Of a DNA stretch of 64,000 bases, positions 1-64,000 are shown piece after piece (positions within the stretch are counted from its first letter, which is position 1; each line of letters begins with the position of its first letter). A model generated the notes under the pieces. The model worked only from the letters and a program-made list of their open reading frames with translations. It searched no databases and was not told the origin of the DNA. Made by a program: the position numbers and the translations under genes. This DNA comes from Erythroxylum novogranatense (lineage: Eukaryota > Streptophyta > Magnoliopsida > Malpighiales > Erythroxylaceae): contig CM057228.1 in assembly GCA_029891385.1 (NCBI GenBank), positions 32,448,523-32,512,522 of the forward strand, in the 5' to 3' direction.

Positions 1-6
1 TAAAAT

Positions 7-273
7 TTGTTGTTTACTAGAAGTCTTAATGGCACAAGTAGTTCAACTGATCCAATTTCTATTGATAATATTGATCTTTTGACTAAAAAACTAGATTTGG
101 TAGATGTCAATGACTTGGAAGATAATCTTGGATGGGAAAGCATTGACATGTCGTTTACTGCATTGAATTTAAATGATAATAATAATGAAACTCCTCTCAA
201 TGATAAGGATGTTGTACTAAATGATAACTGTGATCAATGTAGTTATAGAGAGTATCCTCTCGTAGACGATTAA
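7..273 (+). CDS. Acidic C-terminal tail of a protein entering from the left edge, possibly hAT-type transposase
   Basis: The reading frame is open from the window edge to a TAA at 271-273 and encodes about 88 residues. They are strongly acidic and rich in Asp, Asn and Leu, with a segment resembling 'DLEDNLGWESIDMSF'. The composition recalls the acidic tails that follow the dimerisation domain in plant hAT transposases, but no catalytic or zinc-finger motif is visible, so this is a guess. The protein probably starts outside the window, so the first ATG-like codon is not a reliable start. It may also be a host protein exon. An AT-rich, untranslated stretch follows. Confidence 0.25.
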   Translation: MLFTRSLNGTSSSTDPISIDNIDLLTKKLDLVDVNDLEDNLGWESIDMSFTALNLNDNNNETPLNDKDVVLNDNCDQCSYREYPLVDD

Positions 274-2149
274 ATTTCGTTCCAATTTTTGTTTTCCTCT
301 TCTTTTAATTTTATTTATATTTGATGTACATGTTAAATTTTATATATGTAACGTAATTGTAAATATTTTGTTTTAGGTTTGACTTTTACTTATTGCTTCC
401 TTATCTCAAACTTTTGTTGTAAATTGTAATAATTTGAGAGTTAAAGATATTTATTCTTCTTTTATTGGATATTTTGATGTAATTATTATTTATTATATGA
501 TAAAATTGTAATATTTTAAATACTTTGTTTTGTTCTTAATTTTATATTTGTATGATGATGATTGTCTTTTTTCATATTAATTGTGGTTGTTATTTATATG
601 TAAATATTTGAAAATTAGTATTATTTTATATTAATTGTGATTATTATGATTTTTGGAGTTAGGGTTGATGTAAATTTATAAAGTATACAGAAAACTGCAT
701 AATATGATAATAAACTATTTCACAATTTTAAAAAAATTAAGGGACTAATTTATAAATTTAAAAAATTACTCGAAATGGTACCCAATACTAGTACAACATC
801 GTACCAGAATTCAATCCGACACGAGGGTCAATACGGTAGTTACAACATTGTAACATATTATCTTATATAATTCTACTCTTTTATTGAACATTTTTTCTAA
901 ATGACAAAGTAAGTCAGATGTATTACTTGTAACGTGAGCAAAAAATTATTTCCCATAGTAATTGTGTTGAGCTCTTGGATTTTCTTTTGTTCCCTTATTG
1001 ATTAGAAAGTTTCATACAGTAAATTGCAACTTTTTGTTTCAAATTTATTAATCTTTTTCTTTATAAGAATCATTAAATATTACACTAGAACTTGTCATTA
1101 TTGTTATAATTCTTGCATTAATAAAAACAAATTAATTTTATATAATAAAATAAACTTCCTATATGAGTTGAAGACATGAAATTGTTTTAATAAGGAATTT
1201 GTAAAAGAATATAGCTTTGGTCACTTGTTTATTTTTGTTTTCTAAAATGTTGCAAAAACTGACAAAAGATTACATATATTGCAACATTAATTTTATGTGA
1301 TTTTTGAGATCCTCTTATACTTGCCTTTTCTTTCTAATATGTTGTTTCATGTATGGGTACTTTTCATCGTATAACATTTCTTTAGGGCAATTTCTATCTG
1401 AAATGGTATTTAACAGTTAAAATAGAGACCATCATCACCCTATTTGGTTCAACCGGAACAAATGTTTTCCATCAATTAGTTATCTTTATCTTTTTTCCAT
1501 AAGTAAATTCTTCTTGATAATTAAATTATTATTTACTTCTTCACGTGGAGGTTCTCATAAATTATGAGAGAGGAGACATTTAGTGATACTCACTCAATCT
1601 ATGATTATATTAAATCATCTTTGCATTAAAAAAGAGGAAATTCCAAACATTAAACTTCTATTAAACAATTTTTATTCTTAAACTATCAAAATAAAAATGA
1701 ATATTTTCTCCAATTTCACATTCTAAACCATATTATAAAATTTTGAAATAGTAACTATCATCGCCTGCTTAACTTTTAAACTTAAATGAATATGAATTAC
1801 AAAATCACAAAAATATTTTTACAAAGAAAGTAAAAAATGAACATATAAAACCTTATCTAGTGAGTTTTGAATCTTTTATTATAATTTTCTAATAATAATA
1901 TGAATGAAAATGTATAAACTAAAAAAATTTTAGGATATTTATAAATATAGGATTGAACTAAATATTTTTATTCTTTTAATAATCCAAACTCAACTAAAAA
2001 ATTTTGGTCTAATTTTAAAATCAAACCCAATTTATAAGCTAATTTTTAAAACCTGTCTTTTAATTTTTAATCTTAAACCATTAAAATTATATGGATTAAA
2101 TCAATTTATACAAATATACTCCTAATGACAATTTTACCTTTCATCATCA
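274..2149. other. AT-rich non-coding stretch
   Basis: No reading frame of recognisable protein is seen on either strand. Around 765-850 there is a slightly GC-richer patch with tandem-looking GGTACC/TACTAGTAC/GTACCAG words. It resembles, loosely and in inverted orientation, a patch at 14090-14210 and may be the end of an old DNA transposon. The rest is low-complexity A/T sequence. Confidence 0.5.
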
Positions 2150-2548
2150 TTATGCAGCTAGCAAACTCACTCACCTTTTATTTGCGATGATCTGATACTT
2201 CTATGCGGTGCCGAGACTACCTCCATCAACCTACTGATTCAAATAATGGAAACCTTCTCTCAATGGTTTGGACTAATGATCAATTTTGAGAAGAGCCACT
2301 TATACATGCCATCCAATGTGAGTTATAAGGTAACAAACAACTCTACACTTGGTATGAGTTTGCACCCTTCTTCTTTCAAATATCTAGGAGTGCCTATATC
2401 CTCATCAAAGCAAGAATTCTCTAATTGCATTCCTTACTTGAAAAGCTCAAAGATAAGATTAATGCATGGCAAAATCGCTATCTATCCTACACAGCTAGGT
2501 CAACTTTAATCATCTATGTCCTTAATAACATGCATCTACACTAGTCGG
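2150..2548 (+). pseudogene. LINE reverse transcriptase fragment, left part
   Basis: This is a remnant of a plant LINE (non-LTR retrotransposon) ORF2. The catalytic block is recognisable as a FADDL-like sequence near 2180-2200, but it is read across a one-base shift. From 2246 the frame gives 'FGLMINFEKSHLY' and then 'FKYLGVPISSSK', the conserved blocks downstream of the RT active site. It ends close to the insertion point of the solo LTR that starts at 2549; the same protein continues after 4004. It is 5'-truncated, with no endonuclease domain or ORF1 beside it. The frameshift and stops make it a dead copy. Confidence 0.75.
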
Positions 2549-4003
2549 TGATGAGCAAGTTTTACTTTTATAATACCCTCAATGTTCTGCAAGTGCAAGG
2601 ATCATAAAGTGTAGTAATTAAGGTGTCGATCCTACAAGGACTTAGCTAAAATTAATTGAATCCTAACTTTGTCTAAGGATGCAAAAACATGAATTAAAGT
2701 GAAAATAAAACTAAACATAAAATTAAGCAACTGAGTATAGATTGATTGAAATTAAAATTTTAAATTAACGCAAGTAAATCAAATTAGAGCACAACCACTT
2801 AAAAATTAAGATATTGCAACAAGATAAGATCAAATAATTATGAGAAGATGGAATTTATCTATTGGCAGTTTGCTACCCTAATCAATTTTAATGTAATTGG
2901 AATCGGTCCTAGATCTCCAAAGGGTTGATTATTCTTTCTCAGGATATAATCATTAATCCCTAATTAATAACCCTAACTGAATCCAAAAATCCAAATTTGC
3001 AATTTCTCAATTAACAAAAACAACCTACGTCTCCAATTAATTCTTGAGCAATCTACTAGAGAATCGGGTCCTCACATAAGATCTCTCTTCGTATAATTAC
3101 CAATTTGATGTTTACGTGATATATTAAGTTGTTAATTCTCATTACCTAACCTAATCATGTTACTGCTAGTTCAATCTCTTGATTTATTACCAAAGTATGC
3201 AAAAACCATAAACATCACAATAGCCAAACAATTTCACTAATATTAAAAGCAAATAGGTTACAAAATGATTTAAGAGTCAATCCCAAAATGAAGTTAGAAC
3301 ATCCTTAACAATATATTGAACATCCTTACAATATATTGAACATCCTCATATCCAAATTGTACATTAGATGAAAAAAATAAAGAGAGGATTGTAGAAATAA
3401 TTTGGAATGGATGGCTAGAGTGGTTGGATAGTAGCAACTCCTATAGCTCCTTCTTCTATCTTCCTTGTCTTCTTTCCCAAAGTAGCGAATGGAGGCTCCC
3501 TTGATTAGGGCCATTTAATGATCTTATACAGTCCTTGGACCATTTAGGGTAAAAACTAGGTTTTGCCTAAGCCAAAAAGTCCAAAAAGATCCTTAAAAAA
3601 TGAGAAGAGAAGGAGATCCAGGAGTCTACCGCGCACCTGTCACGATTGTGACCCTTGAAATTTGACTTCTGTCACAATCGTGAGCTGATGTTGTGACCTG
3701 ATGTTGTTCCCTTCTGTCACAATCATGACAAGGGTGTCACGATCGTGACCTTAGGGGAGCCCTTCTATCATAACTATGATCTTGTTCTTTTTGTCACAAT
3801 CACGACCTTGTTCCTTTTGTCAAAACACCTTAAGTGCACAAAATTAAAGTTCAATATCATACTCTAAACTACAAAACACTCAAAAACATAAACACACAAT
3901 CACATTAACATAATTCTAAACCTCAACGTGCACAAATATTCCAATCAACACCTAAAAACACATTAAAACACCTAACAAAATATAATCTAAACTACAACTA
4001 TCA
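2549..4003. mobile_element. Solo LTR inserted in the LINE
   Basis: The 1455-bp block begins TGATGAGCAAG and ends CTACAACTATCA, giving the TG...CA termini of an LTR with TGAT/ATCA inverted ends. It is flanked by GTCGG (2544-2548) and GTCGA (4004-4008), a 5-bp target duplication with one mismatch. Removing it restores the LINE coding continuity across the site. No internal retrotransposon genes are present, so it is a solo LTR left by recombination. The start, with its '...GTGTCGATCC...' segment near 2620, resembles LTRs of plant Ty3-type elements, but I cannot assign a family. It carries palindromic repeats at 3637-3820. Confidence 0.75.
3637..3820. repeat. Imperfect palindromic tandem units inside the solo LTR
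   Basis: At least six units, starting near 3637, 3668, 3714, 3735, 3764 and 3789, share a core of the form TGTCACRATCGTGACC. The best unit contains the perfect palindrome TCACGATCGTGA. Spacing varies between about 20 and 45 bp. Several units have C-to-T or G-to-A changes that destroy the CpG. Confidence 0.7.
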
Positions 4004-5270
4004 GTCGACTCATATTAGCTTACCTAAGAGGGTTACAAAAGAGATGGACAAGTTCTTGAAAGCTTTTCTTTGTCGGGTAAAACTGATAATACAAAACAAG
4101 ATAAGGTTAAGTGGAGCGAAATTACGTTATCGAAAAAATGAGGGCCTGAGCATTATATCTATTTCAAATCTGAACAAGGTATTGCTTTGAAAAAAAAGAT
4201 GATTATTTACATATCAAGGGGCTTTGAGGGTTAAATGGATGGATGAGGTTCACCTTTCAAATTTGAGTTTTTGGCAACTATCACCCTCCCGCAACACTCT
4301 TGGATATTGAATCAACTTTTATAATTTGTAGGTTTTATTTATCCCTTTATCGAATACCAGATTGGGAATGGTCGCAACATTCAACTGTGGTACGATAATG
4401 GACAACAATTAGTCCATTTATTCATCGATAAGAACATCGACAATTAAGGCCTCGTCTACCAGTTCACTCAAAAACAACAACTATCATTGCCAATGGTGAA
4501 TGATATTGTAATCTTCGTGGGTTTCACACTTTAGTTGATCATCTCCCAACTTTCTTCCATACAAACAGTGATGATACTATTACCTGGACCCCTGATCCGA
4601 AGGGTCGCTTCAGGACTACTTCCTGTCATTCACTCCTCAATCCTGCCCCTTCTCAAGTTGCTTGGCATACACTCCTCTGAAAAGATTCTCTCAACCCGAA
4701 AGCTTCCATTATCATATGGCTTGTGATAAAAAACTAGTTACCTATAAAGCATCAATGGCTTGGACAATATGATTATATTTGTGAATTGTGTCATGAAATT
4801 GAAAAAGATTGTAACTACTTATTCTTTTCTTGTACCTTCTCCAAAGTGGTATAGGAACGCATTCAATTTATGCTAAATATTGAAACACAAGATCAAGAAT
4901 GGGAGCACACTTTAAACAAGATTATTTCGATCGCTAAGCCTAGCCTTCTGAACGTTGTTCTTATTAAAACAACCTTTCTAACTACCATTTATTCTCTATG
5001 GAAAGAAAGGAACAACCGATATATAAGGGCATTGGTGAAGATAAATATCTCATTGCGAAATGATGCATAAACCGGATTAGAGTTGTGATCATCTCCAAAA
5101 ACATGGAGAACCACCTCACACCAGCAATCAAAATGCAATGGCATATATGAACTGATCTGATATCTAGTAGTCTCGTTTCTTTTCTCACTTCTTTTGTAAC
5201 TTGCGTTAGAAGCTAAGTCCAAGGCTTCTTATTGAAAACATTGTAATGTTGTAAGAATTCCACTATTTTT
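4004..5270 (+). pseudogene. LINE ORF2 C-terminal part, right of the solo LTR
   Basis: This continues the LINE interrupted at 2548. Just after the insertion, translation gives a 'LPKRV.KEMDKFLKAF' block typical of the region after the RT domain. Further on, 4870-5070 gives '...TIYSLWKERNNRY', the signature at the end of the zinc-binding zf-RVT region of plant LINE ORF2 proteins. Reading requires several frame changes and stops. It fades out near 5270 in a T/A-rich stretch that may be the 3' tail. No clear target duplication was found for the LINE. Confidence 0.7.
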
Positions 5271-8200
5271 AAAACAAATCCATTTAAATTTTTTAAAAAA
5301 GTCTACTCTTAATATTGTCTGATCATCAGTTTGTTTTACTACTTGCTAAGCTTATAGATATGGCTTTTTATGTTTTAAGGGCCAAAATTCAATGGTAAAG
5401 GGTTGGTGAGCACCTGTGTTAAGTGGCCCATTTTTCGTGATTTCATCTATGTACGTATATATTTGTTTGTATGCTTCTGGATGGTGTCAAGACAACGAAG
5501 GAATCAATCTGAGAAAGAAAAGTATAGCAACTGGACAAATAACTACGTAGATTGTTTGAAGATACTTATTTGATAAGGTCAAAAAGGTCCTCAAGCACCA
5601 ACCTATGATAGGTTGATTGCTCGTTGGTTGCAGATAAAAAGAGATTTGACAATTTCCACGTCTTTCAATGCCAAAAACCGTGGGCAAGAGTTGAAATCGA
5701 GGGCCTCACAATCAAGTCGATAGAAATTTAGTTCAGTTGTGACTTTAATATTAAGATGACCCATCAACTCCATTATGTACACGTTAATATCATGAGACTT
5801 GCAGATATAAAATCACCCGTATAACATGAAAGAGTGCACTAAAACTATAAAATGTATGAGTTGGAGGATAATAGGATATATAATATGGAGAAATTTTCAA
5901 ATGTTAGATGTTGTTTTATAGGCCTCGACAAATAATCACATTGAAGCGTTTACCTTTGTAACATATAACTAATTTACCAATGTATCTATAATTGTGTTGT
6001 GTTGCAAATAAAACAATCATATTTAATTTCTTAATTTTAATTAAGATTTAATTAGAAATTCTATGTATGGGGATCCAAAGAAGATGGTCATAGTAAATGC
6101 CTCCCGAGAACTTAGCATGAACATAGGCATTAGGCAACCCTCCTACATTATTTGGCATTAAGCTCTAATCCACTGACTTCCAATCTCAGAAAAATTCTTG
6201 TATACCATAAACCAACACCCATGCATATCATGTCAAGTTGATTAGAAAACTAAAAATTAAACTCTAACCTAACAACTTATAGAAAGCACTTGAATGCTAG
6301 TATTCTTGATCATCTTCGTTGCTCACTTCATATTCATTCCCTTTTGCCCTCTGTCTACTCCCCGCACACCCTTAATATATATCAATTGGCCTAAAACATT
6401 AAGGGTGTACTTGGTTCGTTTAAAAGAATGGTAATATAAATTAATATAAATATAGTAAAGAATGCAAATAGATATAACTTATATTTTTCATTATAGTGAG
6501 GAATACAGAATATGTCTCAAAAGAGAAAAAAATATTGTTCTTCTAATCATAATATATTACTAACCATTATTTTCATTCCTTACTAATTTTTTTCTTCCCA
6601 TATTGACTAACCAAGCATCTCCTATAATGCGTTATTTACTTACATATATCATTTACTATTTTAAGCCAATGGGTCAGCTTGCTATGCTAATACCAAATAT
6701 CATGATAGTGTTATTTTATGGCAATCGGTTGCTAATCTTTTTGGTGGCTTTGGGTTTCCATAGATGCTTTCATTTGCAATTGTTCGAGTGTTTTTTGGTT
6801 AGGTTTGAACGATGGTTTTGCTACTACATACGTTGTACGACTCCTTGGCCTTATTGTTAACTACAAGTAGTAATGGCGTGAACAATTTTTCCATTATATG
6901 AGATTTAAATTCTGCAAACAATAAGATTCGCAAACTTTGACTTTGTTAATTAAACCATAATAAGTTTAAATATATTTTGGAATCCTATAGTATTTAAATA
7001 TCATCGCTCTACGTTGAAGTTTTCATAAACTTGATGTCATTAGAAAAGAACGTATCTCAACAAAGTGACTAAGTGAGGCCTCATGACTATATACACACAC
7101 CAATATTGTAATATCGTAGGAGTTCGATAAACCAGAACTTACAGGTTTGAAGGTAACAAAAGTTATTTATAACAAATTCTCTCTGATCCCGGCGGTGGTG
7201 ACTTTTCTTTTTGGGCCATTGTAATAATTAGTCGTTAGTTACTCTTGTTGTTGAGGAAACGCAATAAACGTTGTTGATAAGAGTTGTCCATCCACATGAA
7301 CAAGATGTTGTTGTTGGAAAAATACAAAAACATGTAGTCATACCAACTTGTAAGGAATCTCCATTGTAGGTTTCGAAATCTATGGGTAGACCACGAAACG
7401 TGATTCGTGTTCCGATATGAATACAATTACAATATGACATCTTTTCCGGCCTTCTCTTGGCTCCTTTTATCTATTGCATGGTGAGGTATCAAAAGGAGGA
7501 GTAGAAGTGGAAACAAAGGCCATTGGCTTTAATATTTCAACAATTTTAATTAGGAGTAACCTGAAGGTTAATACCCTTATAGGTAATTAGGATTTACATT
7601 GATATTATAGGATCAATTTGATAGGGCTCTAGTTACTGTCCTTCGATGAATTCTTATATATAGACATTGGTACTCTGGCACAACAAGGTAAAAAAGTGGC
7701 ATTTATCCGAGTTTTCCTTAGGCCCCTCTTGATGTTTTATATTGTTGTTGTATCTGTATAATTATTTTACTGTTAGTTTGTCATCTTTTTTACAAAAGAC
7801 AGGGAAAGATAATTTAAACTTTTGATTTCTTGGCATTGGCTCCACCTCGCTACAACTTAAATATTTATAATGATGAAAAGAAAAAAAAGAGATGCATGCG
7901 GTAGTTCAAAAACCGATATCATTCGAGCTTCATCGATTGAATGATTCATTTGGGTCACCAAACGTTGCATCTTTAACTCCTGTTATACTATTAACCAAAT
8001 AGTACATAATAGGAACTTCACTTCTTTTTCTTGAAGGGCTAACACACTAATTAATTATAAATGATTATCTTACAAATGGATTCGCACACTACTCTTTTCA
8101 GCGTTGATTTGGGGTCTAAATAATTTTAGGGTTTCTGGGTTCCATTGGATCTGGTTTCAGGTCAGGATTTTCCCAAATGATGACGACCCTGATGATGATT

Positions 8201-9540
8201 GAATAGTACTGGCAACTACGAATATTTAGTTGCAGATGCATGTATATGTTTCTTTTAGCCAAGTGGGTGTACGAATTCTCTTTGAAATCTTCCTACCTTA
8301 ATATCCCCCTTTTCAAACTGCGAGAGAGCATTTTGCATCTCTGGAAGGTCTACATAGACTAACTATGACTCCTGCACTCGGCCGAATATAATAATAATAT
8401 CAATATTATAGTTTAAAAATAAGCAAGAGGTAATTAAAAATAAGAGATATGCGGATTGGTTAGTTTTTTATGCGACGTCATTCGACTTCAGACTTACCTT
8501 TTCGCAGTTTCCTCTTTCGGGATGTCTTACTATTCTCTTAGAGGACATGTGTGAGGTTTTAACCTTTAGGCCCTCTGTTTAGGCCCTGCTTTCTTCTCTT
8601 AAAATTAAAAAAAGAGTTTTTATTCTCCGTTATTAAAGAAAAAGAAGTTTTGATTTATTTATTAAATAAAAAGTATTTTTAATATTTAAATAAGATCATT
8701 AAATTGAAATTTATTTTTCATTTATTTTTTTGCGCTCACTTCTTCTTCTTCTTCTTCTTCTATATTACCATTGATTACTCTCTTCCTCTCTTTTGACTTC
8801 TACTTTTTGTCTATTGAACTTTTCTTTTTCTTTCTTTTATAGTTACTCCTATAAACTTATCTCCATCGTCTTTGCAATCATCGGACATTCAATAAATAAT
8901 GTCGTAAAACACTCCATTTGATATTATATTAAACTTCTAATGTTTCAAGAAATGATATAGTTAAACATTGTTAGCTAAGTTACACCATATTCATTTATAT
9001 TGTTATATATTATTTAAAATTCCTTCCTTGCAATTAGGTCTTTTGCAAGTCTTTATGCCAATTTAATGTTATACTCATTTTGTTTTAGTTTGAGAATTTT
9101 TTATTTTATTCTCCGTTTAAAGGATCTCCAAAATTTTCTAATCAAATAATTCATTAATTTTATATTAAAAGAAAGTACATTTCCTTTAGTTCAAACCTAG
9201 ATTATGATTGGTTCTAATTGTGATAAAATTGAAGAACAATGAAAACATAGATAAAGATTAGTGTTTATCAATTTTATGTCCAAAAATTGATAAAACTCTG
9301 TTTTGAAAAATCTTACTAATTTTTAAATAGTAAATAATATTAAAGAAAGAAGAAAGCTTTTTTGTACAAATAAGTAGTTTAATATCATACTTCAAGTTTA
9401 AATTATTTTATTGGGTCTTTAATAGATCGCCATTCAATGATAAAGTTTAATTATTCAATTCTCATTGTTGAATTAAAATTAATATACTCACCAAAATATT
9501 ATCAATTATTCTCAAGTAATCATAAATAACTCTTTATCTA
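5271..9540. other. Non-coding stretch with a CTT microsatellite
   Basis: No supported gene is seen. Short open frames (for example 6603-6860 and 7228-7440) have no recognisable motif and no coding-like composition. A (CTT)n run lies at 8739-8761. The sequence is probably degraded repeat DNA. Confidence 0.5.
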
Positions 9541-10142
9541 GGAAATCTTCTTAATACAACTCTATGAAATCATGGTCTAAAGTCTTCACACTTATGTGTG
9601 GTACTCTTCACCTAAAATATATAAATAATAGGTTAATATTGATAAAGCAAACACACGCAAGAGGGGGTAAATTGTATGTAACTTAAAAAATTTCGCAAAT
9701 TACTATCAATTCGTGTAAAATGTAAGAACTTACTATTTTAACAGAAAAGTATGAAAATAAAAGGAGCCTGTTATTATTCAAAACGAAAGGAGTCTGTTAT
9801 CGAAAGGAGCCTATACAAGATTAAAACAAAAGAAACCTTTTATAATATTGAAATAAAAGGAGCCTATTTTAAAAGTGAATTGGAGCCTTTTGCAAATTGA
9901 ACCCAGACGTTAAGAATTTTGACAATTTCTCAGGGCTAATTGTCAAATTTTGAGGTTGGTAAGATCCTTTTGGATATTGTGGAATCATTTCTAATAATAT
10001 AAGTTCATTAAGAAGGATCTTGTAAACAAGGAAACATTCTTTTACAAGACTATATCGTTACCTATGAAAATAATCCAAATTTTAATTTTGAAACATTATA
10101 GAGTTATCGTCAAAGTCATTAATATAAAATCTTGAGCTAACA
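9541..10142 (-). mobile_element. 3' LTR of a Sirevirus-type copia remnant (left limit uncertain)
   Basis: Read on the minus strand, the LTR starts TGTTAGCTCAAG at 10142, directly after a purine-rich tract. The plus strand shows a '...GAGGGGGTAAATTG' segment near 9660 and several AAAGGAGCCT words between 9760 and 9890. A second copy of the 9990-10142 part lies at 18850-18995. The far end of the LTR was not located, so 9541 is only a lower estimate of its extent. Confidence 0.6.
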
Positions 10143-10157
10143 ATCTCTACCTTTTTT
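10143..10157 (-). other. Polypurine tract of the Sirevirus-type remnant
   Basis: On the minus strand the sequence AAAAAAGGTAGAGAT lies immediately before the LTR start. It is preceded by TTGTCATCAT, the arrangement found before the 3' LTR of plant copia/Sirevirus elements. It primes plus-strand DNA synthesis in intact elements. Confidence 0.65.
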
Positions 10158-10653
10158 ATGATGACAAGCAATAACAAATATATTTTTAAAATTCAAAAAA
10201 TAAAGGATTTTGAAAGATACCTATAATCTTTATAAATGTTTACTCATAACCATGATTAGAGGGAGCCTTTCTTACAATCTCTAAGAAAGGTGCCTATTGT
10301 TTTAAAAGATAACTTGGATGCAATCATAGCATATGAATTTCACAGATAACTTGGATGCAAGGCACATGAATTTCACATATTCAGTTCAACAATATTTCAA
10401 CAGTTAGTAAAATATATCACGAATTAGTACTTCATCATGCAAAATCAAAATCTTGCAAAAATATATCATCAATTATTAACTATTCCCTTTTTTCATTATC
10501 AAAAGGAGAATTCAGACAGAGGTATAATAAAAAATTACTAAGAGAAAAAACTTTAAGAAGATTATATTATCATTTAAGAAACTAATTTTTTTTTGGTTGA
10601 AGAATTTGCATGTCAATAAGTTGATTTTGCATACTATCGATCTGGATACGCAT

Positions 10654-12487
10654 TTAATCCTGGCTTGATTGAATATCCCCCAGCTGTTGTTGAAAGATCA
10701 GATCATTTGTATTCTGAAGTATGACAGGGGTTGATTTATGTGGAGTAAGACCTAAGACGTCTGCTACTCTTTCTGTTTTCTTCTCTATCCACATATTATC
10801 TTTCAGCTTATGTCTGAATTGATAGGGAATAGATGAATGAAACTTGGCAGATTCGTACCAATCTAGATTGTCAAAAGACACTTCATAATGACAGAAAATC
10901 TTGGTGAGTAGCATTCCATAAGGCAAACCACCAGCGGTATTCTTATGACTTTCCTTATCTAATATAAATTGTAGGATTATTGTTGGGTGGTTCATCGTAT
11001 TTCTCTTCAGTAGATTATAAACAACAAATGTGTCCAGCATATTGCATCTTTCCACTGAACTACTTCTTAGAAAGATTGAAGTGGCTGATATCAATATAAA
11101 GCATCATGGCAGTAGGTCCAAATGTCTACACTAAGGTCTCCCTTCATGAGTATTCTCGGCATGCATGCAAATAAAATTCATAACTTGTGATATCCCACTT
11201 ATGACAGGGAGGGTCAGTTATGCCTATAGGAATTATATTCAGTATGTTCCCTAAGATTTCCTCAGTAACCAAAATCTCACACTTATGTATCCAAGAGATG
11301 ATTGCCAACTTTCCATCAATTTCATCTTTTCTCATGTGTGTATAAAATGATCTAAATAAATCATCACACGTTGTCTCATTCAAATTCAAAAAAATTCCCA
11401 ACCAACAAACAAAAAAATAGATGGGAATGCTAATGTCATCAAATAGGAGAAGAAGCAAAATGCATCTAACAATCACCTTTCTCTACTTGTAGCGCATTTT
11501 GTATCGTGCTTCAACTTCCAATGACTGAAATAGTTTGATCGGTGTTGAAGACTCTCCCTTATTGTGTTTCTTTGGTTTTGACCTCTTAGCTTTTGGAAGT
11601 TCTTCAAATAAGGATTCTTCATAAAGTAGCTCATTCCTAACAATAGGGTCCTCTTTTTCTTCAACCATAGTTGCTTTGTCTTTTCTTATTTCTTCCCTTT
11701 TTCTCTTTTAAGATTCTTCTTCTTCCCTTGGTTTAACATCTAGGCTTTTTTCTTTTTCAACAATTTTTTCTAGCTTGCTTTGCAACAATCCCTCTGGTTT
11801 GTTGACATCTTATTAGACTAACAAGTTCTTCATTTGAATCATCATCATTAATGACCCAGTGTACTTCAGGCAATGTTCTTCCCATAGAACCAGGATGAGA
11901 AGTAGTCGATGGTGGGTGCAAAGGTTTTAAAAGATATAGTAGAAGGGGTAGGTAGAGTGAGAGTAGGTAGTAGAGTAGAAGGGGTACGTAGAGTGAGAGT
12001 AGGTAGTGAAGGTGAAGAATAATGGAATCTTAATTTTCTTGTTAGCTCCCCCTCACTAAAAGATTTTTCTTCTTCTTGTTCTTCTTCTCCTTCTTCTTCT
12101 TTTTTTGCTTCCTTTTCTTTTTTTGATGAGCTAGGGTTTCTATAAGGACCTTCTTCACTAGAGTCAGAGATATATTGCTACTTGATTTTTGATTCATTAT
12201 GTTCGGAAGATGAATCAAATTTGATTCTTTAAGAAGAGACAACATTGTCAAAATCTTTCGCTTTCTCTAGTATTGAGCCTCCTGAGTGGGTGCTTCTAAA
12301 ACTTGGAGCTTTTAATAGAGGTGACAAAAATAGGTTCCGTAGGGATGTTTAGTGATCCTACTATTGGTGTTAGAGAGGACACTTCAGAATCAAAAGTTTC
12401 ATGTTCTTTTTCATAGCAAAGTGTTTCTCCATGGCTAGTAGTAGCAGTCAAGGTTTTCTTTTGTCCCTTGGACTTTGTTCGTGCCAT
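10654..12487 (-). pseudogene. Envelope-like / 'plant transposon protein' ORF downstream of copia pol
   Basis: A likely start ATG at 12487 gives a basic N-terminus (MARTKSKGQKK). A long charged Ser/Glu/Lys-rich region follows, then a C-terminal domain. The segment 11144-11476 gives '...VTEEILGNILNI', and 10654-11094 gives 'GLPYGMLLTKIFCHYEV', a block typical of the plant domain often annotated as putative transposon protein or Sirevirus envelope-like. Its place 3' of the RT/RNase H remnant and before the PPT and LTR matches the extra ORF of Sireviruses. Several stops and frameshifts break it (pieces 12296-12487, 12042-12251, 11483-11668, 11144-11476, 10654-11094). The envelope assignment rests on position and family resemblance only. 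Confidence 0.55.
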
Positions 12488-12940
12488 TTCAATTAAGTTA
12501 GTGATGTTAAGGAGATTTGAGTAAAAGTAGAGAGTTACTATGTAAAAAGAAAAAACAACTAAGAACGATGAATGTAAGTAGAAGGAAGAAACCTTTTCAG
12601 GAGGTGTGAAGATGAACAATCATACACATTATTAGAGGAGGAGTGATCGTTTGCATATCTTCTGTCAGTCACGTACAGAAAGCTTTCAGAATGGCACATG
12701 CACTTTTTAAAAGCTAAAATGACGCTATTTAATAACTGCCTTTTTAAGACAAGTGTATTCCACCCTATTAAACTAACAGGAGCTCGTTAAATAACGAATT
12801 CGAAGAAGCTTGCTAATATTTGCAAAGAGAAGTAGCATAGAATCTTCATATAGAGTTAATATTAGATAATCTACATATACTAAGTTCTTTTCGTAAAAAT
12901 TAAAATCTATTTTAAAAAATTGGCTTAGTAAATATATCAA

Positions 12941-14056
12941 CTACTTAATTTTCAGTTTTAATATATCAATGGTTCCTTCTAAAACATGATCTTTGATAAA
13001 ATGATGTTTGATTTTTATATGCTTAGTTTTAGAATGATTCACAAGGTTTTTAGATAGATGTATTGCACTTGTATTGTCATATAGTATAGGAATATTATCA
13101 AAATTTAGAGAAAAATCTTGGAGTTGATGTTTCATCCATAAGATTTAAATGCAACAGTTGGTATTTGTTATATATTCCACTTCAGTTGTTGAAAGCACAA
13201 TGCAATTTTTTTTCTTGCAAGACCAAGAAACTAGACGTCCTTCAAGAAATTGAAAGTGACCACTTGTGTTTTTTCTATCAACTTTATCACCTGCATAATT
13301 TGCATCACAATAGCCAACAATGTTAAATGAATCAATTTTTGGATACCATAATCCAAAATCTATAGTTTCGAGAAGATAGTGAATGATCCTCTTAATTGTT
13401 TAAAGATGACTTTCTTTTTGGATTTGATTGAAAGCGTGCTCAAAGATACACACTAATCATAATATCTTGTCTAGATCTTGTAAGATACATAAGTGATCCA
13501 ATCATTCCTATATATTTTGTTTCATCTATAGTCTTGCCTTCTTCATCCTTATCAAGTTTAGTTTCAGTATATATAGGAGTACCGATTGGTTTGACATTCT
13601 TAAAATGATATTTCTTGATGAATTCCTTTTTGTATTTGTCTTGACTAATGAATATTCCTTTGTTTGTTTGCCTAATTTGCAACCCAAGAAAGAAAGATAG
13701 TTCTTCCATTATACTCATTTCAAACTCCCCCTACATTAAGACCAAGAATTCTTCACAAAAGTATGGATTAGTAGCACCAAATATTATGTCATTAATATAT
13801 ATTTACACTACGAGTAAATCATTTCCCTTTTTCTTAATGAATAAGGTTTTATCTACCTTTCCTCTTCCAAAGTTATTCTCAAGAAAAAAGTTACTTACCT
13901 CTTATACCATGCTCGTGGAGCCTACTTTAGACCATACAGAGCTTTAGTTAACTTCATCACATAATCAAGATGTTTTTCATCTTCAAAACTTAGAGGTTTC
14001 TTAACAAACACTTCTTCAATAATATATCCATTTAAGAAGGCACTTTTGATTATGGT
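12941..14056 (-). pseudogene. Copia pol remnant: RT C-terminal half and RNase H
   Basis: Read from 14056 downward, the frame gives the RT block around 'KSAFLNGYI', then 'ALYGLK' followed by a TAG where relatives have Gln, then 'PRAWY'. The piece 13440-13718 gives 'ELSFFLGLQI' and 'YIGMIGSLMYLTRSRQDI', the RT-to-RNase H connection. The piece 12941-13135 gives 'YDNTSAIHLSKN' and 'KHIKIKHHFIKDHV', the end of RNase H. These motifs fit the Sirevirus branch. The upstream half of pol, gag and the 5' LTR are absent; the remnant is cut off near 14056. Stops and frameshifts make it inactive. Confidence 0.8.
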
Positions 14057-14800
14057 TACGAGTATTATTCCATATCAGCCAAAAAACATAATAGTACAGG
14101 TTAAAAAGGTACTGACCCGGGTATTGATTGATACTAAGGTTTTTACATAGTATCGGCCAGTATTCAAAATACCAACCGTATACCGCCGGTATCATAAGGT
14201 TTGAAAACCTCAGGGACTAATTAGCAAAATTGAAACTTTTCTTAAAACCCCCCGATCCATCCATCTACTTCTCTCTCATTCTTCATCTTTCACTCTCTAA
14301 TCTCTCTCTCATTCTCCTCTCCAGTGGCTCTCTCTAGCTAGTGACAACCGGTTCCTCTTCCTCCACGCCACCACCATACGGCCTCCTCTCTAATCTCCAC
14401 ACGTCGCCACTCATGGACTCACCACGACTGAACTATTTTCAACCTCCACTGCATGCCCAACACCGTCCACCTTTTGCTCTCCACTACCGTCCACTGTTTA
14501 CTACTGGTTGCCACCACTACTTCTGGAGTTAACAATCGATGTATCTGGAAAAGATCCAGATTTAAACTTGACCTAAGTCACCTGACCTAAAAATCTGAAC
14601 CACCATATACGTTGAGAATTTTTAGGTGAGTTTTTAATTATTTTCTACTTAATTGCATTTGTGAATATTGACATTGTGAATGGGTTGAGACTGAATTCTT
14701 CGAAGTTGGAAGTTAGAAGTTGGAAATAAATTTTGTGGATTTATGATTTGTGTTGGGTTGGAAATTTGGAATTGGATAGTTTTGAATGGATTTGATGATG
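14057..14800. other. Unassigned repeat-like segment
   Basis: Positions 14057-14240 carry many GGTAC/TATCGG/CCGGTAT words and resemble a transposon end. A CT-rich tract with TCTCTCTC runs over 14263-14345, followed by a C-rich stretch that could be an old 5' region of a gene. The open frame 14341-14532 has no recognisable motif. The segment flanks the target site of the solo LTR at 14801. Confidence 0.35.
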
Positions 14801-17487
14801 TGTAGCGCCCCCTCACCGTAGGGTACACATCGGGACGCCCAAGGGTCGCTCCGACACGTATCCCATGATAAAGGTGCACTACCAAAAAATTCGACTGTTA
14901 ATCCACATGGCATCTCAATAATTAAAACCATAATATATCAGAAATCAGTAAGATTTAAAATCCAAAATAATCTTGATACAGTCATCCAAAATCATAATAG
15001 ACAAGTCTATCAGTCCCCTAAACAAAACTAAAAAGGAAACTGATACAAACATCTATCCTAAGTCATCCTCAAAAGTCCAACCCAACTGACCGACCTGTGT
15101 TGCCATCGCTTCTCTTGCCAGCACGCTCACACGACAGAAAAGACTATCTCCGGAGCTAGGAGTCTACTCTAACGATCCTGAAAAATAGGTTGCAATTTTG
15201 GGTGAGTTTGCGAACTCAGTGAGAAACCATCATCGATGGTTCACTCAAATCATGCATTACGCAAATTGCGTACAGCACGGCACAGTAAAATACAATTAGT
15301 ATATACAATTTGCAGTAGCCTATAACAGTTTGCAGTATCATATCACAATTCACAGTATTATGCAACAGTTTACAGTAGCATGTAACAATTTGCAATCTCT
15401 CATGTCATCACATAATTCAGTAAGTGTCGCAATTCAATCAGTCATGTGTATACAATGCATATGAGACTCTTTTCCAGTTATTCAGTATTGTGCCCAAGTG
15501 CTCAGTCAGTATTCAGTGGGGACGCGTCAGGGATTTCTCCCCTCGGGCTCGAGGCCCGGTCAGTACAGTATTAGAGCTCGAGGCTCTTGTCAGTGATAAT
15601 AGCAACTTGGGTCACATATCCATTATCTGATCTTGCACTTATGCATGTAATGCAGTGTTCAGTAAGCCCAATATTGCATTTCTCAGTGTCATGCAGTAGT
15701 CCAATCCAATACAGTAAAAGCATGCCATTCGATCATGTACATTTCAGTAATCATGCAATTTCACATTGGCAAGTAAATCACATTGAGCATTTAGACAATC
15801 AGGAATTTGAGAAACCAACTAGGTTACTCACCTGTAACTTCCGAGCTACTACCTGGAAGTTCTAGCAATGTACGTGGAATGACGATCCAGCGGCGCCTCT
15901 ATAGCAGTAAAATACAGTCCCATTACTAGATGCTCAATTAAACAATTCAGTGATGCATATGTCTCAATGAAATTATGTACAATGCATGTTCATGATTTCC
16001 GGTGCTAAAACCCAATTTTGAACTCTTATGCCCCATTCTAATTCTTCGCTCAATTGATCGACAATAATTGATCTAATCCTAGAATCCAGTTCAATTTTCT
16101 CAATTCAAACTCCCTATAACAATTTCCTATTCATTGGATCAAAGCCTTTATTAAAAATCCCAATTAAAACTCCGATTGTCCCAATTCAATACTTAGGTCA
16201 CAATAGGAACCATAATTGACCTTAATCTCTATAAATCAATGCCATTTAAATTAAATGCTAACTTTCATAATTATCCTCAATTGTAGACCTCTTTTCCTAG
16301 TTCACAATGAATCGAGAATCACCTCAATCGGAGGTCTATACCATAAGTTATGCCCAATAAACTAAAAATTAACCTATCAGAAAACCCCTTCGCCGCGACC
16401 TACATCCTCGCCATGGCGTCTGAAGGTCGCCGCCATGCATCGTCCTCTGAGCGAGCTCGCCATGAGTAGGCGAACGTTAATACGGCGCGAAACCTTGCGC
16501 TCGCCGCGGCGTCTCGCTGCACTCGTCGCGGCGAGCACTTAATTACTCGCCGCGGCGAGGCCACGCCAGACGTTGCGACGTGCGGAACGAGCCACCTTCT
16601 TCTCTGTTCGCTTTCCGTCCATTCTCTCTCTAAAACTCCCATTAAACACTCCAACTACCCAAATCAACCATAATAAATACCATAAATGCAATAAAAACCA
16701 TTAATAACAACATTAATACCATTAAAACTTACCAATCGAAGATCAATCCACAAATTTCTCAAAAATTCACCGTAACCCTAAAACTTTCTTAAATCAACGA
16801 TTAATCCACTCTCCAAGCTTCTCAACCTTCAACAATCACAATAAACCATTTAGCCTAGCACAATAAGAAGAAACCATAAGGAAGAATCGACGAATCTCAC
16901 CAATGGGGAAGGAATCGATGAACGCCGTGGGAGGAGGAAGAGAAGAACGATTTTTGCCTTAGGTAAATTTCCCCAATTTCCAAACCTAAGCTATATATAG
17001 ACATAGGTTTCCAAATCAGTTCAAATTTCATTCTCAAAATTTCAATGGCTCTACATTTTTATTTCCTAACAGTATAACTCTAATTTTTCCATTGCCATTG
17101 GACAATTCTTTCGGTACTATACGGTCAATCAGTCTGTCACCCTAAAATTTTCGATCCGGGCATTTTCTCCCGAATTTTCTAAAAATTTCCTATAAGCCAC
17201 TATCAATTATCAATTACACTTAGACTATTCTAAATCAGTCATTCGGGTCCACTTATTCCTAATTTCTCAATCAATCATAATCCAGTTAGTTTTTCAGTCG
17301 GTTCATGCTCACAATTAAAATGCTGGAAAATCATGAATGCATGTACCTATGAATAAATGCATATGCAATAAACCTGTTCCTCTATGATCAGAGGCCAGTA
17401 ATATGCTCAATCAGTGAATGCAATGAAACCTATCAGTCTGACCCAATATTACCAAAATACCCTTGCTGACAGTAACGGGATGTTACA
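14801..17487. mobile_element. Large solo LTR (2687 bp) with perfect TSD
   Basis: The block starts TGTAGCGCCCC and ends GGGATGTTACA, giving TGTA/TACA inverted termini. It is flanked on both sides by TGATG (14796-14800 and 17488-17492), a perfect 5-bp target duplication. No gag or pol motif occurs inside, and no second copy of either end is present, so I call a solo LTR. Size and ends fit a large plant Ty3-type LTR. Inside are degenerate tandem repeats (15280-15400) and a GC-rich, CpG-dense patch (16385-16580). Confidence 0.8.
15280..15400. repeat. Degenerate ~25-28 bp tandem repeats in the solo LTR
   Basis: Four to five units share the pattern TA-ACAGTTTGCAGTA-CAT with 3-6 differences between neighbours. 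They lie in a CAGTA-rich part of the LTR, and the CAGT word continues to about 15730. Confidence 0.55.
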
Positions 17488-18849
17488 TGATGTTGGTTAT
17501 GAATCTTGATTTGGTTCATTCAGCTATGCATGAATTAAGATTTTTAATTTTAAGCTTATCATACCATTGCATTTGTAACTTGTAAGTAATCACAAACTAT
17601 CATCAATTCATCACACAAAAGAAACGTGATTTTTAGGCATTGCAAGAATAATTATGAATATGATTCTTTCCAATCCACGTATTATAATTTAGAGTTTTAT
17701 ATAATTAGAACGAATACACTTTAATAATTTCTTCTTCTTTTACGTTAATGGAACTTAACTAAAATTTCCTCCATCTTCTTTAACAAATAATTAAGATAAA
17801 GAATTGATAATAATTTTCCTCAATTTCAAATATTAAATTTAAAGCATTGCTCAAGAAGTGTTTGAAGTTTTGACTTTCAATTTATCTTTCCTCGGAGGAC
17901 TATTGTAAATTATATAAAATAATGATTGCATTCTTTCACTTTTAAAAATGATATCTTACAATTTATACGCTATCTTTTAATAAACTAAACTCCTTGTTAC
18001 TTATATATATTGTACAAGATATCTCAACTTCTTTATTAATTTCTAAAATCAAATCTAAATAAATTCAATACATTGAAACATAGTCAAGGTCCATCTTTTT
18101 TTCCCCTGATTGTTGATACTAAACTTGAGCTTCTATAAGATGTCATTAAAGTGATTGAGTCAATGTCATAAACTTGTAAATTAGGCAGAACTTAATGTTA
18201 TCAATAGAAAAATCATACATCTATCAGTTCTTTCATTATCATGAGAAATTGATATGTATTTCTTCATTGAATTGTAAGTCATTAAAACCTACCATGCAAG
18301 CAGTTTAATCATAAGTTAATATACCTTGTTACTTCAATCATATGTGACAAAACTAATTTCCTTTAATAACTTGTAAAGTCCTGCTAGCAAGTGTGTGGTT
18401 TATTTATTAGCTATAAGTTTCAGTTTCATACACATGAATGTATCTTCTATGCTCACGAATATTTGTCCAATTAATAAGCACAAACATATGCTCTCATTAT
18501 CAAGAAACCAAGTCCTACCAACTAGAAATATATATATTTATAAATGTTCATCTAGGGAGGTAATCATACAAAATAAGTTATATTACATATGATGGACTTA
18601 TGTATTATGTAATTGTGTAATCATACGAATTGTTGGTTTCTAACTTATTGATGAATTTTGATAGATAAAATTGGATTGTTTTGGATGAAATTGAATTGTG
18701 TATGATTTTGATATATGTTTTCATTTATTGCATATTAATGGAAGGAAGTTTAGATACTCATGATCAAACTGCTTCAGGAAGATACAATGATTCAGCTTGG
18801 GCTCATGTTGCATTGGTCCTGGGTATGAAGAACCATACAATTTGCTTAA
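17488..18849. other. AT-rich non-coding stretch
   Basis: No gene or repeat boundary is recognised. The open frame at 18395-18592 has no motif. Positions 18730-18849 may belong to the retrotransposon fragment that follows, but I could not prove this. Confidence 0.4.
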
Positions 18850-18995
18850 TAAAGTAAGTTCATTAAAAAGGATCCTGTAAGAAAGGAAACATTCTTTTGC
18901 AAGACTATATTGTTACCTATAGAAATAATCCAAATTTGAATTTTGAAACATTATAAAATTATCATCAAAATCATTAATATAAAACCTTGAACTAA
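18850..18995. repeat. Fragment of the same LTR family as 9990-10142
   Basis: This stretch aligns over about 145 bp with 9990-10142, in the same orientation. It shares AAGTTCATTAA, GGAAACATTCTTTT, CAAGACTATAT and TGTTACCTAT in order and ends at the equivalent LTR terminus. Differences are scattered substitutions. It is a second, truncated insertion of the Sirevirus-type LTR. Confidence 0.7.
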
Positions 18996-21150
18996 TAAAT
19001 ATATTGTCAAATATAAAAGAATTAAAATTAAATTAAATAAGAAAACTAAACCTATTATAGTATATGTAATAATATCAACAAGTGATAATAAGGCACTACA
19101 TCTTTCACTACTAAATCATTATAATATATGTTATCTACCAATTTAAAATAAATATTAAAAATAATACATATTGAAAATTAATATACACAATACCCTCTTC
19201 TTATTCAAGATAAGTTCTTATTGATTCTTTGATCAACAAACTTATACTTGTGTAAATTTGGTTCCAAATAAGTTGCTTTAGACAATAAAATGGTAGTTGT
19301 CCCATTATGACCTCAAATAGTTCTTTCTAGTAACAAATTGGTTTTGTACTAATATGATACTAGATAATATGCATTAGTTAGCTATATATCATCACTACAC
19401 ATCACATATAAATATAATCAATATCATCGTAAGGCCTAGACATTAAGTAACACAAATTTATTGTCATATCAAACTAATAATACACATAAAAATGTGCTCA
19501 AATAATGTAATTATACACAATATTTAAAATAGTTATTGTTGTCACCTTAAAACACTTTCATATGCATAATAGTAATATATATGTCACAAATTACAAAATT
19601 CATATTTAGTAGAACATGATAAAACCCTCAAAACTATCAATTTTATAAAAATAATTACGCCTATCCTAAATTAGGTTTCTACAATTCTACATAAAATTAA
19701 AACTGAAGCATATAATTACTTAATTAACACATAATAAAATATTTAAAATAATAAATAATAAAATTAACCTAGAAAACCTAAGTTATATCCTATAAGCTTT
19801 TATATACGAAATAACTTGAACTCTTTTATATGGCAAAATAATCAATCAAGCATTTCCTTAAAACATATGAAAACCAAAAGTAAATTTGTTAAAAATAATG
19901 TAAATTCTCCAAGATTCTCTTCTTTAGTCTCTATCATCTGTTTCGCTCTATTCCTAGTGGTTTTTGTTTTGAAAATTTATTAGTTTTCACCTTTTTAAAA
20001 ATAAGTTGCAAAGGGGTTAGTTAGTTTAATACTTTATTCATTTAAATGAATCCCTTATTAAGAAAATTCGCACCATCATCAATTAGTCAATGGTAGGAGC
20101 TCTAGGTTCATTTTTATAGGTTATATAAAATTCTCTTATCTTTCTATAACTTTTAAATTTCTTCAATATGATATTCCTACCAAAAGTGGTGATCAAAATA
20201 TCAAAGAGTATTCAATGGTGACCGTAAAATGAATCTACAAATCTCTTTTACCAAAAATTCCTATTTAATTTTAGTATAATTTTGAAATATATAATTTTAA
20301 AAATTTTATAACTTTTAAATCACCTCAACTTAATTTTTCAATAAAAATTGTGCTTAAAACATCAAATATTGTTTTGTTTTAACTATATATTAGACTAATA
20401 AGTCTTACTACATCATAATTAACCCATATAAACACTATCGAGAACTAAATATCAACCACGAATCATTTCCTAAACATCAAACAATTTCTTCAAACTTCAA
20501 ATTCTATAAAGACTTTAATATTAAAGTCAAAATAGTTAATATGAACAACTTATATAAAAATACAAATGTTTAAATTTCAAGGTCTCATTATCTCCTCCGT
20601 AAAACAAGTTTACCCTAAAAATTAAGTCATTTAAAATTCCAAAGGTCTTCTAAAACTCTGAAGGTTTTCACATAAAACTCTAAGCATAAGCCACACCCAA
20701 TGAAACTCCAAATGTAATCATTCACCTTTTTCTTGTTCAACATCTAAAAGACAACAGAACTTAAGTTTAAAAATTAAACCCCTCTTAACTAAATCAAACA
20801 AAAATAATGACTTGTTTATTCTACCCCTACTTATCTCACCATACCCCGAGATCGTGTTCTACTTTTAAAATAAGGCTTTGGTATACTTTTTCATGTCTCA
20901 AACCTAAGGTAACCTTGCTGGGACCATAGTTGACCACCACAAAATGACAAAACAACTACCTGAACGTCAACCATAGGCTAAGGCTAACATGTTTGTCAAA
21001 GTAATGTTCTGAATATTTTTCAAGCAACTAGAAATCTCGTAAACAACTCTATCTATTAACAATTCTCATGGATACAACTTTAAGAAATATGCTCAAAACT
21101 TGCTTAGCCCCTACACTTCTTTTATGCACTATTCACTTGAAATATGCATA
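18996..21150. repeat. First unit of a diverged ~2.15-kb direct duplication
   Basis: Landmarks recur in order about 2.15 kb downstream: GATAAGGCACTA with an ATC-rich follow-up (19085 and 21250), AATATACACAATRCC (about 19180 and 21350), a ATATTCCTAYCAAAA segment (20170 and 22390), and ATCAAACAATTTCYTCAAACTTC (20478 and 22690). No coding motifs are seen. The unit could be an old satellite-like monomer or part of an LTR. Confidence 0.6.
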
Positions 21151-22835
21151 TATTAGGGTATTATATTGCCAAATAGATAATTACTAAAATAAAATTAAAA
21201 AGATAACTAACCTTACCATACTATATATAATAACCTTAATTAATATCGATAAGGCACTATATCTTCTACAACTGCACCTGTCATGAAAAAGATATCCTAT
21301 GAATTAAATCAAAATCATATTAAATGCAACATATATTAGTGTTAAAAGGAATATACACAATGCCTTATACCTACATATCACAAGCATTGGCCAATTCTTC
21401 CTAACTAATAACCTATAATATCCTGAATTTGGTCTAGAATAATATGTTAATGTGTAATTAAACAATATATATCCCATTATAGGCTTAGATAATTCATTCT
21501 AGACAACAAATTAATGTATGCCCTAATTTGGTGTAGGCTAATAGACCTTCACCAACCATATGTCACCACTATAAATCACATATAAGAACATTCAATGCCC
21601 GCCCTTGCAGGGCCTTAATGCATATCAAATGACATAAATTGATCACCATATCACACTAATCATACATATAAGGCAACAACTCCATGAATGCATTTACATA
21701 TAATATTTGAAATAGTCATTGATGTCACCTTGTCCTAAAATGTAATCCAAATACTCAATATTAATATATATGCCATAAATCATGCAAAATTACACTTAAT
21801 AAAATATGATTTAAACCTTAAAAGTATCTATTTGACAAAAATCTAATTCCATTACTGCTATGAATTAAGGTTCTTTATAATTCTATCTAAAAGTAAAAGT
21901 TAAAGCATGTAAATAGTTAACTAACATCTAATGTAACATTTAAGATGCAAAATATGAGAACAATTAACTTATAAATTCCTAATTGGTATACACTATTAAC
22001 TTTCATATAAAACGTACCATTAACTCCCTTGTAAGGTAAAATAATCAATTAGACGCTTTTTGAAATAAGTTAAAGCCAAAACAATCCATTAAGAATATCG
22101 CAAATCCTCTAAAGTCTCTTATGTTGTTGCCTTCTCATCTACTACTATCCATACTAATTATTTTTCTTTTAAAAGCTCAAAATTTTCCACTATTTAAGAT
22201 TGAATATGTAAAAGGTTCATTAGATTAACCCTTTTTTGGTTAGTTGAATCCTTTATTATGAAAATTAATGTCATTATAGGCTAGCTAATAGTGGGAGTTC
22301 ATACAATTATATCAACTCTAAGTTTTGTTATTGAAATTTCTAAAAATTCTTTTAAATTTTCATAGTTTTTAAATCACCTCAAGATAATATTCCTATCAAA
22401 ATATCAAAATTGATCAATGATGATAGATAATTTTTTACAAATTCTTTTACCAAAATCTCTTATTTGAGTTTAATATTAATTAACTCCCAATATGTTCTTA
22501 TGAAATGTATACATTTTTCTTTTCACAACTTCTTGAATAACCTAAACCGAATGTTCTTATCAAAATTTATACTTAAAACATTGAATAATATCTAATTTTA
22601 ACTAAATATTAGATTAACAAGTCTCATTGAATCATTGTCACTTATCTCAAACCCATTAATAACTAAAATTAAATGGAAGTTATTTCTTAAAGATCAAACA
22701 ATTTCCTCAAACTTCAAATCATATCTTAATTTTAAAATATTAAATTAAAATTATTTCTTTTAACAACTCTTGCAATAAAACTTTTAGAGTCGTACATTTA
22801 ATGAATCTTTTTATTTAGTAAGGGTAAGTGAACAA
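21151..22835. repeat. Second, incomplete unit of the ~2.15-kb duplication
   Basis: It shows the same order of landmarks as 18996-20650, with many substitutions and small indels. It stops near 22800-22840, exactly where sequence related to the ABA receptor promoter begins, so a junction lies there. Confidence 0.6.
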
Positions 22836-22839
22836 AAAT

Positions 22840-23241
22840 CATATTTTTAATTGTCCCAATGAGAAAAGTGATAATATCTATAATCTATCTACCTAGATTA
22901 AGTCTAAAATATTTTAAATTAATCTTCAACTTTCAATTACTTTATGCTAATTGATAAGATCACAAGAAAAACTCCCACTCTCTCTGTTCTCTCCGCTCTA
23001 TCTCTAATGAAAATCATCAAACTTTTACAAGTGGATTAAGAGAAACTAAACCCCTATTTCCTCTCCTTTCTTCTATATTTTTTCAATCTTTTACTTTTAT
23101 ATTTGCATTGTTTGATCATAACCCTAAAAAGGAAATAGTATTAGCCCAAAACCTATCAATATGACATCTTCATTGCCTCTCTAAAAAGACATCACCATAC
23201 TAATAGCCTTCTTAGCTCTTCACAAGTAATCTTTGGATGAA
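22840..23241 (+). pseudogene. Decayed duplicate of the PYL gene promoter, 5'UTR and first codons
   Basis: This region aligns collinearly with 36650-37050. Shared blocks include TATAATCTAWCTACC, ATTGATAAGATCAC, CATCAAACT-TACAAGTGGAT, AGAAACTAAACCC, TCCTTT..TTC, TTTGATC.TAA and CCCATCAAC/ACCTATCAAT just before an ATG at 23161, the counterpart of the real start at 36973. The following ~75 bases align without gaps to the PYL coding start at roughly two thirds identity. The eighth codon is TAA (23182-23184) where the gene has CAA. Most differences are C-to-T or G-to-A. Homology ends at about 23241; the START-like domain is absent. It is non-functional as a receptor; the duplicated promoter could still be transcribed. 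Confidence 0.8.
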
Positions 23242-24987
23242 AAATGGTGAAATTAAAGCTTATAGGCCCTCAAAGAGACAATTGCTTTATATTTCTACAA
23301 CATAAATCAAAAGCTAACACATTATTGGATGGTGCTTGAATAGAACAATAATATTTCAATATTATGAAATAATTGTTAAAAAAATTGATCCACATCAACC
23401 TCGAAAAGTAATAATGAAGATATTGATATGGTATAGAACAATTAAGATGTTTTCTTTAGTATATTTTTTAAAATTAAGTAGTTTGAAAACTTAAAAATTG
23501 TATTGAATCATCAGACAAAACCTATAGCAAATGAGATTTACCATAACAAAAATGGATAAAGAACATCAATGTACAAATTATAATACCATTACCTAAAAAT
23601 CTTGAAATTGACCAAAACCTTTTATGCAAAAGCTCTGCTCTATATCATAAAGTAATCACTTCCTCTCTCTTTTGTTTTTCTTTTTTCAAGATATTTGGCT
23701 ATAAAAGGCATTCATTGTAACAAATTGAGGTACGTAAACCTTTCTTTAAAATATATCAACTCTCTCCTCCCTATTCTTTATACTTATAATCTCTCTCACT
23801 GTTCTAGGCTTCTTCTAGTTTACAATATTAATGTAAACTATGCTTCTTCTCCAACCTCCATAAAACTTTGTAACCCTTGTTGTTACAAAATATTTTATTT
23901 ATATAAAACTCTTTTATGAAATAAAATGTTAGTTATTTCACTTGTCTCTTATTTACTTAAATTTCTTTATATTTTTATTATAAACATTACAATTTCTAGT
24001 AGACAAACTTTATCACCCATCAAGTTAGAGTACCTCAAAATTTTATACTTTATATTTTTATTTAGTAATAACTAGACTTGAACACAATTAATGCATTTTA
24101 AAATCTCAAAATTTGCTCTAAAATTTGGAGACTTTAAAATTATTTAATATTTTATTAAAATGAAAGATTCGTTTCATATTATACTAAATATTCTAGATAA
24201 TATGATTTAAATATTTGATTATTTCAAGACAATAAATAACATAACTAAATTAATGAATCATACAAATTCAAATATTTATGACTTAAATGATTAATATTTT
24301 CACTTTCAACGCAACCTTACCTATTCAATCAATTTTATCTTACCAACAACAAATATAAGATAGTTAACAACTAAAGAGAATTAAAAATACAAATTTTAAG
24401 TGAGGGATAAGAACCCTTGAAAGACTTTTTATATGTTATACTTTTTACTAGTTGTTGATAGCTACAAATATGTAAACAAGAAGATTAATTAGTAAAGTTA
24501 AAGTTGCCACACCATCTATGTCATTATATGCAACAAACTGTCATTATTGAATTTGTGGAACTTGAAAAAAAATTAAATTATACCAAGTGTAATAATTGAT
24601 GACACTTAGCAAAAAAAACCCTATAGTAAGATTAACATGTCGATATTAGAGTAATTCTTATTAAATTTTTTGCAAATTGTAGCAAGAAAGAAAAGAGTTA
24701 AATATAAGTATATCTTTAAATTGAAACTACAATAAGTAATCAAAATCAAATAAAATTTTCAGATATCATAAATGATTCAAGCTAATGGTTTAATCGAGTA
24801 AATCACCATATTATTATACTTAGATATAAACAATAGCCTGACACGCTTCAGTGTTAATAATATATTATTCGTTACTTTACTATTAATGGAACTGGATAAT
24901 GAATCAACACGTAAGATAGTCCATAAAAACTAGCTTAAGAGATGTCCTCAAACTTAAGAGAATTTTTATATATCATTTTACATATGA
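23242..24987. other. AT-rich non-coding stretch up to the CACTA insertion
   Basis: No supported gene is seen. The open frame at 23695-23919 shows no recognisable motif. The last three bases (TGA, 24985-24987) are the target duplication of the CACTA element. Confidence 0.5.
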
Positions 24988-25003
24988 CACTACAAGAAAA
25001 TTG
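24988..25003 (+). repeat. Left terminal inverted repeat of the CACTA element
   Basis: CACTACAAGAAAATTG, matching the right end at 15 of 16 positions. It is immediately preceded by the TGA target duplication. Confidence 0.95.
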
Positions 25004-25007
25004 ACGT

Positions 25008-25400
25008 TCTCCGACGGAATATTCCGTCGGCGAATTCGTTGTTTCCGTCGGTAATTTATTTTGCTGACGGAACGCGACGAAGGAAGAAACCGTCGTAAAC
25101 ATGGTCGTCGTTATAACTTACCGACGGAAATATTCCGTCGTATTTTATCAACGGGTAACCGACGGAATATTATCCGTTGTTGTTATGTTGCGACGGACAT
25201 TGATTTAAAATGGCATCGATGAAATGTCGGTATAATTTAGGGACGGAACCACCGTCGCAAATATTTGGTAGTAAGTTGTATAGTTAACGACGGAATTTCG
25301 GACGTCGGCAAATTTAGTCCAGGTTATGTGCCGACGGTAAGTGCCATTCCGTCGGCAAATATTCACCGACGGAATTGTTTATTCCGTCGGTGAAATTAAA
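25008..25400. repeat. Left subterminal repeat array of the CACTA element
   Basis: More than fifteen copies of a CCGACGGAAT / ATTCCGTCGG word occur in both orientations, many paired as short hairpins. In En/Spm-type elements such arrays bind the TNPA-type protein that the accessory gene encodes. Several copies have a mutated CpG. Confidence 0.85.
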
Positions 25401-25424
25401 ATGGTGTAACCCAATAACATATAT

Positions 25425-25572
25425 AATTGAACATCCACACATCAACCAGTACATCAAAGCTTTGAATAATGCTAATTGTTATACAATTGGATGTACATAA
25501 TTGGACATCCACACATCAACCAGTACATCAAAGGTTTAAATAATGTCAATTCTTATTCAATTGGATAAAAAC
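25425..25572. repeat. 74-bp tandem duplication beside the left subterminal array
   Basis: Two adjacent units, 25425-25498 and 25499-25572, share ACATCCACACATCAACCAGT and the following ACATCAAAG-TTT--AATAATG. They differ at about ten positions. They lie in the 3' flank of the accessory gene. Confidence 0.75.
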
Positions 25573-25629
25573 ACATCAAAGTGAACATAAATTGTTATGT
25601 TTGTACCTTAAAATAATGAGTTCAAATAG

Positions 25630-26897
25630 CTATAGTTGTGGTGATCGTTGGTGATCCTTTGTAGAACTTCCGTTCAACTGTTCGAACGGTGGTTGCAACT
25701 GAGCCATCTGCATAATCTCTTCTCTCATCTTCGCCATCTGCTCTCTCATCTGTAGTTCCATCTGCTCCCTGATTCGTTGCTCCTGCTCCCTCATCCGTTG
25801 TTCCTCCCGCTCTGTCTGCTCCCTCATCCGTTGTAGCTCCCGCTCTGTCTGCTCCCTCATCCATTGTTCCTCTCGCTCTGTCTGCCCCTCTTCCAAATGA
25901 GCAATCTTATCCATTAATATTTGTACTGTGACCCGGAGCTCGATGACTTCATTGTTGTTCGATAGCCTAGTGGACGCTGCTGTATTAGACATGGAAGATT
26001 GGGAATAACATGTGTTTCCATACGAACCTAGACCAAATATCCTGCCACGGCGATCCCTACCACCCACGGCCTCAAAATACATCTGAGACACGTCTACAGG
26101 CTGTTCCTCCTGCGACTGTAGCTCAAGGGTTTGTTGTAATTGGTCCTATAAGGTATGTGAAGTTAACATTAAGACGAATGACGGGAGCAATATATAGAAA
26201 TAAATAAAATGCAATAACTGGACATACATTCAGCTCTCGACAGCGGTTGTTGATGAAGGTTACACCGTCATGCTTCTTAGTGTGAGTGTGCAGAAATAAC
26301 TGAAGGGGGGTAGGCTTCGTCCCCAATGATTTCTCCTACATGAGAAAGACTAAAAGGTTAGATGTGAACTAGAAATCGTTTAAACCTCGGCAGAGGTTCA
26401 TAAAGTTGTATGATATTCGCCTCCAGTTGGACAAAGAAAATAAGTCAACACAGCCATAAGTGGCACCATATAGGTAGACCATTATCATTATCCATAATAC
26501 AACGAAGCTAACTATCGACAAAATTAGTGTAAAGTGTAGATACTTACAAGTCTGTCTGCATGCTATTGGTGAGTTATTGAGCCTCTTGTATGTACGGGAA
26601 GACTCTGTTGACCTGGACCTCTACGTCTGTTGGCCGAGTTATGTCCTGAGATGGACATTGCTGCAGGTGATGCCTAATATGCTAGCCAACGACTCCAAAT
26701 ATCTTCCAAAATAAAGCGGGGTCGTGCACCAGCCTTGTTTATCGCGTTAATGAAGTCGCGATAACATGTACGAGCTTGCCTCTCCCAGAATTTGTATATG
26801 CTCCCATCCAAAGTAGCATCCCAGAAAAATGCTTTCTGATTAAAGAAAAAAAAATATGTTAGTTAATGTCAAACTATATATATATTAATCATGACAC

Positions 26898-26929
<32 letters not shown>

Positions 26930-27460
26930 ATAACAGAATAATTATTATACCTCGAACTCATGAAAGTACAATTGTTTCGTAGCTGCAGTGATATTCTTCC
27001 ACATATATCCATCAGGTTCAATCCTTTCCTTAAAAGTGGACGTCATCTACCTGGAAACTATTCCAGACGGTACGAACCTAAAACAAGAAGTCATTGTTGT
27101 GTACAAATAGACTGAAAATAGAAAGGCTTAATCGACTAGGAACAGTGCGTAATCCTATCATATTACTTACTGGTCATTGATGTAAGTGATATACTTTTGC
27201 CCATCATCTCCTACAGATCCAGGTTGTCGGGCATGTCCTCCATCCCCTATTGTGGTATTGGATGATAAATGAGTTGGCGTAGGGGATGGTGTGACATTAG
27301 TAGCAGCAGGTGATAGCTCATCTGCAAAGGGAGGATGTGTAGGAGGAGGAGGTGAGTCAGTGCGAGTCCCAGACTGTGACGATCCACCTTAACACGGCTG
27401 GCCGCCGAACATCCCTCTAATCCTCGGCCGCATAACCTCACGTGGTCTCTTAGGTCCCAT
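25630..27460 (-). pseudogene. Ptta/En-Spm-type accessory gene (TNPA-like), five exons, with stops
   Basis: Five exons can be traced with GT-AG borders: 27460-27171, 27077-26951, 26835-26548, 26335-26228 and 26145-25630; phases join without shifts. Exon 3 gives 'KFWERQARTCYRDFINAINKA'-like sequence (part of the plant Transposase_24 domain). Exon 4 gives 'TKPTPLQLFLHTHTKKHDG', and exon 5 gives 'EAVGGRDRRGRIFGLGS', both hallmark blocks of the family. Exon 5 then has a coiled coil of EREEQRMREQ-like repeats (about 25690-25870). Such proteins bind the subterminal repeats and assist transposition in the nucleus. In-frame stops lie at 27391-27389, 27049-27047, 26676-26674 and 26565-26563. The frame is otherwise kept, so decay looks recent. 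The start at 27460 is the first ATG of the basic N-terminus (MGPKRPREVMRPR). Confidence 0.85.
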
Positions 27461-27695
27461 ATTAATGAATGAAATACAAAATTTATCGAATTCTGTACAA
27501 ATATAACAATCTTAAGAGCAATCGTTTAATGAAGTAATTTACATATAAGCCAATGTCATTGAAAGTTAACAAACAAGTTAACAACAACAAATCAACGTCA
27601 ACAATTATATAATTATGACTGTGTTTACCAGATTCAAACATATACAACAACAAACATCTTTTCAACTTTGTCGAATTATGTAATGCATGAGTAAA

Positions 27696-28312
27696 TTATT
27701 CCTTCAGATTCCATGTGACATGAGAGTCGGTATAAGTAAATGAGTCCCCCAGTTCTGGATTTCCGAGAAGCGTCCTGGCACGTTCAAATGAAGCTCGGGA
27801 AACAGTCAGACTTCTCCCACCAGGTGAAGGCCTTTGGACTCTTTCTCTCAATAACGTTTTGGCTATAGTCATACTTCGTGAGGAAATTGTAAATGTTTCG
27901 CCGCTCTTGGTACAGAGGACGAATTGTCCGGATGAACTACTACAAGGGGGAACAACAACTGATTTGTCATATCGGTCATATGTCGTAGTGTCATGGCTCT
28001 GGCCTCTACTGGCACTTATTTCTTCGTTGAGAATACAGGACGCTTTGAGCAACATGAAGTTAAAACCATCAAATTACTATTATGTTATGGGCACTTAAAA
28101 TAAGGAAATTAGATGTACAGAATAAGAAGACAGACGTAATAATCATAGCAAGCACCTTCAAGTAGAAGATTGGTCATGGATGGCAAACGAATCGGAGTGC
28201 TTTCCGCAACACTGTTTCCTGCAATGGTTATTCCCTGGGATGGGATAAATTTTCCACATTCCTCCCAACGGAAAGAATTATTACCGTAGGGAACCATTCG
28301 CCACATCGACAT
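27696..28312 (-). pseudogene. Captured fragment of a plant BRCA2 gene (N-terminus and BRC repeats) inside the CACTA element
   Basis: Exon 1-like sequence 28312-28156 starts MSMWRMVP and contains FRWEECGKF and PSMTNLLLEG. This is the order and spacing seen at the N-terminus of plant BRCA2 (M-S-x-W...FRWE..G...PSMxxLLLxG). It ends at G|GTGCTT, a possible donor at the equivalent intron place. After about 100 bp of intron-like sequence, 28055-27696 gives a BRC-like repeat (LCTKSGETFTISSRSMTIAK) and a second one (GGRSLTVSRASFERARTLLG, then NPELGDSF). BRC repeats bind RAD51 in homologous recombination. The acceptor is not clearly preserved and the region between the two repeats is shorter than in real BRCA2. 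It sits, same strand, between the two transposon genes, 75 bp from the transposase stop. It retains intron sequence, so it was captured as DNA, not cDNA. Confidence 0.75.
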
Positions 28313-28386
28313 CCCTTGAATAAGAATTGCAATGATTATAAGGAATAATGTATTTGGTACAGTAAATAGTCTATTACAAAGATAAA

Positions 28387-31300
28387 TTAATTGCTATTAG
28401 AACTTAAATGTAAATTACAATCATCTTCCTCGTCGGAAGAATAAGAATCAAACTCTTCCTCTTGTTCAGATCCATTGCTACCCTCGTCAGACTCTGCAGA
28501 TGAAATATCAACATAAGCGTTAGAAGGATCATGCAAAGGTTTTGTCTCGTCACACGTTATTGTATCATGAATAGAAGCCACGTCTTCTTGAAATGCTTCA
28601 CTGTCATTTCTCTCCTCTATGTTTGTATGGGATTCAAACACTCCCTTAGGTTTAACTTTGCACACCGCCAACCAATCCGCCTTATCACGTCGTAAGCTTG
28701 GAAAAGGGACATAACACACCTGTCTTGCTTGCATAGCCAAGATGAATGGTTCAAATTGTCTCAACCGTCTACGGAAGTTGATTTCAACGACATTGTATCG
28801 GTTATGAACTTTTGTTCCAACGTTTGGTGTCGGGTCATACCAGTCACATTTAAATATCACACATCGCTTAATTGGCAACGCAGGGTACTCAACTTCAAGT
28901 ATTTCAATTATTTTCCCATAATAGTCCATCAATTCTCCCTGTATCGAAACCCCACTGTTCATACTTGACATGGTATGTCCATGCGACTCTATATGGTATT
29001 TATATCCATTCACGAAATACACCGGATACGAGTGAACAGTTCGCAGCGGTCCCTTCGCAAGATCATAAATGAACTTGTTCTGTATTGGATTTTTCGCAGC
29101 CTATGTAACAGGAAGTAGCAAAGGAAAGGGTACAATGTCATCGGAACATGTTAACATCGTGGGTAACAATAGGAATAGTTTAAAGTGAGAACTTACATAT
29201 CATGCGAACCATCGAGGGAATTGTTTTCCAACTTCGTTATTCATGTCATCCTGTGTGATACCAGGCATGATCTCGTGCAACAATTCCTCGTATAAGCTGC
29301 ATATGAGATGACACCAATCAGAAACGGTCAACACATTAATAGTCCATCCATTGAGCATACCAGTTGTGCAACTCACTGTACGAATGGAAGAACCTCCTCA
29401 CAGTTCAATAAAATGTACCCATGTGCAGCATCAATTTCCTCCTCTGTTAGCATTCGTCTTGCTGCACGTCCAGATGTCCGTCCTGGATATGTAAAAATTG
29501 ACAAGTTCCCATCCGCACCACTTGTTCCTCCCCCATCGTCGTTACGAGGAACTTGTCTCACCCTTGTACGAGCATGAGACTCAAAATAATGTCCACAAAA
29601 CGTACTAGCTTCCTCAACTAAATAAGCATTACATATGGAGCCCTCAACTCTAGCTTTGTTTTTCACATTTTTTTTAGATGATGTAAATACCTATAATAAA
29701 GCATATGGTTATTACAATGTTCGGTACACACAATTGGTACAAATGGGTAACGATATGATAGTACAGGAGTTACCTCTCAAATGGATACATCCATCGATAT
29801 TGGACTGGACCGGCAAGTTTTGCTTCGTATGGTAAATGCACCGGTAGATGCTCCATGCAGTCAAATAAGCTTGGAGGAAAAATCCCTTCTAACTTGCACA
29901 AAATAACTAGAATTTCATTCTCTAGTTTTTCCATTTCATCTAAATTGATTTCAGATGATGTTAAGCTTTTGAAAAACAAGTTCAACTCCGTTAATGGTTC
30001 CCATACCTTAGAAGGTAGCAACTCGCGAAAGGCAATTGGAATTAGCCTTTGCATAAAAACATGACAATCATGACTTTTCATCCCAAATAATTTGTACTTT
30101 CTCATATCTACACACGTAGACAGGTTTGAAACATAACCATCAAGAAACTTGAGTCCTTTCAACCATTCACACAAACACTCCTTCTGTTGCTTGTCCAAAG
30201 TGTAACATGCTTTCAGATATTTACCGGTACGAACATCTTTATGTAACTCATGTCTTCTACAGAGCGCCCAAATCACTCTGGATTTGGCATTGTCTTTTGT
30301 CTTCCCTTTAATGTTCATAATCGTATTGAACAAGTTGTCAAACATGTTTTTCTCAATATGCATCACGTCCAGATTATGTCGTACCATATTTGTTTTCCAA
30401 TATGGTAAATCCCAAAATATGCTTCGTTTTCGCCAACCAAAGTTTTGACTGATGCTTCTATTTACTTCATCGGCTTCAAATTCAGTTACTTTAAGCAAGC
30501 CCAATGCCTCAATCTCTTGCAAAATCTCAACACCACATTTCGGAGGTGGAGCTGGTTGTTTGACTGTCCTATTTGTCAAGAACTTATATTTATTGTGCCT
30601 AAACGGATGATCAGGAGGAAGGAATTTTCTGTGATTGTCAAACCAACTAATTTTGCCACCGGTTGGAAGATAAAACGCATCTGAATCATTGCCGCAATGA
30701 AGGCACGCCAACTTCCCAACAGCTCAACCGATAACATGGCCAAAGCCGAAGTCACTTATCGTCCACATTAAAGCTGCTCTCATGACAAAATTCTGTTTCA
30801 AAGATACATCATATGTTTGCACACCAGTTTCCCAAAGATGCTGCAATTCTAATATCAGCGGTTGTAAGTAAAAATCTATTTTCTGCTTGGGATTTGTTGG
30901 TCCTGGCACAATAACTGTAAGAAACATGTAAGCCTCTTTCATACACATCCACGGAGGCAAATTATAAGGAGTAATTATCACTGGCCAAGATGAATATTGC
31001 TGCCCGGATTGACCAAAAGGTTGGAATCCATCAGTCGACAATCCCAACCGCACATTCTGACTTTCAATTGCAAAGTGCTGATGGGTGTCATTGAAATGCT
31101 TCCATGCCAATGCATCTGATGGATGACGCATTACTCCATCTTCCTGATCGTGTTCAGCATGCCAGCTCATGTGACATGTAGTCACATCAGATGCATAAAG
31201 TCTCTGCAGTCTCGGAGTTAGCGGGAAATAATACATTCGCTTCCATGGAACTAATTTCTGTTTCATTGCACGCTTTCTTGGCTTAAACCTTGATTGTCCA

Positions 31301-32067
31301 CAAAATTTGCACTCATCTAAGTTCACATCATCTCCCCAGTACAACATACATCCCAACCGACAGCAATCAATTTTTTGCACTGGCAACCCAAGACCCCGAA
31401 TCAGTTTCTTCATATTGTAAAAGTTGTCAACCATTGAATGATCAGCGGGTAGTGATTCAGTATACCACTCCAGAATGTTATCAAAGCTACGATCCGATAT
31501 GTGTCCTTCACTCTTTACGTTCAAAATTTGCGCAATTGAAGACAATTGCGTCATTTTCTGACAACCGGGCCACAATTCTCGGTCAGCCGCCTGGAGTAAG
31601 TCAAAAAAATTTCGTGCTTCTGCGTTTGGTTCTTCTTCAACATTTACCGTATTTTTCTCAAAGGTATAACCGACCCCATCAAAGACCATTTGCTTGTACG
31701 AGTTTTTAGTTCCATGAACAAAATTCCCTCTACTTCCAACCACCCCTTCATACTCATTTACGTTGACAGACATTTGTGGTTCATTGCCCCTTGAGGTGCT
31801 ACAAATTAACGGTTCGCCATGCCGTGTCCACTCAAAATAATTGGGCACAAACCCTTTTCGCAGCAAATGTAACTTAACTTCATCAAGAGTAAGGAAACAT
31901 TTGTGCTTGCACTTGCTACATGGACATCTGATCTTTTGTCCATCCATATATGCACGTTGAGAGCATGCATAATGAATAAAACTGTCAACTCCATGCACGA
32001 ATTCAGGATTAATAAAGCCAGCAGGGGTTAATCGTCTATACATCCAAGATCTATCCTGGCAGCTCAT
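28387..32067 (-). pseudogene. TNP2-type CACTA transposase, four exons, two in-frame stops
   Basis: Exons with GT-AG borders are 32067-29774, 29690-29377, 29296-29197 and 29100-28387; the introns are 83, 80 and 94-96 bp and phases match. The start ATG at 32067 opens the transposase-associated domain (DRSWMYRRLT; Cys-rich RCPCSKCKHKC at about residues 47-57). The TNP2/Transposase_21 domain follows, with 'LGLSTDGFQPFG' (catalytic Asp) and 'VPGPTNPKQKIDFYLQPL' (second Asp region). Exon 1 ends in DUF4218 (HLPVHLPYEAKLAGPVQYRW) and exon 4 holds DUF4216 (VIFKCDWYDP) with an acidic tail. Family members cut and join transposon ends in the nucleus. TGA codons at 30726-30724 and 29202-29200 interrupt an otherwise open frame; the first lies before the Cys pair KLACLHC. 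Length and domain order are those of a full transposase. Confidence 0.9.
29691..29773 (-). other. Intron 1 of the CACTA transposase gene
   Basis: The minus strand reads GAGAG|GTAACT ... TATAG|GTATTT. Joining the exons gives the conserved ...FERYL...LKKNVKNKARVEGS order across the junction, which supports the splice call. Length is 83 bp. Confidence 0.8.
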
Positions 32068-32586
32068 AGCTGAGATACTGTTAATTTCAACCAGTCAATC
32101 AATTGTTAGTATAATTCATGTATGGCACATATAACAAGGTATGTCAGTATCATTAATTGTTATACGAGGATCATCTTTGAAAATTCGCAAGATTTTCCTA
32201 TCACATAATCATCCCCCTCTTACACATAAGAGAGCCCCCTGCATGTGAAAATACACTTCTATATTGGACAAGTAAAGCCAACTCACAACTAATCTCTAAA
32301 CTATATGTCCATACTATGCCTTGTCAACAACTCATGTTACTTATCAAGAATTAAACATTAATCTCAAAGCAATTCACAACCATACAAAATTTTCTGATTA
32401 CGTCAAATAATATTAACAAATATATGCTTAAAGTTACCACAATTGAAGTAAAAGTATAGTTGTCATTTCAATACCTGCGTAGGCTTCTCTTAACGTTCCT
32501 CAAAAGTATAAAAACTGGGGACAATACAGTTCCTACAATAAATAAAATAAAATTGTGACTTATCATATTGAGGCATCGTAGCATTT

Positions 32587-32868
32587 GTCATGCAATGATT
32601 GAACTCCTAATTGATTGAAATGGCTAATATAAGATTATAAAAATTATTGTTATATATGGAATTATTTTATTATTTTTTGTTCTTGGCCTAGTCTACTTGA
32701 TTTGAATTACCTTGAAATTCTCTTAAATTGTACTTGATTCTTTATTTAATTTTATCCTTTAAATAAAACATCTAAGACACAACAATGTTATATCTTTGTA
32801 TTATATTAAGGAAAATCACTCATTGATATATTTAATTAACTATTAAACAAAACTAAAAAGTAAAATTT
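32587..32868. repeat. Internal direct repeat of the CACTA element, copy 1
   Basis: It starts GTCATGCAATGATTGAACTCC and is repeated at 33081-33356 with about 90-95% identity and small indels. The copies share GAATTACCTTGAAATTCTC and AAATAAAACATCTAAGACAC. Copies start 494 bp apart. Confidence 0.85.
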
Positions 32869-33080
32869 GATCTATTAGGAAAACATTTTCAGCATCACAT
32901 ATATATATATTTGAGCCCTCAAAAGTTTCAAAATCCTCCATCATATTTAATAAATACTAGATTCAATACCATTTATTTTAAAAGTATTTTAATTTGTTTG
33001 AAGATTAAGAATTTGTTTAGTTCAAAATAATTAAATTTTCTCCTCATTATCAAAAGACTTTTCATTATGCCTCATAAATA

Positions 33081-33356
33081 GTCATGCAATGATTGAACTC
33101 CTAATTTATTGAAATGACTAATATAAGATTATAAAATGATTGTTATATATGGAATTATTTTATTCTTTTATGTACTTGGTCTACTTGATGAGAATTACCT
33201 TGAAATTCTCTTAAATTGTACTTGATTCTTTATTTAATTTTATTCTTTAAATAAAACATCTAAGACACAACAATGTTATATCTTTCTATTATAATAAGGA
33301 AAATCATTCATTGATACATTTAATAAACTATTAAACAAAATAAAAAGTATAAAATT
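33081..33356. repeat. Internal direct repeat of the CACTA element, copy 2
   Basis: Second copy of 32587-32868, same orientation. The 212-bp spacer between them is unrelated AT-rich sequence. Confidence 0.85.
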
Positions 33357-33759
33357 GTAATATTAAAAAATAATTAATTTACACTTTTCCATATTTTTAA
33401 TTAAAGATTGATTAAGTATCAATATTTAAAAATGATTTAATTAAGAAATATAAACATATTTTCTACTTTTATAACCTTAATAAATTAACAATATTACGAA
33501 TGAAAAACAAAACCAAATGCTTGACACATACAAGACGTTTTATTTTTTCATGACGTGTTATACAAATCATAACTAAAGGGGAAAATATATGAAAAAGACT
33601 GCTTGTTCCCACAAGAAGAGTCGTGTTACTCGTGTGTGTCTGTGTGTATACTTTTCTTTTATATAAGTTTTATTATATTTTATTAAAACTATTAATGACA
33701 ATCGCATGTTTCATTAGTTATTTTAAGTATTTATTAATTTATTTTAAATAATTAGATTA

Positions 33760-33766
<7 letters not shown>

Positions 33767-33809
<43 letters not shown>
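33767..33809. repeat. (TA)n microsatellite
   Basis: About 21 uninterrupted TA dinucleotides inside the CACTA element; a shorter (TA)n run occurs near 26895-26925. Confidence 0.95.
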
Positions 33810-33811
<2 letters not shown>

Positions 33812-34843
33812 TAAATAGAAATATATTTTAAATTTTAATGATATAAAGAAATTAAATAAGAATTAATGAAAAGTATTAAAAATAGTAATATAGTTTTCTC
33901 ATATAACACTACATTTTGGTTGCACTTTATTTTCATTACTCGTGGTAGTTATTAGTCAATTCCATACTACAATAAAGGACGGGGCACTTCATTTGAAAAT
34001 AATAATCTTTCTATGTGATGGGAATGAGAGTCATTTTTTATATAAGAATGAATTGAATTAAAAATCAATTACTAAATTAATAACTCAGCAGATTCAATAT
34101 CCTTTTCATTTGTTAACATTTTTCAAATATTGTTTCTATAAAAATCCACCAACTACTAACTTGCTTGTTCTTTTTAACATCTTTTAACAACTTAAACCAA
34201 AGAAATTCGCTCATTATTTTATTAATACTCTAGACCCATCACATACCAAACGAATTCACAATGCGTACTTTTCATTTTACTTTAAAAATTGCTATGAATC
34301 TCATTCCTAATTCAACTTTTATGTTCATTCTTTTCGTTCATACTAGTTCGATGCTTTCCTTTTTATTACTTTCAAATGTAAGCATATCATCTTTATAATC
34401 CTCATACTCACATTGAACACTAATATAATGATACTAGTTTAGTTCTACAACTCATAATACATTTCATCGAACACCTTGAGGTCAAAACCATCTCAACCCT
34501 ATCTACACACAAATCTTTAAATTCTTTCCATTCAATACATCCACAATAATCCCACAACACAAATCAACACTAATTTAACAAATCAAATGCATTAAATCAG
34601 TGAAAATCGACATCAAAACCACCGCAACCCACAAAACTCATGGTTTACCTTCGGAGTGTCCAGAGGAGAGAGGGAGCAGCTCGTCGCCGGAGAAGAGGGA
34701 AGGAGAAGGTCGCCACGTCGTCGGTGAAGACGGAAGGAGAAGGAGATTCGCTCAACGTCGCCGGAGGAGATGAGAGAAAGAGAAGAGGAGAGTCGGGGAA
34801 GGAGAGAAGGAAGACGGCTGCGTAGGGGATTTAATTTTATTTT

Positions 34844-35190
34844 AGCGACGGAAATTATCCGTCGGTGTAATTAAAAAAACCCGTCGCAGGGTTAAACCTG
34901 CTAACCTAGTTTCCTGATGCCGTTTTAAATATACCGACGGCTTATTTCCGTCGGTGAAATTTCTCCCGCCGAAAAATTTTGCCGACCGAATTTTAATTTC
35001 GTCCCTACTTACAGACGGTAACATATTCATTGGCATATTTTCGTCGCTATAACTCCCCGCCAAATTTTCCCTCCACCATTGGCAACAGATTTCTGTACCA
35101 TCGCAACTTTTCTTCTTTCACCGACGAATTTGTGAGTACCGTCGGAAATCACATACGATATAGTTATCGTCGATAAATTTCCGTCGCTAT
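34844..35190. repeat. Right subterminal repeat array of the CACTA element
   Basis: About ten copies of GCGACGG / CCGACGG / CCGTCGG words occur in both orientations, with more mutated members than on the left side. The array adjoins the right inverted repeat. Confidence 0.8.
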
Positions 35191-35194
35191 TTAA

Positions 35195-35210
35195 CAATTT
35201 CCTTGTAGTG
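35195..35210 (-). repeat. Right terminal inverted repeat of the CACTA element
   Basis: On the minus strand it reads CACTACAAGGAAATTG, differing from the left end at one position. It is followed by the TGA target duplication at 35211-35213. Confidence 0.95.
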
Positions 35211-36640
35211 TGATAAACAATGACAAGTAGTAATATAGCGCTGTAAATTATACTAAATATAACCAAATATAATGCAAGGGATAATCATCACTGTAAAACT
35301 TTCAAAGATATAAAGTCTTTAAGAACCCCATACATGTACATATAATATCCAAACAATGATAGATCTAGAATAGTCACAAAATGTAAAAGGGTAATTAGAC
35401 CTATAATTTTTGAATCAAAGTAGGGATAGCATACCTGAGGAGTAGAGAGTAAACAAAAAGAAATGAATTTTTGGATTTTTTAGGGAAGTAACAACTTTGT
35501 TAAAGAAGGAAAAAAAATAGAGTATAAGTTAGTGAGAATAAAGAGAGCATTTGGCAAGAAAAAAATCATCTTAATATCTCTTACTATGTCTTTATTTTAA
35601 TTTTAACTTTATTTTTATAATTTTTTAATCCTTTTTTAAAAGGCAATATAATTTATCCATATTTTTTTAAAAATAGCCTAAATCGGATTATGCAGCCTTG
35701 AGACCTTACACTTTGATTTAAGTTTTTCTCTTCATTTTCATTTAGTTTTCTTAATGTCTTCACCTTTTAATTTTCAGATTACGTAACCTCGACAACTTTA
35801 CACTAAAGACATCAAGAGAGTGGACTAAAAATAAAGAGCTTACTAGTGCAATGCACCGTAATATGAGAGTAGTTTGGGGCATTAGAAGAACAAATAAAAA
35901 TAAAAGGATGAGGCAATCGGGAAAACAACAGATAACATTGGGCTAGAATTGAAGAAAGTTAAAAGTTTAAGTATTTTATTGTCATTTTTTAATGTTTGGG
36001 TTATAATTAAAAAATTGAAAGTTTGAACATTTTATTACCACTTTTTAAAGTTCGGGATATAATTGAAAAATTGACAACAATTTAATGTTTTTTTAGTAAT
36101 TAGCCCAAAAGTTAAAAATACAATTATGCTTTGAATCATTTTCTTCAATCTTCATTCGAAATATCCATGATCTATATATAGTCTTACTAATAAATAAGAT
36201 TTAATTCTATACTTTATATTTGTTTTACATTTTAGTATTTAGTATTTCGTATCTAGTTGGTAATTCACCGCTTTATGCTTTAATTTATTTCTTTATTTAT
36301 GTTTCATTACTTTAAGGTGCATATTTAAAATATTAAGACAAAAGTACAACGAAAGAAAACAGTTCTTATCACTATTAAAACCAAAATTATACAATTAAAC
36401 TTTCAGAAGAATAGATATTATTAGAAGAATAGTCAATTCAACTTGTTATTTATTAAACTTCTATTTGAAAATATTAGGAACATTATATATAACTTAAAAT
36501 AAAAATCTCTATTAAAAATTCTTCAATAATTGTATTTCTCTTGTATAAAATGGATAAAACTCTATTTAAAAGAGTGTTATTGATTTTTCTAAATAATAGA
36601 TTATTTTTAAAAGAAAACTCTTTCTATACAAATAATTGTT
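35211..36640. other. Intergenic DNA between the CACTA element and the ABA receptor gene
   Basis: No gene is seen. A tandem duplication of about 57 bp lies at 35962-36075 (shared AAAGTTT-A--ATTTTATT and ATAATT-AAAAATTG words). The AT-rich DNA upstream of 36640 is the distal promoter region of the receptor gene; transposon insertion at 35210 placed the CACTA end about 1.76 kb from its start codon. Confidence 0.5.
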
Positions 36641-36649
36641 ACTTCAACA

Positions 36650-36972
36650 AACGGAGGTAAAAGAATCTTGTTTGTGTCCAAAATAAAAAAAGGGATCATA
36701 TATACCTATAATCTAACTACCCGAAATAAGTCCAAAAGACTTGCAAGTTGAACCTCAACTTGCATCTACTCCGTGCAGATTGATAAGATCACCAAGAAAA
36801 GTCTCTCTCTCTCTCTCTCGAATAATCATCAAACTAATACAAGTGGATAAAAAGAAACTAAACCCTCAATCCCTCTCCTTTTTCCATAAATAATTCAATC
36901 TTCTACTTTTCTCGTTACATTATTTGATCCTAAACCTAAGAAGAAATAGGTGTTAGTCCAAGACCCATCAAC
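36650..36972 (+). promoter_or_regulatory. Proximal promoter and 5'UTR of the ABA receptor gene
   Basis: The stretch is collinear with the decayed duplicate at 22840-23160, which shows that it moved as one unit with the gene start. It contains a TATATA box-like word at about 36698, a (TC)n run at 36802-36819 and pyrimidine-rich sequence typical of plant leaders. The transcription start was not determined. Confidence 0.5.
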
Positions 36973-37608
36973 ATGCCGTCGTCACTACAGCTCCAAAGAG
37001 CCACCACCACATCGACAGCCACGTTGGCCTTTCATAAGAAATCTCCTGCCACCGTGAACACGTGGAGGATTCCGGTTGCTTGGGACGTCCCGATACCTGA
37101 AGACGTGGCTGCTCATCATATGAGGTCTGTAGGGTCTAATCAGTGCAGCTCAGTAGCGGTCCAGAGTATCAATGCGACGGTGTCCACCGTGTGGTCAGTG
37201 GTCCGTCGTTTTGACAAGCCGCAGGTGTACAAGCACTTTCTCAAGAGCTGCCAAGTCATTCACGGAGACGGTGACGTGGGCACTCTCCGTCAGGTTCACG
37301 TGGTGTCGGGCCTTCCCGCCTCGTCAAGCACTGAACGCCTCGAGATTCTGGACGATGAACGACATGTAATGAGCTTTAGCGTTATCGGTGGCGAGCATCG
37401 GCTCACCAATTACAGGTCTGTCACGACACTGCACTCTTCGCCGATTGGGAACTCCACGGTGGTCATTGAATCCTATGTCGTTGACATACCACCAGGTAAT
37501 ACGAAGGAGGACACGTGTAGTTTTATAGACACGATTGTACGGTGCAACCTGCAATCGTTGGCTCAGATCGCTCAGAATATGAATAGGAATGATAAACATC
37601 ATGAATAG
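36973..37608 (+). CDS. PYR/PYL/RCAR abscisic-acid receptor, PYL4-6 type
   Basis: The single-exon gene encodes 211 residues, the usual size of the intronless PYL4/5/6 group. The START-like (Bet v 1-fold) hormone-binding domain spans about residues 40-202. Visible key features: pocket lysine in HFLKSC (K91, equivalent of PYR1 K59), gate loop SGLPA (112-116), E121 in STERL, latch GEHRL (140-144), Y147 and S149 in NYRSV, E166 in ESYVVD and N192 in RCNLQSL. The protein binds abscisic acid in cytosol and nucleus and then inhibits clade A PP2C phosphatases, releasing SnRK2 kinases. The Ser/Thr-rich N-terminus (1-30) is variable in the family. All key residues are present, so it looks functional. The ATG at 36973 is chosen because it is the first in frame and is matched by the duplicate upstream. 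The exact subfamily member cannot be fixed by eye. Confidence 0.97.
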   Translation: MPSSLQLQRATTTSTATLAFHKKSPATVNTWRIPVAWDVPIPEDVAAHHMRSVGSNQCSSVAVQSINATVSTVWSVVRRFDKPQVYKHFLKSCQVIHGDGDVGTLRQVHVVSGLPASSSTERLEILDDERHVMSFSVIGGEHRLTNYRSVTTLHSSPIGNSTVVIESYVVDIPPGNTKEDTCSFIDTIVRCNLQSLAQIAQNMNRNDKHHE

Positions 37609-38739
37609 TTTCAGATTTCAGGTTTATAGATAGTTGTTTTTCGTTTCCAGAGTGAGAAGGTTAATGAGCTGGTTAATATTGATGCCCTGGACCTTACTGG
37701 AAATGTGCAGATCGTGGGGCTGGAAGGTCACAGTATTTTGATCATGTTATGTCAACTATGTTTTCTTCAAGAGCGCCTGTTCATATAAGCACACAATCAC
37801 AATGAATTTGTATCTTCAGACCTATCTTATTAAATTTCGACTGCCAAATTGCCTCTAGTTGTCTTTTGTTTATGAGGGGATTAACTTGCTAGGTTTGTGT
37901 ATAATATTGTTTTGATTTACTGCGGATCCCCTCCTTCATGTCTTCATTGTATGTGTTTCCTTAACCGTAAATGTATGCCAAGAATTAAATTTTTCCCGGC
38001 ATATTATAATGTTTCTTTAAAGGAGTTCAGACAATCAAACCGCCTGCAACTATTTAAGCAGAAGATTTCTATCCTCATATTCAATGTTTTAGATGTAGTT
38101 CAGTTTTTTTGTTCTAATTATGATCTGAATGACAATGGATGTTCAATTCTTCGATATACCCACTTAGATACATTAAGTGGGTACAACTAGGGAATCAAAA
38201 CCACTATTTCCTAGGGAATAAATGGTTATCTCGGCAATGATGATATACTACGTACACATATCTTTTAAATATGTGGACGTGTGGAACTCACAATCTCTTT
38301 ATTTGCTCTAAATGAACCAAGAAACAGACAGCAAACATCAAAGTTGGTCCAAACTTTAAACTTAGACGATGAAATTCTTTTCACGATGTACCAAAGAGAA
38401 GGAAAAGGTAACAAGTGGGTGATTAGAATAATTGCATGTTTGTTCTTCGATTCCCGGTCCTTAAATTAGCAGAAGCAATCCCGATTTTATGTGCCTGCTA
38501 TTATGATAGATAGATATATGCACAGATATATAAAGTTAGCGGCATCTCAGAATTTTGAAGGCTTGCTTATTTGATGAGTTTAAGAAAGGGTTATTAGTTA
38601 AAGTTCGAAAAGTGAATTGTTTGGTTGTTGATTATCATTATAAGGGTAATAGTTTGATATATCACTTTTAAGAAATTTTCGGTACGTTTTATTTAGTAGA
38701 TAAATGAAACTCATTCCTTAACTGATAACTACTTTTTAA
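37609..38739. other. 3' flank of the ABA receptor gene
   Basis: The first 200-300 bases after the stop are probably 3'UTR (T-rich, moderate GC). No canonical AATAAA was found close to the stop. Short open frames at 37897-38190 and 38281-38469 show no recognisable domain and are not called as genes. Confidence 0.45.
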
Positions 38740-38802
38740 AAATATTTTTAATATTAATTGACTAAATAAAATTAATTAATTATAATATAATTAATTAATT
38801 TT

Positions 38803-38854
<52 letters not shown>

Positions 38855-39520
38855 TACATTACATTATAATTAATTAAAATATAATTCATTAATAAATTAA
38901 AATATTGTAATTAATTAATTAATTAATTAAAATATAATTCATTCATTAATTACAATCTTTTAATTAATCAATGAATAATATTTTAATTAATTATGAGGTA
39001 GTTAATTAATTAATTATATTATAATTATTTAAAATATAATTAATTAATTAAAATATAATTAATTATATTTTAATTATTCATTAATTAAAATATTATAATA
39101 AATTAATTAATTACAATATAATTCATTCATTAATTAAAACATTGTAATTAATTACATTATAATTACTTAAAATATAATATAATTAATTAAAATATAACTA
39201 ATTAAATATAATTATTAATTAATTAAAATATTTTAATGAATTAATTACATTATAATTACTTAAAATATAATTAATTAAAATATAAATAATTAAATATAAT
39301 TATGAATTAATTAAAATATTATAATTAGTTACAATATAATTAATTAAAATATAATTCAGTCTTTAATTAAATTACAATATAATTAACTAAAACATAATTC
39401 ATTCATTAATTAAAATACTATAATTGATTAATTACAATATTTTAATTAATTAATATATTGTAATTAATTAATTATAATATAATTAATTAAAATATAATAA
39501 AATTTTATTTTCTATTTTAC
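38740..39520. repeat. TTAATTAA-rich low-complexity tract with an (AAT)n microsatellite
   Basis: Nearly 800 bp are built from variants of ATTAATTAAAATATAATT, which are self-complementary, with almost no G or C. An uninterrupted (AAT)n run lies at about 38808-38851. Neighbouring units differ, so it is a degenerate minisatellite and not a clean array. Confidence 0.85.
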
Positions 39521-41247
39521 AAAACAATCACTGTCAATATTAACGATAATCATTTTAAAAATCTTAAAAAATAATAATAATAATCATTCATTCTTTTAAT
39601 TAACTATTATAATTATAATAAAATAATCATTCTCATTTTTTACTATATTTATCCTCTATCTTATTATTATTATTACGATTCTCCCGAACAACTGTCTCTG
39701 AGTTACAATTATAATACATTTGTTGGAAAGTTCTTACGGATTGGTCGTAGACGTGTAGATCTAGAAACTGTTGAAGAAAATCAGAATATTTCAACTTCGA
39801 ATATTAAATAACACGGTCACTAAAGAGAGGAAAGTTGGAATGACTTCATCGCAATGAACGGATTACGTGATAGAGAGGAATCAACTGCTGCTCCGCAAGT
39901 TGTGTTTTGAAAACTCAACTTGGGTTACAAACTAAAGCAAGTTGTTATTTTTGCCTCCTTTAATATTCTACCTCTGTGTACTGCCAATGTGTAGCGTGTG
40001 GGAAGAGTCGGAAAGGATCATGCAAGTGGGTTTGCAAGTGGGCAAGCATGCCTTTATTGTTCCCTTGAGTTAACATAACAAGCAGATCAGAGCCACCCAT
40101 TCGTTGGTGTCTCATGATTTGACCATACAAGGCTCTTTCACAAACATAATCATCTGCCATTCTGTAATCCCCTGAATTATTATTGAGATCTATTCTTTTG
40201 CTCATGGCTCAAGAAATAACTTTTACTTGTTTTGGTTTCCTGGGATTTATTCATACCTTTACCCGATGTTAAGCTAATAAGCTTTCCTTTTCACGAGAGG
40301 CTGATCTGCTATATGGTCTATTAGTCGTTCTAGGTTTTCATGCTTTGAAATAGTTGTCGTACATCACATTTGATATTTTCCGCAGACAGTTGTTTCAGGA
40401 AATTAAGAATGAAGGTACCAAACGTGCCTTAGGTCTCTTTCTACTGATCCATCCAAATAAAGTCCTACCAAGTCATCAAGGCAGACAGATAGCAGTAAAG
40501 GATGTAATAATAACAAAGAGCCGCGTTCGATTGCTGGCCAAAAACTGTCATAATGCACCTGGTATGGTGATGTATGTTCCCATCCCTTGTCATGTACAGA
40601 TGTAAATGCGTGAGAATTCGAAAATGGGATTTTTTTTATAACAACTAATTGAAATATTAGACAAACTCTTGCATGTATTATTATTATACAACAACAACAA
40701 CAACAAAAAATACTTGTAAATACAGAATTATGGTGTCATATCCTAGTAATCAAAAGGATTCCAATGGGGCTGGAGTTTACAACCACAAAATACTCATATC
40801 ACTAATTTAAAAATCAGACTCGACTTCCAAATTGCTGGTGGAACATGCAACCACATGACTAGATAGTTCGAGCAGCTGGAAATAAACCGGCGTTTCATCC
40901 GAGGTTTAATTTAGAGCAGCGAAACAACTTGAACCGATATTGCATGCCTGCATGCATGCTCCATTTTTGACAAAGCTTAACGACTTGCAAGGTTAGACAT
41001 GCCATTAATTATAATTGGTTATGACCACCGACCCAACGAACTAAGGAGGATTAAATTAATTAGAGTCGGTTACCAACATCAGGCATAAAGAAAGGCCGCA
41101 AAGTTGGGGACCACCCACTTTTGTGTGAGAAGTAGATTTGGTACACAAAGTATTTGGAGTACTTATTAAAAGAAAGTCTCTCAATCATATTGTTCAGTAG
41201 ATTTTTAGTTTTGAGCCAGTGGTTTCGTTAGATCCATCTAGGGCTAG
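39521..41247. other. Unassigned DNA left of the young copia element
   Basis: Base composition here is less AT-rich than its surroundings, especially 39950-40610 and 40740-41120. Apart from the frame at 39960-40205 described separately, the only other frame of note is 40354-40605 (+, 83 residues, no known motif). Positions 50132-50500 are the original continuation on the other side of the copia insertion. Confidence 0.4.
39960..40205 (-). CDS. Hypothetical short protein (81 residues)
   Basis: The frame starts MSKRIDLNNNSGDYRMADDY and ends HWQYTEVEY. Amino-acid composition is balanced and protein-like (His, Met, Gln, Asp) and unlike the Lys/Asn/Ile-rich noise frames of this AT-rich DNA. I recognise no family. 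It could be the last exon of a host gene or a remnant; no splice acceptor was confirmed upstream of 40205. Confidence 0.25.
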   Translation of the reverse strand: MSKRIDLNNNSGDYRMADDYVCERALYGQIMRHQRMGGSDLLVMLTQGNNKGMLAHLQTHLHDPFRLFPHATHWQYTEVEY

Positions 41248-42983
41248 TGTTGGAATTATGCCCATGACCCAATCGTTATGTAATAGATTGAACAATTTAG
41301 TTTTGTGATTATTAATTTTGATTAATAACATGGCAAATGATTTTATTATCATATTACGTTTATTGTTTATTATTCTAATATGATAAGTCCTTGATTAAAT
41401 TTATACACTTGCCATCATAATGGAGATTATGATAATGAGAGTCAAGTCTTTAGGATTTAATATAAAATGTTCTTGATCATAGGATCATCAAATAAGGACT
41501 TTTATGATCCGGTTAGATCAATATATATGTAATAGTATCTATTGGATAGATATTAGTAGATCTCATTTACTAAGTTACATATATAGATGATGCATATGGA
41601 GATATGATCATTGAACGACCAAACCGAGAATTCCAATGGTTAATATTACCTATGAATGTCAGTGGGATATTCTCTAAGGATTTAAATGTATATTTTTTCC
41701 TTTGACTGAGATCATCATAGTAATCAATAGGTCACTTATTATATTTTGATGTCGGACACCTAGTGTGTAAAAATGCTAGTTGAATGATCATTGGATATAA
41801 TTAAGCATCTATCTGATTAGTGGTGAGTCAAGAAGGAATCCATCAACTCTAGGTAATGAGTTTGAACTCTATGTTGTCATTGATCTTAATGATTGTATCA
41901 AGACCTTGGCGAGGCAATTGAATGAGTGAGGAAAAGGAGTTTTCTAAAGTCATTCACTAATCATTAATGATCGACATGTAACATAGTTGGTTATCTAATA
42001 AGGTTTGACAGTTAAACCATACCTTAGGATAATCCGGAGTTGTAATGATGGAAGGTAATTATACATTATCCTTAACCAGGTTCTATCTTTATAAAGTTGT
42101 TACTTCATACTATCCGGTCGTTGAGGAGTGTTGCTAGACGCCAACCTTGATTAGTAATTAATTAGATTAATTACTACCGGCTTAGTGATGAACCTATGTG
42201 GTCACACACTTACGAGTGTAATATTTTCCGTTTATGATTATTTAATTTATTATGAGATAATTTATTAAATAACATATATGACATATTATTATTATATTTT
42301 TTGCTAGCACAGAAAATATAATTAATATTGGAAATTCTCTTGTACAAAATAAATGAATAAAATAAAATAGTTTTATTTTATTTCATTTTGGAAATAATAA
42401 TAAAATAAAATAGTTTTATTTTATTTATTAAAAAAAATCAAAAGGATAAGAAAGCATCGTGAACTTGCATTTGGGTAGTTATATGTTTTGGTTTTAACCA
42501 ACATAATAACTAAACGTTGCAAGTTAAGTGTGGAAACGGTTTGTGTTTAAAGTGTTGCATATAAAATGAAAAATGATATTTTACAGAGATAATGGCTTTT
42601 GCACGTGTGTGCGTGAAAATTGAGAGAAAAACAGAGTTGTTGTTTGGTTCGGAAAATAGATACTGTTACCGTATATAGAGTGAAACAAAAGACTTTATTT
42701 GTTTTTCAGGTTTATATCGAAAGTCATATATAAACAGAGACAAGAGAAAATAGATTTTGGAGAAAGGTTCTTCAAGTTTGTCCATAGTCATATCAATTGT
42801 TGAAGACGGAATATAAATCTCGGTGTGGAGCACATAGAACTTGTTTTTCAAGTTCAATACCATTTTATCCTTACGATTTCCAGGTATTTATCGTTTACCT
42901 ATTTATTATTATTAGTATGTTGTTAAACGCAATAAATAATACATGATTGCAATTTTATTTTCGCTGCGTATTGCGATCCTTCA
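41248..42983 (+). repeat. 5' LTR of the copia element
   Basis: 1736 bp, beginning TGTTGGAATTATGCCC and ending GCGATCCTTCA. It contains a paired AAAATAAAATAG/TTTTATTTTATT motif near 42360-42430 that can form a hairpin. Promoter and polyadenylation signals are expected here but were not pinpointed. Confidence 0.95.
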
Positions 42984-42985
42984 AT

Positions 42986-42997
42986 TGATATCAGAGC
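42986..42997 (+). other. Primer-binding site
   Basis: TGATATCAGAGC starts two bases after the 5' LTR. It matches the usual initiator-Met tRNA complementary site TGGTATCAGAGC except for one base. Confidence 0.85.
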
Positions 42998-44326
42998 AGG
43001 TTTTTTGCGTTTATATCATACTATAAATCATGTTATATTTATTGATAATTGTTATCATACAATGCACGGCGTACGTTGGTGTTCAAAAATATTTCCAGCA
43101 AATGCATGTTATACGAATATATACAAACAAGGTAGTTCTGCAAGGTTAAAAGTATAGTGCTATCTTCTGTGTGAAACGATGGACAAGTGTTGTCCACAGT
43201 AAATGCATTAAATGCATGTAATGGGTATTGTCCGATGGTTATATGCAAAGGTTACTTATGACAGATGTGGTATGTATGCTTTTGCATGGTAATAGTCATG
43301 ACCCACTCATTTAAATGCTCTAAATGGTTGTTGTACGTGTAAAAGCATGGGTAATGTAAAAGTTTCTTTTAACAGATATTGTATGTATGCTTTAGCATGG
43401 AAGTAAAGGACTACAGTACACTCATTTAATGTGTTTCATTGTTCTTGTCATCTGTACACGTTTATAAAGAAAAGAAGTTAGTGGGTTCTAGAACTAATTA
43501 AATGCATGTAATATCTATTGTACGAAACAGTGGCAAGCAACGTGCATGTGGGAGTAACGTGTAATATCTATTGTTTTGTTTTGTTTTTAGTAAGTGAATT
43601 CGTAAACAATAGATGACAGTGAGCAATGTTATAAAAACCTTTGGACAAGCGTTGTCTGTATAAAGGTGCACGGTAATAGGCATGAATTTATATTCGTTTT
43701 CGCCTAGATATAAAAACAGAAAATTTAAAGAGTTTATTTTGATAAACGACTTTCATTGTAAAGGAAATTAGAAATGATATGATCATTAATGTTATTAAAA
43801 TAGTTTTAATAGCATAAAATCTTGATTTTTAAAATTATAGAATTTATTTTTGATATAATATATAATATTTTATCAAAAAGAAATTTTCCACTCAAATAGA
43901 TAATAATATTTATTTTTGTTTACAAGGAATGACACGATAACCGGTAACTTGTAGTTCGAGATAAATAATATTTTCTATTGCATATGATGCAAGTGTGAGA
44001 AAAAATTATTATTTAATTTTATATTTTGGCCTAGACAACCTAGGGAGTATAGAATTAATTAATTTTTCGTCACTTGGATGGATAAATTAAATTATACAAA
44101 TAGGAACGACACGACAACTGGGGGACTATTTAGTATTGAGCCTCATGTAAAATTTTATATGATAAAATAGGCGATTTCTCACTCTTTAATTATGCATGAG
44201 TAACGACTTGACAACGAGGGCTCATTCATGTTTTAAAGATGTTATATCATTTAGATAAAAGTCCATGTCTAATGATATATAACTTTGTTCTTATTTTGGT
44301 GTTTTCTTTTTATTAGATTTCTCAAA
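42998..44326 (+). other. Untranslated leader of the copia element with internal repeats
   Basis: No protein is seen. Two units of a roughly 113-bp repeat share GTATGTATGCTTT-GCATGG (about 43270 and 43381). Three units share GA-ACGACACGACAAC-like words (near 43928, 44103 and 44199). Long, repeat-bearing leaders are common in copia elements and may hold packaging signals. Confidence 0.6.
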
Positions 44327-45847
44327 ATGTCTACTATATCACCGTGAAGCATTCTTGATGCTAACAAGCTAGCGGGTAACAATTTTGATGATTGGTACCG
44401 CAATCTGAGAATTGTTCTCATGCACGAGAAACTTATCGATGTAATCGATAAACCCGTAATGGAAGAGCCTTCTGAGGGACTTGATGATGCTAATGCATTA
44501 GATGCATATTTTAAGTACAATGAGCAAAGTACTAATGCCAAGTGCATTATACTGGCATCAATGAGTTCTGAACTCCAAAGGCAGCATGAAGATATGAACC
44601 CTTCACAGATCATTGAGCATCTTAAGAAGATGTATGGGTCTCAAAGTAGGACTGCTAGATACCAGTTATCTAGATCCCTATTCAAGTCTGAATTGAAGCC
44701 CAAATCTCCTGTGGGATCCCATGTTCTTAAGATGATTGATCTTATAGAACAACTTGAGAAGTTGGGGTGTTCTCTAGGGAAAGAGTTGTCACAAGATTTG
44801 ATCTTGCAATCTCTTTCTGACATTTTTTCACCATTCATTGTTAATTTTAACATGAACAAGATGGACTGTGATCTTCATGAAATGCTCAACTTGTTGATCG
44901 ATTATGAAAATCAAGTCGCATCATCTGAGAAGGTGAAAGTGTCAGGGTCTGTGAACCTTGTTGGTAACTCTTCGAAGCGTAAGTGGAAGGGCAAAAAGAA
45001 GCCCAAGAAAAATCATTTTGCACCCAAGGGTGTTTTGAAAAAATCCAAGGGTGCAAAGAAGAGAATTGACCAAAAGGATGCTGAATGTTTCTTCTGCACA
45101 AAGAAGGGACACTGGAAAAGGAACTGCCCAGAGTATTTGGCTACTCTGAAAGACAAGAAACAAGGTGAGACATTTATGAAAAATGTTTTCATGATTTCTT
45201 TAACTACTATTGATGCTACAAAATGGGTATTAGATACTGGTAGTAGCTTTAACATCTGCAATATGTTGCAGGGTCTAAGGATCAGTAGGAGATTGAAGAA
45301 GGGAGAAGTAAAGCTACAAGTTGGGAATGGAGCAAGTGTTGCTGCCCTAGCTGTAGGAACTATTTCTCTTGTAATGCCTACAGGCAAGACTTTATTATTA
45401 GAAGATTGTTATTATGTTCCTAAGTTTGTTTCGAACATTGTTTCCATTTCGTTATTAGATAAACGTGGATTTCATACAATCTTTAAGAATAATCAATGTA
45501 ATATTTTTCATGGTGATGAATTATATGTCAGTGGTTATTTACAATATGGTCTTTATGTCTTACCTGAAATAGTTGTTTGTCCAATTATGAATGTTTCTGG
45601 TCATAAAAGGAAGAGAGATAATGAAGCAAATCAAACTTACCTTTGGCATTGTAGACTTGGTCATATTGGTGAGAAAAGAGTAAACAAGTTACACAAGGAA
45701 GGATGTCTTGGTCAATATGATTATGAATCATATGAAACTTGTGAATCTTGTCTCAAAGGCAAAATGACCAAATCTCCTTTTACTGGAACTGGAGAGAGAG
45801 CTAGTGAACTTTTAGGACTCATACATACTGATGTATGTGGTAGATGA
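44327..45847 (+). pseudogene. Copia gag, protease and start of integrase
   Basis: An ATG at 44327 opens the frame, but a TGA at 44345-44347 follows after six codons. The frame then stays open to 45847 and encodes ILDANKLAGNNFDDWYRNLR-type gag sequence. It carries a CCHC zinc knuckle (CFFCTKKGHWKRNC, about 45090-45130), the aspartic protease motif WVLDTGSS (about 45224-45247) and the integrase zinc-binding HHCC region (LWHCRLGH ... CESCLKG). It stops at TGA 45845-45847; the integrase core continues in another frame from 45844. Alternatively translation could start at the ATG at 44420, which would miss the gag N-terminus. Confidence 0.9.
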
Positions 45848-47310
45848 AAGTTCAAGCTAAAGGTGGATATTCTTATTTTATCACCTTCACTGATGATATG
45901 TCAAGATATGGATTTGTGTATCTTATGAAACACAAGTCTGAATCATTTGAAATGTTCAAAAGATTTCGTAGTGAAGTTGAAAAGCAAACTGGTAAGAGTA
46001 TAAAGGCACTAAGATCTGACCGGGGCGGTGAGTATCTTAGTGATGATTTTGTTGATTATCTAAGGCAAGATGGAATCTTGTCTCAGTGGACTTCTCCAGG
46101 CACACCACAACACAATGGTGTTTCCGAAAGGAGAAATCGAACCTTATTGGATATGGTGAGATCCATGATGGGGTTCACTGATCTTCCTATCTTCCTATGG
46201 GGATATGCTTTAGAAGCCGCTGCATATTTATTAAACAAAGTTCCCACTAAAGCAGTCACTAAAACTCCATATGAGATATGGAAAGGACGTAAGCCTAACC
46301 TAAAACATTTAAAAGTTTGGGGTTGTCCAGCATATGTCAAGAGATTGCAGCCAGATAAGCTTGAAGCTAGATCTGACAAGTGTAGATTTGTTGGTTATCC
46401 CAAGGAGACTATGGGATACTATTTCTATCATTCTTCTGAGCACAAAGTGTTTGTGGCTAGAAATGCAACCTTTTTAGAAAGGGAGTTCCTTAATGAAGGA
46501 AGTCATGGCGTAGAAATAGATCTTGATGAAATTGAAGATTCTAATGAATCAACACAAGCTCAAGAGCATCAGACGCATATTGAGCAACCTTTTCTTGATG
46601 TCTTGAAATTAACACATAAGGTACCAGCCTCAAACATTGAGGTGAGTGGACTGGTTAATGAACCTGTCCAAGAACCTATGCAACAACAAGATTAAGTAGA
46701 GGAAGAACCTATTGTACATGAGCCTCTTAGAAGGTCTATTAGGGATCGTCGTGCACCAGATAGATTAAACTTAATGGTGCAAGGTGACGAAGAGAATCAT
46801 ATTGATGATGACCCTAAGACTTACGAAGAGGCTATGGCAAGTCCAGATTGTGAGAAGTGGTTTAAGGCCATGGAATCCGAGTTAGAATCCATGAGAATCA
46901 ACAAAGTATGGACTTTGGTTGATCCCTCAAAGGATATAAAACCCATAGGATGTAAATGGGTATTTAAGAGAAAAATGGGAGCGGACGGGAATATTGAAAC
47001 CTATAAAGCCCGTCTTGTTGCCAAGGGATATAATCAAAAAGAAGGTATTGATTATGATGAAACTTTTTCCCCTGTGGCAATGCTTAAATCTATTCGGATT
47101 CTACTTGCTATAGCTGCATATTATGATTATGAGATATGGCAAATGGATGTGAAAACAGCTTTTCTTAACGGAGAGCTCAAGGAAGATGTCTATATGACTC
47201 AACCTGAAGGTTTCACGTTGCCATCTGCTCCTAATAAAATATGTAAGCTACAAAGATCTATTTATGGATTGAAGCAAGCTTCACGAAGTTGGAATATTCG
47301 CCTAATATAA
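45844..47310 (+). pseudogene. Copia integrase core and first part of reverse transcriptase
   Basis: The frame differs from the upstream gag frame (frame change at about 45844). Integrase core residues are visible in FITFTDDMSRYGFVY (first Asp), LRSDRGGEY (second Asp) and GVSERRNRTLL (Glu). A GKRP-like 'KVWGCPAYV' block follows. An in-frame TAA at 46693-46695 interrupts the linker before RT. RT then shows WVFKRKMGADG, RLVAKGYNQKEGIDYDETFSPV and QMDVKTAFLNGEL (first catalytic Asp). The frame is lost at about 47310. Confidence 0.9.
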
Positions 47311-48379
47311 CAATCGCAAAGTTTGACTTTGTTAGATGCGAAGAAGAGCCATGTGTGTACAAGAAGGTTAGTGGGGCGTAGTTATTTTCCTAGTCTGTAT
47401 GTAGATGACATATTGCTAATAGGAAATGATGTACCAACCATGCAAAAGACAAAGATTTGGTTATCTGAATGTTCTCCATGAAGGATTTGGGAGAAGCAGC
47501 TTACATTCTTGGAATCAAGATCTATAGAGATAGATCAAGAAAGCTGCTAGGACTTTCCCAATCCATGTACATTGATACTATTTTAAAAAGGTATCACATG
47601 GAAAATTCCAAAAAAGGTTATCTACCTATCGGTACTGGAATTTCTCTTAGTAGGGAGGATTGTCCTAAAACCCTAGAAGAAAGAGAACGCATGAGTAGGG
47701 TCCCATATGCCAACGCAGTGGGAGCTATCATGTATACCATGACATGTACAAGACCTGATGTGGCCTACGCGCTAGGAGTAGCAAGTAGGTATCAAGGTAA
47801 CCCAGGTGAGGAACATTGGAAAGTGGTTAAAACTATTCTTAAGTACTTAAGAAGAACTAAGGACCAATTCCTCATATATGGAGATTGTGAATTAAAGCTA
47901 ATAGGCTACACTGATGCTAGTTTTGCATCAGATAAAGATGATAGCAAATCTACCTCTGGTTATATTTTTACCTTGAATGGAGGAGCAGTGAGTTGGAAAA
48001 GTTCCATGCAAGCTCATGGTGATTGATTCTTGCCATCGAGAATACATAAATGCATGTGAAGCATTAAGGAAGTCATTTGGATGAAAAGTTCTTAATCGAA
48101 CTTGGCGTGGTTCCTTCAATAAAGGAAGCTGTTCCTTTATTGTGTGACACTACTGGTGCTATTGCACAAGCTAAGGAACCAAGGTCACATCAAAGATCCA
48201 AACATGTTCTGCGGAAGTATCATTTGATTCGAGAAATTGTTGAGCGTGAGGACGTTCAAATTCACAAGGTTGAAGGAAAGGAGAATGCTGCAGATCCCTT
48301 CACTAAGGCGCTTGGATCAAAGGAGTTTGATAAGCACAAGTGGAAGATAGGATTGAAGTTCATGAGTGATTGGGTCTAG
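47311..48379 (+). pseudogene. Copia RT C-terminal part and RNase H
   Basis: The YVDDILL catalytic block is encoded near 47398-47420 in a shifted frame. The piece 47469-48026 gives FSMKDLGEAAYILGIKI and then GYTDASFASDKDDSKSTSGY, the start of RNase H. Frame loss at about 48026 removes the expected ...EAEY block. The piece 48077-48379 gives CDTTGAIAQAKEP and NAADPFTKAL, the RNase H end, and stops at the TAG just before the PPT. At least three frame changes separate these pieces. Confidence 0.9.
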
Positions 48380-48381
48380 GT

Positions 48382-48393
48382 CAAGTGGGAGAT
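48382..48393 (+). other. Polypurine tract of the copia element
   Basis: CAAGTGGGAGAT lies immediately before the 3' LTR, as usual in copia elements. Confidence 0.85.
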
Positions 48394-50131
48394 TGTTGGA
48401 ATTATGCCCATGACCCAATCGTTATGTAATAGATTGAACAATTTAGTTTTGTGATTATTAATTTTGATTAATAACATGGCAAATGATTTTATTATCATAT
48501 TACGTTTATTGTTTATTATTCTAATATGATAAGTCCTTGATTAAATTTATACACTTGCCATCATAATGGAGATTATGATAATGAGAGTCAAGTCTTTAGG
48601 ATTTAATCTAAAATGTTTTGATCATAGGATCATCAAATAAGGACTTTTATGATCCGGTTAGATCAATATATATGTAATAGTATCTATTGGATAGATATTA
48701 GTAGATCTCATTTACTAAGTTACATATATAGATGATGCATATGGAGATATGATCATTGAATCCACCAAACCGAGAATTCCCAATGGTTAATATTACCTAT
48801 GAACTGTCAGTGGGATATTCTCTTAAGGATTTAAATGTATATTTTTTCCTTTGACCGAGATCATCATAGTAATCAATAGGTCACTTATTATATTTTGATG
48901 TCGGACACCTAGTGTGTAAAATGCTAGTTGAATGATCATTGGATATAATTAAGTATCTATCGATTAGTGGTGAGTCGAAGGAATCCATCAACTCTAGGTA
49001 ATGAGTTTGAACTCTATGTTGTCATTGATCTTAATGATTGTATCAAGACCTTGGCGAGGCAATTGAATGAGTGAGGAAAGGAGTTTTCTAAAGTCATTCA
49101 CTAATCATTAATGATCGACATGTAACATAGTTGGTTATCTAATAAGGTTTGACAGTTAAACCATACTTTAGGATAATCCGGAGTTGTAATGATGGAAGGT
49201 AATTATACATTATCCTTAACTGTGTTCTATCTTTATAAAGTTGTTACTTCATACTATCCTATTGTTGAGGAGTGTTGCTAGACGCCAACCTTGATTAGTA
49301 ATTAATTAGATTAATTACTACCTACTAGTGATGAACCTATGTGGTCACACACTTACGAGTGTAATATTTTCCGTTTATGATTATTTAATTTATTATGAGA
49401 TAATTTATTAAATAACATATATGACATATTATTATTATATTTTTGCTAGCACAGAAAATATAATTAATATTGGAAATTCTCTTGTACAAAATAAATGAAT
49501 AAAATAAAATAGTTTTATTTTATTTCATTTTGAAATAATAATAAAATAAAATAGTTTTATTTTATTTATTAAAAAAATCAAAAGGATAAGAAGCATCGTG
49601 AACTTGCATTTGGGTAGTTATATGTTTTGGTTTTAACCAACATAATAACTAAACGTTGCAAGTTAAGTGTGGAAACGGTTTGTGTTTAAAGTGTTGCATA
49701 TAAAATGAAAAATGATATTTTACAGAGATAATGGCTTTTGCATGTGTGTGCGTGAAAATTGAGAGAAAAACAGAGTTGTTGTTTGGTTCGGAAAATAGAT
49801 ACTTGTTATTCCGTACATAGAGTGAAACAAAAAGACTTTGTTTGTTTTTCAGTTTATATACGAAAGTCATATATAAACAGAGACAAGAGAAAATAGATTT
49901 TTGGAGAAAGGTTCTTCAAGTTTGTCCATAGTCATATCAATTGTTGAAGACGGAATATAAATCTCGGTGTGGAGCACATAGAGGCTTCGTGTTTTCGAAG
50001 TTCAATATCATTTTATCCTTACGATTTCCAGGTATTTATCGTTTACCTATTTATTATTATTAGTATGTTGTTAAACGCAATAAATAATACATGATTGCAA
50101 TTTTATTTCCGCTGCGTATTGCGATCCTTCA
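48394..50131 (+). repeat. 3' LTR of the copia element
   Basis: 1738 bp, beginning TGTTGGAATTATGCCC and ending GCGATCCTTCA. Compared with the 5' LTR, most differences I could see are single-base insertions or deletions, many in homopolymers, with few substitutions. Confidence 0.95.
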
Positions 50132-52710
50132 TCTAGGCACTACCATTTGGTCGTTTTAAGGGGCATTTTCTTAGTCTTGAGAGACCTAAATAACGGGAGG
50201 CTGACCAGCAACTCATACTCTTCTTACTCAACCCAATTGCTCGCATCTCAGTTATTTACTTGGAATATTAATCCTATACCAAAGTATATAACTCTTGTCT
50301 CTTATAATAAGCTGAACATGGACAACACAATCGCCAAACTAATTTTATGGTAAAAATCAGATAGGTTCGGCTGTGGGCTGATGAGTTTTGAAAGTAACCT
50401 CTGCCCCTGACACTTAGTGCGTGCTTTCTCAGCGCTTCAATAGAAAGCCCATTCATAGTGCATGTACCTTATTTTAACTTCCACGTGCTTGGAAATTAGT
50501 AGGTATACATTCATGAATTATGAATCTCGGGGAGTAACAGTACAAGAAAGAAAAGTCTAATGGTTAAAATTTTTATGTCTCTTCGATAAAAAAGTTTTGC
50601 GGTTAAAACTTATTTTTTAACAATATTAAATAAATCCTTTTAAATATCATAATTAATGAGAGAAAAATTTTCAATCATTAAAATATTTTGACACTTATAA
50701 ATTTGTAACTCTTCAATAAAATACTTTTGCATATAATTTTTTATTATATCCTTCCAACTTTTTGGTTCAATTTTTAACTTTTCGGTTCGATTTATTTGTT
50801 GTTAAAATTTGATTAATTTATTAATTAATCAATTAATTTTAGTAAAATAATAAATTCTTATAGACTAAGATAAATTAATTGATTTTTATTTAACAACCTT
50901 TTTCATTTAAAATTTAAATTCTTCAATAAATAAGGACCGTTTCTTTTAATATTATTTCAAATTCTTTAATTTTATTTAATCTTTAGTCGACTTACGATGG
51001 TCTAATAATGTTTGAACCTTTTAAATCTTAAACCTCTTGTTTTTCCGGTTTAACTTTCGATTTGGGTTTTAAAACAATGATTTTTTATTAATAATTCAAT
51101 AATCATGCATAATAATGATAATTTCTCTATTTGTTATTAAATATTTATTTAAAAGAATTACATTAACATTTAAATTGCAAAACTTATAAACTTAATCATA
51201 GAAATCTCTTATTTATTGCAAAATTTAATCATAAATTTTTATTATATATAAAATTTAAAATACAAATTATATTATAATATTATGTAGAATGAAAATCTAA
51301 CTATATATAAAGAATTTTGAAATCAATCCATGGCATAAGAATTGAGCTTTTCTATCACGTGTTAAACATTAATGAACTCAACAGCTAAGTTCAACCATCT
51401 ATAGAATCAATTCAATATCTTTTGAAACTTATTAACAAACATGAAAAATAATTAAGTATTTTATTTGGTGGTTTATGGTGAATAGTGGGATGTTAAAAAT
51501 AAAATTGCTTCAATTATAAAATTTTCTTTAACTTTTCTTCTAAAACATCCGTCATCTCTTATATAGTTACATTCTTCTTTTCTTAAGTTTGGTTTATGAT
51601 AACCTTTAATTATTTACCTTAGTACCACAACATTATCTTTATTTTGAAGTTCATATACATTTCATTACAAGATTATAATTTTCCTTTAAATTTTATCCTT
51701 AAAACTTTTGCTCAAAATGAACTAACATTAAAATTATTTACTAACACGAATACCACACTATGAAATTTACCAAAGTAACTTAGTTTATTACCTCAATAAA
51801 CAACTCACGTATGATTCTTTGACTCCTCCAATGTAACTCTATTTTGCACTCTTAAAACTTAAACATTATTCTCATGGACAATTCAACCAAAGTAATAATA
51901 ATAATAGTAAAAGCCTATCGATTTTATAGAACAACTCTTTTATTGTAAAATTTTACCTTCTTAATTTTGCAACTTCCTTATTTATAGTACGACCTCAAAC
52001 TCCTTTTTACCATTATCATCTTATCATTTTATAAAAAGAAATACTAAATCTTCTATCTCAATATTAAAATGACACAAAACATAACATTATTCTTATGATC
52101 TTTCGATTCTTGGGTAAGGACACTTCATAAATTTCTCATTAAATAAATGGTTTTTGTTATAAAGACTATAAAATATACCTGAGTTTATATTTCATTATCT
52201 CATTATATGTACTGAAACTTTCCATTAGAACTGCATAATAATTGAACACTCATAAAGGAAAAAAAATTTCGCCACATTTGAAGCACAACAACATTTGATG
52301 AAAATTATAATCTTTGTAAAAAGGTTGTCTGAATACAAAAGGTTCTCCATTATGCGAGGATAAGATGAAGGTCATTAATTGTATGCAGCTTGCCTTTTGA
52401 ATTTTTACAAAGAAACTATTTTGTGACTCAAACCTTTGATTTTTCAGTCATAAAACATAACGTTACTAATTGTTCCAAAGTTCACTCTCCTAAAAAAAGA
52501 AAAGATTATAATATTTGTGAATAAATTAAAAAAAAGCTTATCCAAATGTCGAAAAATCGAGACTATCTTATATATGGCATTAATACTCTCAAAATATAAA
52601 ATACTGATGCCTTTCAATTGTTTTTTGAGGTTTTGCATACTTATTTACAGTTTTTTTTTCTTTTGCTTTTGATTGGATTCCTAATAATGATTTGCATATT
52701 AGAATTCAAT
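50132..52710. other. AT-rich non-coding stretch right of the copia element
   Basis: Positions 50132-50500 continue the DNA interrupted at 41247. Beyond that the sequence is very AT-rich without recognisable genes or repeat ends. Open frames such as 52444-52638 are noise-like. Confidence 0.45.
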
Positions 52711-54268
52711 CGTGATCAAATCATAGGTGCAACGAAAAGCAAAATTTTTATGGATTTCAAACAGATCCTGATAATTGAATAAACTTAAATAAAATACGAA
52801 TATGAAAAAGAAATCGTAGTTTGCGTTCTTGTTAAAAATCCTTGGAAACTTTTTCCGAATTGTCACCCATAAGCTATTCATTTGTTTAAACTTTGATGGT
52901 ATCTACAGAACAAATTCTCGTTACCTTTGAGAGGAAAAATGAAAGAGTGCTAGCTCCTTTATTTTTTTTTCCCATTGATAGAAAATTGTTATGGTGGTTT
53001 TGTAATTGTATTAAAATTAAATTTCCTTAGTTATAATTAAAGTCATACTCTAATTATAATTAACATAATTTTATTAAAATTAAATATCTTATATTTGATC
53101 CCTAAAATTTCTCAAACTTTTAATTAAATCCAACTTAATTAAAATTGATTTATCTTTTTAAGTTCCTTTTATTATGTGACTCATTAGGTATCCAATATGT
53201 TGGTAATGATTATAAATTATAATTACAATTCATAATTAGAATTAGATAAATTTAAACTCCTTTTAATTTTTCTTAAATTCTCCAAATAAACAATTTACAA
53301 TCATAAATTAAGATTAATGTCTAATAACATGTCATGACCACCCAAATATCAAGAATGACAAAGTAGTTTGACTTAACATATCCATGCATAGTTACCATGT
53401 ATCATTTAATCCTTTGTTATCCAATGTTCCAATTGGACAGAGTATGGATATAGTGTCTATTTTTTTTCATCCAATCATGTTCATTCTTCCTATTTAGCAA
53501 TTGATTTATAATTGATATTTAAAACACCTTTTCAAATGTTAATTGTCCAGAGAATTTCATAAATTATTACTAATTAAGAACAATAGAACATTCTTTCGAT
53601 TACTTTAGAGTAACGAATCCTTTATTGACTTACACAACTATCTCTATATGGTTCATATTGCATCCAAGTACTATTAAATTAATTATCTTAGGATAATTCA
53701 TAAGTAATATCAAAATACAGTAATTCCCACATTAGGATAATTCATAAGTAACATCAAAATATAGTAATTCCCACACAAGATACCTTAGTAATTTTAAGTC
53801 TACGGATCAATTATACAACCATCATCATAAGAAAATCTACAGACACATAAGTAATATTCCATTTGGGATTCTCATAGTCAGGTCAGTTCAATGACTTATT
53901 CTTTAATAATCACCCACACATTAGTTTAAGTATCTCTAAACTTCAATTTATGATATCAATTACTTTCTTTATAAGAAATAAACACAATGTGTGATAATTT
54001 TACCATTTCAAGAATATCCTGTCTTGATCAAACTACAACTATGAACATTTAGGAACAATATGTAAATATAAATTGAATATCACAATTATGATCTTATCAT
54101 AATTTCAATTACACATTAATTATTCTAGAAAATTTACCTTTACTATTAAAACTTGAAATGTAATTAATTTAATACACAAAGATAAAAGAATGCCTTTTCA
54201 TTAATTAAATAATAATGTAATACATTAAATTGCATCCAATTGATTAGTTGCATGGGCATAAACTAACA
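52711..54268 (-). mobile_element. 3' LTR of the second (minus-strand) copia element; far end uncertain
   Basis: On the minus strand it starts TGTTAGTTTATGCCC at 54268, directly after a PPT. The far end is not certain; a plausible TG terminus lies near 52711 (TGATCAAATC). If correct, the LTR is about 1.56 kb. The matching 5' LTR was not found to the right of gag. Confidence 0.5.
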
Positions 54269-54281
54269 ATCTCCTAGTTGT
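54269..54281 (-). other. Polypurine tract of the second copia element
   Basis: The minus strand reads ACAACTAGGAGAT immediately before the LTR start at 54268. Confidence 0.65.
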
Positions 54282-55139
54282 ACTAAAGTTAGTCGCCTAT
54301 GTACCTAATGTCATATCCATCCATATATAACAAGATTCTCTTCAGTAAGAACTCGCCCCAATGTTATGTCTTTCTCCACTATCTCCCTGATTAAGTTAAA
54401 CTTCTTGAGTACATGTGTTGGATCGTTGATGAGAGCCTGGTTCCTTTACTTGCACAATAGCACCATTGTTGTCACAGTACAATACTATAGGCTCAACAAT
54501 GCTAGGAACCACTCTAAGTTTAGTGATGAACTTTTAAATCTAAACCGCTTCCTTTACCACCTCTGACATTAAAAAGTAATCTACCTCAGTTGTTGAATCT
54601 GCAACAGTTGGTTGTTTAAAACTTTTCCAACTTACCACACCATCATTTATAGTGAAGATTTATGCTGATTGTGATCTACTATCATTGGGATCTAACTGGC
54701 AACTAGCATCTGGATATCCTTGAACTCTCAGTTTAGCTCCTCTATAGATTAAGAAAACATCTCCAGTTCTTCTCAAGTACTTTAAGAAGTGTTTTATAGC
54801 CATCGAGTGACCTTCACCTAGATTGACTTGAAACCTACTCATTATGCTCAAAGCATAAGAAACATATGGTCTATTACATAATATTGCATACATGATTGAT
54901 CCAATTATCGAAGCATATAGAATACAATCCATTTTATCTCTCTCCTCTTGTGTCTTTGGATATATACTCTATAAGAAAGAAATCTTAGCGACATGTGTAA
55001 GAATCCCCTTTTGGAATTCTCTATGCTAAACCTCTTTAACATTTTACCTATGTATGTGGATTGGGATAATCTAAGCAACTTCTTTGATCTATCTCTATAG
55101 ATCTTTATTCTCAAAATATATGCTTCTTCTCCTATATCC
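54282..55139 (-). pseudogene. Second copia element: RT end and RNase H
   Basis: The piece 55114-54905 gives KIYRDRSKKLLRLSQSTYI; 54932-54660 gives ASIIGSIMYAILCNRPYVSYALSI and YLRRTGDVFLIYRG, then the RNase H start (GYPDASCQLDPNDSRS). The part down to 54282 is the degraded rest of RNase H. Several frame changes and stops occur. The protein is interrupted at 55139 by the solo LTR and continues at 56568. Confidence 0.8.
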
Positions 55140-56567
55140 TGTTAGTAGTGTGCCCTAGGCTAATGGATAGTTGTGATTCATGTATTAACATTATGACTTG
55201 TTAATAATATATTATGAGATATTCCTTTCATATATGCATGTATTTCATTTATGTAATGTGATTTACATTCCATAAATGATTTTAGACTTATGCCATCAAG
55301 TATGTGACTTGATAGTAAAACCATAAGCCTAATAAGACTATTCTAGACTCTCCCTGGTCGATCATTATTAGTAGAACAATAATGAATTAAGGCAAGTATG
55401 TGTTCTTGTTGATGATCACGTTTTACTGATCATGGATATGAGATATCAAATCAGAAATATAGATATATGTTAGAGAACATATATTGGACCGACCCACATA
55501 AAGAATACTACATGGTTTCATTTCATTAGTGATTCTTAATATGGTTTGACTTTAGTCCTTTGACCTGAAGTCATCATGGTTCCCTACATGAGGAATTCGA
55601 TGTTTTGATATTAGAATAAGTTATTTTTAACCGAATAACAAGTAGTCTTATGTTGGACTTCAAATGAATCATGCGGAGGGATGTGAATGACATAGATGGA
55701 ATTTGTACCTCTCTTAAATGAGAGAGATATCATTTGGGCCTCTTGACAAGTGTGACTGAAGAAATGCATGGCCGTGCTCAAATGAATTGATGAAGAGTCA
55801 TCAATGTCATTTGTTATAATCAGTCAACTTGGGGATCAAAAAATTATGATTAATCAAAGGTTGATATGTACCATGCCTTGTGATTAATCTTGATATCGTG
55901 TTACAAAAGGACTGAGCTTATAATCATGGTTACAGGTTAAATCAGATTATCGATCCTCATTTGATTTGGGTAGTCAAAATGTATTGCTAGAGGCCGTTTA
56001 TGACTTATGGGCCTTAAAGTGTGATCAAGCCCATTGCCAACATCAAATGAGCCTACAAGGTCGCACACAAAGAGTGATGTGATCTGGGCTTATTCTCTTG
56101 GGTCTAATTTATTAGGTATTGAATAAATATATGTAGATATATTTATTAGGCTAGATTGAATTAAGTTGTTGGGCTTTTATTATATAAGATATAATGGGTT
56201 GAAACTTATTGGGGCCTTAATAGAATTGGGGTTTCTCTATAAATAAAGAAGTTTAGGTTTCATTAGTAAGGTAAGACACAATTGTCACGAAACCCTAGCC
56301 ACCATCCGAGAGGAAAATCGTGCGACATTTGGAAAGAGTTTCAGGACGTGCTAGCACACCACAACCGCAGCCCGGATCATGCATACTCATGTGGATACCG
56401 GTAGAGGGCATTCGCGTTTACAGTGTCTTGGAATCTGAAAAAGAAGCAACCTATCCACGATAATAAGGTATTTTTGTACATCCTTGGTATTTTCGATTAT
56501 ACATCATGTTGTTGTATGGTCTTTTCCGCAGTGTATTGTGAATACTCAGACCGTACGCGATCCAACA
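55140..56567. mobile_element. Solo LTR (1428 bp) nested in the second copia element
   Basis: The block begins TGTTAGTAGTGTGCCC and ends CGATCCAACA. It is flanked by perfect 5-bp duplications TATCC (55135-55139 and 56568-56572). Removing it rejoins the RT sequence around the 'SMKD.G.EAYI' block of the host element on the minus strand. No coding motif is inside. Confidence 0.85.
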
Positions 56568-58600
56568 TATCCTTCATGGAAAAGTTCTTGCATAACAAAT
56601 CTTTACAAGCTAAAATATAGGTATGTCATTTCTAATTAGCAATATATCATCCACATATAGCACTAAGAAAACAATTACACTCCAACTAACCTTCTTATAG
56701 ACACATGGTTCATCCACATTTTTGATAAAATCAAACTCTTTGATTGTCTCATTAAAATGGATGGTCTAAAGCCATGACGCTTGCTTAAATCTATAAATGG
56801 ACTTTTTTAACTTGCATTCTTGATTAGGAAATATCTTGGATTCAAATCCTTCAAGTTGTGTCATATACATATCCTCTTGCAAATTCCCATTGAGAAATGC
56901 CATTTTGAAATCCATCTGCCAGATTTTATAATCATGATATGTTGTTATAACCAAAATGATTCTTATGGATTTTAGCATAGCTACTGGTGAAAGGTTTCAT
57001 CAAAAATCAACTTTTTGTTTTTGTTTGTAATCTTTACCCACTAACCTCACTTTGTACATATTTACTTTATCAACCATGTTAGTTTTTCTCTTAAAAATCC
57101 ACGTGCATCCAATAGGTACACTATCATTAGGCGCATCCACCAAAGTTTATACTTGGTTAGTGTACATGGATTCCATTTCATATATTATGACTTTTTTCTA
57201 TTTTAAAAAATCAATCTTAGACATTACTTCTTTAAATGTAGTAGTAGTAGGCTCATCATGTATGAGCGATACATTATCCTTCTTTTTCTCAATATGTAGA
57301 TCTAATTTCGTAGGAGGACGACTTATCCTAGTAGTACATCACAGACTATATATCTCTTGAACCCTCAATTATACATCATATGTATCAACTTGAGGTTCTT
57401 ATTCCATTTCGACATGAATTTGTGGCTCTTAAACTTCTTTAAGTTCTACATCACTCCCACTACTTTCATTAAGAATAAATTCTCTTCCTAAGAATGTAGC
57501 ATGTCTTGAGACAAACACCTCTTGCTCAAGAGGATGGTAAAATTAATATCTAAAACTCTTTTTCATATACCCCACAAATTTACATTTTCCTGATTTAGCT
57601 TGAAGCATATCAGATACAGTACACTTCATATAAACATCATAATCCCAAATCTTTAAGTGTGACAATCTAGGTCTTTTACTAGTCTATATTTCGTATGGTA
57701 TGTCATCAACCGATTTGGATAGAACTCTATTTAAAAGGTACGTAGCAGTTTCAATGGTGTATCCCCAAAAGGATATAAGAAGGACTGTGTGACTTATCAT
57801 AGAATGTACCATATCTAATAGTGTACAATTTCACCTCTTAGAAACTCCATTATACTGTAGAGTTGCTGGAAGAGTCCATTGTGAGAGAATCTCATTTCTT
57901 TTAAATAACCAAGAAACTCATAGTCCAAGTATTCATCACCTCGATCTGATCTAAGTGTTTTAATACTTTTAATAGTTTATTTCTCAACCTAAAGTCTAAA
58001 TTGCTTGAACTTTTCAAAAGATTCAGACTTTTATTTCATTAACTACACAACTATATTTAGAACGATCATCTGTGAACGTAAAGAAATATGAGAATTCACC
58101 TTGAGCACTAGTGGACATAGGCCCACATACATCTCAATGTATTAACTATAGTAACTCACTTGTACGTTCTCCCTTTTTCACTAAAGGGTAACTTAGTAAT
58201 CTTTCCCAATAAACAAGATGCAGAAGTTTCATATAATTCATAATCAAAAGGATCTAAATATCCTTCTTTAAGTAACTTTCTGATTCTAGTTTCATTAATA
58301 TGACCTAAGCTACAATGCCATAAATAAGATGGACTTTAGTCACTTAACTTTCTTTTTTTGCTATTTACAATAAGAATTGGCCTTTCAAGATCTAACTTAT
58401 AAAAACCATTTGTAAGTAACAATTATTAAGCTCTAATACAAGGCTAAAAGGCAAAGCTAAACTACAAATTCCTACAACTACTTCATCCACTTCGCCTTTC
58501 CTCAATGGTCTACTCCTTGTTAACATTTGCGTGTTATTACATATGTGAGAACCACAACTAATATCTAATACCTAAAAATGTGGAACATAAGTAGAATGAT
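56568..58600 (-). pseudogene. Second copia element: protease, integrase and RT remains
   Basis: Read downward from about 58600: protease and integrase traces, an integrase HHCC-like region near 58330-58150, and degraded core blocks to about 57500. RT follows near 57110-56770, where 56978-56766 gives LKSIRIILVITTYHDYKIWQMDFKMAFLNG with the catalytic Asp region. Numerous stops and frame changes show long decay. The RT end lies on the other side of the solo LTR. Confidence 0.75.
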
Positions 58601-58639
58601 TGATCTCAATCATAATCGTACTTGAAGAAACAACTTCCT

Positions 58640-59402
58640 TAAGCTTCTTAACTTTCATGCTAGAAAGATAAGATGGGCAGTTCCTCTTCCAGTATCATTA
58701 TTCTTCTTCTTGACTCCTTCTTTGGGTTTTTCTACATTAGCGAAACCCTTTTGTTTCTTGTTCTTATTCTTCTTAGAGCCTTTTTTTTTACTTTTAGAAG
58801 AATCCAAAATAAGCATAAAACTAAAACTGGGTTCCTTCTTAAGGCACCCTTCCACAATCTTGAGCATGTTTAGCAATTCAGGCAATGTCACGTCCTTCTT
58901 GTTTACATGGAAGTTCATGATGAACTATGAAAAGCTCGAACTGACAGACTGTAGCATCATATCAATGCTCAACTTATGGTCCATTACAAATCCTAATTGG
59001 GGTAATTTTTCAATATACCCAATCATCTTAGTACATGCAGGTTAACTAAAGATTCTTTTGTCATCTTGTATTGAAACAACACCTTAGAGAATTGATATCT
59101 CTCCACCCTACTTTATGCACCAAATAACTCTTTGAGATGTAGAATCATAATAGGCATATTCATGTTCTCATATTGCCTCTGAAGCTTTGGAGATATGCTA
59201 GCAAACATCACACATGTGGCTTACTCAATGTCATCATTATAATGTTGATACCTTTCCCAAACTTTGTCGACTGCATTTGAATTAGGTTCTGGTAGAGCAA
59301 GAGTGTCAAGAACGTACAACTTCTTCTCTTGCCTGAGAACTATTCTCATGTTTCAAAACCAATCTAAAAAGTTAGGTCTAGTCAACTTGTTAGCATCCAT
59401 GA
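58640..59402 (-). pseudogene. Second copia element: gag
   Basis: The start ATG at 59402 gives MDANKLT, the usual beginning of this copia gag type, followed by a tryptophan-rich block and 'KKLYVLDTLALPEPN'. The piece 58918-58655 gives NFHVNKKDVTLPELLNMLKIVEG and a lysine-rich stretch (KSKKKGSKKNKNKKQKG). At least four stops lie between. The CCHC knuckle was not clearly preserved. Confidence 0.8.
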
Positions 59403-60290
59403 TGCTCCAAAATCAAATAAAATTAGGACTTTAAAATTATTTGATTACTCCCAATATTTTATTCAAAATAATAGCCCTCGTTATTAAATTGAGAAATTAT
59501 CAAATAATTTCCTAGTGGGCTAGGATCATATTAAAAATAATTAATCTTGAGTTTGTTCAACAAATCAACAAAATTTAAATTAGGTAGAAAACAACTTTCT
59601 CAATCACATCTCATGTGACTTTTAGAACAATTAGATTATAATTCTTTACCAAAATATATCATATATATTATTCCTAACATTGCCTCTAAATTCACACAAT
59701 CATGACTTTGCTCATCCAAATCATACAAATTTAGTTAAGTAGGACCTATCAATTTAAGATAAAATAGATATGGGTTTAAGTGGCCTTGAATTTACTTAAC
59801 AAACCAAGCAATAAACACAATTATGGTTTTATTCTTAAATAATAGAAGGCAATTATCACATTCCTAATGTGTACTTAATATTTAATTGAGGATTTAAAAT
59901 TTAAAATTTTCCAGTCTCATTAAAATAATATAATCTCATTATGTTTATAATTTAAAACATAATCTAATTATGAAAGAAATTATTAAAACCTTAGCTTGAT
60001 TCTAATTATTAATTTGATAACTAATTAAATTTAATAATTAAACTCTTAAAAATTAAACTAAATTCAAAAATTTTCTAATAAAATTCGCTTTGAAAATAAT
60101 TTTCAAAAATGGAAATACACCTTTTAAATTTTATTAGAGTATAAACTAATTTAATCTCCATTAAATTAATTTAATATTGAAATTAATGTTTTAAAAAATT
60201 TTAAAACAAATAAATAAAGGAAGAGAATGCCATAATAAAAAAAAAAGGAAACCTAACGCAAGCTTCCTTAGCGCTCACGCCTCCTCTGGA
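59403..60290. other. Leader of the second copia element and AT-rich DNA
   Basis: The stretch upstream of gag on the minus strand should contain the leader and 5' LTR, but neither a tRNA-binding site nor a copy of the LTR was recognised. The 5' end was probably lost before or at the junction with the LINE remnant near 60290. Confidence 0.4.
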
Positions 60291-61124
60291 GGCTGTTCAA
60301 CAATCGTCGACGGATGATGGAGAGGGGCGGGCCATGAAGAAAGTGAAGCATAGAGAAGAGCCACCATTGACGGGGTATCAGGACAGGCTTGTTTCTGGCG
60401 CTGCGGAGGAAACAACCATGAAGGATGTGGCTAATTCAATGAAGATTCGAGTGGATGAGGGAGACATAACGATTGACCGGAGTGGGAGGTTTCCGATCGT
60501 GACTCTCTCCGCTGGTCTGAAAGAAAGGTTGTGCACCCCTTTTAAGTACACCGTGATTGTAAACTTGCTTGGCAGGAGTATTGGGTACAAATCATTGTGT
60601 ACAAAGCTGGAGGGTATTTGGAATATGATTGGTGTGAAAGTTCTCGATGTCAGCAACGGGTACTTTATGGTGGATTTTGCTTCGGAGTCGGCTTACTTAG
60701 GTGCTCTACTTGAAGGTCCGTGGACGATTATGGGGAGTTATCTCCAAGTGTAACCATGGCACTCGAAGTTTCGTGTGTCATAATGCACACCTAGGATGGC
60801 GGTGGTATGGATTTGATTGCCATAGATGCCTTTACAATACTATTCGGAAGATATCATTGGACCTTTAGGCGAAGTAATGGGGAAGGTGATCAGAGTAGAT
60901 TATAATACGAGCGAATTGCAGAAGGGATGGTTTGCTCGGTTGGTCGTTACTGTAGATCTTGACAAGCCCCTTGTTCCCAAATTTTCTATTGATGGTGAGG
61001 AGTTCTCGGTTGAATATGAAAATTTGGATAATATTTGTTTTGGATGTGGGAGGTATGGGCATTCACATTCGTTTTGCTCTTGGAAACCTAAAGAAGTGTT
61101 GGATCGAAAAAAGAAAACATGCTT
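60291..61124 (+). pseudogene. LINE ORF1 (gag-like) remnant: DUF4283 and zinc-knuckle region
   Basis: The frame 60334-60753 contains the plant DUF4283 domain (LLGRSIGYKSLCTKLEGIW ... VSNGYFMVDFAS ... LLEGPWTIMGSYL). After stops at 60751-60753 and in the next 70 bases, the same frame continues at 60826 with LGEVMGKVIRVD and a zf-CCHC_4 knuckle (ICFGCGRYGHSHSFC, about 61036-61080). These nucleic-acid-binding proteins package LINE RNA. The stops fit C-to-T changes of CAA, CGA or CAG codons. The sequence is cut at about 61125 by the LTR of the next element; ORF2 is absent. Confidence 0.85.
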
Positions 61125-63193
61125 TGTTTGGAAAAACGGTAGATTTCAAAACTTTTAAGAAATCATTACTTGCAGCGGAAGCAACAAATCCAAATCAACA
61201 TGCCAATCCATACATGATATGGTATAAGGATAATAAAATATAAACAAGATCGAGTATTATCGACTCTTCGCTATGCCTTTAAATCCTCATTGCATTATCC
61301 TCTCCTTCTTCGTATCCAAATCCTTTGCCTTTGACTCTTTTCCTTTAGCAATCTACTTTCTCCTTGTTGTAGTATCCTCAACCAATTAGATTTACCACCT
61401 GTTCTTCAAGGACAATTAGGTTAACAAAATCCTTTGGTGGGAAAGGAAAAGAAATGTTTGGAGGAGATTTTTTTAGAAGAAGAAGAAGCAAAATTGAAAC
61501 TCTTTCAATTGATATTTTCGATTCTCTCTTTCATGAAAGGAGAGAAGGTGTAAAGAACATGCAAGAACTCTTTCTTGCCTACCAATTTCGTATATGCATG
61601 GATGGAAGGAGAGAGAGGCATCAAATGCATCACTTCTTTCATTAATCACTCATAAAATAGCCAATAAATGAGATTATCTTCATTTATCTTTATGATGGCT
61701 ATTTGAAAAGACCATAACCTAAAATTCAATACCCAATTTCAGTTTTTCCAAGAAGAAAGAAGGAAGATGGCCCATCTAATGTACATCTTTAATCTTTAAT
61801 CTTTAATCTAATGAATGCAAATAGGTTACAAGCCAACATTAAAAGACAACCATTAAACTATTTAATGGTAAGTTCATAACTCCATTTAATGATGATTAAC
61901 CATAATAAAGACCATCTTTATCTAGCATTTTAATGTCAAATGTGTGGTTACACATTTAACCTAGGAATGACCGAAATTGCTATCTTCTTCTTAAAAAAAA
62001 TTGTTTTAATATAATTAATCTAATTAATTACATTAAACCAAAAACCAAGCCCATTACTAAATGTACATTTGGCTTCTTTAATTAGACCAAGCCCAAGTTT
62101 CAATTATGGGCTTCTAATTAACCTCCATTTATATTTCTTACTTAGTTTGATAACCTTCCTTAAAGCCAAGTGGGGAATCTTATTGGACTTTGATAATTCA
62201 AGCTCCAATAAGCCCAGAATTAATTCAATCTCATTGGAATTAATTCTAGCTTATTAACTAAATGTCATTCCACTAAAGACAATTAGTTGAACTCTTGAAT
62301 TATTAAATATTATAAGAATATGTCCAATTGCAAACCCTATTTAGAACCTTATTATAGCCATCCGCACAACAAAGGGTAAAATTACCGTTTTGCCCTTATG
62401 TTGGTTTTTCCTTCTAGATCTCTCATTTTACTTTATATGGTGATTAACACATAATATTTTATCTCAGTGTTAAGACTTGATGGGTAGCTAGTCCATCAAA
62501 CTACTGGCGCCAGTTTAATCACCAAATCTCCTTAAAACATCTAGAAGAGATGATAACACTATAAACTCTTTTTTTGAGTGAATGTTCCCTGATACATGTT
62601 TCAATTAATAATTCCAACATGCAGACACTGGATTCATACTTTGTAAAAATCCATTCCGATCATATCAAGAATTATAATGAAACATATATGAGTTCACCAC
62701 TCATCAAGATTATGGTTCATAATAAGCGAATGCTTAAGTTTTATGTTTTAAGATTAAAGTAACGACCCACTTTATTCTTGAAAATATACTTGATTCCAGA
62801 TTCATTTAATAGTGCCATTATCGATAGTCAACTACTATCATGATATAAAACTCATCATTCCCTTGAAGTAATCTCCTTTATTTATATGGAGATAAATCGC
62901 AAAACTAAAGTCTAAACCATAATCAAGCGACCAACTTGATTATTCAACTGTGAATCAATTAATTCAGATTCTAATAATATACATGTTTCTCATACATCTC
63001 TATGTATATGTATATTACTTACAAAAGAATCTTGGTTCCTTATGACCAGATATATAATGCTCATACAAATAAAACCAAACTCTTTTGTTTTATTAATAAT
63101 AAATATGTTCATTACAAAACTGTAAATGAAGAAGATAAAGTTACATGTAAATACACTTGCTTTCTAGGGCACTATATTTACATAACTCCAACA
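61125..63193 (-). mobile_element. 3' LTR of the third (minus-strand) copia element
   Basis: On the minus strand it starts TGTTGGAGTTATG at 63193, directly after a PPT. The other end lies at about 61125, where LINE ORF1 homology stops and sequence of the form ...GCTTCCGCTGCAAGTAATG (minus strand) marks the usual end of such LTRs. That gives a length of about 2.07 kb. The TG terminus at 61125 is an estimate. Confidence 0.65.
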
Positions 63194-63208
63194 ATCTCCC
63201 ACTTTTCC
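63194..63208 (-). other. Polypurine tract of the third copia element
   Basis: The minus strand reads GGAAAAGTGGGAGAT immediately before the LTR at 63193. Confidence 0.8.
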
Positions 63209-64000
63209 TAAAGCAAGTTTGACATATCCCTCATTCTCATCCCTTCTAGGTGACCCTCAAAGCTCTTTTGAGTCAATGTCTTTGTGAATGGATCAGCAAG
63301 GTTTTGCTCAGTGGGAATCTTTACCACATCCACTTCTCCATGTTGTATTATCTCCCTTATAAGATGATACTTTCACTCAATGTGTTTGGCAGCTTTGTGG
63401 TTCCGAGGTTCTTTAGAATTAGCCACTGCCCCACTATTATCACAATAAAGTGTAATGGCCTTTTCGCCTCTGGAACTACCTCCAAATCATTTAGGAACTT
63501 CCGAGCCGATCGCTTCCTTTCGCTGCTTCACAGCGGCGACATACTCAGCCTCCATAGTCGAATCAGCAATACAAGATTGCTTGACACTCCTCCAAACTAT
63601 GGCTCCACCTCTTAAAGTAAATATAGAACCAGAAGTTGATTTCCTTGAATCAACATCTGATTGAAAATCAGAATTCGTATATCCTGTTGGAATAAGATTA
63701 CTTCCAGAGTAAACAAGCATTAAGTTCTTCGTCCTACAAAGATACTTAAGTATACACTTAACTGCAGTCTAATGTTCCATTCCTGGATTGGACTAAAATC
63801 TGCTTACCAGTCCCACTGCGTAACAGATATCCGGTCTAGTGCGCAGCATTGCATACATCAAACTACCAACTACCGAAGCATATGGAATGTTACACATGCG
63901 TTCAACCTCCTCTTGGGTTTTAGGTGCTTGTTCCTTTGAAAGTTTGATTCCATGTCTAGTAGGAGTAAAACCCCTCTTGGAATCTTGCATGGCAAACTTA
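63209..64000 (-). pseudogene. Third copia element: RT end and RNase H, running off the window
   Basis: The piece 63990-63793 gives KRGFTPTRHGIKLSKEQAP and ASVVGSLMYAMLRTRPDICYAVGLVSRF, the RT/RNase H connection. The piece 63720-63487 gives GYTNSDFQSDVDSRKSTSGS and STMEAEYVAA, the RNase H block with its catalytic acidic residues. The last part, down to 63209, gives the ADPFTK-like end in degraded form. A frame break and stops separate the pieces. The upstream pol and gag lie outside the window, so overall integrity cannot be judged. Confidence 0.85.

Follow-up and report, generated by a model that had tools for sequence, protein, structure and literature searches.

Our analysis of a 64,000-nucleotide stretch of the Erythroxylum novogranatense genome (hereafter, the window) identifies a CACTA transposon that carries, between its two transposon genes, a third gene of BRCA2 origin. 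This gene has been amplified with its element, goes back to a common ancestor of three element families (A, which includes the window copy, as well as B and C) and is under constraint, most strongly between family A and the two others. It thus seems that the 5' end of BRCA2 has been kept as a gene in its own right in at least three diverged branches of elements within one genome. The best reading of its sequence is that of a BRCA2-derived third transposon gene, which probably encodes a BRCA2 mimic.

A complete CACTA element in the window

The element spans 10,223 bp (24988..35210), with its genes on the minus strand, and is flanked by a TGA duplication (24985-24987 and 35211-35213), its borders reading TGA/CACTA and TAGTG/TGA with the same TGA on both flanks. 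The terminal repeat CACTACAAGAAAATT at 24988 recurs in inverted orientation at 35196-35210, where it differs by one mismatch, and CCGACGGAA-type subterminal repeats are found near both ends. Its TNP2-type transposase is encoded on the minus strand in three parts, the first containing Transpos_assoc and Transposase_21 (30727..32094; Pfam PF13963, E=6.5e-22; PF02992, E=3.6e-57), the second the rest of Transposase_21 and DUF4218 (29773..30723; PF13960, E=1.3e-26) and the C-terminal one DUF4216 (28390..29100; PF13952, E=3.6e-21). Translation of the window copy reveals one in-frame stop, located between the first and second parts. The second transposon gene (25633..27460, minus strand, ATG at 27460-27458 by translation) is TnpA-like and degraded in the window copy, its matches to the Plant transposase family PF03004 being weak (E=0.0027 at 26126-26335, below the cutoff, and E=0.074). 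With its terminal inverted repeats, 3-bp target duplication, TNP2-type transposase and second gene, the element is a CACTA (En/Spm) transposon, as proposed in the preliminary description. A classification as Pack-CACTA, a non-autonomous type without transposase, was ruled out for the window element by its transposase domains.

Within the element's 5' region, which is AT-rich, a 221-nt segment and adjoining ones are directly repeated at a spacing of 488-494 nt (32587-33375), and other family A copies align unevenly here. Just outside the element, the plus strand contains an open frame with a Polyketide_cyc2/Bet v 1-like domain (36940-37605), which by its sequence is likely a host gene. Farther along the same strand lie stop-broken pieces of a Ty1/copia-type retrotransposon (gag, integrase and reverse transcriptase; 44348-48026) and an open frame that weakly resembles DUF4283, falling short of the curated cutoff (60214-60750).

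Structure of the BRCA2-derived gene

The BRCA2-derived gene lies in sense orientation between the two CACTA genes, on the same (minus) strand as TNP2 and the TnpA-like gene, and the peptides originally noted in it are all in place on that strand. Exon 1 (28156..28312, minus; HMM E=4.9e-9) comprises 157 nt and runs from the ATG to a codon split at LLLE/G. It is followed by a GT...AG intron of 113 nt (28043..28155, minus; donor GT at 28155-28154, AG ending at 28043), whose GC content of 0.31 (31%) in the window copy compares with 0.45/0.46 in the flanking exons. Exon 2 (27696..28042, minus; HMM E=1.1e-12) encodes, in this order, a linker, a BRC2-like repeat, a last-BRC-like repeat and the tail DSFTYTDSHVTWNLKE, and ends with a TAA stop, giving a spliced open reading frame (ORF) of 167 aa. 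The ATG is located 74 nt past the TNP2 stop, and 235 nt separate the end of the gene from the start codon of the TnpA-like gene.

The three families share this arrangement, with differences in detail. In three loci of family A, 74-75 nt separate the TNP2 stop from the BRCA2-like ATG; in six loci of families B and C, this distance is 96 nt. Family A genes have two exons and 167 codons, those of families B and C three exons and 183 codons, with the spliced exons 2 and 3 of B and C corresponding to the single exon 2 of A. Over the last 77 codons, the reference sequences of A, B and C are equal in length and converge on the common tail GDSFT(F/Y)TxSHVxW; this equal length led us to dismiss the idea that the reading frame shifts at the last repeat. 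Intron 2 is present in B and C, there is none at the corresponding place in A, and the host BRCA2 exon is uninterrupted there; the difference represents an intron gain or a precise intron loss inside the transposon.

In all three families, the piece begins with an ATG and ends with a stop of its own, which makes its expression as a fusion, considered in the preliminary description, unlikely. The spacer preceding the ATG is AT-rich (26% GC) and has an AG just upstream of the ATG in 17 of the 18 copies printed, features which suggest that splicing over TNP2 could give access to this ATG, in the manner of tnpA in En/Spm.

Relationship to plant BRCA2 proteins

To relate the gene to plant BRCA2, we used 120 proteins, listed from among 204 matches in a control search with the start of Arabidopsis BRCA2 (7998 candidates scored). 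Selection for the start motif (4 dropped, leaving 116), removal of redundancy (85) and a last-BRC anchor (73) yielded the 73 N-termini underlying our HMM. Of the 1945 six-frame ORFs of 20 aa or more that the window contains, this HMM matches the two exons alone, in the expected order; the E-value is 3.7 for the runner-up ORF and 2.8 for the top ORF of the reversed window. In blastp searches of the 120-protein set (cutoff E of 1), the spliced 167-aa ORF matches 120/120 of the plant BRCA2 proteins obtained, with a best E-value of 7e-10, and ten proteins from families B and C score 78.5-90.6 bits against the plant BRCA2 profile (best domain, 54-61 bits). The BRCA2 identity originally proposed is thus borne out by both HMM and BLASTP matches.

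The HMM match spans the N-terminal box, the BRC2-like unit and the last BRC, whereas BRC1 is barely recognizable in the window piece and profile positions 147-241 (about 95), between BRC2 and the last BRC, lack a counterpart. Both the order and the spacing of the parts had been said to follow plant BRCA2; the order does, but the spacing does not. The best-kept part is the box MSxWxxVxDxxNSFRWEECGK...RLPSMxDLLxE and, judged by its sequence, the element gene contains a plant BRCA2 N-terminal box. The window copy retains 25 of the 37 near-invariant BRCA2 residues that it covers, compared with at least 0.91 in the plant BRCA2 proteins compared. Decay as the cause of these losses in the window copy was dropped as an explanation, as other copies retain some of the residues (D9, D48).

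Pfam did not recognize a BRC repeat (PF00634) in the scanned proteins of the three families, one cut piece reaching E=0.091, below the cutoff, or a helical/OB DNA-binding domain in any of the 11 scanned pieces of the element, all of them free of stops. Two protein-database searches with the window ORF produced no match at E<=10, Pfam and PDB searches with the BRCA2 piece alone returned nothing usable, and a scan of viral contigs gave no match.

Capture of genomic DNA from a BRCA2 gene

The BRCA2 gene of the host itself is located within C8:96796500-96805900 (minus strand) of the 1.3 Gb genome and, among the 120 proteins listed, is nearest to the BRCA2 proteins of Jatropha, Ricinus, Dovyalis and Populus, which points to the Malpighiales. 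Its exon 1 ends at LLLE-G, its intron 1 sits at exactly the position of the element's intron, and its BRC repeats are encoded in exon 2. A donor GT directly follows the 157 nt of exon 1 in the host gene as well as in 37/37 element copies. At the DNA level, the homologous exon 1 of the elements is 59-61% identical to that of the host in the six copies compared. Since intron 1 is common to element and host while exon 1 has diverged to this extent, the element must have captured genomic DNA, as the preliminary description had surmised, and it must have done so long ago.

This divergence also bears on the proposal that the insert might serve as a source of siRNA that silences host BRCA2. The high copy number of the elements (see below) and the siRNA yielded by captured sequences in maize, according to a review of plant gene capture (PMC13317346), would be consistent with such a role. 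However, on top of the low identity of exon 1, 0/37 copies share an exact 18-mer with host BRCA2, the longest common stretch being 14 nt compared with up to 16 nt for shuffled sequences. A function in silencing the host gene is therefore extremely unlikely.

Elsewhere in the genome, a 1.7-kb stretch of the 3' part of host BRCA2 occurs twice more at about 95% identity, at the loci L018 (C9:110070500-110077500) and L019 (C12:3822500-3829500), within a 4.9-kb block shared by C9 and C12 at 98.8% identity. These loci contain another duplicated part of BRCA2, which is perhaps mobile.

Amplification in three element families

The preliminary description had raised the possibility of further CACTA copies with the same insert, and these proved to be numerous. 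A search with the 617-bp piece retrieved the window and at least 39 other places (40 places scored of 1074 candidates), which are 94-96% identical to it over 608-617 bases. The BRCA2 query listed 28 exon-1 places, all of them from the two further CACTA families, B and C, whose TNP2, over the parts aligned, is ~75% identical to that of the window element and which carry the BRCA2-derived gene at the same place. In nine of ten B/C loci of 9.9 kb, the TAGTG end, TCTTGTAGTG, is followed by differing flanks. A query with one protein of family C gave at least 206 matches (150 of 2916 candidates scored), and 122 of the 150 matches listed lack an internal stop by hand count, although these are the best-scoring ones, biased to intact copies, and one copy may account for several of them.

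We read 37 copies in total (A, 9; B, 15; C, 13), those of family A corresponding for the most part to the top matches of the window piece at the DNA level. A complete spliced ORF of 167 or 183 aa is present in 14 of them (A, 4/9; B, 5/15; C, 5/13), another 19 have broken ORFs, and 4 were left unscored; as the B and C copies were chosen by protein match to exon 1, this exon is biased toward being open. The BRCA2 piece has turned out to be amplified, old and constrained, which goes beyond what the preliminary description foresaw.

In principle, different CACTA families could have captured BRCA2 several times independently, and the identity of only 61-64% that family A shows over the region to the majority of B and C copies might be taken to point in this direction. 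However, six element copies form one clade with a support of 1.0 relative to host and plant BRCA2 proteins, albeit on a long branch, and the gene occupies the same site between TNP2 and TnpA. Moreover, A, B and C have in common the EECGK motif, the loss of the FxxA phenylalanine, the gap between the BRC units and the SHVxW tail, none of which is seen in host BRCA2. Repeated capture is thus very unlikely. The element clade is placed next to the Brassicaceae, and the tree does not indicate the plant lineage of the donor.

Selective constraint

Between families, the NG86 dN/dS of exon 1 is 0.24 (A-B), 0.40 (A-C) and 0.40 (B-C), and that of the last exon, determined for 36/37 copies (L040 left out), is 0.26, 0.29 and 0.29, respectively, with Fisher p values on mean counts of 6.5e-6, 6.7e-5 and 0.0012. 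As a yardstick, the C-terminal part of TNP2 (15 copies including the window; L023, L029 and L035 left out) shows values of 0.27 (A-B), 0.23 (A-C) and 0.40 (B-C). The between-family values of the BRCA2-derived exons (0.24-0.40) are thus like those of the transposase. In pairwise maximum-likelihood codon tests on exon 1 plus the last exon of five copy pairs, omega is 0.22-0.33, and omega=1 is rejected (p about 3e-5 to 2e-9). The parts of the gene differ in this respect: in five intact B-C pairs, the linker exon has an omega of 0.85-1.42, not different from 1, whereas the last exon has an omega of 0.24-0.36 (p <=0.0052) and exon 1 one of 0.32-0.47 (p 0.012-0.12, with three pairs not significant at 0.07-0.12).

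The comparison of B with C requires caution. Its replacement changes (0.124 per site) do not differ significantly from the synonymous changes in TNP2 (0.166; p=0.25, 155 synonymous sites assumed), while A-B and A-C are significant against the same yardstick (p 3e-6 and 1e-5; 155 sites assumed). The synonymous divergence between B and C in exon 1 (0.425) and the last exon (0.384) exceeds both that of TNP2 (0.188) and the difference in intron 1, which amounts to only 15-18%; intron 1 of A aligns with that of B or C no better than shuffled sequence. Given the small difference in intron 1, the low omega between B and C rests partly on the high dS of the exons and, with B-C weak by both the TNP2 and the intron yardsticks, the strong case for constraint is that of A against B and C. 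The element gene is thus a conserved, constrained ORF across diverged elements, with a weaker case for B against C alone.

These data also need to be viewed in light of the possibility that a BRCA2 fragment was captured once and has since been copied along without function, like most transduplicates. Captured fragments mostly decay, according to the review cited above (PMC13317346), and the residues lost from the window copy as well as the weak B-C comparison are consistent with such a fate. Likewise, within families A and C, exon 1 appears to have changed neutrally (dN/dS of 1.60 and 1.22, compared with 0.40 within B); for the last exon, the corresponding values are 0.48 (A), 0.82 (B) and 0.58 (C). 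However, the low omega between families and the distinct behavior of the linker exon speak against a functionless passenger. In addition, the start, splice sites and stop are common to all three families, and in neutral simulations with 0.3-0.4 substitutions per site, a lineage remains free of stops with a probability of only 0.005-0.016. We therefore regard passive copying as unlikely. An earlier simulation on the window copy alone had given a probability of 0.025-0.43, and the comparison of families took its place.

Possible function of the encoded protein

Considering all lines of evidence together, it is likely that an ancestral element captured the 5' end of BRCA2 and that this piece became a constrained third gene encoding a putative BRCA2 mimic that binds a partner in DNA repair. 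According to this model, the ancestor of at least three CACTA families would have taken up exon 1, intron 1 and part of exon 2 of a genomic BRCA2 copy. The captured piece would then have lost the BRC1 core, the stretch from BRC2 to the last BRC and the FxxA residues that grip RAD51, and it carries what appears to be a new tail, not seen in host BRCA2. In this form, it would have been established between TNP2 and TnpA as a gene for a protein of 167-183 aa, with purifying selection acting on exon 1 and the last exon during the divergence and amplification of the families.

The most obvious activity of such a protein would be that of a decoy whose BRC-like repeats bind the recombinases RAD51 or DMC1, so as to block or recruit them. 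Two BRC-like units have been kept, and the BRC2-like one ends in LLRE (A) or LLQE (B and C), reminiscent of the LFDE module, a hydrophobic-hydrophobic-x-Glu/Asp motif (PMC12412785, PMC8219027). However, the FxxA site, whose Phe and Ala occupy pockets in human RAD51 (PMC8219027), reads LCTK (A), YHSQ (B) or YHSK/YHSM/YHYM (C) in the first unit, where human BRC4 has FHTA, and the second unit lacks a Phe at this place in every family, with B keeping the Ala (QRTA). By contrast, the BRC repeats described from rice and moss retain the Phe (PMC12611145, PMC12412785), and the LFDE half-peptide of human BRC4 on its own is reported to bind very weakly, if at all (PMC8219027). As far as its sequence indicates, the element gene thus does not contain a BRC repeat with an FxxA motif. 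Because the critical Phe is missing from both units in A, B and C, the RAD51-binding BRC peptides envisaged in the preliminary description are improbable, and a recombinase decoy appears a distinctly poor candidate.

Since the FxxA grip looks lost while the N-terminal box is the best-kept part of the protein, we favor a mimic based on this box over a RAD51 decoy. The protein would arise from a spliced form of the element's own transcript, bind a partner of the N-terminal box of plant BRCA2 and thereby tilt the repair of breaks caused by excision or insertion to the benefit of the element. It is tempting to speculate, although we are somewhat less than evenly confident of this specific scenario, that the CACTA-encoded mimic uses the box to intercept the host homologous recombination machinery and steer the repair of its own breaks, having shed RAD51 binding. 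More generally, the captured gene raises the possibility that the transposon disturbs host DNA repair or exploits it. A constrained piece of a host recombination mediator in a cut-and-paste transposon would, in plants, tie DNA transposition directly to homologous repair at the molecular level. In addition, the captured piece singles out the N-terminal box of plant BRCA2 as a possible functional module: as the element has kept this box and lost the known RAD51-binding residues, the identity of the box's partner becomes a testable question.

Comparison with known systems

The element gene resembles plant BRCA2 in its N-terminal box, its exon 1/intron 1 structure and its BRC2- and last-BRC-like units, but differs from it in lacking the FxxA motif, the BRC1 core and, as far as the 11 scanned ORF pieces show, the helical/OB domain, and in having another tail. 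In the open-licence literature covered by our searches (BRCA2, BRC or RAD51 combined with CACTA, transposable element or transposase), we found no report of a BRCA2-derived CACTA gene, and the word BRCA2 is absent from the main text of a 2026 review of plant gene capture, which names Ulp1-bearing VANDAL elements as a conserved case (PMC13317346). These KIU genes of VANDAL-type MULEs (captured Ulp1 domain, Kaonashi) provide a parallel in that a host domain has been kept as an element gene across diverged elements; however, they combine a MULE with an Ulp1 domain rather than a CACTA element with BRCA2, and the elements bearing them have a known role in demethylation (PMC13317346). The RPA genes of Helitrons and Helentrons likewise represent a host replication/repair protein turned accessory gene, which has been proposed to help transposition. 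In their case, however, the elements are rolling-circle transposons and the DNA-binding domains of RPA are recognized (PMC4067079), whereas the CACTA gene has lost the known RAD51-binding residues. Host-derived inserts have also been described for CACTA elements, in Chenopodium (PMC8978399), in Tgm-Express1, whose insert includes introns (PMC1947982), and in Pack-CACTAs (PMC13317346), in each case as gene fragments. Unlike these earlier captures, the BRCA2-derived gene forms an intact, constrained ORF that is found in three families, in elements that also carry transposase sequence.
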